DNA of 64,000 nucleotides. It comes from Achromobacter pestifer (GTDB lineage Bacteria > Pseudomonadota > Gammaproteobacteria > Burkholderiales > Burkholderiaceae_B). The notes beneath the pieces are model-generated. The model was not told the origin of the DNA and made no database searches. It worked only from the letters and a program-made list of their open reading frames with translations. Positions 1-64,000 of this stretch are shown piece after piece (position 1 is the first letter of the stretch; each line of letters starts with the position of its first letter). The position numbers and the translations under genes are program-made. The stretch spans positions 496,001-560,000 of the forward strand of contig NZ_CP053985.1 of the NCBI RefSeq assembly GCF_013267355.1, given 5' to 3'.

Positions 1-586
1 AGGCCCGCACCGTGCGGGCGTACTGCACCCAGTTGGTCATGGAGATGGCCAGGATCAAAATCACGGCCGACAGCGTTTCCCGCAAGCCCGGCGGCAGCAG
101 CTGACGGAACACCGCCGTCACCAGGATCGCGACCAGGATGGTCGGGATGCTCAGCAGCGTGTCGCCCAGGCGCATCAGCGCGTTGTCGACCCAGCCTCCG
201 AAGTAGCCGGCCGCCAGCCCCACCAGCAGGCCGATGGCCAGGGACAGCACCACCGTGGCCAGCCCGATCACCAGCGACATGCGCGAGCCGTACAGGATGG
301 CGGACCAGACATCGCGGCCCTGCGTGTCCGTGCCCAGCAGGAACTGCGGATCCGAGCCGACCTCCCAGACCGGCGGCAACTCGGCGTTCAGCAGGTCCAG
401 CTGCGCCAGGTCGTAGGGATTCTGCGGCGCGATCCAGGGCGCGAACACCGCCAGCAACACCACGGCCAACAGTACGATGCCTGCCCCCATGGCCATGTAG
501 TCCTGCCGCAGGCTCCACCACAGGTCGCTTCGCAGAAAGCGCGCGAAGCGGCCCTGCCCCGTCGTCGAAAATGGTTTAGTGAGCAT
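1..586 (-). CDS. ABC transporter permease, DppC/OppC type (partial at the window edge)
   Basis: Inner-membrane permease of a peptide/opine/nickel-type ABC importer, the second of two permeases. It begins with MLTKPFSTTGQG at an ATG that overlaps the end of the upstream permease by 11 bases, so the two are translationally coupled. The visible part has an N-terminal membrane segment, then the family's usual LLGTDTQGRDVWS region just before the core transmembrane domain, then further membrane segments (SLVIGLATVVLSLAIGLL and onward). About 195 residues are visible of the usual 280-300; the C-terminus with the EAA loop lies outside the window. The ATPase genes are not in view and presumably follow. 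The substrate cannot be told from the permease alone. Confidence 0.9.
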   Translation of the reverse strand, partial: MLTKPFSTTGQGRFARFLRSDLWWSLRQDYMAMGAGIVLLAVVLLAVFAPWIAPQNPYDLAQLDLLNAELPPVWEVGSDPQFLLGTDTQGRDVWSAILYGSRMSLVIGLATVVLSLAIGLLVGLAAGYFGGWVDNALMRLGDTLLSIPTILVAILVTAVFRQLLPPGLRETLSAVILILAISMTNWVQYARTVRA

Positions 587-1568
587 TGGCGCCCCCCTTG
601 ACGTGCTGGCTGCGCAGGCGCGGATCCACCACGCCGTACATCATGTCCACCAAGGTGTTCAGCGCCACGAAGATGAAGGACACGATCACCAGATAGGCGG
701 CCATGACGGGGATGTCCACGAACATGACCGATTGAATGAACAGCAGCCCCATGCCGGGCCACTGGAAGACCGTTTCGGTGATCAGCGCGAAGGCGATCAG
801 GTTGCCGATCTGCATGCCGGTCACGGTAATCACCGGCATCAGGCAGTTGCGCAGCGCCAGCCGGAAATGCACCACCCGGTCCGGCAGGCCGCGCGCGCGG
901 GCGAACTTGATGAACTCGGTGCGCAGCGTCTCCAGCATCTCGGCCCGCACCAGGCGCATGATCAGCGTGATCTGGAACAGCGCCAGCGTGATCGACGGCA
1001 GCACCAGCGCGGCGCGCCCCGAAGGGGTGAGCAGCCCGGTGGTCCACCAGCCGATCTTCACCGTGTCGCCGCGCCCGAAGCCGGGCAGCCAGCCCAGCTG
1101 CACCGAGAAAATCAGGATCAGCATGATCCCCACCACGAAGCTAGGCAGCGAAATGCCCAGGATGGAAACGAACTGCAGCGCCTGCGCCAGGCGCGACTTG
1201 CGGTAGATGGCGGTCAGCACGCCCGCCGGCACGCCAATGACCAGCGACAGCAAGGTCGCCATCAGGACCAGTTCGAACGTGGCCGGAAAGCGTTCGGCCA
1301 CCAACGCGAACACGTCCTGCTGGTTGCGGTAGGAAATGCCGAACTCGCCTTGCGCCGCGTTGGTCACGAAGTGCACGAACTGCATGCCCACCGAGGCGTT
1401 CAGCCCCAGGCGTTCGCGCAGTTCGTCGCGCTGCGTCTGCGAGGCCTGCTCGTTGAGCATCATGTCGACGGGGTCGCCGACGAACCGGAAAATCACGAAG
1501 GCCAGCAGCGCCACCGCCAGCATGACGCCGACCGCGTTGAAGACCCTTCTTACTATGAACGCCAGCAT
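576..1568 (-). CDS. ABC transporter permease, DppB/OppB type
   Basis: First permease of the peptide/opine/nickel ABC importer, 330 aa, normal length for the family. It begins MLAFIVRRVFNAVGVMLAVALLAFVIFRFVGDP with the N-terminal membrane segment typical of DppB. The LLSLVIGVPAGVLTA stretch and the loop FIKFARARGLPDRVVHFRLALRN, which contains the EAA-type ATPase contact, are clear. It lies 62 bases after the binding-protein gene and overlaps the next permease, so the three form one operon read leftward. The substrate is unknown; the adjacent racemase-like gene suggests an amino-acid-derived compound, which is inference. Confidence 0.93.
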   Translation of the reverse strand: MLAFIVRRVFNAVGVMLAVALLAFVIFRFVGDPVDMMLNEQASQTQRDELRERLGLNASVGMQFVHFVTNAAQGEFGISYRNQQDVFALVAERFPATFELVLMATLLSLVIGVPAGVLTAIYRKSRLAQALQFVSILGISLPSFVVGIMLILIFSVQLGWLPGFGRGDTVKIGWWTTGLLTPSGRAALVLPSITLALFQITLIMRLVRAEMLETLRTEFIKFARARGLPDRVVHFRLALRNCLMPVITVTGMQIGNLIAFALITETVFQWPGMGLLFIQSVMFVDIPVMAAYLVIVSFIFVALNTLVDMMYGVVDPRLRSQHVKGGANAH

Positions 1569-1630
1569 GTGCGGCTCCCCTTCAGACCTCTGTCAATCCC
1601 AGGACCGCCGGCGGGCGGCGGTCCGCGGCG

Positions 1631-3208
1631 TCACTGCATGCGCACCGTCCACAGGCGCGCCTTGTTGTCCGGCATCTGCAGCACTTCGCCGACCTTGTTG
1701 CCCACGGCCCAGGCCATCGGCTGCTGGTGCAGCGGCAGGAAACGCACGTCGTCATGCAGCGTCTGCAGCACGTCGGCCATCATCTGCACCCGCTTGGGGC
1801 GGTCCATCTCGGCTGCGGCCGCGTCGATCCTGGCGTCCAGCGCCGCATCGCCCCACTGGCCCCAGTTGAAGACGCCGGCCGGGCCGCTGCGGCTGTGCAT
1901 CACCTGCAACAGGATGGACAGCGCGTCGATCTGCGGCTCGTTGGCCCAGCCATGGATGGTGATGTCGAACTCGCCGCGCGAACGCTTGGGGTTCTGCAAG
2001 GAACGCGGACCGCTGGCCAGCGAGGCCTTGACCCCGATGCGCGCCCACATGGAGGCGGCGGCCTGGCAGATTTCCTCCTCGTTGACGAACATGTCGTTCG
2101 AGCACAGCAGCGATACCGTGAAGCCGTCCGGATAGCCGGCCTCGGCCAGCAGCTTCTTGGCGCGCGCGGCGTCGAACGGCAGGCGTTCTTCCTGCTTGGT
2201 TTCGTAGCCTGGGATGGACGGCGCCACCAGCGCCCCCGTGGTGCGCGACAGGCCGCGCATCACGCGCTTCTGGATCAACTCAGGTGACAGCGCCATGTAC
2301 AGCGCCTGGCGCACCTTCAGGTCCTTCAGCGGATTCTTGTCGGTGATGTTTGAGCCGACCAGCTTGTCGCCCAGGTTGAAGCCGAAGTACAGGGTGCGCA
2401 GCTCGGTCGAGGCCAGCACCTTGACGTTGGACGCCGCGCGCAGCCGGTCCAGGTCCTGCAGCGGCGCGTTCTCGGTGAAATTGATGTCGCCCGACAGCAA
2501 CGCCGCCACCCGCGTGGGCGCGGAGGCAATGGGCGTGAATTCGATGCGGTCCAGGTTGTGGCGCGGCTTGTCCCACCAGCCGGGATTCACCACCAGCACG
2601 GTGCGCGTGTCCGGGCGGTACGACTCCAGTTTGAAGGGGCCGGTGCCGTTGGCGTTATGCGTGGCATAGCCTTCGATCTTCTTGGCGGCGTCGGTCGGCT
2701 TCAGGCTGTTGTTGTCCACCAGCCACTGGCGGTTGAAGATGAAAATGTTGGTCAGGTCGTTGAGCATCAGCGGATACGGATGCGTCATTTCGATGTCGAC
2801 CGTGTAGTCGTCCACCTTGCGCACCGCCTTGAAGGCCGGCAGGTTGCCCTTCAAGGGCGAGGCCTCGTCCGAGACCCGGGTCATCGACGCCACCACGTCG
2901 TCCGCCGAGAACGGCGCGCCGTTGTGGAACGTCACTCCTTTTCTCAAATGAAAGCGCAGCACCGTGGGCGTAGGCGTCTCCCAGGACTCCGCCAGCGCGG
3001 GCGTGATGTTGAACTTGTCGTCATAGCGGATCAGCGCTTCGTACACATGGTTCAGGAACGCCAGGTTGAAGGTGCTGCCGTAGGAATACGGATCCAGCGA
3101 ATCCAGGTCCCGGGCCGCGCCCCACTTCAGCGTGTTGGCGGCGCTGGCCCCCGTGATGGCCGACAGCGCGATCACGGCGCCCGCGGTCCACTTGAGCAAA
3201 GTCTTCAT
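1631..3208 (-). CDS. ABC transporter substrate-binding protein, family 5
   Basis: Periplasmic solute-binding protein of the peptide/nickel/opine class (SBP family 5), 525 aa. The start at 3208 is preceded by GGGAGAG and gives a good signal peptide (MKTLLKWTAGAVIALSAITGASA). The mature protein begins NTLKWGAARDLDSLDPYSYG, matching the family's opening strand. Hallmarks include VLRFHLRKGVTFHNGAPFSADDVV and the lobe segment ATHNANGTGPFKLESY. A long frame remains open upstream through the next gene, but the signal peptide and ribosome site fix the start. It is the first transporter gene after the racemase-like gene. Ligand class (dipeptide, opine, glutathione) cannot be decided by eye. Confidence 0.92.
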   Translation of the reverse strand: MKTLLKWTAGAVIALSAITGASAANTLKWGAARDLDSLDPYSYGSTFNLAFLNHVYEALIRYDDKFNITPALAESWETPTPTVLRFHLRKGVTFHNGAPFSADDVVASMTRVSDEASPLKGNLPAFKAVRKVDDYTVDIEMTHPYPLMLNDLTNIFIFNRQWLVDNNSLKPTDAAKKIEGYATHNANGTGPFKLESYRPDTRTVLVVNPGWWDKPRHNLDRIEFTPIASAPTRVAALLSGDINFTENAPLQDLDRLRAASNVKVLASTELRTLYFGFNLGDKLVGSNITDKNPLKDLKVRQALYMALSPELIQKRVMRGLSRTTGALVAPSIPGYETKQEERLPFDAARAKKLLAEAGYPDGFTVSLLCSNDMFVNEEEICQAAASMWARIGVKASLASGPRSLQNPKRSRGEFDITIHGWANEPQIDALSILLQVMHSRSGPAGVFNWGQWGDAALDARIDAAAAEMDRPKRVQMMADVLQTLHDDVRFLPLHQQPMAWAVGNKVGEVLQMPDNKARLWTVRMQ

Positions 3209-3282
3209 GGCTGCAACTCTCCCTTGTGTATCGGTCTGAACTCGCCGGGGTCGGGCCCGGCGCGGTGGGTAAGACGAAAAAA

Positions 3283-4038
3283 CTAGGAATGCGCGCCCGA
3301 GCGGATGAGCGACAGCCGCTGCGCGCGCTCCAGGGACGCCAGCGCCAACACCTGGGCCAGGGCAGCGCGGTAGGAATCGATGATGGGCACGGCCGGCAGG
3401 CGCGGCAGGCTGGGCAGGTAGCCGGCCAGCGCGGCGCCCGCCACGATGACCACGTCCGCGCCCTGCGCCACGGCGGCATCCAGCGCGCGGCTGACCTGCA
3501 AGGCCGACTCGGCCGACCGTGACACGTAGTCCAGTGCATTGCCTGGCAGGGCCAGGATGCCGGCGCAGCGGGACTCCAGCCCCAGTTGGCGGATCTGTTC
3601 GCGCAGCATGCCGGGCCAGCGCTGCCCCACCGTCACGATGGCGTAGCGGTCGCCGCGCTGCATGGCGCTCAGGATGGAAGCCTCCGCCATGCCGACCACG
3701 GGCAGGTCCAGGCGTTCGCGCACCGCGCCGATTCCGGGTTCGCCGAAACAGGCCAGCAGGCAGGCGTCGAACCCGCCGTCCGGCGCCCCGCCTGCCACCC
3801 GCTCCACGATGTCCAGCACGGCATGGGCGGCAATGGCCGCCTCCGCGCGGCTGGCGATGTAGGCGGGGCCGAAACCCGCGGTGACCGCATGGATGCGGAC
3901 CGTATCCCCGTAAAAGGCCTCGGCCTGGCTGGCCAAGCTGGTCGTCAGCTCGGAGGTGGTGTTGCCGTTGACCACCAGCAGGCGGTAAGGCGAGGAAAGG
4001 GACAGCTCGGTTGCGGCGGCCTGGGGTACAGCGGACAT
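3283..4038 (-). CDS. Asp/Glu/hydantoin racemase family protein lacking the second catalytic Cys
   Basis: 251 aa, Asp/Glu racemase superfamily, closest in pattern to hydantoin/allantoin racemases (LLVVNGNTTSELT near the N-terminus; LLACFGEPGIGAVRE with Cys97). These enzymes use two cysteines as acid/base pair. Here the second motif, normally of the form GCAGM, reads VIVAGAALAG, so Ala202 stands where the cysteine is expected. The protein may therefore be a non-racemising member (lyase, isomerase or decarboxylase-like) or inactive. It heads the leftward operon with the ABC importer and is divergent from the GntR regulator, so it probably acts on the imported substrate (inference). A palindrome TTGTATACAA lies about 20 bases upstream of the start. 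Confidence 0.82.
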   Translation of the reverse strand: MSAVPQAAATELSLSSPYRLLVVNGNTTSELTTSLASQAEAFYGDTVRIHAVTAGFGPAYIASRAEAAIAAHAVLDIVERVAGGAPDGGFDACLLACFGEPGIGAVRERLDLPVVGMAEASILSAMQRGDRYAIVTVGQRWPGMLREQIRQLGLESRCAGILALPGNALDYVSRSAESALQVSRALDAAVAQGADVVIVAGAALAGYLPSLPRLPAVPIIDSYRAALAQVLALASLERAQRLSLIRSGAHS

Positions 4039-4056
4039 GGATCAGCCTTTGTGAAC

Positions 4057-4122
4057 TTGTATACAAATAAGAAGATCATTAAAGAATAATCCAATATATT
4101 TTGTATAAAAATTTGTATACGA
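4057..4122. promoter_or_regulatory. GntR-type operator candidates in the divergent promoter region
   Basis: The gap between the racemase-like gene and the GntR gene holds TTGTATACAA (4057-4066, a perfect 10-bp palindrome), TTGTATAAAA (4101-4110) and TTGTATACGA (4113-4122). The surroundings are AT-rich in an otherwise GC-rich window. Centred GTAT/ATAC palindromes are usual for FCD-subfamily GntR regulators, so these are the likely binding sites of the adjacent regulator, controlling the importer operon and perhaps itself. Confidence 0.6.
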
Positions 4123-4287
4123 TTTATGTCGCCAATGTACTCCGCAGAATCCCGGCGGCAAGCTATCGCTAACCCTTAGCCCTGGGTGTAGTATGCTTTC
4201 CAGCACTGAGAAAAATGCGCGCCGGCAGCGCCAGCCGGACCATTCCAACACCCTGAAAAGCGCGCAGGCATAGGAGCCAACAAGAAG

Positions 4288-5007
4288 ATGAAGTCCCTCG
4301 CGCCGCCGGCCAACGAGCCCGCCAAGAAAGACGTCAGCCGCAATGAAATCGTATACAAAAATTTGCGCAGAGCCATCATCGAGCAGGCCCTGCTGCCCGG
4401 TGACAAGCTGCCCGAGGACATCATCGGCGAGCGTTTCGGCGTCAGCCGGACCATCGTCCGCAGCGTCCTGACGCGCCTGTTCAGCGAAGGACTGGTGGAT
4501 TTGCGGCCGAACCGTGGCGCGGCGGTGGCCCGCCCCAGCCTGGAAGAAGCGCACGACATCTTCGAGGCGCGCCGCTGCCTGGAGCGCGACGTGGCGCGCC
4601 GGCTGCTGCAGCACGTCACCGAGGCCGGGCTCGCGCGGCTGGAACAGCACGTGGCGCAGGAAGAGGAAGCCCGCAAGCGCAACAGCGCCAACGAGTCCAT
4701 CCGGCTGTCAGGCGAGTTCCACATCCTGATGGCCGAGCTGTCGGGCAATGCGGTGTACGCCCGCTACGTGAACGAGATCGTGTCGCGCTGTTCGCTGATC
4801 CTGGCCCTTTATGGCCGGCCACATTCGAGCGAATGCGCCGTCAGCGAACACATGGAGATCGTGGCGGGCCTGCGCGCGCGCGACGAGAAGCACGTGCTGC
4901 ACCTGCTGGAGCACCACCTGGAATCGGTGACCGCGCGCGCGCTGCTGACCGCGGACGGCCAGGGCGTGCGCGATATCCGCAAGATCCTGGACCGCTACGG
5001 CACGTAG
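4288..5007 (+). CDS. GntR family transcriptional regulator, FCD (FadR-like) subfamily
   Basis: 239 aa. An N-terminal winged helix (about residues 20-85: IVYKNLRRAIIEQALLPGDK, then FGVSRTIVRSVLTRLFSEGL and the wing VDLRPNRGAAVARPS) is followed by an all-helical FCD effector domain. The FCD domain shows the histidines expected for metal/ligand binding (GEFHILMAELSGN, EHMEIVAGLRARDEKH, EHHLESV). AGGAG lies at 4272-4276. It is divergent from the racemase/importer operon and probably represses it until a carboxylic-acid-type ligand binds (family knowledge plus context). A further GTATAC site lies inside its own coding region. Confidence 0.93.
   Translation: MKSLAPPANEPAKKDVSRNEIVYKNLRRAIIEQALLPGDKLPEDIIGERFGVSRTIVRSVLTRLFSEGLVDLRPNRGAAVARPSLEEAHDIFEARRCLERDVARRLLQHVTEAGLARLEQHVAQEEEARKRNSANESIRLSGEFHILMAELSGNAVYARYVNEIVSRCSLILALYGRPHSSECAVSEHMEIVAGLRARDEKHVLHLLEHHLESVTARALLTADGQGVRDIRKILDRYGT
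4349..4360 (+). promoter_or_regulatory. Intragenic GTATAC site in the GntR gene
   Basis: TCGTATACAAAA falls at codons 21-24 of the regulator. It matches the upstream sites but also encodes the conserved Val-Tyr of the GntR fold, so it may be coincidental. The GTA valine codon is unusual for this GC-rich genome. Confidence 0.3.
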
Positions 5008-5046
5008 GGGCGCGCCCGCCCGATGGGCGTGCCGCGTCCCCCAACG

Positions 5047-5074
5047 AAAAAGCGCCCGGTCGGGGCGCTTTTTT
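5047..5074 (+). terminator. Rho-independent terminator after the GntR gene
   Basis: AGCGCCC (5051-5057), a 5-nt loop and GGGCGCT (5063-5069) followed by a T run, with an A run on the 5' side. It can serve both the rightward GntR gene and the leftward DUF3579 gene, which converge here. Confidence 0.85.
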
Positions 5075-5085
5075 GGTGTGGGAGC

Positions 5086-5376
5086 CTAGATTTCGCGCTC
5101 TTCCGTCTTGAGGTTGTTGTCGCGAGCGAAATCCACCACGAACTTGTACGCCAGCGGTTCCAGATCGCGCAAACGCAGATCGACCACGATCCCGCGCACG
5201 CCGTCGATCACGACGGGCAGCACATAGGGCGAATAGGTGAGGTGGTTACCGGCACAGCCGGCGGGCCGGAATTGTGCCATTACGCCGGCGAGCCGTTCCG
5301 CCCAATCGCTGGGGCGAAAGCGGCTACCGCTTTCGGTAACGCCATGAATTACGAATTGTCTGACGCGAGTTGCCAT
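5086..5376 (-). CDS. DUF3579 domain-containing protein
   Basis: 96 aa from the ATG at 5376 (MATRVRQFVIHGVTESG). A GTG four codons upstream is possible but has no ribosome site. The sequence (RFRPSDWAERLAGVM, YSPYVLPVVIDGVRGIVVDLRLRDLEPLAYKFVVDFARDNNL) fits the DUF3579 family, a small soluble protein of beta-proteobacteria with no established function that, from memory, is often next to argD. Here it is divergent from argD with about 210 bases between the starts. Confidence 0.85.
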   Translation of the reverse strand: MATRVRQFVIHGVTESGSRFRPSDWAERLAGVMAQFRPAGCAGNHLTYSPYVLPVVIDGVRGIVVDLRLRDLEPLAYKFVVDFARDNNLKTEEREI

Positions 5377-5587
5377 GAGTTCTTTCACTACAGCGCGCCC
5401 TTCACGAAAGCCGGATCTTCGGCGTGATCAAACATGCGCCCTGCGCCGCGAATTGTATATGATTGATCCTTTGCCCTCTTTCAAAAAGCGATTCGCCTGG
5501 GAAAACGAGCTGCCAAACCCGGCGGCATCCCACGGGAACTCCGGCTGAGTCCCGGCGCAATCCGCTTCATCCACAGGAGGATCCGCG

Positions 5588-6769
5588 ATGACCTCGCCTC
5601 TGGCCAATATCTACGCCCGGCTGCCGGTATCGTTCACGCACGGCCAGGGCGTCTGGCTGTGGGACGCCGAGGGCCGCAAGTACCTGGACGCGCTGGCAGG
5701 CATCGGGGTGTCCTGCCTGGGCCACGCCCATCCGAAACTGGTGGCCGCCATCAGCGAGCAGGCCGCCCGCCTCATCCATACCTCGAACATCTACGAAGTG
5801 CCGCAGCAGACCGCGCTGGCCACGCGCCTGACGCAGCTGTCCGGCATGCAGGAAGTCGCGTTCAACAACAGCGGCTCCGAGGCCAACGAGGCCGCGATCA
5901 AGCTGGCGCGCTATTACGCCTACCAGCGCGGCAACAAGCACGCCCACATCATCACCATGGATTCGTCCTGGCATGGCCGCACGCTGGCCACGCTGGCGGC
6001 CACGGGCAGCGAAAAGGCGCGCAAGGGCTTCGAGCCCCTGCCCTCGGGCTTCATTCAGGTGCCGTACAACAGCGTGGACGCGGTGCGCGCCGCCGGCGAC
6101 GCCGAACCGCGCGTGGCCGCCGTGCTGCTGGAGGTCCTGCAAGGCGAAGGCGGCATCCGTCCCTCCGACATTGCCTATCTCCAGGAAGTGCGCAGGCTGT
6201 GCACCGAGCGCGGCTGGCTGCTGATGATCGACGAAGTCCAGTCCGGCATCGGCCGCACCGGCAAGTGGTTCGCCCACCAGTGGGCCGATATCGTCCCCGA
6301 CGTCATGACGCTGGCCAAGGGCCTGGCGGGCGGCGTGCCCATCGGCGCCATGCTGGCTGCCGGACCTGCCGCGGGCGTGCTCACGCCCGGCAGCCATGGC
6401 ACCACCTTCGGCGGCGGTCCGCTGGTCTGCGCGGCCGGGCTGGCCGTGCTGGACGCCCTGGAATCCGAAAAACTGCTGGAAAACGCCCACGACGTGGGCA
6501 ACCACCTGAAAAGCGCCCTGGCCGATGCGCTGGCCGGCACCCCGGGCGTCACCGACATCCGCGGCCGCGGCCTGATGCTGGGCATCGAGCTGGCCCGCCC
6601 CTGCGGCGTGCTGGCCCTGCGCGCCATGGAAGCCGGACTGCTCATCAACGTCACGCGCGACCGCGTGATCCGCATGTTGCCGCCGCTGATCCTGAACCGC
6701 GACGAAGCCGACCGCATCGTCGCCATCCTGGTTCCGCTCATCCAGGAATTCCTGGCTGAAACACCATAA
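5588..6769 (+). CDS. argD: Acetylornithine aminotransferase
   Basis: 393 aa, class-III PLP aminotransferase. It converts N-acetylglutamate semialdehyde and glutamate to N-acetylornithine in arginine synthesis and often also acts on succinyldiaminopimelate. Hallmarks are NNSGSEANEAAIKLARYYA, IDEVQSGIGRTGKWFAHQ (PLP-contacting Asp) and the Schiff-base Lys244 in TLAKGLAGGVPIGAM. The start is fixed by a strong AGGAGGA at 5576-5582. argF follows after a 58-base gap in the same direction, giving an argDF unit. The ornithine-aminotransferase paralogue is less likely given the argF neighbour. Confidence 0.95.
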   Translation: MTSPLANIYARLPVSFTHGQGVWLWDAEGRKYLDALAGIGVSCLGHAHPKLVAAISEQAARLIHTSNIYEVPQQTALATRLTQLSGMQEVAFNNSGSEANEAAIKLARYYAYQRGNKHAHIITMDSSWHGRTLATLAATGSEKARKGFEPLPSGFIQVPYNSVDAVRAAGDAEPRVAAVLLEVLQGEGGIRPSDIAYLQEVRRLCTERGWLLMIDEVQSGIGRTGKWFAHQWADIVPDVMTLAKGLAGGVPIGAMLAAGPAAGVLTPGSHGTTFGGGPLVCAAGLAVLDALESEKLLENAHDVGNHLKSALADALAGTPGVTDIRGRGLMLGIELARPCGVLALRAMEAGLLINVTRDRVIRMLPPLILNRDEADRIVAILVPLIQEFLAETP

Positions 6770-6827
6770 AATCAACGTCCCGCCCGGGCCATGAGCCTGG
6801 CCGGGCCCCATGACCTGCGACATCACC

Positions 6828-7769
6828 ATGACTCCTCCCACGACTCAAAACGGCCCGTTGCGGCACTTCCTGCAGTTCAAGGACTTTTCGTCCGCCGAGA
6901 TCGCCTACGTGCTGGACCGCGCGCGCCTGATCAAGGACAAGTTCAAACGCTATGAACCCCACATGCCGCTGCACGACCGCACGCTGGCGATGGTGTTCGA
7001 GAAGGCCAGCACGCGCACCCGCGTGTCGTTCGAGGCCGGCATGTACCAGATGGGCGGTTCGGTCATCAACCTGACCTCCAACGATTCGCAGCTGGGCCGC
7101 TCCGAGCCCATCGAAGACACCGCGCGCGTCATTTCGCGCATGGTCGACATCGTCATGATCCGCACGTTCGAGCAAACCCGCATCGAGCGCTTCGCCTCGC
7201 ATTCGCGCGTGCCCGTGATCAACGGCCTGACCAACGAATTCCACCCCTGCCAGATCCTGGCGGACATCTTCACCTACATCGAACACCGCGGCCCCATCGC
7301 CGGCAAGACGGTGGCCTGGGTGGGCGACGCCAACAACATGGCCTACACCTGGCTGCACGCCGCCGAAATGCTGGGCTTCACGCTGCATGTGTCCACGCCG
7401 GCCGGGTACGAGCTCGAGGCCTCGCGCATCGGCACGCCGCCGGCCACGGTGCTGCGCCAGTTCAAGGACCCCATGGAAGCCTGCCAGGGCGCGCACCTGG
7501 TCACCACCGACGTGTGGACCAGCATGGGCTATGAAGCCGAAAACGAAGAGCGCCGCGCCGCCTTCGCCGACTGGTGCGTGGACGCCGAAATGATGGCCGC
7601 CGCCGATCCCCAAGCCGTGTTCATGCACTGCCTGCCCGCCCACCGCGGCGAAGAAGTCACGGGCGAAGTCATCGACGGACCGCAAAGCGTGGTCTGGGAC
7701 GAAGCCGAAAACCGCCTGCACGTGCAGAAGGCGCTGATGGAGTTCCTGCTGCTGGGCCAGATCAAGTAA
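6828..7769 (+). CDS. argF: Ornithine carbamoyltransferase
   Basis: 313 aa from the ATG at 6828 (MTPPTTQNGPLRHFLQF); an in-frame ATG at 6810 would add six residues. It makes citrulline from ornithine and carbamoyl phosphate. The carbamoyl-phosphate motif is EKASTRTRVSFEAGM (STRTR about residues 61-65), with NEFHPCQIL for ornithine binding and the catalytic FMHCLPAHRGEE. Length is normal. It is probably co-transcribed with argD and ends at a strong terminator. No ArgR box was found with confidence. Confidence 0.95.
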   Translation: MTPPTTQNGPLRHFLQFKDFSSAEIAYVLDRARLIKDKFKRYEPHMPLHDRTLAMVFEKASTRTRVSFEAGMYQMGGSVINLTSNDSQLGRSEPIEDTARVISRMVDIVMIRTFEQTRIERFASHSRVPVINGLTNEFHPCQILADIFTYIEHRGPIAGKTVAWVGDANNMAYTWLHAAEMLGFTLHVSTPAGYELEASRIGTPPATVLRQFKDPMEACQGAHLVTTDVWTSMGYEAENEERRAAFADWCVDAEMMAAADPQAVFMHCLPAHRGEEVTGEVIDGPQSVVWDEAENRLHVQKALMEFLLLGQIK

Positions 7770-7782
7770 GGCTGCCGCATGC

Positions 7783-7822
7783 AAAAAAGGCCTGCGCGTC
7801 TGTCGATGCGCAGGCCTTTCTT
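7783..7822 (+). terminator. Terminator after argF
   Basis: Twelve-bp stem AAAGGCCTGCGC (7786-7797) / GCGCAGGCCTTT (7808-7819) with a 10-nt loop, a 5' A run and a T-rich 3' side. It may act on both strands. Confidence 0.85.
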
Positions 7823-7902
7823 GTATTGGAGGTAGCCCGGTGGATGGGAAGCGGGGCACTCCCCCACCGTCGGGACAGCGGCAACAATTGGCGTCCGGGC
7901 AA

Positions 7903-8625
7903 CTACAGAACCTTGCGCAAGAAGTCCCGCGTACGTTCATGGCGCGGCGCACCCAGCACTTGCTGCGGCGGACCCTCTTCCATGATCACGCCCTGGTCGA
8001 TGAACAACACTCGATCTGACACTTCCTGCGCAAAACCCATTTCATGCGTCACCACCACCATGGTCATGCCCTCTTGCGCCAACGCCTTCATCACCGTCAG
8101 AACCTCACCGACCAGTTCGGGGTCGAGCGCCGAGGTCGGTTCATCAAACAACATGACTTTCGGCGCCATCGCGAGCGCGCGGGCAATTGCCACACGTTGC
8201 TGCTGCCCCCCCGACAACTGATTTGGAAAAGCGTCGATCTTTTCCAGCAAACCGACTTTCTGAAGCAGCCTTTCGGCCGCCAGAACGGCTTCTCGGCGCG
8301 ACAGTTTTTTCACTTCCATCGGTGCCATGATCAGGTTTTCCAGCACCGACATGTGCGGGAAAAGATTGAAGCGCTGAAACACCATGCCCATGGTGGAACG
8401 CAACGCGTTCAGATCGACCTTGGGATCATTGACCTTGACGCCGTCGACGATAATCTCGCCATCGCTCGCTTCTTCCAGGCCGTTGAGGCACCGCAGAAAC
8501 GTACTCTTGCCGGAACCGGACGGGCCGATCATACAGACCACTTCACCCTCTTTGATATCGCAGTCGATACCGCGCAGGATATGCGCCTGGCCAAACTGCT
8601 TTTGCAGTTTTCTGACGTGTATCAC
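7903..8625 (-). CDS. Polar amino-acid ABC transporter ATP-binding protein (GlnQ/HisP type)
   Basis: 240 aa ATPase. Walker A is GPSGSGKST at residues 34-42, the signature motif [15 protein letters not shown], Walker [14 protein letters not shown], and the switch His in [13 protein letters not shown]. Length and the short linker after Walker A are typical of the polar amino-acid uptake family. The start overlaps the stop of the permease gene by 4 bases (8622-8625). It is the last gene of a leftward binding protein-permease-ATPase operon. Confidence 0.95.
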
Positions 8626-9374
8626 CGTGCATCCCCTTTGCCATAGCGGGTTTCAAGATGCCGGACGAGCGCCGACAACAGCAGCGTAATACCCCAGTAG
8701 ATCAGCGAGATCGTCAGATACGGCTCCCAGTAGCGGGCATAGGCGCCGGACACCGTACGCGCCGCATACGCCAGTTCCGCCAGACCGATGGCCGACGCCA
8801 ATGAGGAATCCTTGACTATGGCAATGGCGTTGTTGCCCAGCGGCGGCAACATGCGGCGGAACGCCTGCGGCAGCACCACCTTGCGCAACGTCTTCATGTA
8901 GCTCATGCCGAGTGAGCGCGAGGCCTCGCTTTGACCACGCTCAATCGACTGGATGCCGGCGCGAAAGATCTCCGATACATAAGCGCCTGAATTGAGCGTG
9001 ATCGCCAGCACCGCCGATGTGAACGCGCCGTATTGCGAGCGAATTTCACGCGCGATATCGCCGCTCAGGATCAAACCGTCGCTGGGATTGATCAGCAGCG
9101 GCATCAGCGCGAAGTGAATCAGCAGAATCTGCACGAACAGCGGCGTGCCACGCACGAAACTGACGTAGATGCGCACCGGCCACTGCACCATATAGCACAG
9201 GAAGTACTTCCAGAAACCGTGGCGCGCTTGCGCCAGACGGCCGACGCCCAAAGCCAGGCCCCAGCACGTTCCCGTAATCACACAGATGAGCGCGACCTTG
9301 ATGGTCATCCACGTACCCTCGACAAACAAGGGCAGATACTCGCCGATGATTTCCCATTGAAAGAGAGAATTCAT
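8622..9374 (-). CDS. Polar amino-acid ABC transporter permease (GlnP/HisM type)
   Basis: 250 aa inner-membrane permease. The N-terminal part [26 protein letters not shown] is the usual first membrane helix. The cytoplasmic EAA loop is [35 protein letters not shown]. Only one permease gene is present, so the channel is probably a homodimer, as in GlnP. It is coupled by a 4-base overlap to the ATPase and lies 72 bases after the binding-protein gene. Confidence 0.94.
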
Positions 9375-9446
9375 GAATGGAATCCGGATATAAATTCGCC
9401 CACGGTCCGCAACGAGAACGTGGGCATAAAAAGGTCCTTACGTGGC

Positions 9447-10223
9447 TTACAGCGGCAGCGCTGGCACGTTGAGGTCGAACCATTCCTGGTAGATCTTGGC
9501 GTAGGTGCCGTCGGCAACGATCTTCTTCAAACCGGCATTGATCTTGCCTTGCAGTTCGCTGTTGCCCTTCTTGACGGCGATACCGAAGTACTGGCGCGTG
9601 AACTTGGCATCGTTGACCACTTTGAATTGCTTCTCAGGATGGCTCTTGATGTAGAACTTGATCACGCCGACATCGCCGATCGCGGCATCGATACCGCCTC
9701 GATACAGCTCTTCCAGCATCAGCGGCGTATTGTCGAAACGGTGAATGGCCGTACTGGACTTGCCGATTTCTTCGGAGATGACGATGTCGCCCGCGGTTGA
9801 ATTGACCACACCGACTTGCAAGGTCTTCAGGTCCGCCAGCGCGGCAACCTTATTGTCCGCGCCAGCGATGATGACTTGCTCGGCCGGGAAATAAGGCAGC
9901 GAAAAGTCGACCATCTTGGCGCGCTTTTCAGTGATGGTGATGCCGGAGATGATGATGTCGCGGTCGCCCTGGCCCAGGGTGGCGAAGATGCCCTCCCATG
10001 GCGTGCTGACCAGCTTGATCTTGAAGCCGGAAGCGTTGGCGATGGCCTTGATGATGTCGATGTCGAAACCGACCAGTTCCTTGGTCGGCGTTTCGAATTC
10101 AAAGGGACGATAGGTGCCGCCTGCACCGACGACGTAGGTCTGATCGGCTGCACTGACGCTGGTAGCGCTTAGCGTCAGTGCCAGAGCACAGCTCGCGAGC
10201 ATGACAAACTGCTTGAACAACAT
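9447..10223 (-). CDS. Polar amino-acid ABC transporter substrate-binding protein (SBP family 3)
   Basis: 258 aa. The start at 10223 has AGGGAGA upstream and gives a clean signal peptide (MLFKQFVMLASCALALTLSATSVSAA). The mature part shows the family-3 pattern: TYRPFEFETPTKELVGFDIDIIKAIA, the DRDIIISGITITEKRAKMVDFSLPYF hinge region, and VNSTAGDIVISEEIGKS. First gene of the importer operon. The ligand is probably a polar or basic amino acid; more cannot be said. Confidence 0.94.
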   Translation of the reverse strand: MLFKQFVMLASCALALTLSATSVSAADQTYVVGAGGTYRPFEFETPTKELVGFDIDIIKAIANASGFKIKLVSTPWEGIFATLGQGDRDIIISGITITEKRAKMVDFSLPYFPAEQVIIAGADNKVAALADLKTLQVGVVNSTAGDIVISEEIGKSSTAIHRFDNTPLMLEELYRGGIDAAIGDVGVIKFYIKSHPEKQFKVVNDAKFTRQYFGIAVKKGNSELQGKINAGLKKIVADGTYAKIYQEWFDLNVPALPL

Positions 10224-10546
10224 GGTTTTCTCCCTGGGATGCCGGCGACGAACGGCAACCAGCTCCAGACGGCCGACCAGCAAATGCCCACGGGCTACGC
10301 TGCGTTCAGACCCGGCTTCGTTGCGGGACTCGCACTTGCACGAACTGCCGGAAAATTCCCGGCTGCGCGAAACTCGGGATGTTCCGGCGCTCGTCTCTAG
10401 ACGTCAACTTATAAATTATTGATTTTTATAGAAAAAATTTGATTTACCAAACAAGATTTCCACCTATTCGACAACCGTTTCGACAGTCTGGCTACGCCCG
10501 CATGGCAGTCGAGTTCTAGCGTCTGCCCTGCGGCTCTGTACCCATC
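10224..10546. other. Non-coding stretch upstream of the amino-acid importer
   Basis: 323 bases between the importer operon and the catabolic cluster, both leftward. No convincing gene. An AT-rich block at about 10399-10463 (ttataaattattgattttta and neighbouring A/T runs) probably holds the importer promoter, but no single -35/-10 pair stands out. Confidence 0.4.
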
Positions 10547-11110
10547 CTACAGAATGCGTTTGAACATGGTGCGGCGCGTATTGCGGAAGGACGGGCGCAC
10601 GCGGCTGCTCCAGTCGCTGGCGCGCACGGCCAGCCAGGGCGGACTGCCGAAGGTTTCGCGCGAGTGCAGGTCGTAGCAGGCCAGATAACGCGGCGACTCG
10701 TCGCGGCATTCATAGCGCATGGCGCGCACGGTGCCGGGCACCGCGGCCAGGCCGGGCAGGTGCTCCTGGTCGTACCAAGCGTTCAGGTCGGCTTCGGCCT
10801 CGGGCAGCACGTCGGTCTCGACGATGTAATGCCACGCCGCATCCTGCCCCGCCGAGGCGCCGGCCAGGTCCAGCGTCAGATGCAGCACGCGGCTGCGGGC
10901 ACCCGGGAAGCTTTCGGCCAGGCGGGCCTGGACTTCCGGCAAGGCGGCGGCCGGCCCGCGCAGATAGACGTAGGTTTCGTCCTCTTCCACGGCCGCATAC
11001 GCGGCGGCGCGCAAGCCTTCCAATCCTTGGGTCAAGGTACGGTCAAGTTCGCGCGCGCGGGGCTCGTCGAAGCGCTCGCCCAGCGACACCAGCAATACGG
11101 TTTCCTGCAT
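10547..11110 (-). CDS. Hypothetical protein, probable dimeric alpha/beta-barrel (EthD-like) fold
   Basis: 187 aa from the ATG at 11110, preceded by AGGAG. The C-terminal half has LNAWYDQEHLPGLAAVPGTVRAMRYEC, the WYDxEHLP pattern common in EthD-like and related ferredoxin-fold barrels; the N-terminal half (MQETVLLVSLGERFDEP) may be a second, degenerate repeat. It is the last gene of a leftward cluster with a carboxymuconolactone-decarboxylase-like protein, a Bug binding protein and an amidohydrolase, so a role in degradation of an aromatic or lactone compound is plausible by context. The exact function is unknown. Confidence 0.75.
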   Translation of the reverse strand: MQETVLLVSLGERFDEPRARELDRTLTQGLEGLRAAAYAAVEEDETYVYLRGPAAALPEVQARLAESFPGARSRVLHLTLDLAGASAGQDAAWHYIVETDVLPEAEADLNAWYDQEHLPGLAAVPGTVRAMRYECRDESPRYLACYDLHSRETFGSPPWLAVRASDWSSRVRPSFRNTRRTMFKRIL

Positions 11111-11123
11111 TCCAGGCTCCTGT

Positions 11124-11654
11124 TCAATGTCCGACGCGCAAGGCCACCAGAAAGCGCGACACCATGTTGTACGCGCCCACGGTCGCAGCCAATTCCACCA
11201 GCTGCGTGTCGTCGTAGCGCGCACGCAGCGGCGCGAACACGGCGTCGGGCACCTCGATGTCGCGCGTCATGGCGTCCGTCAGCGCCAGCACTTCGGCCTC
11301 GCCGGGTTCCAGGCCCTGCAGCGCCGACGGCGCCGGACCGTCGCGCAACGCGTCCACCAGCGCCTGCGGCATACCTGCAGCCAGCGCGTGCGGCACATGC
11401 GCCTCGAACTCGTAGGGCGCGTTGTTCAGGGTGGCCACGCGCAGGATGATCAACTCACGCAAACGCGGCGGCACCGCCGTGTTCAAACGGATCGCGGTCA
11501 GCATGGCTTCCCAGCCCTGGACCACGGCGGGGCTGTTCAGCAGCACCTGGTACAGCGGCGAAATGCGCCCCCGCGCAGCCGCTATCCGCGCCTCGGTCTC
11601 GGCCAGCTCCGGGCGGACTCCCGGTGTCACCAGCCCTACTCTGCATGCGTTCAT
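11124..11654 (-). CDS. Carboxymuconolactone decarboxylase family protein
   Basis: 176 aa, all-helical CMD/AhpD-like protein. The start at 11654 is preceded by GGAGTGAAG and lies 2 bases after the Bug gene, so the two are co-translated. The active-region motif LNNAPYEFEAHVPHALAAG replaces the CxxC of AhpD peroxidases with a Glu/His pattern, which argues against a thiol peroxidase and for a decarboxylase or lyase-like or structural member. Neighbours suggest catabolism of a muconolactone-like intermediate. Confidence 0.85.
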   Translation of the reverse strand: MNACRVGLVTPGVRPELAETEARIAAARGRISPLYQVLLNSPAVVQGWEAMLTAIRLNTAVPPRLRELIILRVATLNNAPYEFEAHVPHALAAGMPQALVDALRDGPAPSALQGLEPGEAEVLALTDAMTRDIEVPDAVFAPLRARYDDTQLVELAATVGAYNMVSRFLVALRVGH

Positions 11655-11656
11655 CT

Positions 11657-12610
11657 TCACTCCGGGCGGATGTTCTTGCGCTGGATCAGCGCGGTCCATT
11701 TCTCGCGGTCGGACGCGATCAGGGCAGCCAACTCCTGCGGACTGCCCGGCGCCGCCTGGGCGCCGAACTTCTCCAGGCGGGCGCGCACGCTCTCCGTGTT
11801 GAGCGCGGCGCGCACGGCCTGGTTGAGTTTGTCGATAGTGGCCGGCGGCGTGGCGGCCGGAGCCACGATGCCATACCAGTTGTTGGACTCCACGCCGGCA
11901 ATACCTTGCTCGGCCAGGGTCTTGACCTCGGGCAGCAAGGGATGGCGGATCGGCGCGGCGATACCCAGAGGCTTCAACTTGCCGCCCTGGATATGGCCGA
12001 TCAAGCCCGGTACGTCGCCGAAGAAGCCCGACACCTGATTGCCCATCACGTCATTGATGACCGGAGCCGCGCCCTTGTAAGGCACGTGCATCACGTTCGC
12101 CTTGCTGGAGTCGGCGAACATTTCCAGGGTCAGGTGGGGAATGCTGCCTATGCCCGACGAACCGATCGCCACCGATTGCGAGGCGGCTTGCGACTTCTTG
12201 ACGAAGTCCGCCGCGTCGACCGCCGGGTTGGACGGATTCACCACGAACACCGTGGCGTTGTTCACTACCTTGGACACCGGCGCGAAATCGCGCACGGGGT
12301 CATACGGCAGGTCCTTGTACAGCGCCGGGCTGATCGCGACCGCGCCCACGCTGGTCAGGAACAGCACGGAACCGTCGGCGGGCGCCTTGGCCACGTAGGC
12401 CGCTGCAATATTGCCGTTGGCGCCGGCCTTGTTCTCCACGATGACCTGCTGCTTGAGCTCCTTGCCCAGCTGTTCGGCCAGCACCCGGCCGACCAGATCC
12501 ACCGGTCCGCCCGGCGGGAAGGCGATGATGAGGCGCACCGGCCCGTCGGCATGGGCAGCACCCACGGTAGCCAGGCTCAGCAAGCCGGCGGACAGAATTT
12601 TCTTGAACAT
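11657..12610 (-). CDS. Tripartite tricarboxylate transporter (Bug family) binding protein
   Basis: 317 aa periplasmic binding protein. The signal peptide MFKKILSAGLLSLATVGAAHA is followed by VRLIIAFPPGGPVDLVGRVLAEQLG, the Bug signature (the PPGG loop binds the ligand carboxylate), then VENKAGANGNIAAAYVAKAPADG. No TctA/TctB membrane genes are adjacent, so it is an orphan binding protein, common in this family of bacteria. Its operon partners suggest that the ligand is the carboxylic compound degraded by this cluster. Confidence 0.93.
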   Translation of the reverse strand: MFKKILSAGLLSLATVGAAHADGPVRLIIAFPPGGPVDLVGRVLAEQLGKELKQQVIVENKAGANGNIAAAYVAKAPADGSVLFLTSVGAVAISPALYKDLPYDPVRDFAPVSKVVNNATVFVVNPSNPAVDAADFVKKSQAASQSVAIGSSGIGSIPHLTLEMFADSSKANVMHVPYKGAAPVINDVMGNQVSGFFGDVPGLIGHIQGGKLKPLGIAAPIRHPLLPEVKTLAEQGIAGVESNNWYGIVAPAATPPATIDKLNQAVRAALNTESVRARLEKFGAQAAPGSPQELAALIASDREKWTALIQRKNIRPE

Positions 12611-12680
12611 GATGTCTCCTGATTGAATGGAATTTTCTTATCGTTCGCACGCCGCCCGACGGCGGCCGCGCTTGCCGCGC

Positions 12681-13547
12681 CTACTCGAATCCGTACAGCC
12701 GCGCCGGGTTGTCCACCAGGATGCGCTGGCGCAGGGCGGCATCGGGACAGGCATCAAAAAACAGGTCAACCAGTTCGCCGTCGTCCGGCATGTCGCCCGC
12801 CACGTTCGGATGCGGCCAGTCCGTGCCCCACAGGCAGCGGTCGGGCAAAGCCTTGGCCAGCGCGCGCACGAAGGGCAGGCCCTCGGCGTATGGACGCTTG
12901 CCGGACGCGATGCGGTCGATGCCCGACACCTTGACCCAGGCTTGCGGCACCTGCGCCAGGCCCAGCAGCGCCTGCATCGCAGGCGACTCCAGCCCATCGC
13001 ACGCCCTCAGCCGCCCCATGTGATCGACCACGAAGGGCAGCGGCAGCGCAGCCAGGCGCGGCAGCAGTTCAGGCAACATCGCGCCGTCCAGGTGCAGGCA
13101 CAGATGCCAGCCCAGCGGCGCGATCAACGCCACCACATGGTCGAAAACCGCCGGATCGGGCGCGCCACCCAGATGCGGCACGAAGTTGAAACGGGCCGCG
13201 CGCACGCCGCCCTCATGCAATTGCCTGACGCCGGCCTCGGTCGCGTCCGCCCCCAGCAGCGCCACGCCGCGATAGCGGCCGCCGCTTTGGGCCAACGCAT
13301 CCAGCAAGGCGCGGTGGTCGGATCCATGGCAGTTGGCCTGCACCACCACCGCGCGCTCCACGCCCAGGCGGCGGTGCAGCGCCGCCATGGCCTGGTAGGG
13401 CGCGTCCGGCGGCGTGTACGAGCGGCCTTCGGCATACGGAAACAGGTCCGCTGGCCCGAACACGTGGCAATGCGCATCGCAGGCGCCCGGCGGCAAGGCG
13501 TGGCGTGGACGGGACGGCGCGGCAAGTGGAGGACGGCAATCGGGCAC
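12681..13547 (-). CDS. Amidohydrolase family protein, LigI-like (2-pyrone-4,6-dicarboxylate lactonase type)
   Basis: 288 aa TIM-barrel metal-dependent hydrolase. The N-terminal CDAHCHVFGPADLFPYAEGRSYTP carries the HxH of this superfamily in the form typical of pyrone-dicarboxylate and sulfomuconolactone hydrolases. Other landmarks are ARFNFVPHL, FVVDHMGRL, WVKVSGIDRI and the late LWGTDWPHPN with the catalytic Asp. The start is GTG at 13547 with AGGAA 9 bases before it. First gene of the leftward catabolic operon, divergent from a LysR regulator. It probably hydrolyses a lactone made from an aromatic substrate; the actual substrate is unknown. Confidence 0.85.
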   Translation of the reverse strand: MPDCRPPLAAPSRPRHALPPGACDAHCHVFGPADLFPYAEGRSYTPPDAPYQAMAALHRRLGVERAVVVQANCHGSDHRALLDALAQSGGRYRGVALLGADATEAGVRQLHEGGVRAARFNFVPHLGGAPDPAVFDHVVALIAPLGWHLCLHLDGAMLPELLPRLAALPLPFVVDHMGRLRACDGLESPAMQALLGLAQVPQAWVKVSGIDRIASGKRPYAEGLPFVRALAKALPDRCLWGTDWPHPNVAGDMPDDGELVDLFFDACPDAALRQRILVDNPARLYGFE

Positions 13548-13604
13548 GGGCGGGTTCCTGCGGTGAAAACGCCATGGTCCCGGATTGCCTGCCGTCCAAC
13601 AATG

Positions 13605-13628
13605 CTATATCTTTGATTTCAGATATAG
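13605..13628. promoter_or_regulatory. Perfect dyad, candidate LysR operator
   Basis: CTATATCT (13605-13612) and AGATATAG (13621-13628) form a perfect 8-bp inverted repeat with an 8-base spacer. It ends 16 bases before the LysR start and lies 58 bases upstream of the amidohydrolase start. LysR regulators usually bind a T-N11-A dyad in just this position between divergent genes. Confidence 0.65.
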
Positions 13629-13644
13629 ATTTTCTAAATATCCG

Positions 13645-15994
<2,350 letters not shown>

Positions 15995-16013
15995 TTCTTC
16001 GAAGCCAAAAACC

Positions 16014-16045
16014 AAAAAGCCCTTCGGCATGCCGAAGGGCTTTTT
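16014..16045 (+). terminator. Terminator after argG
   Basis: A perfect 32-base palindrome: AAAAAGCCCTTCGGC and its complement, ending in TTTTT. It can act on both strands. Confidence 0.9.
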
Positions 16046-16208
16046 GCTTTAAAGACACCAATCGCAAGACACCGCGCAAGCCCCCAAAGGCCGCCCGCGC
16101 GGCCGGCCGGGGGCGAGCCCCGCAAGGTCCATCGCCAAAACCCGAACCCGTCGTGAGAACGCCAAGCACGCCGTCCTCCGCTGCGACCGGACACATTCAG
16201 CCGACGCA

Positions 16209-16372
16209 GCCTGTGGCGGCGGGGGCCTGCCACGCGCGGGGCGTCGATAAGCCCGAGGGAATCTGAAGGAAAGGCCGCAGGCCTTGACGAAGATGACGAA
16301 GGGGAAGTCCGGAGCGAACGCTCCGGACTGCAATCGTTGCCCCGCGCGTGGCAGGCCCCCGCCGCCACAGGC
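16209..16372. repeat. 34-bp perfect inverted repeat enclosing two further hairpins
   Basis: The arms at 16209-16242 and 16339-16372 are exact reverse complements over 34 bases (left arm begins GCCTGTGGCGGCGGGGGCC). The 96-base interior holds two more hairpins: AAGGCC/GGCCTT (16271-16285) and AGTCCGGAGC/GCTCCGGACT with a GAAC loop (16306-16329). It fills the 365-base gap between the argG terminator and the end of kup, which has no convincing gene. This may be a dispersed extragenic repeat of the genus; there is no second copy in this window to prove it. Confidence 0.8.
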
Positions 16373-16412
16373 GTCAACAGAACTTGAACACCGCCAACAG
16401 ACAAGCAAGAGC

Positions 16413-18341
16413 CTAAAGCTCCACCTGCATCCCCATCTCCACCACCCGATTAGCCGGAATCTTGAAGAACTTCGTACTCCGCGTAGAGTTCCGAGCCATG
16501 AACGAAAACACCGCCCGCCGCCAGCGCAACAACGCCGGCTTCTTCGCCGCCACCACGGTCTGCCGCGACAGGAAGTAGGAAGTCCGCATCGGCTCCAGAT
16601 CGATCTCCGGATACGCCTCGGCCACCAGCCGCAGCGCCTCCGGCACGTCCGGATCTTCCTTGAAGCCGTAGTTGATCGTCGCCTGCCAGCTCGACGCCGA
16701 CAGCTTGTTCACGGAGAAGCGTTCCTCTTCCGAGACATAGGGCACATCCGCCACCAGGATCGTCAGGAACAGCACATGATCGTGCAGCACCTTGTTGTGC
16801 TTCAAGTTATGCAGCAGCGCCGGCGGCACATTGCCCGAGTTCATCGTCATGAAGATGGCGGTGCCCGGCACCCGCGACGGCGGATACTCTTCGAGCTGCG
16901 ACATGAATTCCTTGAGCGGCTGGCGGTCCCGCTGCTGCATCTCGGACAGCAGCCGGCGGCCGCGGCGCCAGGTCATCATCAGCGTGAACACCACGATGGC
17001 CACCAGCAGCGGCAACCAGCCGCCCTCGTGGATCTTGAACACATTGGCCGAGAACAGCAGCACATCGAACAGCAGCAACAAGCCCAGCGCCACCAGCCAC
17101 AAGACACGCTTCACCCCGGTCGAGCCGCGCGGCAGCACCGCGAACGCCAGCACCGACGTCGTGAGCATCGTGCCCGTAACCGCGAAGCCATACGCAGCGG
17201 CCAAATTGTCCGAATTGCGGAACAGCAGCACCAGGATCAGCACCGCGCACAGCAGCAGCGCGTTGACCTGCGGCAGATAGATCTGGCCCTTCTCGACGGC
17301 CGAGGTATGCAGGATCTGCATGCGCGGCCAGAAGCCCAGTTGCACCGCCTGGCGGGTGACCGAGTACGCGCCCGATATCACCGCCTGCGACGCCACGATG
17401 GTCGCGATGGTGGCCAGCGCCACCAGTGGAGCCAGCCCCCATTCCGGCGCCATCATGAAGAACGGGTTGCGTATCGCCGTCGGATCGCGCAACAGCAGCG
17501 CGCCCTGGCCGAAATAGCACAGCGTCAAGGCCGGCAGCACCATGCTGAACCAGGCGCGGCGGATCGCCGGACGGCCGAAGTGGCCCATGTCGGCATACAA
17601 CGCCTCGGCGCCCGTCAGGGCCAGCACCACCGCGCCCAGCAGCACGAAACTGATCCACGGAAACTCGATGATGAAACGCAGGCCCCACATCGGATTGAGC
17701 GCCCGCAGCACTTCCGGGGTCTGCCATATCTGCCAGCCGCCCAGCGCAGCCAGCGTACCGAACCACAGCAGCATCACCGGACCGAACAGCTTGCCCATGG
17801 CGCCCGTGCCATGCGACTGGATCGCGAACAGCGCAATCAGCACCACCAGCGCCAGCGGCACGACCCAGGCGTCCAGCTGATGCGACACGATGCCTATCCC
17901 TTCCAGCGCCGACAGCACCGAGATCGCTGGCGTGATCATGCTGTCGCCATAAAACAGCGCCGCGCCAAAGATCCCCAGCACGATCAGCACCCAACGCAGC
18001 TTGCCTTCGCGCCCGCGCACCGCCAATTCCAGCAAGGCCAGCGTGCCGCCCTCGCCGCGGTTATCCGCGCGCAGAATCAGCGTCACGTATTTGAACGACA
18101 CCACCACCATCAGCATCCAGAACAGGATGGACAGCACGCCCAGCAAGTGGGCAGGCTCCAGGTCGGTATGCACGCTCAGACCTGTCAGACACGCCCGCAG
18201 CGTATACAAGGGGCTGGTGCCGATATCGCCGTACACCACGCCCAGCGCCCCCATGATGAGGGCGGCCCGCGAAGACGGCGCGTGCCCGCCGAGTGCTTGC
18301 CCGTTGGACGACGAAGGAACGCTGGCCGAACCTTGGCTCAT
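16413..18341 (-). CDS. kup: Kup-type low-affinity potassium transporter
   Basis: 642 aa, KUP/HAK/KT family K+/H+ symporter of the inner membrane. The start at 18341 (MSQGSASVPSSSNGQ) lies in a 4-base ATGA overlap with the histidine-kinase stop. The first helix region reads ALIMGALGVVYGDIGTSPLYTLRAC, the family signature, followed by about a dozen membrane segments (for example TPAISVLSALEGIGIV, ALYADMGHFGRPAIRRAW) and a cytoplasmic C-terminal domain (TAIFMTMNSGNVPPALLHNLKHN). Complete length. Its coupling to a two-component system is unusual and suggests regulation by K+ or an envelope signal. Confidence 0.95.
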   Translation of the reverse strand: MSQGSASVPSSSNGQALGGHAPSSRAALIMGALGVVYGDIGTSPLYTLRACLTGLSVHTDLEPAHLLGVLSILFWMLMVVVSFKYVTLILRADNRGEGGTLALLELAVRGREGKLRWVLIVLGIFGAALFYGDSMITPAISVLSALEGIGIVSHQLDAWVVPLALVVLIALFAIQSHGTGAMGKLFGPVMLLWFGTLAALGGWQIWQTPEVLRALNPMWGLRFIIEFPWISFVLLGAVVLALTGAEALYADMGHFGRPAIRRAWFSMVLPALTLCYFGQGALLLRDPTAIRNPFFMMAPEWGLAPLVALATIATIVASQAVISGAYSVTRQAVQLGFWPRMQILHTSAVEKGQIYLPQVNALLLCAVLILVLLFRNSDNLAAAYGFAVTGTMLTTSVLAFAVLPRGSTGVKRVLWLVALGLLLLFDVLLFSANVFKIHEGGWLPLLVAIVVFTLMMTWRRGRRLLSEMQQRDRQPLKEFMSQLEEYPPSRVPGTAIFMTMNSGNVPPALLHNLKHNKVLHDHVLFLTILVADVPYVSEEERFSVNKLSASSWQATINYGFKEDPDVPEALRLVAEAYPEIDLEPMRTSYFLSRQTVVAAKKPALLRWRRAVFSFMARNSTRSTKFFKIPANRVVEMGMQVEL

Positions 18342-19453
18342 GATGTAGGTTCTTGACGAGTGAGTTGGGCCCCCTTGCGGGGGCCGGGAAACACGACGGA
18401 CAGCCGTGTTCCTGAAAAATCCGGACGGCTGGTGAGCTTCCACCAGGCGCCATGCGCATGCGCAATTTCGCGCACGATGGCCAGCCCCAGGCCCGACCCG
18501 CCCGCGGTCGCCGTGGGCGAGCGGTAGAAGGCCTCGAACACGCGTTCGCGTTCATCGGGCGAAATACCCGGCCCATCGTCCTCGACGGTCAGCGAAGGCG
18601 GATTGGCGCCGACGATCAGCGTGATGCGGCCGGTCTTGTTGCCATAGCGCAGCGCATTGTCGATGAGGTTGCCCAGCAGTTCAGCCAGCAGCAAGGGATC
18701 GGCGTCGATCCAGATGGGCGCGTCCGGCGCCACCAGATCCAGCTCGTAGTGCGCCTCGCGCACCCGGGGAAACCATTCCGCGCCGTTCGCCCGCACCCAT
18801 TCGCACAGGTCGATGCGCACGAAGCTGTCTTGCGGGCGGGCGTTGGGGTCGGCGCGCGCCAGGACCAGCAGTTGCTGCCCCAGGCGGATCATGCGGTCGC
18901 TCACGGCCTTGATCCGCTCGGCCCGCGCCCGCACGTCGTCGGGCAAGGGACGCGCCAGCATCAGTTCGGATTCCAGCCGCAGGCCGGCCAAGGGCGTGCG
19001 CAACTGGTGCGCGGCGTGGCCGATAAAGCGGCGCTGCGCCGCCAGCGAGGCATCCAGGCGCAGCAGCAAGTCATTGGTGTGCGTGACCAGCGGCTCGATC
19101 TCGACCGGCACGCCTGCCACTTCCAGCGGCTGCATGTCGTCGATCGAGCGCTGCCGGATCTCTTCGGACAGGTGATTGACCGAACGCAGCCCCGAACGTA
19201 CGCCCTGCACCACCACCCAGGTGAACAGCGCGATCAGCGCGACCTGCCCCACCACCATCAGCCAGAAGAAATCTTCCAGCATCCAGAGCGACATGTCGAT
19301 CTTGTGCGTGATGACCCAGGTGGCCGCCAGGTCCAGCAGGACCAGCAGCAGGATCGGCGGCATCAGGCGGATGACCAGATGCCGCGCAAGCGAACGGGAG
19401 GGAAGCAAGGGGCGTGGAGCTGGAGTAGCGGTAGGAGTGCGTTCCTGCATCAT
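18338..19453 (-). CDS. Sensor histidine kinase (TctE/QseC-like)
   Basis: 371 aa. Two N-terminal membrane helices (about residues 27-50 and 62-85) with only a short periplasmic loop, a HAMP-like linker, the H-box IGHAAHQLRTPLAGLRLESE, N-box LLGNLIDNALRYGNK, and ATP-lid motifs VEDDGPGIS and GSGLGLAIVREIA. The short sensor loop suggests that it senses within the membrane or through a partner. It lies 66 bases after the response-regulator gene and overlaps kup by 4 bases. Confidence 0.93.
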   Translation of the reverse strand: MMQERTPTATPAPRPLLPSRSLARHLVIRLMPPILLLVLLDLAATWVITHKIDMSLWMLEDFFWLMVVGQVALIALFTWVVVQGVRSGLRSVNHLSEEIRQRSIDDMQPLEVAGVPVEIEPLVTHTNDLLLRLDASLAAQRRFIGHAAHQLRTPLAGLRLESELMLARPLPDDVRARAERIKAVSDRMIRLGQQLLVLARADPNARPQDSFVRIDLCEWVRANGAEWFPRVREAHYELDLVAPDAPIWIDADPLLLAELLGNLIDNALRYGNKTGRITLIVGANPPSLTVEDDGPGISPDERERVFEAFYRSPTATAGGSGLGLAIVREIAHAHGAWWKLTSRPDFSGTRLSVVFPGPRKGAQLTRQEPTS

Positions 19454-19519
19454 GACGCAATGCCCTCGCCTAGGCGTATGGATGCGCTGGGCCGGCGCGA
19501 CGCGGCCGCAGCCGGCCCG

Positions 19520-20191
19520 TCAGGCCGTTTCCACATCCAGCATGTAGCCAAAGCCGCGCACCGTTTGAATGCTGGCGCCCGTGCCTTCGAGGCGCTTGCG
19601 CAGGCGGTACACGTAGACTTCGACGGCGTTTTCGCTGAAATCGGCATCCCAGGCCGACAGCGAGTTCACGATCTGGCGTTTGGTCACGACGCGGCCGACG
19701 CGGGCCATCAGCATTTCCAGCACGGAAAGCTCGCGCACCGACAGGGACAAGCGCTGGCCATTGGCCCGGACTTCGCGGCCGACGGTGTCGAACACCAGCG
19801 GGCCGACTTCGATCAGGGGCTGTGCCTGTCCGGCGCGGCGCCGGCCGAAGGCGCGCACGCGCGCCGCCAGCTCGGGCAGTTCGAAAGGTTTGGTGACGTA
19901 ATCGTCCGCCCCGGCGTCCAGCCCGGCGACGCGGTCCTCGATGCCATCGCGGGCGGTGAGGATCAGCACGGGGACCTGGTTGCCGTCCTGGCGCAATTGC
20001 CGCAGCACGTCCAGCCCGCTCATGCCCGGGAGGTTGAGGTCGAGCAGCATGAGGTCGTAGGGCTGGCCTGCCAAGGCGCCCAGAACCCGGTCGCCCTCGG
20101 TCAGCCAGTCGACCGCATAGCCTTGGTCGGCCAGAAATTCCTGGAGCGCGTGGCCCAGGGTGGTGTCGTCTTCGATTACCAGAACTCGCAT
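19520..20191 (-). CDS. Response regulator, OmpR/PhoB type
   Basis: 223 aa. Receiver domain MRVLVIEDDTTLGHALQEFL with the phosphoacceptor Asp in YDLMLLDLNLPGMSGLDVL, Thr in VLILTARDG and Lys in YVTKPFELPELAAR. The winged-helix DNA-binding domain (ELSVLEMLMARVGRVVTKRQIV, then VYVYRLRKRLEGTGASIQTVRGFGYML) is complete. It heads the leftward unit regulator-kinase-kup. Targets are unknown; kup is an obvious candidate. Confidence 0.95.
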   Translation of the reverse strand: MRVLVIEDDTTLGHALQEFLADQGYAVDWLTEGDRVLGALAGQPYDLMLLDLNLPGMSGLDVLRQLRQDGNQVPVLILTARDGIEDRVAGLDAGADDYVTKPFELPELAARVRAFGRRRAGQAQPLIEVGPLVFDTVGREVRANGQRLSLSVRELSVLEMLMARVGRVVTKRQIVNSLSAWDADFSENAVEVYVYRLRKRLEGTGASIQTVRGFGYMLDVETA

Positions 20192-20256
20192 GCGGCGATT
20201 CTAGCGCGATCCCGGCCGGAACGGGGCGTGAAATACGCCCCGGGGCCGGGAAGCGT

Positions 20257-20739
20257 TCAAGGTGCGGACGGAGCCGGGGCGGCTCCCGCCGCTGCGGGGG
20301 CTGCCGCGCCCGCGGCGCCGCCCGAAGGAGGCGTGGTGACGAACCCGATGCGCGTCATGCCCGAACGGCGGGCCGAAGCCATGACCTTGGCCAGCGTCTC
20401 GTAACGCGTGTTCTGATCTGCGCGGATGCGGATCTCGGGTTGCGGCTTGGTGCCGGCGATCGACTTGAAGCGGTTGGGCAGGTCATCGATATTGACCGGC
20501 TTCTCGTCCCAGAACAGCGCGCCGCTGGCATCGATGGCCAGGTCGACGGTCTTGGGCTCTTCCTCGATCTGCTCGGCCGCGACCTGGGGCATGTTGATCT
20601 TGATCGAATGCGCCAGCAGCGGCGCGGTGATGATGAAAATCACCAGCAGCACCAGCATCACGTCGATCAGGGGCACCATGTTGATCTCGGAAACCGTGTG
20701 GCTTCCGGATCCCTTGCCCTCGAAGCTGCCAAAGGCCAT
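20257..20739 (-). CDS. exbD: Biopolymer transport protein ExbD
   Basis: 160 aa. One N-terminal membrane helix with the essential Asp in MVPLIDVMLVLLVIFIITAPLL, then a periplasmic domain (VDLAIDASGALFWDEKPV, PEIRIRADQNTRYETLAKVM). The Ala/Pro-rich tail (about residues 138-160) is longer than usual. Its ATG shares a base with the exbB stop (TAATG). Works with ExbB and TonB to drive outer-membrane iron-complex uptake with the proton gradient. Confidence 0.94.
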   Translation of the reverse strand: MAFGSFEGKGSGSHTVSEINMVPLIDVMLVLLVIFIITAPLLAHSIKINMPQVAAEQIEEEPKTVDLAIDASGALFWDEKPVNIDDLPNRFKSIAGTKPQPEIRIRADQNTRYETLAKVMASARRSGMTRIGFVTTPPSGGAAGAAAPAAAGAAPAPSAP

Positions 20740-21734
20740 TATTCGCTCCCGCGTTGAGCCGCAGCGCCGTGGCCGTTCTGGCGGCGCAGTGCGCGCACCT
20801 TGCCGTCGGACAGGGCGACTTGCTGGCCGGTGGTCAGGAACGCGAACAAATCATGCGCAAAAGCATCCAGGCGCGAGAGGTACACGCGGTTGTTGCGCAC
20901 GAAGGTGTTGTAGGCCAGCACCGCGGGAATGGCGACCGCCAGGCCCAGGCCGGTCATGATCAGCGCTTCGCCCACCGGACCGGCAATGCGGTTGATGGTC
21001 ACGCCGTCGGACAGGCCGATGCCGACCAGGGCATGGTACACGCCCCACACCGTGCCGAACAGGCCCACGAAAGGCGCTGTCGAACCCACCGAAGCCAGCA
21101 CGGTCAGGCCGTTTTCCAGCTTGGCGGTTTCTTCGTCGATCACCTTGCGCATGGTGCGCGTGACGAAATCGGTATTGCTCCCAGCCTCTTCCAGCTTGGT
21201 CGCGCCGAACTTGTTGTGATGCGCCTGCGCATGCATGGCGTGGCTGGCCAGGTGCGAGAACGGATCGCGCGCGCCGTGCGTGACGATTTCGTTTTCGACC
21301 TGTTCGAGCGAGCTGGCGTTCCAGAACTTGTTCAGGAAATCCGCCGAACGCTTGCGCATGCTGACGTTGCTAGCCACCTTGACCAGAATCAGGTACCAGG
21401 TCACCAGCGACATCAGGATCAGGATGATGAACAGGCTCTTGCCGACAAAGTCGCTCTGCGCAATGAAGTGCATGAAACCCATGTCGGGGACAGCGGCGGG
21501 AGCCGGGGCGACCGGCAGCGCCGAGGGCAGCGCGGCGGCGGCGCCTTGCAGCGCGTCGGCCGACTGCTGGACAGCGCCGGCGGCTTGCTGGGCCGCGGCA
21601 CCGACCGTCGAGGCGGCTTGTTGGGCTGCGGGTGCGGCCGCGGCCGCGGCAGGCGCAGCGGCGGCGGCAGCCGGCACGGCCGGGCTGGTGGTCGCCTGCG
21701 CCACCAGGGTGGCGCTATGCAGTGCGTTGGACAT
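20739..21734 (-). CDS. exbB: Biopolymer transport protein ExbB
   Basis: 331 aa MotA/TolQ/ExbB proton-channel protein. About 100 N-terminal residues are Ala/Pro-rich and low in complexity, before the first conserved helix SLFIILILMSLVTWYLILVKV. The second and third helices are VGSTAPFVGLFGTVWGVYHALVGIG and AGPVGEALIMTGLGLAVAIPAVLAYN. It sits 1 base after tonB and is coupled to exbD. TolQ is excluded by the operon context. Confidence 0.94.
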   Translation of the reverse strand: MSNALHSATLVAQATTSPAVPAAAAAAPAAAAAAPAAQQAASTVGAAAQQAAGAVQQSADALQGAAAALPSALPVAPAPAAVPDMGFMHFIAQSDFVGKSLFIILILMSLVTWYLILVKVASNVSMRKRSADFLNKFWNASSLEQVENEIVTHGARDPFSHLASHAMHAQAHHNKFGATKLEEAGSNTDFVTRTMRKVIDEETAKLENGLTVLASVGSTAPFVGLFGTVWGVYHALVGIGLSDGVTINRIAGPVGEALIMTGLGLAVAIPAVLAYNTFVRNNRVYLSRLDAFAHDLFAFLTTGQQVALSDGKVRALRRQNGHGAAAQRGSE

Positions 21735-21735
21735 C

Positions 21736-22545
21736 TCAGTTCCTCATTACGAAATCGAACGGAATTTTGGCTTTGGCGGGATAGGCCACGCCGTTACGGG
21801 TATACGGTTTGAAACGGCCCTTGCGGGCGGCTGCCAGCGCCGATTCGTCCAGGCGCGGAAAGCCCGAGGACGCGTCGATGGTTGCCCGCTCGACCAGCCC
21901 CTGGGTATTGATCTCGACCAGCACCACCACCCGGCCCTCTTCCCGCATGCGGCGCGATGCCATCGGATAGTTGGGCATGGGACGAGCGCCCTGGAATTCG
22001 ATGCTGGAAACCAGCACCGGCTGATCCGGCGGCGGCCCCTGCTGCGGCCCTTGCGGCGCCTGCGTGCCTTCGGGCGCACCGCTGGGCGGCGCCTTCGGCG
22101 CTTCCGGCTTGGGCTCGACCTTGACGTCCTGCTTGGGCTCAGGCTTGGGTTTAGGCTTGGGTGGCGGTTTGGGCTTGGGTTTGGGCGCCGGCATCGGCGG
22201 CTTTTCCACCACCGGCTCGGGTTCGGGTTCGGGCTCCGGCTCGGGCTTGAGCTCGGGCTCCGGCTCGGGTTCAGGTTCGATCTCGGGCTGCGGCTCGGGC
22301 GGTGTTTCCGTCACCGGCTGCGGCTCCTCGGGAGTGGGTTCGGCCTTGGCGATCTGGGGAATGGGCGCATCCACCACGCTCACCATGATGGCTTCGGGCT
22401 CCTCGAGTTCAGGACGATTCTCGGGTGCCATGAAGATGGCGCCGATCACTGCCGCATGCAGCGCCAGGACCGTCAGGCCAGCGCCTGCGCGTATACCGAA
22501 TGAAGAGCGCGAAGAAGAATTCCAACCGCGTTGAAAACTAGGCAT
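21736..22545 (-). CDS. tonB: Energy transducer TonB
   Basis: 269 aa. An N-terminal membrane anchor ([19 protein letters not shown]) is followed by a long Pro-Glu/Pro-Lys periplasmic spacer (about residues 75-160, mostly PEPEPEP and PKPKPKP repeats) that spans the periplasm. The C-terminal domain is [49 protein letters not shown], the family's YP motif region. First gene of tonB-exbB-exbD, with a Fur box about 100 bases upstream, so probably iron-repressed. Confidence 0.95.
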
Positions 22546-22645
22546 GAATCAGCCAGAGTGCATTGACTTATCCGGCCAGCCAGGAAAGACGCACACGCGA
22601 TGGCGACGCCGGCTGACCGGTACAAGCCCACAATAATATCTTAAA

Positions 22646-22660
22646 TGCGAATGATTCGCA
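22646..22660 (-). promoter_or_regulatory. Fur box upstream of tonB
   Basis: TGCGAATGATTCGCA has 7-base arms around a central G and lies in AAATGCGAATGATTCGCACG. It closely matches Fur-box cores known from beta- and gamma-proteobacteria (GATAATGATAATCATTATC type, here the GCGAATGATTCGC variant). Position about 100 bases upstream of tonB fits iron repression of the operon. Confidence 0.75.
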
Positions 22661-22768
22661 CGTCCTATTTCATCTGATCTGGTCCTACTTCTTGACCGTG
22701 ATCATAGGCGCAAGCAACGCCGCGCACGCAAGGCACGCCGATGAATGAGAAAGCATGATCCTCAAAAC

Positions 22769-22802
22769 AAAAAACCCGCCACCATGACGTGTACGGGTTT
22801 TT
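22769..22802 (-). terminator. Terminator after tRNA-Val
   Basis: Read leftward: AAAAACCCG, a 15-16-base loop, CGGGTTTTTT. It sits just beyond the 3' end of the leftward tRNA-Val gene. Confidence 0.7.
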
Positions 22803-22835
22803 AGCGGAGCGCGTATCGGATGCAGTGTGTGCTTT

Positions 22836-22911
22836 TGGTGGGTGCTACAGGGGTCGAACCTGTGACCTACGCCTTGTAAGGGCGCCGCTCTACCAACTGA
22901 GCTAAGCACCC
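22836..22911 (-). tRNA. tRNA-Val(TAC)
   Basis: 76 bases with encoded CCA. Acceptor GGGTGCT/AGCACCC, D arm GCTCAGTTGGTAGAGC, anticodon stem GCGCC/GGCGT with loop CTTACAA (anticodon TAC, reads GTA/GTG valine codons), T arm ACAGGTTCGACCCCTGT. Complete cloverleaf. Confidence 0.96.
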
Positions 22912-23064
22912 TTTCTGATGCAGCCTCAAGACGAAATTCGCGAAAAATCCGTACAAGCAACTGCCAACCGGGGCACTCAAAAGCAATACGCGGGCCGGAG
23001 TATACCGGACCGCGCACTTGTGGGCAAATCGCCAGGGCCGAGCCTGCGAGTTGCCCGCCGTCCA

Positions 23065-23337
23065 TTAGTTGACGGCGTCCTTCAGGGCCTTGCCCGGACG
23101 GAACTTCGGCACCTTGGCCTTCTTGATCTTGATGGTTTCGCCGGTGCGCGGATTACGGCCGGTGCGAGCGGCGCGAGCCGACACAGCGAACGTGCCAAAG
23201 CCAACCAACGTAACCGTACCGCCCTTCTTCAGGGTGGTCTTGACGGCACCGATCAGGGCGTCGAGCGAACGGCCAGCGGCAGCCTTGGAAATGTCGGCCT
23301 TGCTGGCGATGTGATCGATGAGTTCGGTTTTGTTCAT
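23065..23337 (-). CDS. DNA-binding protein HU
   Basis: 90 aa nucleoid protein of the HU/IHF family. It starts [29 protein letters not shown]; the DNA-inserting beta arm is [44 protein letters not shown] with the conserved RNPRTG loop. Single exact-length gene with GAGGGG before the start and a candidate promoter about 140 bases upstream. HU-beta-like (hupB) rather than IHF by overall pattern. Confidence 0.95.
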
Positions 23338-23689
23338 TCAGGTGTACCCCTCACAAGGTATGGAGTCTGCCGGTAGTGCAGTTCATGGCCGTCATGATGG
23401 ACGCCACAGAAGACGCAAGACCCGACAAACGACGAACAGACAGTGGATAAACTTTTTTCTTGCGCTGCGAAGCACAACTTTTAAACTGCTGCGCCGCTTG
23501 GATTCAAGGGCAAATTGCCTTCAAATCGTCAGCGACGCAGACATGTATTAGGCCTTGGCGTGGCGCGGCTGTCAAGCGAAAACCTCACCACAACCCGCGC
23601 CAATACTAGCTTTTAGACCTTTTCGCAATAAACAGAAACACGCATTTCGGCGTTTGCGCGACACCCCTGGACACGATAGTTAACTTGCG
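23338..23689. other. Non-coding stretch between the dioxygenase gene and HU
   Basis: 352 bases without a convincing gene. The half next to HU holds its promoter candidate. The rest, up to the end of the dioxygenase gene, is relatively AT-rich with no clear repeat or hairpin. Confidence 0.4.
23479..23507 (-). promoter_or_regulatory. Candidate promoter of the HU gene
   Basis: Read leftward: TTGAAT (23502-23507), a 17-base spacer, TTAAAA (23479-23484). It lies about 140 bases upstream of the HU start in the only AT-rich part of the gap. Confidence 0.4.
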
Positions 23690-24370
23690 TCAGACCTCGG
23701 CCCATCGGCGCAGCAAATTGTGATAAATACCGGTGAGCTGCACGATGGAAGCATGCCCCGCGACGTCCTGATTCAAGCGCTGTATGGCCACATCCATGTC
23801 CAGCAGCAACGCGCGCTGACTGTCTTCGCGCACCAGGCTCTGCATCCAGAAGAAGGACGACACGCGCGCGCCGCGCGTCACCGGATTGACCTTGTGCAGG
23901 CTGGTGCTGGGGTACAGCACCATATGCCCCGCCGGCAGCTTCACCGCGCGCGGGCCGTAGGTGTCGTCGATGACCAGTTCGCCGCCATCGTAGGAGTCAG
24001 GTTCCGAGAAGAACAGCGTGGCCGACAGGTCGGTGCGCACGCGTTCGGCCGTGCCGGCGATGCCGCGCACGGCGTTGTCCACGTGATAACCGAAGGACTC
24101 TCCGCCTTCGTAGCGGTTGAACAGCGGCGGGAATATCTTGCGCGGCAACGCGGCCGACATGAACAGGTTATTGCCCGCCAGCCGTTGCAGGATCAGGTTG
24201 CCCAGCTCCTGCGCCAGGACGTGTTGTTCCGGCAGTTGGCGGTTGCGCTTGACCTCGGCCGATTGATGGCCGGCCGTGACCTTGCCATCGATCCAATCGG
24301 CGGCGTCCAGGCGGCGCCGGATCTCGGCAGCCTCTTCTGGCGTAAAAACTTCTGCGATCTGTATAAGCAT
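23690..24370 (-). CDS. Fe(II)/2-oxoglutarate-dependent dioxygenase, PiuC/YbiX family
   Basis: 226 aa, the standard length of PKHD-type hydroxylases. Start [22 protein letters not shown]. The iron ligands are in [14 protein letters not shown] (HxD) and in [22 protein letters not shown] (distal His plus the 2-oxoglutarate-binding Arg). [20 protein letters not shown] is the beta-strand core. Homologues are usually iron-regulated and sit beside TonB-dependent receptor genes; here only tonB-exbBD is within 2 kb and no receptor is present. Biochemical substrate unknown. Confidence 0.92.
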
Positions 24371-24428
24371 GGCCACTATCCCGATTGCGTTGCAGGCGCG
24401 GCCGGCCACCGACCGCGCACGTGCCGCA

Positions 24429-25673
24429 TTATCCCTGCAGGCAGCCGTTGAGCGCCTGATCGAAATCAAACAGCAGATCGGCTTCGTCTTCGATGCCCAC
24501 CGACACGCGGATGAGGCTGTCCGCGATGCCCATCTGCTTGCGGCGCTCGGCGCCCATCTCGTAGTAGATGGTGTGCGCGGCAGGCAGCGCCAGGCTACGC
24601 GTATCGCCCAGATGAGTCGCCATCAGCACGACGCGCAGACGGTTCAGGAAGTCGAAGCAGTCCACCCCATCAGCCAGTTCAATCCCCAGCAGGCCGCCGA
24701 AGCGCGAACCGAACAGCGCCGCCGCGCGCGCGTGCTGCGGGTGGCTGGCCAGGCCCGGGTAATGCACCTTGGCCACGCCGCGATGCTCTTCCAGGAAGCG
24801 CGCCAGCGCCAGCGTGTTGGCGCAGTGCTTGGCCATGCGCAGGGCCAGGGTCTCGGCGCCCACCGCGATGCGGTGCGCGGGCTCGGCCGCCAGGGTGCCG
24901 CCCATGTCGCGCAGGCCCTTCTTCTTGATCTGCGTCAGGCCCCAGCTGGTGGACGGCCCCTTGCGATAGGCCTCGTAGATGTTCGAGTAATCCGACCAAT
25001 CGTACAGGCCAGTGTCCGTCACGGCACCGCCCAAGGCATTGCCATGGCCGCCAATGTACTTGGACAACGAGTTCATCACCAACGACGCCCCGACCGAGGC
25101 TGGCCGGAACATCCAGGGCGTGGTCAGCGTGTTGTCGACGACGTAGACCAGGCCCTTCTCGCGGCAGATCTCGCCGATCACCGCCAGGTCAGCAACTTGC
25201 GTGCCCGGGTTGGCGATGGTTTCGGTGAAGACCATGCGCGTGTTGGGCTGGATCGCCGCGCGCACCTGCGACGAATCGGTCGCGTCCACGAAGGTGATCT
25301 CCACGCCCAGGTCCAGCAGCGTGCCCAACAGGCTGTTGGTATTGCCGAACACGTACTGGCTGGACACCAGGTGATCGCCACGGCGCAGCAGCGTGGTGAA
25401 AATGGCGGCCAGCGCGGCCATGCCGGTCGCGAAGCTGACCGTGCCCTTGCCGCCTTCCATCTGGCTGATCTTGGCCTCCAGCGCGGTGGTGGTGGGCGTG
25501 CCCTGGCGGGCGTACGTAAAGCCGGCCTTGCCCTGGAACACCGCGGCCAGTTCGCGCGCGTCTTCGTAGGCAAACTCCGAGGACGGATGCATGGGCTTGT
25601 GCACCGCTCCGTGCTCGACGGATTGCTTGCGGTCGGAATGGAGGATCGTGGTGGTAAAGCCGTTCTGGTGCAT
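24429..25673 (-). CDS. Cys/Met-metabolism PLP enzyme, MetZ-like (O-succinylhomoserine sulfhydrylase / cystathionine gamma-synthase family)
   Basis: 414 aa. The PLP lysine lies in [21 protein letters not shown]; the fold's other marks are [19 protein letters not shown], the [14 protein letters not shown] stretch and the Asp in [12 protein letters not shown]. It probably forms homocysteine from an activated homoserine and sulfide or cysteine. Which acyl-homoserine it uses, or whether it is a gamma-lyase, cannot be read from the sequence. Leftward, about 50 bases downstream of rlmB, perhaps read through from it. Confidence 0.85.
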
Positions 25674-25725
25674 GATGGGCGGACGCGAAAAGGATGTGAT
25701 CTACAAGATAGGCAGGACGGATGAA

Positions 25726-26463
25726 TCAGGAACGGCGCTGGCGCACGGTTTCATAGAGGCAGACGGCGCTGGCCACGCTGACGTTCAGGCTTTCCACCGA
25801 ACCCAGCATGGGAATGTTCACCAACTGGTCGCAGGTTTCCCGCGTCAGACGGCGCATGCCCTCGCCTTCCGCGCCCATGACCCAGGCCATGGGCTGGCGC
25901 GCATCGATTTGATGCATGCTGTCGGCCGCCTGGTCGTCGGTACCCACCAGCCACACGCCGCGATCCTTAAGGCTGCGCATGGTGCGCGCCAGGTTGGTCA
26001 CCATCAGATAGGGCACCGTATCGGCCGCGCCGCAAGCCACGCGCTGCACGGTTGCGTTCAGGCCCACGGCCCGGTCGCGCGGCGCGATGACGGCGTGCAC
26101 GCCGGCGGCGTCGGCGGTGCGCAGGCAGGCGCCCAGGTTGTGCGGATCGGTCACGCCATCCAGGATCAGCAGCAGCGGCGGCCCTTCGATGACGTCGAGC
26201 ACTTCGTCCACGTCCACCGCCAGCTGGCGTTCCTCGGCCAGCGCCACCACGCCCTGATGGCGGGTGCCGCGGGACAGGCCGTCCAGGCGCTCCATGGGGA
26301 CCGGATGCAGGCGGCAACCGGCTTTCTCGGCCTGTTCGATGAACGTCTGCATCCGCTTGTCGCGGCGCGACGCCTCTACATAGATTTCCTTGATCGAGTC
26401 GGGCGCGTGGCGCAGCCGCGCAACAACCGCGTGAAACCCGGCCAGGACTTGGGTCGACGCCAT
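25726..26463 (-). CDS. rlmB: 23S rRNA (guanosine-2251-2'-O)-methyltransferase RlmB
   Basis: 245 aa SpoU-family (SPOUT) methyltransferase. The N-terminal substrate-binding domain ([32 protein letters not shown]) precedes the knotted domain with motif 1 [25 protein letters not shown], motif 2 [14 protein letters not shown] and motif 3 [22 protein letters not shown]. Start fixed at 26463 by family length. It follows rnr in the same direction, the rnr-rlmB order known from E. coli. Confidence 0.95.
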
Positions 26464-26491
26464 AAATGCAATACCTTTAGATAAACGAATA

Positions 26492-26512
26492 CCCGCCCCA
26501 GAGCGGGGCGGG
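26492..26512 (-). other. GC-rich hairpin between rnr and rlmB
   Basis: CCCGCCCC (26492-26499) and GGGGCGGG (26505-26512) with a 5-base loop. No T run follows on either side, so it is more likely an attenuation or RNA-processing element than a full terminator. Confidence 0.5.
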
Positions 26513-26593
26513 CTACCGGACCAAGCCGGCCATAGATGCAATGTTACCCCTTATGGCGCCGCCGCCAAACGACGGCTTGGCCATAAAGAGGTG

Positions 26594-29068
26594 TCAGTGG
26601 CGCTTGTGCGTGGCCTTCTTGGCCGGCGCGGCGCGCTGGGGCGCCTTGGACGTCCGCGGCGGCTTGCCGGCCTTCTTGGCCTCGGCTCGCCGCTCCTTGG
26701 CGGTCTGGCCCTTGAGAGCGGCCGGCTTGGGGGAAGCCGCCTTCTTCACGCGACGAACAGGTTCGTCCGGACCGCGTGCCGACGCCTTGCGCAAGGCATC
26801 GAAGCTCGTGCCCTGCACCAGGCGGAACTCGATGCGGCGCGCCTCCAGATCCACGCGCGCCACCTGCACCTGCACCTTGTCGGTCAGGCGATAACGCATG
26901 CCCGTGCGCTCGCCACGCAGTTCATGCAGGCCATCGTTGAACTGGAAGTACTCGCCGCCCAGCTCGGAGACGTGCACCAGCCCTTCGACGTGCAGCGTGT
27001 CCAGCGTGACGAAGATGCCGAAGCTGGCGACGCCGGTGACGGTGCCGCTGAAGTCTTCGCCCACGCGCTCTTTGACGAACCAGCACTTGAGCCAGGCCTC
27101 GACGTCGCGCGAGGCCTCGTCGGCGCGGCGCTCGCTAGCCGACAGCACCAGACCCATCTTTTCCCAGATGGCCTGTTCGTGCTCGCGCTGCGTGCGGCCT
27201 ATGACCACCGCATGGTCGTCCAGGCTGGGCACATAGCGCTGTCCGGCCAGCAGCGCCTTGATGACACGGTGCGTCAGCAGGTCGGGATAGCGGCGGATGG
27301 GCGAGGTGAAGTGGCTGTAGCCGGGATAGGACAGGCCGAAGTGGCCCATGTTGTCGGGGCTGTAGACCGCCTGCTGCATGGAGCGCAGACACATGGTCTG
27401 CAGCAGCTGGTAGTCGGGCCGTCCGCGCACGGAATCCAGGAAGTCGCCATAGTCCTTGGCCGTGGGCGTTTCCCCGCCGCCCAGCGACAGGCCCATGGTG
27501 CGCAGGAACTCGCGCAGCGACTGCAGGCGCTCGGGCGTGGGGCCTTCGTGGATGCGGTACAGGCCGGGATGCTTGCTGCGGGTCATGAAGTCGGCCGCGC
27601 AGGTGTTGGCGGCCAGCATGCATTCTTCGATCAGCTTGTGGGCATCGTTGCGCACCGAGGGCACGATCTGCTCGATGCGGCCGAGTTCGTTGCAGACGAT
27701 CTTGGTCTCGACGGTGTCGAAGTCGATCGCGCCGCGCTTCTTGCGCCCCTGCGCCAGCAGTTGATAGAGCTCGTACAGGTGCTGGACCTGCGGCATGACG
27801 CTGCGCATGGCGTGCGCGGCCGGACCGCCGGGCTGCTGCAGCGCGGCCCAGATGTTCGTATAGGTGGTGCGCGCATGAGAGTGCATGACCGCGTTATAGA
27901 ACTGGTAGGCCGTGACCGTGCCGGCCTTGGCGCCGCTGGCCGGGATGACCATGTCGCAAACCAGCACCAGGCGGTCGACGTCCGGGTTCAGCGAGCACAG
28001 GCCGTTGGACAGCGACTCCGGCAGCATCGGGATGACCCGGCGCGGAAAGTACACGCTGGTGCCGCGTTCGATCGCGTCGTCGTCCAGCGCGTCGCCCGGA
28101 CGCACGTAGTTGCTGACATCGGCGATGGCCACCAGCAGGCGCCAGCCCGGACGCTTGCGCTGGCCCGTGCCCAACTCCACAGGTTCACAGTAAACCGCAT
28201 CGTCGAAGTCGCGCGCGTCCTCGCCGTCTATGGTGATGAGGGGCACGTCGCGCAGGTCGACGCGATCCTTGAGATCGGCCTTCCTGACCACGTCCGGCAG
28301 GCGCGCGGCCTGCTTGAGCGCGGCTTCGGAGAAATCGACCGGCACGTCGAACTTGCGCACCGCGATCTCGATTTCCATGCCGGGGTCGTCGATCTCGCCC
28401 AGCACCTCGGCCACGCGGCCCAGCGGCTGCGTGTGGCGCGTGGGCTGCTCCATGATTTCAACCGCGACCACCTGCCCATGCTGGGCGCCATTGGTATCGC
28501 TGGGCGGAATCAGGATGTCATGCTTGATGCGCTGGTCCTCGGGTACGACGATGGACAGTCCGTGCTCGTGCAGGAAGCGCCCCACCAGCTTGTTGGTGCG
28601 GCGTTCGATGACTTCGACGATGGTGCCTTCCGGCTTGCCGCGATACTCGCCCGTGGGCTTGACCAACACGCGGTCGCCATGCAGCACCTTGAGCATTTCG
28701 CGCGGCGACAGGAACAGATCGGGCCCGCCGTCATCGCGCAGCAGGAAGCCGAAGCCGTCGCGGTGCCCCAGCACCTTGCCGGCGACGAAGTCCAGTTTGG
28801 TGGCCAGCAGCAACACGCCCTTGCGATTGGGCATCAGTTGCCCGTCGCGCTCCATGGCGCCCAGGCGGCGCTCAAATCCCACCATCGTCGCGGCGCGCTC
28901 GACGCCCATGCGTTCGGCCAGTTCCACCGGAGAAAGCGGCGAGCCTGCGGCGCGCAGCGCTTTCAGGATGGCTTCGCGGGACGGGACATCAGGATCGAAG
29001 TCCGGCGGCGCTTCGGGCAAGGGTGTTGATCTGTTGTTATTCGATTCGTTATTCGATCGTTTTGCCAA
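26594..29068 (-). CDS. rnr: Ribonuclease R
   Basis: 824 aa 3'-5' exoribonuclease that digests structured RNA. Order: N-terminal helix-turn-helix (SREAILKALRAAGSPLSPVELAERMG), cold-shock domains (DFVAGKVLGHRDGFGFLLRDDGGPDLFLS), RNB catalytic domain with ITIDGEDARDFDDAVYCEPV (metal-binding Asp residues), S1 domain (DFSGTVTGVASFGIFVTLDTLHVEGLVHVSEL), and a Lys/Ala/Pro-rich basic tail typical of RNase R rather than RNase II. The only suitable start is TTG at 29068, about 11 bases from the predicted transcription start, so nearly leaderless. Followed by rlmB. Confidence 0.94.
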   Translation of the reverse strand: MAKRSNNESNNNRSTPLPEAPPDFDPDVPSREAILKALRAAGSPLSPVELAERMGVERAATMVGFERRLGAMERDGQLMPNRKGVLLLATKLDFVAGKVLGHRDGFGFLLRDDGGPDLFLSPREMLKVLHGDRVLVKPTGEYRGKPEGTIVEVIERRTNKLVGRFLHEHGLSIVVPEDQRIKHDILIPPSDTNGAQHGQVVAVEIMEQPTRHTQPLGRVAEVLGEIDDPGMEIEIAVRKFDVPVDFSEAALKQAARLPDVVRKADLKDRVDLRDVPLITIDGEDARDFDDAVYCEPVELGTGQRKRPGWRLLVAIADVSNYVRPGDALDDDAIERGTSVYFPRRVIPMLPESLSNGLCSLNPDVDRLVLVCDMVIPASGAKAGTVTAYQFYNAVMHSHARTTYTNIWAALQQPGGPAAHAMRSVMPQVQHLYELYQLLAQGRKKRGAIDFDTVETKIVCNELGRIEQIVPSVRNDAHKLIEECMLAANTCAADFMTRSKHPGLYRIHEGPTPERLQSLREFLRTMGLSLGGGETPTAKDYGDFLDSVRGRPDYQLLQTMCLRSMQQAVYSPDNMGHFGLSYPGYSHFTSPIRRYPDLLTHRVIKALLAGQRYVPSLDDHAVVIGRTQREHEQAIWEKMGLVLSASERRADEASRDVEAWLKCWFVKERVGEDFSGTVTGVASFGIFVTLDTLHVEGLVHVSELGGEYFQFNDGLHELRGERTGMRYRLTDKVQVQVARVDLEARRIEFRLVQGTSFDALRKASARGPDEPVRRVKKAASPKPAALKGQTAKERRAEAKKAGKPPRTSKAPQRAAPAKKATHKRH

Positions 29069-29085
29069 AGCTAAAATTTCCGTAT

Positions 29086-29114
29086 ATAATGCGCAGCTTC
29101 TGTGGTTCGCCCAA
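29086..29114 (-). promoter_or_regulatory. Candidate promoter of rnr
   Basis: Read leftward: TTGGGC (29109-29114), 17 bases, CATTAT (29086-29091). It implies transcription starting near 29079, about 11 bases before the TTG codon of rnr. Confidence 0.5.
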
Positions 29115-29204
29115 GGCTGAACACTGAAGCAGAAAATGGTCAGAGGGTGGTTTAAAGCAACTGTTGCTTAAAAACCGTATTGTAGAACCAACTGCACTTT
29201 GGAC

Positions 29205-29242
29205 GCATGCTTTAGTTAATGTGTTTTTAACTAAAGCGATGC
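29205..29242. repeat. AT-rich dyad between rnr and tRNA-Leu
   Basis: GCTTTAGTTA (29209-29218) and TAACTAAAGC (29228-29237) pair perfectly over 10 bp around a 9-base spacer; allowing a one-base bulge the stem extends to GCAT/ATGC. It sits about 50 bases upstream of the tRNA. It could be a regulator site or a leader hairpin. Confidence 0.6.
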
Positions 29243-29288
29243 AACTAGGGCGGCAGCGTATCACATACTTCTGACAGTATCTCTCAGT

Positions 29289-29373
29289 GCCCAGGTGGCG
29301 GAATTGGTAGACGCGCACGGTTCAGGTCCGTGTGCCGCAAGGTGTGGAGGTTCGAGTCCTCTCCTGGGCACCA
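29289..29373 (+). tRNA. tRNA-Leu(CAG), copy 1
   Basis: 85 bases with encoded CCA. Acceptor GCCCAGG/CCTGGGC, class-II long variable arm, anticodon loop TTCAGGT (CAG, reads CTG). Identical over its whole length to the copy at 30257-30341. Confidence 0.97.
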
Positions 29374-29421
29374 CGGAATTTCAATCAAGACCATGCAAGC
29401 CGGTCTTGATGGCAAAGGCTA

Positions 29422-29457
29422 AAAAGCCCCGGAAATCGCAAGATTTCCGGGGCTTTT
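29422..29457 (+). terminator. Terminator after tRNA-Leu copy 1
   Basis: Sixteen-bp perfect stem AAAAGCCCCGGAAATC / GATTTCCGGGGCTTTT with a GCAA tetraloop. Confidence 0.92.
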
Positions 29458-29484
29458 GCTTTGCGCCCTGCCGCCCTCGCCTCT

Positions 29485-30096
29485 TCAACGCCACGGCACC
29501 TTGCGATTCAAATGATGCCGCGCATACAGGTCGGCCCCCATGCCGTCGATCTGCCCGTCGATCAAGGCCTCGAAAGGCTTCAGCAACGCATCGAAACTCA
29601 TCGGCGCCTCGATGGCATTCAAGGCATGCGTCACGGCCTCTATCGTGGACAGCGCGCCAGCGACGTCGGCATGGCGCACCCGGTAACGCGTGGACAGCCC
29701 CGCGGGCAGCATCACGCGCGGCAAGGCGGCAAGCCCGGGATTGATATGCAGCAGCTTGCGCGCGTGCCCCCAGGTGCCGTCGGGCACGATCAATCTGATG
29801 GGCGCGCCGAGATCCTGCCCATAGCCTGGCGTCAGCACCTCAGCGCCCTCGCCGGGAAACAGCAGACGGGGCAGATGGCCGGACAGCGCCCAATCGTCTT
29901 CCGCAAAATATTCGCCGACTACGCGGCGCGCGCCGGCCAGACCCAGCACGGCCAGCCGCGCAGTGTTCAAGGCATGGCGCGCCTCGCTGGGATGCTGCAG
30001 CACCACCACTTGCGTGCGGCACGAAAGCGAGGGAATCAGCGCACACAGACAGTGCGATCGAGGACGCAGGCAACGCGTGCAAAGGGTACGAGACAT
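29485..30096 (-). CDS. DTW domain protein, probable tRNA-uridine aminocarboxypropyltransferase
   Basis: 203 aa. Four N-terminal cysteines (Cys6, 9, 16, 18 in CTRCLRPRSHCLC) form a likely zinc site. The DTW motif is D106-G-T108-W109 in LIVPDGTWGHARK. DTW proteins (TapT/YfiP, TuaA type) transfer the aminocarboxypropyl group of SAM to uridine in tRNA, giving acp3U47 in E. coli. Complete at family length, leftward, lying exactly between two identical tRNA-Leu genes on the other strand. Confidence 0.88.
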   Translation of the reverse strand: MSRTLCTRCLRPRSHCLCALIPSLSCRTQVVVLQHPSEARHALNTARLAVLGLAGARRVVGEYFAEDDWALSGHLPRLLFPGEGAEVLTPGYGQDLGAPIRLIVPDGTWGHARKLLHINPGLAALPRVMLPAGLSTRYRVRHADVAGALSTIEAVTHALNAIEAPMSFDALLKPFEALIDGQIDGMGADLYARHHLNRKVPWR

Positions 30097-30165
30097 GGGG
30101 CGACACTATATCGAAAGTTCGAAAGCGGCCCGGCAGCGAAAAATATGAAAAAAAACCCACACGAC

Positions 30166-30194
30166 TTGCACGCTTCCAAAAAAGTGTGCATAAT
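30166..30194 (+). promoter_or_regulatory. Promoter of tRNA-Leu copy 2
   Basis: TTGCAC (30166-30171), exactly 17 bases, CATAAT (30189-30194), then 62 bases to the tRNA. One of the clearest sigma-70 promoters in the window. Confidence 0.75.
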
Positions 30195-30256
30195 CTCATT
30201 CCTCTGCTGCTGAACAAGAAACAACGCGAAAGCGAAGCGACAAGTAAAGCATCAGC

Positions 30257-30341
30257 GCCCAGGTGGCGGAATTGGTAGACGCGCACGGTTCAGGTCCGTG
30301 TGCCGCAAGGTGTGGAGGTTCGAGTCCTCTCCTGGGCACCA
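30257..30341 (+). tRNA. tRNA-Leu(CAG), copy 2
   Basis: 85 bases, identical to the copy 968 bases upstream, with encoded CCA and anticodon CAG. It has its own promoter and terminator, so the two copies are independent transcripts, not one array. Confidence 0.97.
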
Positions 30342-30375
30342 ATTATTACATCACGAGGTACCTGCGTGATGCGCC

Positions 30376-30412
30376 AAAAAAACCCCGAACGCGTAAGCGT
30401 CCGGGGTTTTTT
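30376..30412 (+). terminator. Terminator after tRNA-Leu copy 2
   Basis: AAAAAACCCCG...CGGGGTTTTTT stem extended by ACGC/GCGT across one mismatch, with a GTAA loop. Confidence 0.88.
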
Positions 30413-30471
30413 CTTTGTCCGGCCCATTTTGCTTGCCCGGCTCGCAAATCGTTGGAGCCGGGCAAGCCGCC

Positions 30472-30915
30472 TTACTTCAGCACGCGCGTCATCACTACGT
30501 GCGGAATACCGGCCTCGACGAACTCCTCGCCTTCCACATTGAAGCCATGCGCGCGGTAGAAGCCCGCCGCATGCGTCTGCGCGTGCAGCACCAGCATGCG
30601 GTGGCCGTCGCCATGCCCCTGTTCGATCAACGCGTCCAGCAGCTGGCTGCCGACGCCCATCCCGCGGGCCCTCTTGTGGACCGCCATGCGGCCGATATGG
30701 CCGTCGGGCAGCAGCCGGCCCGTGCCCATCGGCGTGCCGTCCGGGCCATATGCCACGGCGTGCACCGACACGGCATCATCGTCGTCCAGCTCGACCTCGG
30801 GCGGCACTCTCTGTTCGACGACGAACACCTCGTGGCGCACCGAATACGCGTCGTCGCGCAAGCGGTCCCAGGTTCCCAGGGCGATACGCACCGTAGCTTG
30901 TTTGTTGGTCGACAT
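30472..30915 (-). CDS. GNAT family N-acetyltransferase (ElaA-like)
   Basis: 147 aa. The start is the ATG at 30915, 6 bases after GAGGG; an ATG two codons upstream sits too close to that ribosome site. The pattern YSVRHEVFVVEQRVPPEVELDDDD at the N-terminus, the acetyl-CoA loop IGRMAVHKRARGMGVGSQLLDALIEQ and HAQTHAAGFYRAHGFNVEGEEFVEAGIPHVVM at the C-terminus are those of the ElaA-like GNAT group. Substrate unknown. Confidence 0.92.
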   Translation of the reverse strand: MSTNKQATVRIALGTWDRLRDDAYSVRHEVFVVEQRVPPEVELDDDDAVSVHAVAYGPDGTPMGTGRLLPDGHIGRMAVHKRARGMGVGSQLLDALIEQGHGDGHRMLVLHAQTHAAGFYRAHGFNVEGEEFVEAGIPHVVMTRVLK

Positions 30916-31035
30916 GTCCATCCCTCGCGTGCAGCAAATGAATAAAAGTAATCCTACGCCGCATTTTGGCAGGGATGAAGAACGGCCAAAAGGGGGTACG
31001 ATCGCGGCTTGCCCACGTCGCCCAGGTTCCGCCAC

Positions 31036-31920
31036 ATGCCGCCTGCCGCTCCGCCCGCCTGGCTGAAAGCCGCGCCCGCGCTCTTCCTGCTGCTCTGGTC
31101 CAGCGGCTTCGTGGTGCTCAAGGTGGGCCTGGCCTATGCCGATCCCATGACGTTCCTGGCGTTGCGCTACGCCTGCGTGGTGCTGATTCTTGCGCCCTTC
31201 ATGCTGTTCCTGCGCCCGCCGCTGCCGCGCGGCGCCAGCGCCTGGGGCCACCTGGCGATGGTCGGACTGCTGTTGCAGGCAGGCTACTTCTGCTTTACCT
31301 ACCTGTCGCTCAAGCAAGGCATGTCGGCTGGCGCCGTGGCGCTGATCACATCGCTGCAACCCATTCTGATCGGCCTGCTGGCGCCCGCGATCGCGCAAGA
31401 AAAAGTCGATGCCCGCCGCTGGGCAGGCCTGGGCCTGGGCGTATCGGGCGCCGCGTTGGTGATCATCGCCAAGGCCTCGATCGACGTGCTATCGCCGCTA
31501 GGCCTGGCGTTCGCCATTAGCGCCCTGCTCTGCATCACCGGCGGCACACTGTATGAAAAGCGCTACGGCGTGCAGACGCATCCCGTCACCTCCAACATGG
31601 TGCAGTACGCGGTCGGCCTCATCGCCACCGCGCCGCTGGCGTTCTGGCTGGAGCCTATGCACATCGAATGGACCGGGCCCCTGCTGGGTTCGCTGGCCTA
31701 TCTGGTCGTGGGCAATTCGCTGGTGGCCATCACCTTGCTGCTGACCATGATCCGCTACGGCGAAGCCTCGCGTGTGTCCGCACTGTTCTTCCTGGTGCCG
31801 CCCTGCACCGCCGTCATCGCGCTGATCGTCCTGGGCGAAGCCATCCCCGCGCTGGCCTGGCCGGGCATGGCCCTGGCGGCGCTCGGCATCCTGCTGGTGA
31901 CGCGCACTGCCGCCAAGTAG
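31036..31920 (+). CDS. EamA/DMT-superfamily transporter
   Basis: 294 aa from ATG 31036; TTG 31009 is a possible alternative. Ten membrane helices in two EamA repeats (ALFLLLWSSGFVVLKVGLAYADPMTFLALRYACVVL in the first, GLAFAISALLCITGGTLYEKRYG and YLVVGNSLVAITLLLTMIRYG in the second). Probably an exporter of metabolites or amino acids. It is followed by the AEC-family gene after 27 bases, so the two may share a transcript. Confidence 0.9.
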   Translation: MPPAAPPAWLKAAPALFLLLWSSGFVVLKVGLAYADPMTFLALRYACVVLILAPFMLFLRPPLPRGASAWGHLAMVGLLLQAGYFCFTYLSLKQGMSAGAVALITSLQPILIGLLAPAIAQEKVDARRWAGLGLGVSGAALVIIAKASIDVLSPLGLAFAISALLCITGGTLYEKRYGVQTHPVTSNMVQYAVGLIATAPLAFWLEPMHIEWTGPLLGSLAYLVVGNSLVAITLLLTMIRYGEASRVSALFFLVPPCTAVIALIVLGEAIPALAWPGMALAALGILLVTRTAAK

Positions 31921-31947
31921 AATGAGCGCCCCTCCAGGCCCCTGCCC

Positions 31948-32892
31948 ATGAACGCCGTCATTACCTCCGCCCTGCCGGTCTTCGCGTTGATCCTGACCGG
32001 CTGGCTTGCCGCCCGCTGGCGCATCCTGGGCTCCGGCGCCACCGACGCGCTGAACCGCTACGTCGTCTATCTGTCGCTGCCCGCGCTGCTGTTCCGCGCC
32101 ATGACGCAGGTGGACCTGGCGCACATGGCGCACTGGGGTTTCGTGGGCGCCTTCGCGGGCGGCATCGCGGTCACGTTCATGGCCTCGTTTATCGGCGCGC
32201 GCCGCTCGCAGCGCGCGCTGACGGACCGCGGCATCCAGGGCCTGGCCGCCTCCTACGCCAACGCCGGCTACATGGGCATTCCGCTGTGCCTGGCGCTGCT
32301 CGGCCCCGACAGCATGGCGCCCGCCACGTTCACCACCCTGCTCACCGCCAGCGTGCTATTCGGCTTTGCCATCGCCTTGATCGAGTTCGACCGCCAGCAG
32401 ACGCCCAACCTGTCCTTGACCCTGCTCAAGGTCGGGCGCGCGCTGCTGCGCAATCCGCTGTTGGCGGCTCCGCTGCTGGGCCTGGCCTGGGCTTTCACCG
32501 GCCTCGCCCTGCCTGAAGGCGTGGACCGTTACGTGGCCCTGCTGGGCGCGTCCGCCAGCCCCTGCGCGCTGGTCACGATCGGCCTGTTCCTGGCGCAGAC
32601 GGAAACGTCGAGTTCGGGGCCGGGCGTCATGCGCCTGGTCACGGGCAAGCTGTTGCTGCAGCCCGCCATCACGGCGGTGCTGGCGTTCTACGTCTTCACC
32701 ATGCCGCCGGTGTGGTCCTGGACCGCGGTGCTGATGAGCGCGCTGCCCATCGGCACCGGCCCCTTCATGCTGGCCCAGATGTACGGCCGCGACGCCCGCG
32801 TGACCTCACGCGCCATCCTGGTCTCCACCGTGGCGTCGGTGCTGACCGTCAGCCTGCTGGTCGCCTGGATCAGCGCCCACCCGATTTCCTGA
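31948..32892 (+). CDS. AEC family (auxin-efflux-carrier-like) transporter
   Basis: 314 aa membrane protein. [28 protein letters not shown] begins the first helix and [15 protein letters not shown] is the family's conserved second helix region; [18 protein letters not shown] and [15 protein letters not shown] mark both halves of the inverted repeat. Bacterial relatives carry malonate, malate or similar acids. Only 11 bases separate it from the ArsB gene, so they are probably co-transcribed. Confidence 0.9.
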
Positions 32893-32903
32893 CGTTTTTC
32901 ATC

Positions 32904-34184
32904 ATGCTGCTCGCCGCCGCCATTTTCGTACTCACCATCACGCTGGTCATCTGGCAGCCCAGGGGCCTGTCGATAGGCTGGAGCGCCGTGCTGGGCGCCG
33001 CGCTCGCCCTGGCCACGGGCGTGGTCCACCTGGCCGACATCGCGGACGTCTGGCGCATCGTCTGGAACGCCACCGCCACCTTCATCGCCATCATCGTCAC
33101 CAGCCTGATCCTGGACGAGGCCGGCTTCTTCGAATGGTCCGCGCTGCATGTGGCGCGCTGGGGCGGCGGCCGGGGAAGGCTGCTGTTCGTGTTGATCGTG
33201 CTGCTGGGCGCGGCCGTGTCCGCGCTGTTCGCCAACGACGGCGCGGCGCTGATCCTCACGCCCATCGTCATGGAAATGCTGGTGGCGCTGGGCTTCGGTC
33301 CCGGCGCTTCGCTGGCCTTCGTGATGGCCGCGGGCTTCATCGCGGACACCGGCAGCATCGCGCTGATCGTGTCCAACCTGGTCAACATCGTCTCGGCGGA
33401 CTTCTTCAATATCGGCTTCGGCGAGTACGCGTCGGTGATGCTGCCGGTGAACCTGATGGCCGTCGCGTCCACGCTGGCGGTGCTGCTGCTGTTCTTCCAC
33501 CGCAGCATTCCGCCGCGCTACGACGTGAGCCAACTGCCCGCACCCGCCTCCGCGATCCGCGACCTGACTACTTTCCGCGCCGGCTGGGTCGTGCTGGCGC
33601 TGCTGCTGGCGGGCTTCTTCATCCTGGAACCGATGGGCATCCCAGTCAGCGCCATCGCCGCCGTCGGCGCGCTGGGCCTGCTGCTGATCGCCGGACGGCA
33701 GCACATCGTCGGCACGCGCCGCATCATGCGCGAGGCGCCCTGGCACATCGTGGTGTTCTCGCTGGGCATGTACCTGGTGGTGTACGGCCTGCGCAACGCC
33801 GGCCTGACCGCGCACCTGGCGCAGGTGCTTGACCGCTGCGCCGAGTACGGCGTCTGGGGCGCGGCGATGGGCACGGGCCTCATCACCGCCTTCCTGTCGT
33901 CCATCATGAACAACCTGCCCACCGTGCTGGTGGGCGCCTTGTCGATCGCGGACACCAGCGCCACGGGAGCCGTGAAGGACGCGATGATCTACGCCAACAT
34001 CATCGGTAGCGATCTGGGCCCCAAGATCACGCCGATCGGCAGCCTGGCGACGCTGCTATGGCTGCATGTACTGGCGCGCAAGGGCCTGCGCATCACCTGG
34101 GGCTACTACTTCAAGGTCGGCATCGTGCTGACTCTGCCGGTGCTGCTCCTGACGCTCGCTGCCCTGGCGTGGCGGCTGCAATAG
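32904..34184 (+). CDS. Arsenite/antimonite efflux membrane protein ArsB-like
   Basis: 426 aa (ArsB is 429), about twelve helices, ArsB/NhaD superfamily. [32 protein letters not shown] opens with the ArsB N-terminal pattern; [24 protein letters not shown] and [42 protein letters not shown] are the two re-entrant ND(N)-motif regions. No arsR, arsC or arsA is adjacent. Its neighbours are carbon-compound transporters, so either an orphan arsenic pump or another ion transporter of this superfamily. Confidence 0.9.
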
Positions 34185-34329
34185 ACGCCTATATATTACT
34201 TTTAGTTATTTAAAAGATATTAATCGGTGTTTTGAGCCAGGCGCTTGCCACTTTAGACTTCCAAACATCCACGGGTGCCTGCGCGCGCCCGTTTTGCTTT
34301 CTTACGCATCAAACCCCAGGGACTCGCCC

Positions 34330-35556
34330 ATGAGCACCAACGCCTCGACCCTACCCCTGCCCCCTTCCGCCTTGCCCCCCATCCAGATCAACCGCAAGCC
34401 GCTCTGGATCGCCCTGCTGCTGGTGCTGGCAGGCGCCCTGTACTTGAACCAGACCGTCAGCTGGCGCCAGGGCGCGCTGTGGGTCGTCGGCGCTGCACTC
34501 GGCGTAACCCTGTATCACGCCTCGTTCGGCTTCACGCAAGCCTGGCGCGTCTTCGTGTCCGACCGCCGCGGCGCCGGGCTGCGCGCGCAGATGCTGATGC
34601 TGGCCGCGGGCGTGTTGCTGTTCTTCCCCTTCCTGGCGGCGGGCACGCTGTTCGGCCAACCCGTCAGCGGCTTCGTGTCGCCCCCGGGCGTCTCGGTCTT
34701 GCTGGGCGCCTTCCTGTTCGGCATCGGCATGCAGCTGGGCGGCGGCTGCGCCTCGGGCACGCTGTTCGCAGTGGGCGGCGGCAACACCCGCATGGTAGTC
34801 ACGCTGCTGTTCTTCATCATCGGCTCGGTCATCGCGACCGCCAACTTCGGCTGGTGGTCGAACCTGCCGGCGCTGGCGCCGACCTCGCTGATCAAGACCT
34901 GGGGCCTGGCGCCCGCGCTGCTCATCAATCTGGCCGTGTTCGCGCTGATCGCGTGGGCGGCTACGGCGCTGGAGAAGCGCCGCCACGGCCACGTGATCTC
35001 GTTCGCCTCGCGCACCGCGCGCCCGGCTTCCTTGCTGCAAGGTCCCTGGCCGCTGATCTGGGGCGGCGTGGCGCTGGTGGTGCTGAACTTCGCCACGCTG
35101 GCGCTGGCCGGCCGCCCCTGGGGTATCACGTCCGCCTTCGCGCTGTGGGGCGCCAAGACCCTGGACGCCTTCGGTGGCGACGTGGCCACCTGGGCCTACT
35201 GGGCCAAGCAGCCCTCGCTGGCCGCACCGCTGCGCCAGGACGTCACGACCGTCATGGACATTGGCCTGATGCTGGGTGCGCTCGCCGCCGCCAGCGCCGC
35301 GGGCAAGTTTGCCCCCATCTGGAAGGTGCCGGCCCGCTCGCTGGCGGGCGCCGTCATCGGCGGCCTGCTGCTGGGCTATGGTTCGCGCCTGGCCTTCGGC
35401 TGCAATATCGGCGCCTACTTCAGCGGCATCCTGTCCGGCAGCCTGCACGCCTGGCTGTGGCTGCCCGCCGCCTTCGCCGGCAGCGCCTTGGGCGTGCGCC
35501 TGCGTCCCGCGTTCGGCCTCGCCGTCGAGAAGACCCCGGCGGCGTCCAGCTGCTGA
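34330..35556 (+). CDS. YeeE/YedE family (TsuA-like) sulfur-compound transporter
   Basis: 408 aa membrane protein from the ATG at 34330 with AGGGA upstream. Two copies of the family's cysteine motif are present: MQLGGGCASGTLFAVGGG and LAFGCNIGAYFSGILSG. These cysteines line the path in thiosulfate carriers of the TsuA/YeeE type. A C-terminal Cys-Cys-like end (AASSC) is also present. No TusA/TsuB gene is fused or adjacent. The AT-rich leader (34190-34225) contains the small dyad CTTTTA/TAAAAG, perhaps a regulator site. Thiosulfate or a related sulfur species is the likely substrate. Confidence 0.9.
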   Translation: MSTNASTLPLPPSALPPIQINRKPLWIALLLVLAGALYLNQTVSWRQGALWVVGAALGVTLYHASFGFTQAWRVFVSDRRGAGLRAQMLMLAAGVLLFFPFLAAGTLFGQPVSGFVSPPGVSVLLGAFLFGIGMQLGGGCASGTLFAVGGGNTRMVVTLLFFIIGSVIATANFGWWSNLPALAPTSLIKTWGLAPALLINLAVFALIAWAATALEKRRHGHVISFASRTARPASLLQGPWPLIWGGVALVVLNFATLALAGRPWGITSAFALWGAKTLDAFGGDVATWAYWAKQPSLAAPLRQDVTTVMDIGLMLGALAAASAAGKFAPIWKVPARSLAGAVIGGLLLGYGSRLAFGCNIGAYFSGILSGSLHAWLWLPAAFAGSALGVRLRPAFGLAVEKTPAASSC

Positions 35557-35567
35557 GAAACAGTATT

Positions 35568-35604
35568 CCAGGACCGTCCCCCGGCACCGGGGGACAACTC
35601 CTGG
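35568..35604 (+). terminator. Nested hairpin between the YeeE-like gene and the glutamate-synthase-like gene
   Basis: An inner 8-bp stem TCCCCCGG/CCGGGGGA (35577-35584 and 35587-35594) is enclosed by CCAGGA/TCCTGG (35568-35573 and 35599-35604). There is no T run, so termination is uncertain; it may stabilise or separate the two messages. Confidence 0.5.
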
Positions 35605-35640
35605 TGTATGGTTGCTCCATCCCGAAATACGGAGATGGAC

Positions 35641-37311
35641 ATGAGCTGGATTTTCGGCCGCTACACGGCCTTTCTGTTGACCCTGATCGGCGCCGCGGCC
35701 ACCGCCGCCCTGGCCGCGGCCAGCTCGCCCTGGTGGCTGTGGCTGGCCGTGCCGCTGACGCTGCTGGCCGCACTCGGCGTCTATGACCTGGCGCAGACCC
35801 GCCACGCCATCCGCCGCAACTATCCAGTCCTGGGCAATCTGCGCTTCCTGTTCGAATTCATCCGGCCCGAGATCCGCCAGTACTTCCTGGAAGACGACAC
35901 GCAGGCCGCGCCGTTCTCGCGCGCGCAGCGCTCCATCGTCTACCAGCGCGCCAAGCGTGAAATCGACAAACGCCCCTTCGGCACCCAGGAAGACGTCTAC
36001 GGCGACCGCTACGAATGGATCAACCATTCCATGTCGCCCTCGCAAATCCCCGACATCAACTTCCGCGTCACCGTCGGCGGTCCCGATTGCAAGCAGCCTT
36101 ACTCGATGTCCGCGTTCAACGTGTCGGCCATGAGCTTTGGCGCCTTGTCGGCCAATGCCATCCTGGCCCTGAACGAAGGCGCCCGCCAGGGTGACTTCGC
36201 GCATGACACCGGCGAAGGCGGCATCAGCCGCTACCACCGCCAGCCTGGCGGCGGCCTGGTGTGGAACATCGGCTCGGGCTACTTCGGCTGCCGCGACGAA
36301 CACGGCGCGTTCTCCGAAGAGGCCTTCGTGAAGAATGCCTGTACGCCGCAGGTCAAGATGATCGAGATCAAGCTGTCGCAAGGCGCCAAGCCCGGCCATG
36401 GCGGCATCCTCCCCGCGGGCAAGGTGACGCCGGAGATCGCCGAGGCGCGCGGCGTGGTGGCCTGGCAGGACTGCAATTCGCCGGCCACCCATTCCGCCTT
36501 CGATACGCCCATCGGCCTGATGAAGTTCGTGGCGCGCCTGCGCGAGCTGTCCGGCGGCAAGCCCGTAGGCTTCAAGTTCTGCGTGGGCCACCCTTGGGAG
36601 TGGTTCGCCATCGTCAAGGCCATGCTGGAAACCGGCATCACGCCGGACTTCATCGTGGTGGACGGGGCCGAAGGCGGCACCGGCGCCGCGCCCGTGGAAT
36701 TCGTCGACCACGTCGGCACGCCGCTGCGCGAAGCGCTGCGCCTGGTCCACAACACGCTGATCGGCGTGAACCTGCGCGACCGCATCAAGCTGGGCGCTTC
36801 CGGCAAGATCATCACGGCCTTCGACATGGCCCGCGTCATGGCCATGGGCGCGGACTGGTGCAACGCCGCGCGCGGCTTCATGTTCGCGATCGGCTGCATC
36901 CAAGCCCAGGCCTGCCACACCGGCAAGTGCCCCACTGGCGTCACCACCCAAGACCCGCTGCGCCAGCGCGCGCTGGTGGTGCCGGACAAGGCGCAGCGCG
37001 TGGCGAACTTCCATCGCAACACCCTGCATGCGCTGGCGGAACTGCTGGCGGCGGCCGGCCTGACGCACCCGGGCCAGCTGCGCCCGCACCATATCGCGCG
37101 CCGCATCTCGTCCAGCGAAATCCGGTTGCTGTCGGCGCTGTTCCCCGAACTCGCGCCCGGCGAACTATTGCGCGGCGAATTCCGCCACCAAGTATTCCGC
37201 GCGGGCTGGGCCATGGCCCAGGCCAGCTCGTTCCAACCCACCCACGACATCACCACCGCATTGGCGCAAGAGCATGCCGCCCATGCCACGCCGGCCGCCG
37301 CACAGGTCTGA
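35641..37311 (+). CDS. FMN-binding glutamate synthase family protein (membrane-anchored)
   Basis: 556 aa. Two N-terminal membrane helices (RYTAFLLTLIGAAATAALAA and WWLWLAVPLTLLAALGVYDL) precede a glutamate-synthase-type FMN TIM barrel: AFNVSAMSFGALSANAILALNEGA, GEGGISRYHRQPGGGLVWNIGSGYFGCR, KPGHGGILPAGKVTPEIAEARG, and IVVDGAEGGTGAAPVEFVDHVGTPL. The Cys cluster CIQAQACHTGKCPTGVTTQ would ligate an iron-sulfur cluster as in GltB. The glutaminase domain of GltB is absent. Its reaction is unknown; stand-alone members exist in many bacteria. The start with GGAG 8 bases upstream was preferred over ATGs 6 and 33 bases earlier. Confidence 0.93.
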   Translation: MSWIFGRYTAFLLTLIGAAATAALAAASSPWWLWLAVPLTLLAALGVYDLAQTRHAIRRNYPVLGNLRFLFEFIRPEIRQYFLEDDTQAAPFSRAQRSIVYQRAKREIDKRPFGTQEDVYGDRYEWINHSMSPSQIPDINFRVTVGGPDCKQPYSMSAFNVSAMSFGALSANAILALNEGARQGDFAHDTGEGGISRYHRQPGGGLVWNIGSGYFGCRDEHGAFSEEAFVKNACTPQVKMIEIKLSQGAKPGHGGILPAGKVTPEIAEARGVVAWQDCNSPATHSAFDTPIGLMKFVARLRELSGGKPVGFKFCVGHPWEWFAIVKAMLETGITPDFIVVDGAEGGTGAAPVEFVDHVGTPLREALRLVHNTLIGVNLRDRIKLGASGKIITAFDMARVMAMGADWCNAARGFMFAIGCIQAQACHTGKCPTGVTTQDPLRQRALVVPDKAQRVANFHRNTLHALAELLAAAGLTHPGQLRPHHIARRISSSEIRLLSALFPELAPGELLRGEFRHQVFRAGWAMAQASSFQPTHDITTALAQEHAAHATPAAAQV

Positions 37312-37340
37312 GCCGGCGGGCGGCCTCATGGCATAACAGC

Positions 37341-37676
37341 TTAGCGACGGCCGCCCGACGCCAGGAAGCAACCGAGCAAGGCGCCCACCAGCGCCGCCAC
37401 GCCCACCGACTTCCAGGCATGTTCATGCACATACTCATCGGCATAGGCGGTTGCGCGACGCGCGCGTTCCCGCGCCGCGCCCTCCCAGTCGCCCGCGGAA
37501 TCGCGCGCCTCGGCCAATTGGCGCTTCAGGCGCGCGCGCGCCGCCTCGATCTCGGAACCTGTGTAGGTGGCCGTCGACCGCAACAGGTCTTCCGTGCCGG
37601 CAAGCAGCTCATGGAAGCTGTCGCTCACCCGTTCACGGTGCAGGGACATCTCGGCGCGTTGGTGTTTTCGGTTCAT
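37341..37676 (-). CDS. DUF883/ElaB-YqjD family membrane-anchored protein
   Basis: 111 aa. A highly charged coiled-coil body (VSDSFHELLAGTEDLLRSTATYTGSEIEAARARLKRQLAEARD) is followed by the C-terminal membrane anchor WKSVGVAALVGALLGCFLASGGRR. That is the ElaB/YqjD/YgaM architecture, proteins that bind ribosomes at the membrane in stationary phase in E. coli. Excellent ribosome site AAGGAGCGACC before the start. Function here inferred from the family. Confidence 0.93.
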   Translation of the reverse strand: MNRKHQRAEMSLHRERVSDSFHELLAGTEDLLRSTATYTGSEIEAARARLKRQLAEARDSAGDWEGAARERARRATAYADEYVHEHAWKSVGVAALVGALLGCFLASGGRR

Positions 37677-38097
37677 GGTCGCTCCTTATCGTTGTTGGGC
37701 CTCGCGGAGTCAGGCCGCCTGACGCAATGCAGCATGCCCCGTTCCCGGACCAGGCTGCGCATTGAAGAGTCTCATTGTGACCATCATCGGCCGCCCCCGC
37801 CAGAGCTTTGGCAACCAGCCGTAATCCGATATTTCAACGCAAGCAAAGGTATCGGCAGCGCGCGCCGGGGTGCCGGCGCCGGTGCTTGCGCCCCCCTTTC
37901 GAATTCGTAAAAGTCCATTGCATTCAGCGGCTTGGCGCTTGACACCGGCCCCGCCCTGGCGGCCACAATAGACTTTTGCAATGCGCCAGAACCGCCTGGT
38001 CTAAGCCTCCCAACGCCGTGCATCCCAACCGCCAGCCGCCCCGTCCGGGACGTTGCTCGCGGCGGACCGACCCGGCGACAGAAAAGGAACAGGACGC

Positions 38098-39075
38098 ATG
38101 GTTTCGCCTTCCGCACTGTTTGCCCCCGCCGCGCCGAAGTTCATTGCGCAAGAGCCGCAGCCTCCCAGCGCCGAGCAAGTCGAATTGCGCGAAGGCTTGC
38201 TGGCGCGCCAGGCGCACATCGATCCGAAGTTCCTCTATGACGCGTTGGGCTCGGCGCTCTTCACGGCCATCACGCAGCTGCCGGAGTACTACCCGACGCG
38301 CTGCGAGTCGGAAATCTTCCAGCGCCACGGCGCCGACATCGCCCGCCACGTCGGCCCGGTGCTCTCGATGATGGATCTGGGCGCGGGCGATTGCGTCAAG
38401 GCCGAACGCCTGTTCCCCAGCCTGCGCCCGCGCCACTACGTGCCCATCGATATCTCGGCCGACTACCTGCAAGCGGCGGTGCGCCGCCTGCAACTGTCTT
38501 ACCCCGACCTGCAAATCACCCCCATCGGCCAGGACTACACCCACGCGCTGGCCCTGCCCAACAGCGTTCCCGCCGAACAGCGGCTGTTCTTCTATCCCGG
38601 CTCCAGCATCGGCAATCTCAGTCCCGAGGACGCGCATGCCATGCTGTGCCGGATCCGCGAGCAATGCGAGGGCGGCGGACTGCTGGTAGGCGTGGACCGC
38701 GTCAAGCCCAAACAGGTACTGGAACCCGCGTACGACGACGCGCTGCATCTGACGGCAGCCTTCAACCTGAACCTGCTGCGGCACGTGAACAGCGTGCTGG
38801 ACGCCGATTTCGACGTGGACGACTGGCGCCATGTGGCGCTCTTCAACAGCGCCAGCTCGCGCATCGAAATGCATCTGGAAGCACAGCGCGCAGTACGCGT
38901 GGCCTGGCCAGGCGGCGCGCGCGCATTCAGCGCCGGCGAACGCATCCACACCGAAAACTCCTACAAGTTCACCCCCCCAGCCTTCGCCGACCTGCTGCAA
39001 AGCGCCGGCTACCGCGACGTCGCGCACTGGTCGGATTCCCGCGGCTGGTTCTCGATTTTCAGCGCCCGCGCGTAA
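38098..39075 (+). CDS. egtD: L-histidine N(alpha)-trimethyltransferase EgtD
   Basis: 325 aa SAM-dependent methyltransferase that trimethylates histidine to hercynine, the first step to ergothioneine. The start at 38098 has AAGGA upstream. Marks: YDALGSALFTAITQLPEYYPTRCESEIF (the EgtD histidine-binding N-terminus), the SAM motif SMMDLGAGDCVKAERLF, PIDISADYL, RLFFYPGSSIGNLSPEDAHAMLCRI, and VGVDRVKPKQVLEPAYDD. egtB follows 35 bases downstream. No egtA, egtC or egtE in the window. Confidence 0.94.
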   Translation: MVSPSALFAPAAPKFIAQEPQPPSAEQVELREGLLARQAHIDPKFLYDALGSALFTAITQLPEYYPTRCESEIFQRHGADIARHVGPVLSMMDLGAGDCVKAERLFPSLRPRHYVPIDISADYLQAAVRRLQLSYPDLQITPIGQDYTHALALPNSVPAEQRLFFYPGSSIGNLSPEDAHAMLCRIREQCEGGGLLVGVDRVKPKQVLEPAYDDALHLTAAFNLNLLRHVNSVLDADFDVDDWRHVALFNSASSRIEMHLEAQRAVRVAWPGGARAFSAGERIHTENSYKFTPPAFADLLQSAGYRDVAHWSDSRGWFSIFSARA

Positions 39076-39110
39076 AGCGGGCCCGCCCTCAACGCCACTG
39101 GAGGATCGCC

Positions 39111-40427
<1,317 letters not shown>

Positions 40428-40565
40428 AGCATTTCTTGGAAATTTGATTGAGGGCTGCTTGCACGCGCCGAAAATTTCGTGCTAGAATTTCGTTCTTCGT
40501 TGATCACTGATTGCGGCACAGGCGTAAAGCACGAATGTGAAGTAAATCCAGGGATTGAGCGAAAT

Positions 40566-40642
40566 GGCGCATTAGCTCAGCCGGTTAGAGCGACGGAATC
40601 ATAATCCGCAGGTCCCCTGTTCGAATCAGGGATGCGCCACCA
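40566..40642 (+). tRNA. tRNA-Met(CAT), elongator type
   Basis: 77 bases with encoded CCA. Acceptor GGCGCAT/ATGCGCC, D arm GCTCAGCCGGTTAGAGC, anticodon loop ATCATAA (CAT), T arm CCCTGTTCGAATCAGGG. A perfectly paired first acceptor pair excludes the initiator. A CAT anticodon could also be the lysidine-modified tRNA-Ile2, which cannot be excluded by eye. Confidence 0.92.
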
Positions 40643-40650
40643 AGGAATTC

Positions 40651-40684
40651 AAAGGGCGCCCACGCAAGTGGGCGCCCTTTTCGT
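40651..40684 (+). terminator. Terminator after tRNA-Met
   Basis: Thirteen-bp perfect stem AAAGGGCGCCCAC / GTGGGCGCCCTTT with a GCAA tetraloop and following T's. Confidence 0.92.
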
Positions 40685-40819
40685 TTTCGCCTCGGAACTC
40701 TTCGCGCAGAGGGCCAGTCTCACGACGCGGCACCACCACTGGCATGTGGACACCCCTTGGCCACTATCCTGCCATTACGGCCGCCACCCCGAGCAACCCT
40801 CAGGAGCGATCAAATTTCC

Positions 40820-41452
40820 TTGCGTCGACTTATCCGTAGAGCAAAAAAAAGACTGTTCGACTGGTCTCCTGACCTGGCCGCGCGCTGCGGCGTTGATTTC
40901 CGGCTGAAGGCTCCGAATCGCAGCTTCCTGGAGCGGCAGATTTTCGACTACCTGAACCAGCAGCAGGCTACCCGAGCCGACACGCCGATGCGATGCCTGT
41001 TCGTAGGCATGCATGAGTACACCTGGCATTACCCCCGCTTGTTGAAGATGGAGTTCCATTCTCTGGATATGGATCCTGAACAAGCCATCTACGGCCCCGC
41101 CGGCCGGCACACCATCGGAAGCGCAACGAACATGTCGGAGTTCTACGCCGAAGCTTCGTTCGACGTCGTGGTGGCCAATGGCGTGATCGGCTGGGGCCTC
41201 AACAAGAGAGCCGATTTCGAGCGCTTGATGGAGCAATGCCATCGTGTGCTCAAGCCTGCCGGGCTTCTGATCCTCGGCTACAACGACACGCCGGAACATG
41301 CCCCCTTTGAGGTGGACATGGCATGGCGGGATCTGTTCGCTCCCACGACTCCGCCCATCCCAGGAGTCACGCAGGCGCGCCATGCCATGGACGACAGCTA
41401 TGCGCACGTGTTCCTCTTCGGAGAAAGGCGTCCGGCGCCGGCCACTCCCTGA
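40820..41452 (+). CDS. Class I SAM-dependent methyltransferase, possibly acquired
   Basis: 210 aa from TTG 40820; AGGAG lies at 40802-40806, and a TTG 63 bases upstream is the alternative. The fold shows MRCLFVGMHEYTWHYPRLLKMEFHSLDMDPEQAI (motif I variant), EASFDVVVANGVIGWGLN (motif II region) and MEQCHRVLKPAGLLILGYND (motif III), a type-11-like methyltransferase. Base composition is less GC-rich and codon use more mixed than the neighbours, it begins just after a tRNA gene, and it has a basic N-terminus (RRLIRRAKKRLFDW). This fits a small acquired gene. Substrate unknown, perhaps a glycan or lipid. Confidence 0.78.
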   Translation: MRRLIRRAKKRLFDWSPDLAARCGVDFRLKAPNRSFLERQIFDYLNQQQATRADTPMRCLFVGMHEYTWHYPRLLKMEFHSLDMDPEQAIYGPAGRHTIGSATNMSEFYAEASFDVVVANGVIGWGLNKRADFERLMEQCHRVLKPAGLLILGYNDTPEHAPFEVDMAWRDLFAPTTPPIPGVTQARHAMDDSYAHVFLFGERRPAPATP

Positions 41453-41480
41453 CAGGAGCGGCCCAGCGCCCGCCTCCCGG

Positions 41481-42389
41481 CTAAGGCAAGCGCACCGCAT
41501 CGCGCCGCCTGCCGCCCCAGGTCGCCGCCAGGCTGGCCACGAAGGCGCCGATCAGCATCGAGGCGAAGCCCCATAGCGCGAATGCGGCCGCGGCCTTGCG
41601 CGCCAGGTCTGCCGCCTCCTTGGCCTTTTGCCGGGCGTCGTCCGCGGCCTGCTTCACGTTCTGCACGGCCTGGTCGACGCGGCGCTGTGCCGCCGCCGGC
41701 TCCAACCCGGTCTGCGCCGCCACGACCTTCACGACATAGTCGCGGTCTTCGCCCGTCATGGAGCCGCGCGCCAGGCTCATCGCCACGATGCGGCCCACCT
41801 CCTCTCTCGCGCCGTTACGGTCGCCGCTGGCATCGGGCCGTTCCGATCGCAGCAAGGCATCGGAGAAGTAGCCCTGCATCTGCGCCATGCCGTCGCCTCC
41901 GCCCGCAACCGCTGCGGCCGTCGCCGCGGAGCCCGCTCCTGCCGCCACCGTGGCGCCCGCCTTCGCCACGCCGGACGCCAGGGTCGCGATGGACGCGCCG
42001 AGCAGCACGGCGCTTACGACCGCGCTCAACGCCCACACCAGGAAGCCGTGCGCCGTGTCGCGAAAATAGACCTCGTCCGAATGCACGTCGACCCACTTGG
42101 TGCGCAGCCGCCCCGCAACGTAGCCGCCGATGCCATAGGCGACGATCTGCGTGGCCAGCATCCACACGATGAAGCCTATGCCTAACGCGGGCGCGCTCGC
42201 CCCCTCGCCGCTCCAGGGCGACACCGAAAGAAAGCCCAGGCCCGTGCCGCCGGCGAACAAGGCCAGCGACAGGGCCGCGGCAATGACCGCACCCGCGATC
42301 ACGGCGGCCCATGACACGGCGGAGATGGCGGATTCCCTCGGAGGCATGCCGCCGGGGTACGGCTGACTCAATGAAGATGCGTTTTCCAT
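41481..42389 (-). CDS. Hypothetical multi-span membrane protein
   Basis: 302 aa. Helices at about 21-55 (AVSWAAVIAGAVIAAALSLALFAGGTGLGF), 66-95, 115-145 and at the C-terminus (AFALWGFASMLIGAFVASLAATWGG). A helical, lysine/alanine-rich segment (AVQNVKQAADDARQKAKEAADLARKAAAA) links the last helix, coiled-coil in character. The N-terminus is Ser/Pro-rich. I do not recognise a family with a named function; similar proteins are annotated only as membrane proteins. Leftward, downstream of two small co-directional genes. Confidence 0.78.
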   Translation of the reverse strand: MENASSLSQPYPGGMPPRESAISAVSWAAVIAGAVIAAALSLALFAGGTGLGFLSVSPWSGEGASAPALGIGFIVWMLATQIVAYGIGGYVAGRLRTKWVDVHSDEVYFRDTAHGFLVWALSAVVSAVLLGASIATLASGVAKAGATVAAGAGSAATAAAVAGGGDGMAQMQGYFSDALLRSERPDASGDRNGAREEVGRIVAMSLARGSMTGEDRDYVVKVVAAQTGLEPAAAQRRVDQAVQNVKQAADDARQKAKEAADLARKAAAAFALWGFASMLIGAFVASLAATWGGRRRDAVRLP

Positions 42390-42461
42390 GGATATGTTCC
42401 TTGTTCACGGTTCATCGCGGCCGCGCCGATACGCGCCGCCGCGGCGGTAAAGCCTCGCGGG

Positions 42462-42536
42462 TCAATGCCAGAAAAGCGCCAGCAGGATGATGATGGGAAT
42501 GGGCACTCCCAACAGCCACAACAAGATGGAACGCAT
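42462..42536 (-). CDS. 24-aa single-helix membrane protein
   Basis: MRSILLWLLGVPIPIIILLALFWH: one short hydrophobic helix, starting at an ATG preceded by an excellent AAGGAGG. The strong ribosome site and the PIPIIIL core suggest a real membrane microprotein; similar tiny sequences (as remembered) are scattered in proteobacterial genomes. It lies between the Pro-rich 63-aa gene and the 302-aa membrane protein in the same direction. Function unknown. Confidence 0.72.
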   Translation of the reverse strand: MRSILLWLLGVPIPIIILLALFWH

Positions 42537-42577
42537 AAGGCCTCCTTGAATGATGTCCTGCGCGTCGCGCGTAGCGC

Positions 42578-42769
42578 TCAGGCCAGGTCGATCGTGCCGG
42601 GCGCGCGCGGATTCGGCGGCGGCTGCACGGGATCGATGACGTCGGGATCGTTGCGCGGCCGCGTCGGATCCAGCGGCGGATCGTCGGGCGGCGGATTGTT
42701 GGGGAATGTGGGATCGTCTGGCGCGGGCTGGTCGCCCCCGCCGGGTTCGCGATGCATGGACTGGGACAT
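42578..42769 (-). CDS. 63-aa Pro/Asp-rich hypothetical protein
   Basis: Composition dominated by Pro, Asp and Asn (GGDQPAPDDPTFPNNPPPDDPPLDPTRPRNDPD), so probably disordered. The start is preceded by GAGGAGAA. No signal peptide or domain. The strong ribosome site and the company of two envelope genes support its being expressed. Function unknown. Confidence 0.65.
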   Translation of the reverse strand: MSQSMHREPGGGDQPAPDDPTFPNNPPPDDPPLDPTRPRNDPDVIDPVQPPPNPRAPGTIDLA

Positions 42770-42861
42770 GGGGTTCTCCTCAAGCGGCGCCTGGCGCGCC
42801 GTCCAATCCCATCAGCAAACCGCATTCCCGGCACGCAGCCGGGCACGCAGCCGGCTGGCGT

Positions 42862-42883
42862 AAAAAAGCCCTCTTGCGAGGGC
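42862..42883 (-). terminator. Terminator of the 82-aa gene
   Basis: Read leftward: GCCCTC, loop GCAA, GAGGGC, then six T's. It separates the 82-aa gene from the Pro-rich gene. Confidence 0.85.
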
Positions 42884-42909
42884 ATTCAGGCATGCGCGGC
42901 CAGCCAGCG

Positions 42910-43158
42910 TCAGGGCTTGCTCTTGGCGTCCCTGGCCGGGTCGGCGGTTTTCTGGCTGCCGTTGCCGAGAAATTCAACGACGGCGGTCTTGCCCGCGACG
43001 GAGGCTTCGTCTTGGCTGGCGTAGCGCCTGGGCGAATAATTGGTGCTGCGCACATTGCCGGTTTCGGGATCGAACAAGGTGATGATCCAGGCGAATTCTC
43101 CCGGCATCAATTGCCTGACTTGCAACGTGGCGCGCGTGCCTGGGCGCAGTTGCGGCAT
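42910..43158 (-). CDS. 82-aa conserved-type hypothetical protein
   Basis: From the ATG at 43158 (MPQLRPGTRATLQVRQLMPGEFAWIITLFDPETGNVRSTNYSPRRYASQDEA). No strong ribosome site is seen at this start, and an upstream ATG at 43191-43194 would add 12 residues. The compact, soluble composition with alternating strands suggests a small beta-rich domain. It ends at a clear terminator. No known family recognised. Confidence 0.65.
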   Translation of the reverse strand: MPQLRPGTRATLQVRQLMPGEFAWIITLFDPETGNVRSTNYSPRRYASQDEASVAGKTAVVEFLGNGSQKTADPARDAKSKP

Positions 43159-43423
43159 GAGGAGGCCTTTAGCATGATTCGACGCCGCCATCGTAGCGCA
43201 AGGCGCGCCGACGCGACATGCGTCGCCCGAGACCAGCGAAGAAATGCTGCGCCCGCACACGGATTCATGCTGCACACCCCGCGGCAAAAACGCCACAAAC
43301 CCCGCATCGCGTCAGGAAAACCCTAGGGCCTATTGCGCAAATACAGGCGCACAATCGATACAAACATCTAGACCGCCCAGCGGCAGCCGCATTCCCCTTT
43401 AGTCAGGCGAGGACGGAGACAAC

Positions 43424-43615
43424 ATGACTTATGTAGCAGTGGTTATCAGCTGTTTGATGGTTGTGGGTATCGTCGCGTTGGTGATTCAAACGGTTCAAAG
43501 CGCAGGGTCCGAACCCTGGCTGAGAATCTCGGCGGCGATCACCAGTTCCTTGTTCGCTTCACTCTTGTTGATTCCGCTCGGATACGCGGTCGCGCAGACC
43601 GTGCTGATCGAATAA
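43424..43615 (+). CDS. 63-aa small two-helix membrane protein
   Basis: Two hydrophobic helices: VAVVISCLMVVGIVALVIQTV and ISSLFASLLLIPLGYAVA-like (about residues 36-60). GAGG and GGAG lie 6-15 bases upstream of the ATG. Oriented against its neighbours, with an independent AT-rich leader at 43330-43400. Function unknown. Confidence 0.68.
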   Translation: MTYVAVVISCLMVVGIVALVIQTVQSAGSEPWLRISAAITSSLFASLLLIPLGYAVAQTVLIE

Positions 43616-43645
43616 CTCCTTGTTCACGACATGTACGTCCCGGGG

Positions 43646-44554
43646 CTATGCGCCCCGGGCGGCCTTGCCGCGGGTAGCCGCCCAGCACAGCAGCGACCCG
43701 GCGGTCACCATGGCCACGCCCTGCCAGAATGATGTGGTCAGGCGGGTCGACAGCCACACGGCGGCGAAGAATGTCGAGAAGACCGGAGTGAAGTAGGACG
43801 CCGTGGCCAGCAAGGTCAGGTTGCCTTTGAGTATGCCCACATTCCATAGCGCATAGCCTGCCGCCATGGCGCCGCCGGTCACCAGCAATTCCAGCGTGGC
43901 GGGCCAGGTGAAGACTAAAGCAGGCTCTGCGCCCAACAGATACTTGATCCACAAGGCAGCCGCGGTCAGCATGAAAAACAAGGCGACCCCGTTCTTGCCG
44001 TCGGCGAATCTCGTGGTCACGTTGCAGTAGACGGCCCAGATGACAGCGCCGCTGAAAGCCAGTCCGTAGCTGAGGGGATTGCTGGACACGTTGGCGATCG
44101 TGCGGTCCCAGGACAGTCCGCCCGATCCGCCGAGGACCCAGACGATGCCGCACAACGACAGCAATATGCCCGGCACCACCCACGCACTGGCCCGTTGGCC
44201 ATTGATGAGGATGGCGAGTATCACGGTGAAGCAGGGCCAGAGATAGTTGACGATGCCCAATTCGATTGCCTGCCCACGGTTGGCGGCGTAGCCCAAAGAG
44301 AGCGAAAGGCAGATTTCGTAGGCGACGAACAGCAGGCTGCCCACAATGAGATAGGAGCGTGGAAAGGTGCGCAGCTTTGGGAAGCCCAGCAGCAGCGTCA
44401 GGAACGCGGCGCCCGTCGTGTAGATCAGCGCGGCGCCGCCGACCGGACCGAAGCTTTCGCTGACGCCGCGGATCAGGCCGACGACGGTGCCCCACAGCAG
44501 CACCGCCAGCAAGCCCAGTGAAGTTGCCGTGTTCCGGCTCAGGGAGAGTTGCAT
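43646..44554 (-). CDS. Aromatic amino-acid exporter YddG-like (DMT superfamily)
   Basis: 302 aa, ten helices (YddG of E. coli is about 293). Start MQLSLSRNTATSLGLLAVLLWGTVVGLIRGVSE, the N-terminal YddG pattern. ELGIVNYLWPCFTVILAILINGQ and YALWNVGILKGNLTLLATASYFTPVFSTFFAAVW are the core helices. A frame open further upstream collides with the divergent 44704 gene and lacks membrane character, so it was rejected. Likely exports aromatic amino acids or related compounds. Confidence 0.88.
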   Translation of the reverse strand: MQLSLSRNTATSLGLLAVLLWGTVVGLIRGVSESFGPVGGAALIYTTGAAFLTLLLGFPKLRTFPRSYLIVGSLLFVAYEICLSLSLGYAANRGQAIELGIVNYLWPCFTVILAILINGQRASAWVVPGILLSLCGIVWVLGGSGGLSWDRTIANVSSNPLSYGLAFSGAVIWAVYCNVTTRFADGKNGVALFFMLTAAALWIKYLLGAEPALVFTWPATLELLVTGGAMAAGYALWNVGILKGNLTLLATASYFTPVFSTFFAAVWLSTRLTTSFWQGVAMVTAGSLLCWAATRGKAARGA

Positions 44555-44703
44555 TACCGATTCCGATTGCCCGCCTTGGGGCGCCAAGCCGGGCAGTTTA
44601 GCGAAAACCTGCACGGCCCGCGGCCAGTCCCCGGCATACGGCAGAACTGGCGCCCACACCAACATGCCTGCCAGAACAATGCAGAACAAGGAGCAAGCGC
44701 CGC

Positions 44704-44955
44704 ATGACGATATCCACACGTAGATTGAGCGACGTGCTGGCCAGCACGGAATCGGGCCGGCTCTACCGGATCGAAGTGTTCCTGCGAGCGGAGGCGCCGG
44801 GCCAAGCCAAACCTGACGCCGCCCGGCCTAACGCGGCCCGCTACATACTCCGCACCACGGAAGGGGAGCCGGTGTTGCCGCTGGATCGGAACAGGTACCG
44901 GCTGAACTCCGGCGAAGTCCTGACGGCCCTGTCGCCGCCGCTGCACGAGACCTGA
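44704..44955 (+). CDS. 83-aa hypothetical protein
   Basis: MTISTRRLSDVLASTESGRLYRIEVFLR... with AGGAG about 12 bases upstream. Soluble, beta-rich character (RLYRIEVFLRAEA, ARYILRTTEGEPVLPLDRNRYRL), ending before the converging cyclase gene. No family recognised. Confidence 0.62.
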   Translation: MTISTRRLSDVLASTESGRLYRIEVFLRAEAPGQAKPDAARPNAARYILRTTEGEPVLPLDRNRYRLNSGEVLTALSPPLHET

Positions 44956-44971
44956 AGGCTGGCGGATCCGC

Positions 44972-46546
44972 TTACTGATCCACCTCCACCCGGCGCTTGC
45001 CCTGCCCCTTGGCCTTGTAGAGCGCCATATCAGCGCGTTCCAGCAGTTCGCGCACGGCGACGCCGGACTGCGGATACACGGCGATGCCCACGCTGGCGGA
45101 TACCGAGACGCTGACCTCGGGATACGGCAGCGACAGGCTTTCCACCAGCGCCTGCGCGACACGCCGCGCGTTGTCCCTGTCCGCCCCCAGCAGCAGCACG
45201 GCGAATTCATCGCCCCCAAGCCGCGCCGCCACGTCCGATACGCGGATCGCGTCGGCCATGCGCTCGGCCGCTTCCTGAAGCACCGCATCGCCCGCCGCGT
45301 GGCCATGCAGGTCATTGACCGCCTTGAAGCCATCGAGATCGATCGCCAGGATGGCGAAGGCTTCGCCGCTGCGTTGCGCCACCGCCAGCTCGCGCAGCAC
45401 CAGTTCGCTGAACAGCACGCGGTTGCACAGGCCGGTCAGCGGATCGTAATGCGCCAAGTGCTGGGCATGCGCCAGCATGCGGGACGCCTGCACCAGGGCG
45501 CCGCCCACGTCCGCGACCTCCTTGACGCGTGTGCCCGGCACCGTCACCGCGTGCCCCTTGCCCAGCGCAAGCGCGGGCGCGACCAGGCTCTGCACGGACG
45601 AAGTCAGGCGGCTGGCGAGCCGCAAGGCCAGCAGCAGGCCCAGGCCGAAAGCCAGCAAGGTGCCCAGGGCGATCCAGGCGATGGAGCGGTACAGGTCGGT
45701 GGTCAGCAGGCTCATCGGCGCCCCGGCCGCAACGGTCCAGCCGGATAGCGACGAGCGGCTGAACGCGGTGTAGACCGGCGTGCCTTCCTTGGTGATGGTT
45801 TCCAGCGAGCCCTCGCTTTCCTGCTGCACCGCCCGCGCCAGCTCGGGAACGGCCTTCTGGCCCAGGAATTTCGAGGTATCGCGTGTGCGCGCCAGAATCG
45901 TGCCGCTGTCGTCCAGCACGGCCGCCACCCAGCCGTCCGGCAGTGCGCGCCTGCCCAGCAAGTTGCCGATGCGCTCGGGCAGGATGCCGACGTTGAGGCT
46001 GTAGGCGACCTCGCCGTTGCGCAGCACCGGCACGCCCAGCGCGATGAGCGGACCTTGGTTGACCCTGCTGGTGAAGAGGCCCGTCAACACCGCCGCGCGA
46101 GTCTGGAACACCTGGGCCAGTTGGGTGGAGGCGCCGGTCATCGGCAAGGGATTGCCGAACGGCACGGACGTGTTGATCAGCTGACGGCCGTCCTTATCGG
46201 TCAGGACATAGCTGTCTATGATCTGGAAGCGCACGGATTCGCGCGCCCGCCGATGAAAACCGGCCAGGTCGCCAGCCACCAGATCCGGAGACGACGCCAG
46301 CATCTGCAAGCCCGCCTCGACGCCGGTGAGTTCGCGGTCCAGGATCGCGGTGAGATTGCGCGCCAGGAAGATCGTGTCGCGAAAGATCCGTTCTTTCTGG
46401 ATGACGTAGCTTTCGTAGACTGCCACCGAAGCCATGACCAGGGCAGGCGTGATACAGGCGAACACGAGCGTGAGCAGGCCGGTGCGCATGGAATAGCGGC
46501 GCGGCCGGCGCACGCGCGCGCCCGCCAGACTTTCGGCGTCAGCCAT
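44972..46546 (-). CDS. Membrane diguanylate cyclase with a Cache-type sensor and GGDEF domain
   Basis: 524 aa from ATG 46546 (GAGG upstream). Helix 1 (MRTGLLTLVFACITPALVMASVAVYES), a periplasmic Cache-like sensor region of about 240 residues (KDGRQLINTSVPFGNPLPMTG, GVPVLRNGEVAYSLNVGILPERI), helix 2 (IAWIALGTLLAFGLGLLLALRLAS), HAMP-like linker, then GGDEF with the intact catalytic GGDEF at residues 444-448 (ARLGGDEFAVLL). The inhibitory RxxD site (five residues before GGDEF) is not obvious: the preceding residues are SDVAARL. Makes c-di-GMP from GTP in response to an external ligand. Confidence 0.93.
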   Translation of the reverse strand: MADAESLAGARVRRPRRYSMRTGLLTLVFACITPALVMASVAVYESYVIQKERIFRDTIFLARNLTAILDRELTGVEAGLQMLASSPDLVAGDLAGFHRRARESVRFQIIDSYVLTDKDGRQLINTSVPFGNPLPMTGASTQLAQVFQTRAAVLTGLFTSRVNQGPLIALGVPVLRNGEVAYSLNVGILPERIGNLLGRRALPDGWVAAVLDDSGTILARTRDTSKFLGQKAVPELARAVQQESEGSLETITKEGTPVYTAFSRSSLSGWTVAAGAPMSLLTTDLYRSIAWIALGTLLAFGLGLLLALRLASRLTSSVQSLVAPALALGKGHAVTVPGTRVKEVADVGGALVQASRMLAHAQHLAHYDPLTGLCNRVLFSELVLRELAVAQRSGEAFAILAIDLDGFKAVNDLHGHAAGDAVLQEAAERMADAIRVSDVAARLGGDEFAVLLLGADRDNARRVAQALVESLSLPYPEVSVSVSASVGIAVYPQSGVAVRELLERADMALYKAKGQGKRRVEVDQ

Positions 46547-46789
46547 CGGAACCTCGCCCTGCGAAGTCCGCAAGCGTCGGCCTGCCGATCGAAACCACAC
46601 CTCTGGACCCATGCGCCTCCCGATACGCTACGCCCGGCCCACGGCCAGAGGGCGAACGAACGCCAGAAATTATTGCAGAAGTTCGCAATCGCACAATCCG
46701 CGCCATGGGAATCCCCTCGCCGCGTCGATACGGGTGTGGTTTAAATATCGCGTCCCCAATTTACTCCGGACACGCGGCGCCTGTCGCGC

Positions 46790-47011
46790 CTACTGGTCTT
46801 CCAGGTCCGGGGTGCCGGTGAACTGAGTCTTGAGCAGCGTCAACGCCCCCTTTTCGGCCAACGCCTCGTTGGGGAATACGTGCTTGGTGTCTTCCAGCAC
46901 CGGAAATCCGAAGATCCGCACCCGGGCGTGATAGCCCTCAGGGGTCTCGGCGAATTCGATGTCGAAGTTGCGTTCTTCGATCCAGCCCGATCGATGCAGT
47001 TTCCATTCCAT
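46790..47011 (-). CDS. 73-aa hypothetical protein
   Basis: From ATG 47011 (MEWKLHRSGWIEERNFDIEFAETPEGYHARVRIFGFPVLEDTKHVF); GGGAG lies 11 bases upstream. Compact, soluble, beta-rich with a C-terminal helix (EALAEKGALTLLKTQF). Converges with the AI-2E-family gene unit only on the same strand: it is the downstream neighbour of nothing obvious. No family recognised; similar short proteins exist in the genus by my recollection only. Confidence 0.62.
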   Translation of the reverse strand: MEWKLHRSGWIEERNFDIEFAETPEGYHARVRIFGFPVLEDTKHVFPNEALAEKGALTLLKTQFTGTPDLEDQ

Positions 47012-47131
47012 ATCCCACGCGCTCCCGAAAAGTCGAGGTTGATACGAAAAGCCGGCCCCGATAAAGGCCGGCGCTGCTACACCATACACCCGTCTTGGGA
47101 CGGACGGACTGCGCCGGGCAGTCCGCCGCGC

Positions 47132-48223
47132 CTATTTGCCTGCGGGGGGCTGGTCCTCGGCACTGTCCGCCAACCCCTCCGCCGGCGGTGCGAACAGATC
47201 CCAGCTGGCCATGAACAGCGCGGCGATCAGCGGGCCAATCACGAAACCGTTCAGGCCGAACAAGGCCATGCCGCCCAGCGTGGAGATCAGCACCACATAG
47301 TCCGGCATCTTGGTGTCCTTGCCGACCAGGATCGGACGCAGCACGTTGTCCACCATGCCGATGACCAGCACGCCGAACAGGATCAGCACGACGCCCTTGA
47401 TCGTGGCGCCGGTCAACAGGAAGTAGATCGCGACCGGCGCCCAGATCAACCCCGCGCCGATCGCCGGCAGCAAGGACAGAAAGCCCATGATCACGCCCCA
47501 CAGCAGCGCGCCCTGGATGGACAGGATCGAGAAGATGATGCCGCCCAGCGCGCCCTGCGCCGCAGCCACCGCGACGTTGCCCTTGACGGTGGCGCGCACG
47601 ACGGTGGTGAACTTGCGCAGCAGGTGCTGCTTGTGCGTGTCGCTCAGCGGCATGGCGCGCTTGAGCCGCGCCGATAGCTGCGGGCCGTCGCGCAACAGGA
47701 AGAACAGCAGGTACAGCATGATGCCGAAGCTGATCACGAACTGGAACGTGTCCTGTCCGATGTTCAAGGCCTGGGTCGCCAGGAACTGGCTGGCCTGCAT
47801 GGCGCCCGCGCTGAGTTTTTCCTGCAGGCTAGGTATGTCGGTCAGGTCCAAGCGCGCCAGCAGATCATGCACCGACGGCGGCAAGGCCGCCATGGCCTGC
47901 TGGAAATAGTCGCCGAAGTTGATCTGCCCGGACTTGACGCTCTGATAGAGATTCGCCCCTTCGCGCACCAGTGATCCGCTGATGACAATGAGCGGCAGGA
48001 TCACCAGCAACAGCACCAACAGCAAGGTGATCAGCGCGGCCAGGTTGCGCCGTCCGCCGATGCGCGCCACCAGCCGGCGCTGTAGCGGCGCGAAGATGAT
48101 GGCGAGAACGGCGCCCCAGAAAACAGCGCCGTAAAAAGGCCACAACAACCAGCCGAATGCGATGGTGACCGCCACCAGCAGGAGCAGAAAGGTTCTGTAG
48201 TGCACGCTGGAAGATTGGCTCAT
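47132..48223 (-). CDS. AI-2E family transporter (PerM-like)
   Basis: 363 aa membrane protein. Start MSQSSSVHYRTFLLLLVAVTIAFGWLLWPF. Eight helices by eye with the family's conserved central region VVRATVKGNVAVAAAQGALGGIIF and the C-terminal VDNVLRPILVGKDTKMPDYVVLISTLGGMALFGLNGFVIGPLIAALF. Substrates of this family vary (signal export, Na+/H+ exchange in some members). An acidic-Pro tail ends in PPAGK. Function not assignable beyond family. Confidence 0.92.
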   Translation of the reverse strand: MSQSSSVHYRTFLLLLVAVTIAFGWLLWPFYGAVFWGAVLAIIFAPLQRRLVARIGGRRNLAALITLLLVLLLVILPLIVISGSLVREGANLYQSVKSGQINFGDYFQQAMAALPPSVHDLLARLDLTDIPSLQEKLSAGAMQASQFLATQALNIGQDTFQFVISFGIMLYLLFFLLRDGPQLSARLKRAMPLSDTHKQHLLRKFTTVVRATVKGNVAVAAAQGALGGIIFSILSIQGALLWGVIMGFLSLLPAIGAGLIWAPVAIYFLLTGATIKGVVLILFGVLVIGMVDNVLRPILVGKDTKMPDYVVLISTLGGMALFGLNGFVIGPLIAALFMASWDLFAPPAEGLADSAEDQPPAGK

Positions 48224-48277
48224 ATTACGTCCCAGGCTCGGCTGACGCCGCGAGACCCGCATTGTACAAAGCGCTGC

Positions 48278-48988
48278 TCAGCGGGCGTCCGGCGGTTGTC
48301 CGGCAAGCTGCATCAAGGTGGCGCGCGCACGCTCCAGGACCTGCGACTGCGCATTCAGCCCCTGCAGGCGCAGGTTCAGCTCCTGCAGCAGAGTGAGCGT
48401 CGCGACGCGCGCCTGCCCGTCCAGCAGCAGGATGTCCTGCGCATGGGCAGCCACGAAATCCGCCACGCCCAGCGCATCGCGCGCCACCGCATCCATGGCG
48501 GCCGCCGCATCCAGCAGCTCGGCCGCGGGCGCTGTCACGGCTTCGTCATAGACGCCGTCATAGACGGGCGCGAGATCGGGCGGCAGCGCCAGCGCCGCAC
48601 GCGCCTTGTCCGCCTTGGCTTGGGCCCGTTGGACCTCGGCAGCCTGTTCGGCCAGCGTCTTGCGCGCGGCCTCGAAGCGGGCCCGGCGCTCCACGATCTC
48701 GGCCACTGAACGCAGGGTTTCGATCTCCGGCACGTCGCGCATGGACGCCGCCGCCTGCGCCAGGGCTTCCTGGAAATCGGTGATCACTTCGTAGGCATCG
48801 GTGTAGCCGCCAACGGCCTCTTTTTCCGGCTCGCTCAGGATACCCATGGGCACCAGCGATGCGCTGCTCATCCGGCTTTGCAGCAACTGGATGAACGCGG
48901 CCCGCTCCTGAGGCTCCTTGTTGACGCAGGCCGACAGAAACAGCATCGACGCCGTCGCCAGGCCCAGCAGGCAAGCTCGCAGTGCCAT
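48278..48988 (-). CDS. DUF3053-like lipoprotein
   Basis: 236 aa. Lipoprotein signal MALRACLLGLATASMLFLSAC with the lipobox LSAC. AGGAGG lies 6 bases upstream of the ATG at 48988, deciding that start. The rest is helical and charged (EPQERAAFIQLLQSRMSS, RRARFEAARKTLAEQAAEVQRAQAKADKARAALALPPDLAPVYDGVYDEAV), matching the DUF3053 (YiaF) pattern. Function unknown; probably attached to the periplasmic side of a membrane. Confidence 0.88.
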   Translation of the reverse strand: MALRACLLGLATASMLFLSACVNKEPQERAAFIQLLQSRMSSASLVPMGILSEPEKEAVGGYTDAYEVITDFQEALAQAAASMRDVPEIETLRSVAEIVERRARFEAARKTLAEQAAEVQRAQAKADKARAALALPPDLAPVYDGVYDEAVTAPAAELLDAAAAMDAVARDALGVADFVAAHAQDILLLDGQARVATLTLLQELNLRLQGLNAQSQVLERARATLMQLAGQPPDAR

Positions 48989-49143
48989 GCCCATCCTCCT
49001 TGCATGCGGGTTCGCGAAACCGGCGCCGCCCGCGAGCAGGGCGGCCGCCCTCCGGCAGATTATCCCGAAGGCGCTTCCCCGCACCGCCGGCGGGCGGATT
49101 TTGTTGCTATCGAAGCGTGTTGACACAGGGTCCGCCGCCTGCA

Positions 49144-49659
49144 TCATGGCTCCAGAGGATACGCCATCGCGCAGCGGCATGCCGGGTCAAAACCCATGGC
49201 AGCCTCGTGGCGCAAGCGCTCACGCAGCCCCAGCGTGAGTTCCGCCGCCGCCAGTTCGGCAAAGCCTTGCCGCTGGTAAAACGGTCTGTTCCAGGGCAGT
49301 TCGCGGTCGGTGGTCAACGCCACGGACCGGTAGCAGCCGGCATTGCGGGCCTGCGTGCACACGGCGCAAAGCAAAGCCCGCCCCAGGCCTCGCCCCTGCC
49401 AAGGCAGGGCCACCGCCATCTCGGCCAGGTAGAGATCGCCATCCATGGGCCGGGTCAGCGCAAAGCCCACCGGCTGGCCCTCGCATTCTGCGATCCATAA
49501 CAGGCCGGCCGCTTGCGCCTGCGCAAGCTCGTCCTGCGGCGAAGTATCGTCGCCAGCGGCCCAGGCCATGTGCGTGTCCAGGAACCGCCGCGCGGCTGAA
49601 CGTTCGATATCGGCCAGGCTGGCCAGGTCTGAGGGGCGTGCGAGTCTGATCATAGGCAT
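49144..49659 (-). CDS. GNAT family N-acetyltransferase
   Basis: 171 aa. RLARPSDLASLADIERSAARRF at the N-terminus, then LAEMAVALPWQGRGLGRALLCAVCTQARNAGC (acetyl-CoA loop Q/R-x-x-G-x-G) and NRPFYQRQGFAEL near the C-terminus. Starts at 49659 (or 49653). Divergent from the next gene. Substrate unknown. Confidence 0.9.
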   Translation of the reverse strand: MPMIRLARPSDLASLADIERSAARRFLDTHMAWAAGDDTSPQDELAQAQAAGLLWIAECEGQPVGFALTRPMDGDLYLAEMAVALPWQGRGLGRALLCAVCTQARNAGCYRSVALTTDRELPWNRPFYQRQGFAELAAAELTLGLRERLRHEAAMGFDPACRCAMAYPLEP

Positions 49660-49751
49660 GGCAGTATGCCTGATGCGGGCGCGCCGCCCGATCCCATAAA
49701 ATGGCGTTTTCGGCCATCACGGCCCCCCGCAACACAGGCCAGCCTCAAGAC

Positions 49752-50111
49752 ATGACTCAAAACGCCACCTCCGACACCTGGGGCTTTGCCCATCCCGATT
49801 GCCGCGGCGCGGCCGCCCTGCTGTTCTTCATGAACGACCTGGCGCGAGTGGTCAACCAGTACCTGAGCCCGGGTCAACTGACCGATGAAGCGCTGGCCGA
49901 TGCGCAAAAGGCGGTCGATGCCTTGCTGGCCCGCTACGTGGAAATCCAGGCCGCCCCCGAGGCCTTCGACAACGAGCGCATCGAACTCGCGCTGGAAACC
50001 GAGAGCCAACCTGACGGCCAGACCGGCGCGCAGGTCGCCTTGCGCATGTCTCCGCGCCTGGAAGGACTCATCATCGAAGCCCAACGCCAGGCCCGCCCGA
50101 CTGCACATTAA
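49752..50111 (+). CDS. 119-aa hypothetical protein
   Basis: MTQNATSDTWGFAHPDCRGAAALLFFMNDLARVVNQYLSPGQLTDEALADAQKAVDALLARYVEIQ, soluble and helical with an amphipathic C-terminal half. The start at 49752 has no strong ribosome site; the frame is open to 49701. No family recognised. Confidence 0.6.
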   Translation: MTQNATSDTWGFAHPDCRGAAALLFFMNDLARVVNQYLSPGQLTDEALADAQKAVDALLARYVEIQAAPEAFDNERIELALETESQPDGQTGAQVALRMSPRLEGLIIEAQRQARPTAH

Positions 50112-50788
50112 GGGACGGATATAAGGGGGATGTTTCCTCCCTAGCACAAAACGCTTGCAAAAAACATCAAGCACCCGTATTATTGATGGTTGAGTTCTGC
50201 GGTTAGCGCCAATTTCCATTCGAAAAAACGCGGCGACAAACCAAGGTACTGGCTCCGAGGCCTGAACATCAGCCCTCCCCCACGTACCAAAGCAGACCCC
50301 AGACCCTCGAAAATCATCCAAGCCCAATGGACGCTGCGGCCCCCAAGCCCGAGCATCCCATCCAGTTTGCGTAGAACACAAACCCGGATTGTGGCCTGGA
50401 ACCAAACGCCTTCACCAAACCGCCAGTCCGGCTTGGCAAGAAGCAACAAGACCATCGGCGGCGCCTGCAACCCGCGCAAGCGACCTTTAGCGATAAGCGC
50501 GCCGCAATCGCCAGGGCTTTCCAGCCCTGCATGAACCCTCGGGCCTCTGCTTGCCTTGCGCATCGCGCCGCCCGAAATGATGCCGTCCCGGACTGATGGA
50601 CAGCATCGCGCCGCCAGCCCGTGCGTGCAAAAACATGAGAATGCGCAAAGGGACGGCGGCAGATATGCGTTAGTGTCACGACACGCCCGCCCCATTTGAT
50701 ACGGCTGGCATGGGCACGCGGCAGGAATGCCGCGCGCCACGTGGCCAGAAGCAGCATCCCATAACTAGAAACCAAGAGAACAAACACC
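50112..50788. other. Gene-poor stretch of 677 bases
   Basis: No frame here has good codon bias plus a ribosome site. The composition is less GC-rich than the neighbours. A leftward frame ending near 50180 (motif RPRSQYLGLSPRFFEWKLALTAEL) looks protein-like, and I have a vague memory of similar translated stretches in the genus, so it may be part of a dispersed repeat or a decayed gene. I could not support it as a gene. Confidence 0.35.
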
Positions 50789-51070
50789 ATGAATACTCGT
50801 TTCACTACCTCGGACCTGATCCGACGCCCGGCACACACCAAGCTGGACAACATGCCGATCCACGTCGGCGACATCGTTTACCTGAAGCCCGCGAACGGCC
50901 CGGAAATCCGCGCCACGGTCATCTACAACGCGCCCATCGACGGCACGACGACCTACACGACCGAAGTCGTGCCCTGCGGCGCGCCTGCGCAAGAGGCTCC
51001 TGGCCAGCGCATCCGCTTCCGCCACGAGCACGTGCATCGCATCGAATCAGTGCGCCGCACCACTCACTGA
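50789..51070 (+). CDS. 93-aa hypothetical protein
   Basis: MNTRFTTSDLIRRPAHTKLDNMPIHVGDIVYLKPANGPEIRATVIYNAPIDGTTTYTTEVVPCG..., soluble and beta-rich, with a short GDIVYL strand reminiscent of small barrel domains. AAGAGAA precedes the start. It is followed by a hairpin. No family recognised. Confidence 0.62.
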   Translation: MNTRFTTSDLIRRPAHTKLDNMPIHVGDIVYLKPANGPEIRATVIYNAPIDGTTTYTTEVVPCGAPAQEAPGQRIRFRHEHVHRIESVRRTTH

Positions 51071-51081
51071 AGCAGCGCCCC

Positions 51082-51105
51082 GCCCCGTTGCGCACGCAAC
51101 GGGGC
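51082..51105 (+). terminator. Hairpin after the 93-aa gene
   Basis: GCCCCGTTGCG / CGCAACGGGGC with a two-base centre, 11-bp stem. No T run, so termination is uncertain. Confidence 0.5.
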
Positions 51106-51154
51106 AATTCGTGCGTGATAAAGTCCCCGGCAATACAGCCCTGGCGATCCCACC

Positions 51155-51847
51155 ATGCAGAACAACCGTCTCGCGGTCCATATCTGGGACCTTCCCACCC
51201 GCCTATTCCACTGGGCGCTCGTCGCCTGCATCGTCGGTGCATTCGTCAGCGTCAAACTGGGCGGCCTGTACATGGATTGGCATGTGCGCTTCGGCTGCAC
51301 GGCGCTGGGCCTGATCCTGTTCCGCTTGCTGTGGGGATTCTTCGGCCCGCGCTACGCCCGCTTTTCGCAGTTCGTGCGCGGCCCTGCGGCGGTGGCCCGC
51401 TACCTGAAGGGCGCCGCCGCGCCTGCCGGCCATAATCCGCTGGGCGCGCTATCGGTGCTGGCGCTGCTGCTGGTCATCGGCTTCCAGGCGGTCAGCGGCC
51501 TGTTCACCACCGACGACATCATGACGCAGGGCCCGCTGTTCGGCCACGTCAGCGAAACCGTTTCCGCCGCCATGACCTCCTGGCACAAGCTCAATGAGTG
51601 GGTCATCCTGGCACTGGTCGCGCTGCATCTGGCCGCGGTGTTCTGGTACGCGCTGGTGCGCCGCAAGCGCATGGTGCGCGCGATCATCACGGGCAAGGTC
51701 GACGCCAAGGACGTGCCCGCCGGCACGCCGCCGACGCAGGACGGTTTCGCCGTCTGGCTGCGCGCCCTGTTGCTGGGCGCCTGTGTCACGGGCCTGGTGC
51801 TGTGGATCCGGTCGCTGGAAGTGGCGGCCGACATGTCTTTTTCCTGA
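51155..51847 (+). CDS. Cytochrome b561-type membrane protein (b-type cytochrome)
   Basis: 230 aa, four or more membrane helices with haem-ligand histidines: VHIWDLPTRLFHWALVACIVGAFV, YMDWHVRFGCTALGLILFRLLWGFFG, MTSWHKLNEWVILALVALHLAAVFWYALV. The GHNPLGALSVLALLLVIGFQAVSGLF region is typical of prokaryotic cytochrome b/b6-domain proteins that pair with a periplasmic c-type cytochrome. A cytochrome c' gene lies 2.3 kb away on the opposite strand; they may have been neighbours before an insertion (see findings). ATG 51155 has no obvious ribosome site. Confidence 0.9.
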   Translation: MQNNRLAVHIWDLPTRLFHWALVACIVGAFVSVKLGGLYMDWHVRFGCTALGLILFRLLWGFFGPRYARFSQFVRGPAAVARYLKGAAAPAGHNPLGALSVLALLLVIGFQAVSGLFTTDDIMTQGPLFGHVSETVSAAMTSWHKLNEWVILALVALHLAAVFWYALVRRKRMVRAIITGKVDAKDVPAGTPPTQDGFAVWLRALLLGACVTGLVLWIRSLEVAADMSFS

Positions 51848-51852
51848 CTCCC

Positions 51853-51882
51853 ATGAACACCGCCAAGCAAGCAGACGAGTAA
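51853..51882 (+). CDS. Nine-codon leader peptide (MNTAKQADE) of the CmlA-like exporter
   Basis: ATG AAC ACC GCC AAG CAA GCA GAC GAG TAA, beginning 5 bases after the cytochrome stop. There is no strong Shine-Dalgarno of its own, so translation may be coupled to the cytochrome gene. The stop is directly abutted by a 12-bp hairpin that overlaps alternative hairpins controlling the exporter. The mobile cmlA gene (Tn1696) is known to be induced by translational attenuation with a nine-codon leader. From memory that leader reads MSTSKNADK, to which this one aligns position by position. Probably the chloramphenicol-sensing stalling peptide of this gene. Confidence 0.6.
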   Translation: MNTAKQADE

Positions 51883-51987
51883 GCCGCAACAACCCGTTTT
51901 TTTTGGTTGTTGCGGCGTTCTCGACACGCCAGTCGCTACACGAGAGCGCCGCCTGATCCTTTTCCAAGGAGATGGCTTCGTGCGCTC
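51883..51987 (+). promoter_or_regulatory. Attenuator: three mutually exclusive hairpins masking the exporter start
   Basis: Hairpin A: GCCGCAACAACC (51883-51894) / GGTTGTTGCGGC (51905-51916), loop CGTTTTTTTT. Hairpin B: GCGGCGTTCTCG (51912-51923) / CGAGAGCGCCGC (51941-51952), 12 bp with one G-U pair. Hairpin C: GAGCGC (51944-51949) / GCGCTC (51982-51987), extended inward by GCC/GGC and TCCTT/AAGGA, enclosing the Shine-Dalgarno AAGGAG (51966-51971) and GTG start. A and B share 51912-51916; B and C share 51944-51952. A ribosome stalled on the leader would break A, let B form, and free the start. Confidence 0.65.
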
Positions 51988-53167
51988 AAATGATTTCTCC
52001 TGGCGGCACTCCCTTGCCGCCACACTCTTCCTCTTGTCACCGTTCGACCTGCTGGCCTCGCTGGGCATGGACATGTACCTGCCCGTGGTGCCTTCCATGG
52101 CCGATGCGCTAGGCGCCGACGCCGCGACGATCCAATGGACGTTGACGGCGTACCTGGTGCTGCTTGGAGCGGGCCAGCTCATCTTCGGCCCCTTGTCGGA
52201 CCGCCTGGGACGCCGCCCGGTCCTGCTGGCCGGCGGTCTCGCCTACATCGCTGCCTCATTCGGCCTCGCGGCCGCCTCCTCGCCTGAGGCGTTCCTCGGT
52301 CTGCGCATCCTGCAAGCCTGCGGCGCTTCGGCATGCCTCGTCGCCACCTTTGCCACCGTGCGCGACGTTTACTCGGGCCGCGCAGAAAGCCACACCATCT
52401 ATGGCCTGCTCGGCACCATGCTGGCGATGGTTCCGGCAGTGGGTCCGCTACTCGGCGCGCTGGTCAGCGCCTGGCTGGGATGGCGCGCCATCTTCGGCGT
52501 GCTGGGAATGGCGATGACAGGAGCCGTCATAGCCGCCTGGCTGCTATGGCCAGAGACCAAGCGGCCTGCGGCAACGGTGCCGCAATGGTCGCAGTTCCTG
52601 CTCCCCCTGAAACGCCGGCATTTCTGGCTCTACACGCTTTGCTACAGCGCGGGAATGGGCAGCTTCTTCGTCTTTTTCTCAACCGCGCCCTGGCTGATGA
52701 TGGGCCGCCAAGGGTTGTCGCAGCTAGGCTTCAGCCTGCTATTTGCCACAGTGGCCATTGCGATGATGGCGGCGGCGCGGTTGATGGGGCGCTTGATTCC
52801 CCGCTGGGGAACCCTCAAAACCTTGCGCCTGGGAATGTGCGGCCTGATTGCCGGAGCCGCCATCCTCACGGTCTCCGAGCTGTTCATGCCGCATTCGGCG
52901 CTCGGTCTCATCGTCCCGATGTGGCTGGTCGGCGCCAGTATCGCTTCTGCGGTCTCCGTGGCGCCCAATGGCGCGCTCCAAGGCTTCGACCATATCGCCG
53001 GAACCGCCACGGCGGTTTACTTCTGCCTGGGCGGGTTGATACTGGGCGGTATTGGCACCCTAGCGATCACGCAGCTGCCCACCGGAACCGGCTGGCCCAT
53101 CATCGCCTATTGCCTGAGTCTCGCCATGGCAGTGCTTTGCCTGTCCTGCGCATGCAAACGCGATTGA
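51980..53167 (+). CDS. MFS multidrug/chloramphenicol exporter, CmlA/FloR type (Bcr/CflA family)
   Basis: 395 aa with twelve helices. GTG start at 51980 with AAGGAG 8 bases before it. Close in pattern to CmlA/FloR: FDLLASLGMDMYLPVVPSMADAL, TAYLVLLGAGQLIFGPLSDRLGRRPVLLAG, RILQACGASACLVATFATVRDVYSGR, GMGSFFVFFSTAPWLMMGRQG and the late VSVAPNGALQGFDHIAGTATAVYFC. These proteins expel chloramphenicol (FloR also florfenicol) by proton antiport. Substrate here is inferred from similarity. An attenuator-like leader precedes it. Ends 60 bases before the converging methyltransferase gene. Confidence 0.9.
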   Translation: MRSNDFSWRHSLAATLFLLSPFDLLASLGMDMYLPVVPSMADALGADAATIQWTLTAYLVLLGAGQLIFGPLSDRLGRRPVLLAGGLAYIAASFGLAAASSPEAFLGLRILQACGASACLVATFATVRDVYSGRAESHTIYGLLGTMLAMVPAVGPLLGALVSAWLGWRAIFGVLGMAMTGAVIAAWLLWPETKRPAATVPQWSQFLLPLKRRHFWLYTLCYSAGMGSFFVFFSTAPWLMMGRQGLSQLGFSLLFATVAIAMMAAARLMGRLIPRWGTLKTLRLGMCGLIAGAAILTVSELFMPHSALGLIVPMWLVGASIASAVSVAPNGALQGFDHIAGTATAVYFCLGGLILGGIGTLAITQLPTGTGWPIIAYCLSLAMAVLCLSCACKRD

Positions 53168-53228
53168 CGCGACCCGGCAACGGCAGTCCGTGTGCGCGAC
53201 CTCGTTGCCCACACGGGCCACAGGTCGC

Positions 53229-53978
53229 TCAACGCCGAGCTTCGATCAAATGCCGCGTCGAATGGGCCACGAACGGTTCTCCCCGGCGCATCTTCCCATC
53301 CAGCGCCAGCAAGGCATCGCGGTATTTGCGCGCCGAGAAATCCGGCACCCACCACACGCATTTGCGCAGGATCCAGACCACGGCGCCCACGTCGTGGAAC
53401 ACCATCCGGCAACGGGCCGTGCGCAGGTCCGTCACGGCCAGTCCGGCAACCCCGGCGGCCGCCGCTTCATCCCGCGGATCGCGCAGGCGCCGCTCCTCCG
53501 GCAATGGCCCCAGGAAGTGCTCGATCAGCTCGAAGGCCGACGCCGGCCCCACGTGCTGCGCAAAGTAATGCCCACCCGGCGTGAGGACGCGACGGATCTC
53601 CGCCCATCCCGGACTCACGGGATGCCGGGACGTCACCAACTCGAACGAGGCGTCGGCGAACGGCAAGCCAACGCCGGACGCGGTCAGCACCAGTTGCACG
53701 CCGCGCGCGGCCAGGCGCTCATGCGCTTTCCTGGCATTGGGCGGCCAAGCTTCGGTCGCATGCATGACTGGCGGAAAGCCGGGGGCCTCGCCCAGCACCT
53801 CGCCGCCGCCCGTATCCAGGTCCAAAGCCGACTGCACGCTGGCCAGGCGCTGTGCGAGCAAGCTGGCATAGCCCCACGGCGGGCGTTCCTCGGAGGCCCG
53901 CCCAGCCAGCCAATCGAAGCCCCAGCCGCTGACATCGGCGGCCTCGGCCTCTACCACGAGATCATCAAAGGATTTCAT
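53229..53978 (-). CDS. Class I SAM-dependent methyltransferase
   Basis: 249 aa from ATG 53978 (GGGGAGATGAG upstream). SAM-binding features: SALDLDTGGGEVL (motif I), ATEAWPPNARKAHERLAARG (post I), LPFADASFELVTSRHPVS (motif II region), AEIRRVLTPGGHYFAQHVGP (motif III). The tail VVWILRKCVWWVPDFSARKYRDALLALDG is typical of the small group of methyltransferases annotated as such in beta-proteobacteria. Substrate unknown. Confidence 0.88.
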   Translation of the reverse strand: MKSFDDLVVEAEAADVSGWGFDWLAGRASEERPPWGYASLLAQRLASVQSALDLDTGGGEVLGEAPGFPPVMHATEAWPPNARKAHERLAARGVQLVLTASGVGLPFADASFELVTSRHPVSPGWAEIRRVLTPGGHYFAQHVGPASAFELIEHFLGPLPEERRLRDPRDEAAAAGVAGLAVTDLRTARCRMVFHDVGAVVWILRKCVWWVPDFSARKYRDALLALDGKMRRGEPFVAHSTRHLIEARR

Positions 53979-54042
53979 CTCATCTCCCCTGTCCAGGGCC
54001 AGCGCACGATTCCGCAGGCCGCCGCAAGTCCGGTAATGGGAT

Positions 54043-54072
54043 AAAAAAAAGCGCCAACCGTTAAGCTGGCGC
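54043..54072 (-). terminator. Terminator after cytochrome c'
   Basis: Read leftward: TGGCGC complement pair GCGCCA...TGGCGC with a 10-base loop, followed by eight T's. Confidence 0.85.
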
Positions 54073-54109
54073 CTCTTTGCCCACATGCCGCCCACGGGCG
54101 GCCGGCGCT

Positions 54110-54568
54110 TTACTTCTTCTTGCGATAAGCGTCGTGGCAGGCCTTGCAGCTTGCGCCGACATCGCCAAATGCGGCGCGCAGCTTGTCCAGGTCGCCGGCA
54201 TCGGCAGCAGCCGACAGCTTGACGATGTTGTCCTGGAAGGCCTGTTGCTTCTGCTTGAAGCCCGCGGCGTCGCTCCAGATTTCCGGACGCGCGTCGCCGC
54301 CCTCGGTGCCTGCGCCGAAAGCCGTCCACGGCAAGGCCGACAAGGTCTTCAACACTTCCACATTGGCCTTGATCTGCGCGGCGTCATAGGGCTGCTGGCC
54401 CTTGACCACCGGCGCCATGCGGCCGAAATGGGAGGCCATCAGCGTCAGCGCCGACTGGCGGTACTTGACCGCGTCCTCGGGCTTGGCGAACTGCGCGGAC
54501 GCGCTCGTCGCCAGCAGGGGCCCCACCGTCATACAGGCCAACGCGGCGAGCGTGGACAACTTCTTCAT
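54110..54568 (-). CDS. Cytochrome c' (periplasmic, four-helix)
   Basis: 152 aa. Signal peptide MKKLSTLAALACMTVGPLLATSASA, start at 54568 with GGGAGA upstream. Helical body (AVKYRQSALTLMASHFGRMAPVVKG, EIWSDAAGFKQKQQAFQDNIVKLSAAA) and the C-terminal haem site CKACH at residues 141-145 (ASCKACHDAYRKK). Binds NO in relatives and can protect against it. Its usual partner, a b-type cytochrome, is 2.3 kb away. Confidence 0.94.
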   Translation of the reverse strand: MKKLSTLAALACMTVGPLLATSASAQFAKPEDAVKYRQSALTLMASHFGRMAPVVKGQQPYDAAQIKANVEVLKTLSALPWTAFGAGTEGGDARPEIWSDAAGFKQKQQAFQDNIVKLSAAADAGDLDKLRAAFGDVGASCKACHDAYRKKK

Positions 54569-54625
54569 TGCAATCTCCCGTAAGGTCAACAGAAGCCGCG
54601 CGCCCCCAGGCGCGCGGCAAGGCGA

Positions 54626-56771
<2,146 letters not shown>

Positions 56772-56819
56772 CCCTCCCCCGAGGCGCTACGCGCCTTCCC
56801 CAGGGAACGCCGCTACGGA

Positions 56820-56880
56820 CCGGCGCAGCCGGATCCGTGCGGACCCCTTCTGCGCCGGCTGCACTTGCACGCCGGCGCAG
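56820..56880. repeat. GC-rich hairpin and direct repeat between the GST and TauE genes
   Basis: CCGGCGCAG (56820-56828) pairs with CTGCGCCGG (56850-56858) and is repeated directly in GCCGGCGCAG (56871-56880). The convergent genes suggest a bidirectional stop signal, but there is no T run. Confidence 0.5.
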
Positions 56881-56891
56881 CCATATCCGGC

Positions 56892-57710
56892 TCAGCCGTT
56901 GAACGTCTGCCAGGCCTTGAACAGCATGTACGCGGCCAGCGCGAACAGCAGGCAGGCGAACACGCGCTTGAGCGTCTGCACCGGCAGGCGGTGCGCCATG
57001 CGCGCACCCAAGGGCGCCGTCAGCACGCTGGTGCACACCAATGCAATCAAGGCCGGCCAGTAGATGTAGCCCAGCATGCCGGGGCGCGATTCGCCCGAGT
57101 TCAAGCCCGACACCACATAGCCCACGCTATTGGCCAGCGCGATGGGAAAGCCCAGCGCCGCCGAGGTCGACACCGCGTTGTGCAGCGCCACGTTGCACCA
57201 GACCATGAAAGGCACCGACAGGAAGCCGCCGCCCGCGCCCACCAGGCCGGACAGGAAGCCGATACCCGCCCCGGCCGCGCTGGTGCCCACCACGCCAGGC
57301 ATCTGGCGGCTGGGCTTGGGCTTCTTGTTCTGCAGCATGCTCCAGCCGGAATAGCCGACGAACAGCGCGAAGAACAGCGACAGCCACAGCGTGCTGAGCG
57401 CGGCGAAGACCGCGCCGCCAGACAGCAGGCCGCCGATGATGATGCCTGGCGCCATCGCCCAGACGATGTTCCATTTGATCGTGCCGCGCTGCTGGTGCGC
57501 CCGCACGCTGGAAATGGAAGTGAACAGGATCGAGGTCATCGACGTGGCGATGGCAGCGTGCACCACCAGGTCGGCGGGCATGCCCTTCCATGCAAACAAC
57601 ATCGTCAGGAAAGGCACCAGCAGCATGCCCCCGCCTATGCCCAGCAGGCCAGCGGCGAAACCCACCACGCCGCCCAGCACCAGCAGGCAAATCACCATCG
57701 TTACATCCAC
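56892..57710 (-). CDS. TauE/SafE (TSUP) family membrane transporter
   Basis: 272 aa from GTG 57710, which is preceded by AGGAGA at good spacing; an ATG 12 bases later lacks one. Two repeats of the family core: VVGFAAGLLGIGGGMLLVPFLTMLF and GAGIGFLSGLVGAGGGFLSVPFMVWC, with eight helices. Relatives export sulfite, sulfoacetate or organosulfur compounds; the substrate here is unknown. Confidence 0.92.
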   Translation of the reverse strand: MDVTMVICLLVLGGVVGFAAGLLGIGGGMLLVPFLTMLFAWKGMPADLVVHAAIATSMTSILFTSISSVRAHQQRGTIKWNIVWAMAPGIIIGGLLSGGAVFAALSTLWLSLFFALFVGYSGWSMLQNKKPKPSRQMPGVVGTSAAGAGIGFLSGLVGAGGGFLSVPFMVWCNVALHNAVSTSAALGFPIALANSVGYVVSGLNSGESRPGMLGYIYWPALIALVCTSVLTAPLGARMAHRLPVQTLKRVFACLLFALAAYMLFKAWQTFNG

Positions 57711-57740
57711 AACCGTCTCCTCTTTCTTCTTGGGAATGAA

Positions 57741-57773
57741 CAAAGCCCCAGGGGCCGCGCCCGAGGGGCTTTG
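57741..57773 (-). terminator. Hairpin between mnmA and the TauE-like gene
   Basis: Nine-bp stem CAAAGCCCC/GGGGCTTTG with a 15-base GC-rich loop, just upstream of the TauE-like start and downstream of the mnmA end. Only a short T tract. Confidence 0.6.
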
Positions 57774-57816
57774 AGTAAAGTCTGCGCACGCCGCGCGGCG
57801 GATGCCGGCGCGGCGC

Positions 57817-58935
57817 TTACAGGATGATGCCGCCGCCCAGGCAAACCTCGCCATCGTAAAGCACGGCGGACTGTCCGGGCGTTACCGCCCACTGCGGATC
57901 CGTAAAGCTCAGGCTGAAGGCGCCGTCGGCAGCGCCGTCCAGACGGCAGGCGGCATCGGCCTGCCGGTAGCGCGTCTTGGCGCCATAGGCGCCCAGGGCT
58001 GGCGCATGGCCCGCGACCCAGCTGGCGTCCTGCGCCCGCAGTTCGCCCGACAGCAGCCAGGGGTGGTCGTGCCCTTGCACCACATAAAGCACATTGCGCT
58101 CCAGGTCCTTGCGCGCCACGTACCAGGCTTCGGCCGTGCCGTCCTCGCGCTGGCGCCCCTTGACCCCGCCCACGCCCAGCCCCTTGCGCTGGCCCAGCGT
58201 GTAGAACGACAGCCCCTCATGGCGACCGACCTTCTGCCCTTCCGGCGTCATGATCGGGCCGGGCTCGGTCGGCAGATAGCGGTTCAGGAATTCGCGGAAC
58301 GGCCGTTCGCCGATGAAGCAGATGCCGGTGGAATCCTTCTTGGCGGCATTGTGCAGCCCGATCTCGTGCGCGATGCGCCGCACCTCGGTCTTGTGGATTT
58401 CGCCCAGCGGGAACAGGGTGCGCGACAACTGCGCCTGGTTCAGGCGATGCAGGAAGTAGCTCTGATCCTTGGATGCGTCCAAGGCCTTGAGCAGCTGGAA
58501 CTGCGTGCCGCCGCCCTCGGCCGGCACTTCGCGCACGCGCGCGTAATGACCGGTGGCGATGTGCTCGGCGCCCAGCGCCATGGCATGGTCCAGGAAAGCC
58601 TTGAACTTGATCTCGGCGTTGCACAGCACGTCCGGGTTGGGCGTGCGGCCCGCGGAGTACTCGCGCAGGAACTCCGCGAACACGCGATCCTTGTATTCGG
58701 CGGCGAAATTGACGAATTCGAACTCAACGCCGACCAAGTCCGCGACGCTGGCGGCGTCCAGCAAGTCCTGGCGGGTGGAACAGTATTCGGAATCGTCATC
58801 GTCTTCCCAGTTCTTCATGAACAGGCCGACGACCTCGTAGCCTTGCTGCTTGAGCAGCCAGGCGGTGACCGAAGAATCGACCCCGCCGGACATGCCGACG
58901 ACAACGCGGCCCTTCTTGGTAAGTTTTTGACTCAT
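57817..58935 (-). CDS. mnmA: tRNA-specific 2-thiouridylase MnmA
   Basis: 372 aa. PP-loop SGGVDSS at residues 16-22 activates tRNA; catalytic Cys in [23 protein letters not shown] and its partner Cys in [41 protein letters not shown] and the C-terminal barrel ([19 protein letters not shown]) complete the fold. It places the sulfur of s2U34 in tRNA for Lys, Glu and Gln. Start 58935, 7 bases downstream of the LysR gene's end. Confidence 0.97.
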
Positions 58936-58942
58936 GATGGGT

Positions 58943-59869
58943 CTATTTTAGATCGGTCCGGGCATCTTCCTGCGGCTGCGGCTCGGCCGCGCGCGACACT
59001 TCCATCAGCCAGGCCCGGAAAGCCTGCAGGGTGGGCAGATTGGCCTTCTGCTCCGGATAACACAGGTAGTACCCCATGCGCGCCCGGATCGGCAGCTGGA
59101 TGGCGACGGCCAGCTTGCCGTCGCGCAGCTCGTCCTCGATCAGGCAGCGCGGAATCAGCGCCACGCCGAAACCGGCCGCGGCCGCCTGCGACAGCAGCGC
59201 GTACTGGTCGAAGCGCGCGCCTTCCAGGCTGCGCCGGGTATCGCAGCCGGCCTGCTCGAACCAGTCGCGCCAACCTTCCAGCGCCGAGGTGTGGTGCAGC
59301 AACGGATAGGCCAGCAGGTCCGCCGGCGACGCGCAGCCACCCGGAATCAGGCGCGGACTGCAGACCGGAAGGATTTCGCGGCCGACGATGTAATCGGCTC
59401 CGCTGCCCGGCCAGATGCCCTCGCCGAAGCGCACGGCAGCGTCCAGTTCGGGCGTGGAAAAGTCATAGCCCTGGCGGTGCGGCAAGAATTCGACGTGGAT
59501 GTCCGGTCGCAGGCGCATGAAGGCGGTCAGGCGCGGAATCAGCCAGCGCGCGCCGAAGGTCGGCATACAGGTCAGGTTGAGCGTGCCGCCCTGCCCCTGG
59601 TGCGCGATCAACTCCACCGTGGCGGCCTCGATCTGCCCCAGGCCGGCCTGGATCTTGGTCAGATAGCTGCGCCCGGCCTCGGTCAGGACCAGGCCTTGCC
59701 TGATCCGCAGGAATAGTTCGATGCCGACGAACTCCTCCAAATGTTTCACCTGCTTACTGACCGCGCCCTGCGTGACACACAACTCCTGGGCCGCGCGCGT
59801 GAAACTGCTATGTCTCGCGGCGACTTCGAACGCCTGGAGATCCGTGAGTGAGGGACAGAATCGCCGCAT
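58943..59869 (-). CDS. LysR family transcriptional regulator, GcvA-like
   Basis: 308 aa. [60 protein letters not shown] is the GcvA-type helix-turn-helix. Effector domain complete with the GcvA-like pattern [32 protein letters not shown] and [12 protein letters not shown]. Divergent from the Bug/amidohydrolase pair at 60062, with about 190 bases between the starts, so probably its regulator. mnmA follows 7 bases downstream and may be read through. Confidence 0.93.
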
Positions 59870-60061
59870 GGATGAGGTACGTAAATTGTTTCAGGCCGTG
59901 CAGCAGAAATAGCCCTGTTCCGGGCCGCCGCGAAAAGAGGCATGAAAAAAAGTCATAGCTTACGGAGAAACTTTCGTTTGCGCAAACCAGGCCGCCAGGA
60001 AAGAATCGTTGCGTTTGCGTCTGCCTTTGCGCAGCCGCTTTCCAATTCATTAGGGGAATCA

Positions 60062-61051
60062 ATGCAACGCCGTAACGTAATACTGGGCCTGTGTGTCGCC
60101 GCCGCGACCCTGGCCGCGCCGCTGACCTCGGGCATCGCGCACGCCGAAGACGCGTATCCGACCAAGCCCATCCGCCTGATCGTTCCGTTCCCGCCCGGCG
60201 GCACCACCGACATCGTCGGCCGCCTGTTTGCGGACAAGCTGGGCAAGGAGCTGGGCCAGACCGTCGTGGTGGAAAACCGCGGCGGCGCCGGCGGCTCGAT
60301 CGGCAGCGCCTTCGTTGCCAGCAGCGCGCCTGACGGCTACACCCTGGGCATCGCCACCGTCAGCACCCACGGCATCAACCCGGCCATCTACCCGAACCTG
60401 CCGTTCGATGGCGAGAAGGACTTCACGCCCATCTCGAACCTGGCCGCCGTGCCCAACATCATGACCATCAACCCGAAGGTCCAGGCCAAGAACATCGCCG
60501 ACTTCATCAAGCTGGCCAAGAGCGAGCCGGGCAAGCTGACCTACGCGTCCGCCGGCAACGGTTCGGTCTCGCACATGATGGGCGAACTGTTCAAGATGGC
60601 TTCGGGCACCAACCTGATGCACGTGCCGTACCGCGGCGTGGGCCCGGCGCTGAACGACGCGCTGGCCGGCCAGGTCGACGTCATGTATGACAACCTGCCC
60701 TCCTCGCTGCCGCACGTGCAGTCCGGCCGCCTGATCGCCATGGCCGTCGCCTCGCCCCAGCGCGTGGCCGCCCTGCCTGACGTGCCCACGTTCGCCGAAG
60801 CCGGCCTGCCGGCCGTGAACGACGCCTCCTGGTTCGGCCTGGTGGCTCCCGCCAAGCTGCCCAAGCCCGTGCTGGACAAGCTGAACGCGGCCGTGCAGAA
60901 GGTCAGCGCCGAAGCCGACGTCAAGACCCGCCTGGAAGCCCTGGGCGCCGCGCCGGCCGCCAACACCCCGGCCGAATTCGCGGCGCAGATCTCGGCTGAA
61001 ATCGCCAAGAACAAGCGCATCGCCAAAGAAGCCAACGTGAAGATCGACTAA
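60062..61051 (+). CDS. Tripartite tricarboxylate transporter (Bug family) binding protein
   Basis: 329 aa, second Bug protein of the window. Signal peptide MQRRNVILGLCVAAATLAAPLTSGIAHA. Signature YPTKPIRLIVPFPPGGTTDIVGRLFADKLG and VENRGGAGGSIGSAFVASSAPDG. The frame is open for 40 residues upstream without signal character. It is followed 67 bases later by an N-formylglutamate-amidohydrolase-like gene, so a carboxylic or N-acyl amino acid may be the ligand. No TctA/TctB adjacent. Confidence 0.93.
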   Translation: MQRRNVILGLCVAAATLAAPLTSGIAHAEDAYPTKPIRLIVPFPPGGTTDIVGRLFADKLGKELGQTVVVENRGGAGGSIGSAFVASSAPDGYTLGIATVSTHGINPAIYPNLPFDGEKDFTPISNLAAVPNIMTINPKVQAKNIADFIKLAKSEPGKLTYASAGNGSVSHMMGELFKMASGTNLMHVPYRGVGPALNDALAGQVDVMYDNLPSSLPHVQSGRLIAMAVASPQRVAALPDVPTFAEAGLPAVNDASWFGLVAPAKLPKPVLDKLNAAVQKVSAEADVKTRLEALGAAPAANTPAEFAAQISAEIAKNKRIAKEANVKID

Positions 61052-61118
61052 GCGGTCTTCGGTCCTCGCGTGCCCGAGGTGCGCGAGGACCTCCGATTCA
61101 CGAACGCAACACCCCCCT

Positions 61119-61994
61119 ATGCGAATTACCCAACCCCTGTCTTACCGGCTCGACCTCCCGCAGCAATATCCTGATTCGGAATCCTCGGCTCCCCTCGTGC
61201 TGGACTCCCCGCACAGCGGCACCGCCTACCCCCCCGATTTCGCGGCTGCGGTGGACTTTGGCGCATTGCGCACCGCCGAGGACACCTGGGTTGACGACCT
61301 GTGGGGCGACGCCATTGAAATGGGCGTGCCGATGATTGCCGCGGCGTTTCCGCGCGCCTACATCGACGCCAACCGCTCGCCCGACGAAATCGACGAATTG
61401 CTGCTGGACTCGGCCTGGCCCGACGCCATCAATGCCTCGCCCAAGGTCAAGCTGGGCAAGGGCCTGATCTGGCGCATGCTGGACGACGGCACGCCGCTAT
61501 ACAACCGCAAGCTGACGGTGGACGAAGTGCGCCACCGCATCGACGCCTGCTGGAAGCCCTACCACGCCGCGCTGGGCCAGGTGCTGGACGCCGCCCACCA
61601 GAAGTTCGGCAAGGTCTGGCACATCAACTGCCACTCCATGCCCAGCGTCGCCGGCGCCTACGCCACCGACCGGCCTGGCCTGGTGCACCCGGACTTCGTG
61701 CTGGGCGACCGCGACGGCAGCACCAGCGATCCCGCTTTCCGCGAATTCATCGCCGCCTGGCTGCGCGAACGCGGCTACGACGTCACCGTCAACGATCCCT
61801 ACAAGGGCGTGGAGCTGGTGCGCGCCTTCGGCCGCCCCGAAGAAGGCCGCCACAGCCTGCAGATCGAGATCAACCGCAAGCTCTACATGGACGAAGTCTC
61901 GCTGCGGCCTTCCGAAAACTACGGCCGCCTGAAGGCCGATCTGCGCGAACTCACCGCCGCGCTGATCATCTGGACTCGCGCGCAAACGGCTTGA
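61119..61994 (+). CDS. N-formylglutamate amidohydrolase family protein
   Basis: 291 aa. LVLDSPHSGTAYPPDF at the N-terminus (first His/Asp), DTWVDDLWGDAIEMGVPMIAAAFPRAYIDANR, the central KVWHINCHSMPSVAG (metal/catalytic His) and LQIEINRKLYMDE near the end are the FGase family marks. Hydrolyses N-formyl-L-glutamate in histidine degradation, but no hut genes are nearby, so another N-acyl substrate is possible. Co-directional with the Bug gene and ended by a strong terminator. Confidence 0.9.
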   Translation: MRITQPLSYRLDLPQQYPDSESSAPLVLDSPHSGTAYPPDFAAAVDFGALRTAEDTWVDDLWGDAIEMGVPMIAAAFPRAYIDANRSPDEIDELLLDSAWPDAINASPKVKLGKGLIWRMLDDGTPLYNRKLTVDEVRHRIDACWKPYHAALGQVLDAAHQKFGKVWHINCHSMPSVAGAYATDRPGLVHPDFVLGDRDGSTSDPAFREFIAAWLRERGYDVTVNDPYKGVELVRAFGRPEEGRHSLQIEINRKLYMDEVSLRPSENYGRLKADLRELTAALIIWTRAQTA

Positions 61995-62068
61995 CGCCGG
62001 ACGTTTGCGCGCAGGTGCCGGCCAGCGGAAAAGCCAGACTGGCCGGAGCAGTTGGGTTGCAGAACCCC

Positions 62069-62099
62069 AGCCCCATGGTTCGCCATGGGGCTTTTTTTT
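62069..62099 (+). terminator. Terminator after the amidohydrolase gene
   Basis: AGCCCCATGG / CCATGGGGCT with a TTCG tetraloop followed by eight T's. Confidence 0.92.
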
Positions 62100-62130
62100 G
62101 GCCTGCGCAACTCGTCGATCTAAGAGGGGG

Positions 62131-62158
62131 TTGACGCCATTTACCCTTTTGGTAATAC
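62131..62158 (+). promoter_or_regulatory. Candidate promoter of the pnt operon
   Basis: TTGACG (62131-62136), a 16-base spacer, TAATAC (62153-62158). The spacer contains TTACC/GGTAA (62141-62155), a small dyad that could hold a regulator. About 67 bases upstream of pntA1. Confidence 0.55.
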
Positions 62159-62225
62159 GGCCGTGACACCCTTTCCTCACTGGTTACCGTGTATAACTAT
62201 TGCCAATTAATGAGGAGAGGCGTAG

Positions 62226-63344
62226 ATGCACATCGGGATACCAAAAGAAACCCGAGACGGGGAAACTCGTGTCGCAGCAACACCGGAGACCGTCAAGAAG
62301 TACATAGGCGGCAAACACAGCGTCGTCGTGGAGCGCGGGGCAGGCACTGCCGCTCGCTATCTCGACGAGGCCTATGAGGCAGCGGGCGCCACGCTCGGCA
62401 GCGCCCAGGATGCATTGGGGGCAGAACTCGTCATGAAGGTGCGCGCGCCTTCTGCCGCGGAACTGCCCCAGATGAAATCCGGCGCCGTCGTGATCGGCAT
62501 GCTGGATCCCTTCGACGCCGAAGGCATCCAGCAGATGGCCGCCGCCGGGCTCACTGGATTCGCGCTGGAGGCCGCGCCCCGCATCACGCGGGCGCAGAGC
62601 CTGGACGTGCTGTCCTCGCAGGCCAACCTGGCCGGCTACAAGGCCGTGCTGCTGGCGGCGCACCACTACGGCCGACTGATACCCATGATGATGACCGCCG
62701 CGGGGACGCTGAAAGCCGCCCGCGCCGTCGTCCTGGGCACCGGCGTCGCCGGGCTGCAGGCCATCGCCACCGCCAAGCGGCTGGGCGCGGTGGTCGAGGC
62801 CTCCGACGTGCGCCCCGCCGCGCGTGAACAGGTGGAATCGCTGGGCGCCAAGTTCATCGACGTGCCTTTCGAAACGGATGAAGAACGCGAGATCGCGCAG
62901 GGCACGGGGGGCTATGCCCGGCCCATGCCGCCCGCCTGGATGGCGCGGCAGGCCGCGCTCGTGTCCGAGCGCTGCAAGCAGGCCGACATCGTCATCACCA
63001 CGGCGCTGATCCCCGGCCGCCCCGCCCCCACGCTGGTGTCCGCGGAAACCGTCGCGGCCATGAAGCCGGGCTCGGTGCTGGTGGACCTGGCGGTCGAACG
63101 CGGCGGCAATTGCCCGCTTTCCGAGAAAGGCCTGGTGGTGGAAAAGCACGGCGTGACGATCATCGGGCTGACCAACCTGCCCGGACTGGTCGCGACCGAC
63201 GCTTCGGCGCTGTATGCGCGCAACATCCAGGATTTCCTGAAGCTCATCATCAATGCGGACGGCGCGCTGGCGATCCAGCGCGACGATGAAATCGTCACGG
63301 CCTGCCTGATGTGCGAAGGCGGCAACGTGGCGCGGAGGAACTAA
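62226..63344 (+). CDS. pntA: NAD(P) transhydrogenase subunit alpha part 1 (Re/Si-specific)
   Basis: 372 aa, the NAD(H)-binding domain I of the proton-translocating transhydrogenase, in the split form (separate alpha-1, alpha-2, beta). Begins MHIGIPKETRDGETRVAATPETVKKYIGG; the core is SSQANLAGYKAVLLAAHHYGRLIPMMMTAAGTLKAARAVVLGTGVAGLQAIATAKRLGAVVEASDVRP with the dinucleotide GxGxxG. GAGGAGA precedes the start. Only 4 bases separate it from pntA2. It drives NADPH formation from NADH with the proton gradient. Confidence 0.96.
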   Translation: MHIGIPKETRDGETRVAATPETVKKYIGGKHSVVVERGAGTAARYLDEAYEAAGATLGSAQDALGAELVMKVRAPSAAELPQMKSGAVVIGMLDPFDAEGIQQMAAAGLTGFALEAAPRITRAQSLDVLSSQANLAGYKAVLLAAHHYGRLIPMMMTAAGTLKAARAVVLGTGVAGLQAIATAKRLGAVVEASDVRPAAREQVESLGAKFIDVPFETDEEREIAQGTGGYARPMPPAWMARQAALVSERCKQADIVITTALIPGRPAPTLVSAETVAAMKPGSVLVDLAVERGGNCPLSEKGLVVEKHGVTIIGLTNLPGLVATDASALYARNIQDFLKLIINADGALAIQRDDEIVTACLMCEGGNVARRN

Positions 63345-63348
63345 CAGC

Positions 63349-63666
63349 ATGGAAGCGATCAACCCCACCCTGATGAATCTCATCATCTTCGTGCTGGCCA
63401 TCTATGTCGGCTACCACGTCGTGTGGAACGTCACCCCCGCCCTGCACACGCCGCTGATGGCGGTCACCAACGCCATTTCCGCCATCATCATCGTGGGCGC
63501 CATGCTGGCGGCCGCGCTGACCGAAGGCGGGCTGGCGCGCGGCATGGGCGTGTTCGCCGTGGCGCTGGCCGCGGTCAACGTGTTCGGCGGTTTTCTCGTG
63601 ACCCGGCGCATGCTGGAAATGTTCAAGAAGAAGGACCGCAAGGCAGGCAAGGAGGAAGCGAAATGA
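63349..63666 (+). CDS. NAD(P) transhydrogenase subunit alpha part 2
   Basis: 105 aa membrane subunit, domain II. Three or four helices: TLMNLIIFVLAIYVGYHVVWNVTPALHTPLMAVTNAISAIIIVGAMLAAAL, ALAAVNVFGGFLVTRRMLEMF. Stop overlaps the pntB start (ATGA, 63663-63666). Confidence 0.95.
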   Translation: MEAINPTLMNLIIFVLAIYVGYHVVWNVTPALHTPLMAVTNAISAIIIVGAMLAAALTEGGLARGMGVFAVALAAVNVFGGFLVTRRMLEMFKKKDRKAGKEEAK

Positions 63667-64000
63667 TCTCGCTGAACCTCGTCACCCTGTTGTACCTGGT
63701 CGCCTCGGTCTGCTTCATCCAGGCGCTCAAGGGCCTGTCGCATCCCACCACGTCGCGGCTGGGCAATGCGTTCGGCATGGCCGGCATGGCGATCGCCGTG
63801 CTGACCACGGCCGCGCTCATCGTCGCCCTGGCCCGCGACGGCGCCTCCACCATCGGCCTGGGCTGGGTGGTGCTGGGCCTGCTGGTGGGCGGCTCCATCG
63901 GCACGCTGATGGCCAAGCGCGTCGAAATGACCAAGATGCCCGAACTGGTCGCCTTCATGCATAGCATGATCGGCCTGGCGGCAGTCGCCATCGCGGTGGC
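63663..64000 (+). CDS. pntB: NAD(P) transhydrogenase subunit beta (partial, runs off the window)
   Basis: First 112 residues visible. MISLNLVTLLYLVASVCFIQALKGLSHPTTSRLGNAFGMAGMAIAVL is the standard beta-subunit N-terminus; LGLLVGGSIGTLMAKRVEMTKMPELVAFMHSMIGLAAV follows. The NADP-binding domain lies beyond the window. Coupled to pntA2 by a 4-base overlap. Confidence 0.95.
   Translation, partial: MISLNLVTLLYLVASVCFIQALKGLSHPTTSRLGNAFGMAGMAIAVLTTAALIVALARDGASTIGLGWVVLGLLVGGSIGTLMAKRVEMTKMPELVAFMHSMIGLAAVAIAV

What the first reader, a model, noticed from the sequence alone, without database searches (positions are those of the whole stretch)
51853..51987. Chloramphenicol-type translational attenuator in front of a chromosomal CmlA/FloR-like exporter
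A nine-codon frame (MNTAKQADE) starts 5 bases after the cytochrome b stop and its own stop abuts a 12-bp hairpin (A, 51883-51916). Segments of A are reused in a second 12-bp hairpin (B, 51912-51952), whose right side is reused in a third (C, 51944-51987) that encloses the AAGGAG site and GTG start of the exporter. That A/B/C chain is the logic of a stalling-peptide attenuator: a ribosome stalled on the leader breaks A, B forms, C cannot, and the exporter is translated. Established knowledge: the integron gene cmlA is chloramphenicol-inducible through a nine-codon leader. From memory that leader reads MSTSKNADK, which aligns with this one without gaps. Seen directly: sequences and pairings. Inference: function and inducer. 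Weak point: the leader lacks a clear ribosome site and may rely on coupling to the cytochrome gene. If real, this is a candidate chromosomal relative or ancestor of the mobile attenuator.
Basis: partly seen in the sequence, partly recalled or inferred. Interest (0 to 1): 0.9.

Follow-up and report, generated by a model that had tools for sequence, protein, structure and literature searches.

The report
Chloramphenicol-sensing switch before drug exporter
A nine-codon leader and three overlapping RNA hairpins in front of an Achromobacter drug-exporter gene look like a built-in chloramphenicol sensor of the kind known from mobile cmlA resistance genes, and the same arrangement stands before nearly all related exporter genes that were examined.

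Summary
The cmlA leader, read here from a plasmid, is MSTSKNADK; the 140-base region is 79.9% identical to that of plasmid cmlA. The exporter passes the CmlA/FloR cut-off. Of 100 fetched family loci, 98 have a short leader whose stop abuts (one: 3 bases from) stem A; one more has lost that stop, one is truncated. Of 50 distinct leader peptides 46 have Ala/Ser/Thr third from the stop, mostly within K-x-A-D, the published chloramphenicol arrest context. Modelling a ribosome at codon 8 lowers the cost of opening the exporter start from 16.2 to 7.5 kcal/mol. Best reading: a chromosomal cmlA-type translational attenuator, a cousin rather than the ancestor of mobile cmlA. Local twist: in the three Achromobacter with this exporter the leader has no recognisable promoter or ribosome site and starts 5 bases after the cytochrome b stop, so it probably relies on reinitiation. 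Induction is untested. A new member of a known kind, with a possible coupling variant.

The parts
51155..51847 (+). cytochrome b-type gene; its TGA (51845-51847) lies 5 bases before the leader start, so it probably supplies transcription and reinitiating ribosomes (inference)
51853..51882 (+). leader frame MNTAKQADE plus stop TAA
51865..51876 (+). predicted arrest motif, codons 5-8, Lys-Gln-Ala-Asp (predicted stall: Asp8 in P site, Glu9 in A site)
   Evidence: alignment with cmlA leader KNAD; published stall site PMC11190716; conservation
51883..51916 (+). stem A (arms 51883-51894 and 51905-51916), directly after the leader stop
51912..51952 (+). stem B (arms 51912-51923 and 51941-51952), alternative to A and C
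51944..51987 (+). stem C with inner hairpin; encloses ribosome site and start codon of the exporter
51966..51971 (+). AAGGAG ribosome binding site of the exporter
51980..53167 (+). CmlA/FloR-family chloramphenicol exporter, GTG start, 395 aa

Best explanation
A translational attenuator of the cmlA type. Without drug, ribosomes finish the nine-codon leader and leave; stems A and C form and C hides the ribosome site and start of the exporter. When a ribosome with a bound phenicol reads K-Q-A-D, it stalls with Asp8 in the P site; its front edge covers about seven bases of the left arm of A, so A cannot form fully, its right arm pairs as stem B, B takes the left arm of C, and the exporter start opens. 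Shown: sequence, homology, conservation, pairing potential, the modelled switch. Inferred: the stall in this leader, induction, and phenicols as inducer. In Achromobacter the leader has no ribosome site and probably receives ribosomes that have just ended cytochrome b (inferred).
For: DNA homology to the plasmid cmlA attenuator, 79.9% over 99% of 140 bases, E 1e-25; leader aligns without gaps with MSTSKNADK. Exporter 549.6 bits to NF033134, cut-off 450. Of 100 fetched family loci (duplicates included, 73 distinct control regions with the window) 98 have a leader with its stop at stem A (L093: 3 bases before it); L114 has lost the stop and L084 is truncated. Draws not chosen by leader: all 13 of 398 phylum genomes with an over-cut-off exporter, G000 among them, have one, and all 16 of 268 in the family draw, G000 again among them. 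50 distinct leader peptides: third from the end A/S/T 46 of 50, next D 33 of 50, Lys fifth from the end 31 of 50, 42 of 50 nine codons. In 50 distinct nine-codon leader DNAs codon 7 is A/S/T in 48, with synonymous codons in use; single-base changes along a minimum spanning tree are 59 silent to 60 not, neutral expectation 28.8 to 90.2. These are the published chloramphenicol preferences: Ala, less so Ser/Thr, at -1, Asp at 0, Lys at -3 (PMC11832420, passages); the cmlA leader stalls with Asp8/Lys9 in P/A (PMC11190716, passages). Opening cost of the exporter start falls from 16.2 to 7.5 kcal/mol when masked, reached by 0 of 20 shuffles; the fall exceeds the mean of own shuffles in 71 of 73 distinct loci, and in 57 of 73 at most 1 of 20 shuffles reaches it. 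The fall appears only if the ribosome edge passes the stop by about 2-4 bases or more, as for codon 7 or 8 in the P site (median 1.3 at 0, 4.5 at 2, 6.2 at 4, 7.0 at 7 bases; 68 loci). Stems A, B, C keep 97.7, 88.3 and 86.9% of pair cells over 25 CmlA-clade sequences, with 2, 4 and 6 pairs changed on both sides. FloR clade, 31 sequences: stems A and C, 8 of 16 consensus pairs changed on both sides; stem B 92.5% of cells paired.
Against: No expression, toeprint or induction data for this locus. Folded with more coding sequence (to 52010), masking does not free the start: SD unpaired 0.22 free and 0.25 masked, start 0.35 and 0.05; the switch is seen in opening cost with the RNA ended 13 bases into the gene. 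Covariation is modest: stem A is nearly invariant; for stem B a slid control equals or exceeds it on double changes in the CmlA clade (4 pairs, 6 cells against 5) and in the FloR clade. Ten of 73 loci have 4 or more of 20 shuffles reaching their switch, among them L094, L099 and L101, which are not plasmid copies, and the floR-type L035, L127, L129, L131. The leader has no ribosome site and no promoter match nearby. Leaders are related by descent, so counts are not independent; the named-genome scan kept the best 80 of 396 relatives.
Confidence: 0.87

Rival explanations
1. A relic: in Achromobacter the leader lost its promoter and ribosome site and is no longer translated, so the exporter is constantly low or off and the hairpins are leftovers.
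For: Anti-SD pairing +0.7 kcal/mol and no -10-like match in the 80 bases before the leader, while 17 of 24 other CmlA-clade rows have one; no promoter match in 51000-53400.
Against: In all three Achromobacter loci the leader frame, K-Q-A-D, stem pairing and modelled switch survive although the exporters are down to 79% protein identity; the loop-closing C-G of stem A is U-A in A. insolitus, pairing kept; the leader starts 5 bases after the cytochrome stop in all three, and A. insolitus has a second in-frame ATG overlapping that stop.
Confidence: 0.1
2. Same switch, but the leader is started independently (weak initiation on an unseen transcript), not by ribosomes from cytochrome b.
For: Some family leaders have weak ribosome sites and no long frame ending within 200 bases upstream, e.g. 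L089; no RNA data.
Against: Constant 5-base spacing to the cytochrome stop in 3 of 3, and none of the clade's promoter motif.
Confidence: 0.3
3. Transcription attenuation: stem A or C is a terminator relieved by a stalled ribosome.
For: Leader plus alternative hairpins also fit that logic.
Against: No T-run follows A or C; the terminator scan lists neither; stem C holds the ribosome site in both clades.
Confidence: 0.04
4. The natural inducer is another peptidyl-transferase drug or several, not chloramphenicol alone.
For: PMC11832420 (passages) names linezolid as a similar context-dependent drug; leaders of the family vary at codons 2-6.
Against: The exporter's NCBIfam models are named for chloramphenicol efflux; K-x-A-D matches the published chloramphenicol optimum.
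Confidence: 0.15

Closest known systems
cmlA translational attenuator (integron cassette of Tn1696; Stokes and Hall 1991, not read, seen as cited in PMC8876359 and PMC5890775)
   Same: nine-codon K-x-A-D leader, stop abutting stem A, stem chain, AAGGAG, GTG start, CmlA-type exporter; DNA 79.9% identical
   Different: chromosomal, without the TACGAT motif or ribosome site before the leader; sits behind cytochrome b
floR attenuator (PMC5890775; PMC8256890; passages)
   Same: nine-codon leader MGNSKSADK ending on the same stem A
   Different: exporter 48-50% identical; the passages describe one stem-loop and note that it does not overlap the floR ribosome site; stems B and C continue the chain in the FloR clade here, but a floR-type region identical in 12 loci, plasmid L034 among them, shows no modelled switch
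cmlB1 of Bordetella bronchiseptica
   Same: best-scoring NCBIfam model, 686 bits
   Different: below its cut-off of 900; its upstream region was not obtained
cat and erm leader-peptide attenuators
   Same: drug-stalled ribosome, alternative hairpins, hidden start
   Different: other leaders and genes, for erm other drugs (review passages)

Membership tests
cmlA-type translational attenuator | short leader with K-x-A-D arrest motif, nine codons | tested here: met
   MNTAKQADE against MSTSKNADK
cmlA-type translational attenuator | leader stop directly before stem A | tested here: met
   51880-51882 then 51883
cmlA-type translational attenuator | alternative stems with the exporter ribosome site in the last | tested here: met
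   the long-context fold does not show exposure of the start
cmlA-type translational attenuator | downstream CmlA/FloR-family exporter | tested here: met
   NF033134 549.6 bits, cut-off 450
cmlA-type translational attenuator | leader has its own ribosome site and promoter | tested here: not met
   taken as a variant of ribosome supply, since the sensing features are met; several other family leaders also have weak sites
cmlA-type translational attenuator | induction by sub-inhibitory chloramphenicol, stall at codon 8 | not testable with these tools
   needs bench work
CmlB1 exporter | score over NF012203 cut-off | tested here: not met
   686.2 against 900
mobile integron cassette | cassette recombination site and integron context | not tested
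   attC sites were not searched; the gene lies on a 7.09 Mb contig behind cytochrome b with G+C 0.651, window 0.653

The most novel reading that the evidence does not exclude
The attenuator is an ancestral, nearly universal part of the CmlA/FloR exporter family, older than the split of the two clades and native to environmental chromosomes of alpha-, beta- and gammaproteobacteria and Myxococcus; natural leader variation records the ribosome's chloramphenicol context rule. In Achromobacter the sensor has been rewired: promoter and ribosome site are gone and leader translation is fed by termination-reinitiation from a respiratory cytochrome b gene, so drug sensing is tied to that gene's translation.
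Probability: 0.5. Interest if true: 0.68.

Novelty: new member of a known kind. Interest (0 to 1): 0.5.

Why it matters
It suggests that drug-sensing control was joined to this exporter family on chromosomes before integrons and plasmids took copies. It supplies 50 natural leader peptides for testing the chloramphenicol context rule, and it offers an answer to a point left open in two floR papers, how a stem that does not touch the ribosome site could act: through stems B and C.

Tried and rejected
Ancestor of mobile cmlA: rejected by the tree. The attenuator before other genes: model R1 over 369 genomes of the class (strict filters) gave matches in 9; the three best (G000, G515, G565) lie before the exporter; of the six weaker genomes (best E 2.8e-6 to 9.6e-4) I listed the frames around two (L178, a two-strand match at the end of a frame I take for a secretin; L182, unclear), not around the other four. 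First runs of the masked fold: one search timed out; one search misplaced the stem in five loci (L080, L085, L087, L091, L093), put right, where L095 and L128 still use a wrong downstream start. One search scored 100 of 100 loci with a loose rule; L084 was a chance hit there and was taken out. Rows dropped before counts: L001, L047-L049 (duplicates), L084, loci under 230 bits in tblastn, and also L095, L114, L117, L128, L137. Many loci are near-copies, hence 73 distinct sequences. I thought that the fixed leader length might be explained by PMC11190716, but there a minimal leader with only KNAD also stalls, so it is not. cmlB1 upstream region: not obtained. Literature searches; in the rows they listed I saw no paper on an Achromobacter attenuator or a family-wide leader survey, but subscription journals are mostly not held.

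Full report
What is there. The window is bases 496001-560000 of a 7.09 Mb contig. Genomes G030 and G027, called same genus by the tool, have contigs of the same lengths as Achromobacter xylosoxidans B_1 and A. insolitus LMG 6003, so I take the host to be Achromobacter (inference). Behind a cytochrome b-type gene (51155-51847) lie a nine-codon frame, three hairpins that share arms, and a 395-residue exporter that passes the curated CmlA/FloR cut-off.

More than chance. The fold is 4.06 sd below shuffles. Frame-plus-abutting-stem is rare: two cases in the window, none in 324,782 control bases. The control region is homologous to that of plasmid cmlA over nearly its full length, whose leader reads MSTSKNADK.

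Family evidence. In 98 of them a leader stop abuts stem A (in L093 it lies 3 bases before it); L114 has the leader without its stop, and L084 is an exporter fragment in Xenorhabdus beddingii without a leader. Draws that did not choose by leader agree: 16 of 16 carriers among 268 genomes of the family and 13 of 13 among 398 of the phylum; G000 is in both. Carriers include Achromobacter, Xenorhabdus, Acinetobacter, Thalassospira, Halomonas, Alcanivorax, many Rhizobiales and Myxococcus. The tree splits the 44 rows used into a CmlA and a FloR clade about 50% identical; both have the element, so it is most simply older than the split, though exchange happens: Comamonas testosteroni NFYY023 carries the cmlA promoter region and leader joined to a floR stem and gene.

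Leader evidence. Fifty distinct leader peptides keep length (42 nine codons), a small residue third from the end (46 A/S/T; 48 if the two shifted leaders L093 and L114 are read in register, my hand correction; the other two have Val), Asp next (33) and Lys fifth from the end (31). Changes are silent about twice as often as expected under neutrality (59 of 119 against 28.8). That is the chloramphenicol arrest context in PMC11832420 and the stall site in PMC11190716. Departures exist: MVSLALR, MRPMVRTRT, MTPGPLTDR and others lack K or D.

Switch evidence. In the window the cost of opening the exporter start is 16.2 kcal/mol in free RNA and 7.5 with a ribosome modelled at codon 8. Over 68 loci the gain appears stepwise once the ribosome edge passes the stop by 2-4 bases, so the place of the K-x-A-D motif and the place of stem A fit each other. 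Pairing is conserved in A, B and C, with modest covariation. Against: with a longer 3' stretch the start codon pairs with coding sequence in the masked state; a floR-type region shared by 12 loci (L035 type, plasmid L034 among them), its kin L127, L129 and L131, and also L094 and L099 show almost no modelled switch.

The local variant. Cytochrome b is present in 43 of 43 genomes of the genus; an over-cut-off exporter is present in 4 of those 43, one of them (G006) FloR-like and elsewhere. Of 30 cytochrome loci read (of 43), 3 have the leader and exporter directly behind it; in four others (G003, G031, G015, G061) the stop is followed 33-36 bases on by the gene that lies beyond the exporter in the window, an empty site; in the other 23 that gene is missing too. 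The exporter has about the base composition of its surroundings (G+C 0.651, third positions 0.797 against 0.887 in cytochrome b), so it is probably an old resident, lost repeatedly or passed on with its flank. Against A. insolitus the control region is 86.4% identical, the exporter 80.1%, cytochrome b 90.0%. In the three carriers the leader starts 5 bases after the cytochrome stop, without ribosome site or the TACGAT motif that most of the CmlA clade has (17 of 24 other CmlA-clade rows have a -10-like match, TACGAT in 16). Reinitiation from cytochrome b is the simplest supply.

What is known. cmlA control is classical; floR attenuators with nine-residue leaders were reported in PMC5890775 and PMC8256890 (passages), which noted that the stem lies away from the floR ribosome site; the second calls it unclear how it would act. 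So the window is a new member of a known kind; the family-wide picture and the coupling variant are the additions. All papers used were seen as passages only; Stokes and Hall 1991 and Gu et al. 1994 were not read.

Noticed in passing
L127 2780-3060; also L189: Natural hybrid: cmlA promoter region and leader joined to floR stem and gene, junction inside the shared leader-end/stem A sequence.
   Followed up: partly
L114: Leader has lost its stop codon, so the frame reads on into stem A; relatives have leaders with a stop.
   Followed up: no
L084: Xenorhabdus beddingii exporter homologue matches only from residue 29 on and has no leader.
   Followed up: no
L035 (identical in 11 further loci, L034 among them), L127, L129, L131, L094, L099: FloR-clade copies with almost no modelled switch, unlike most relatives.
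   Followed up: partly
L079, L081, L195-L198: Eleven-codon leaders (e.g. MSTLKKRKTDR, MNNGNGPQTVR) that still keep A or T third from the stop.
   Followed up: no
window 29289-29370 and 30257-30338: Two tRNA genes with identical covariance scores about 1 kb apart, a possible duplication.
   Followed up: no
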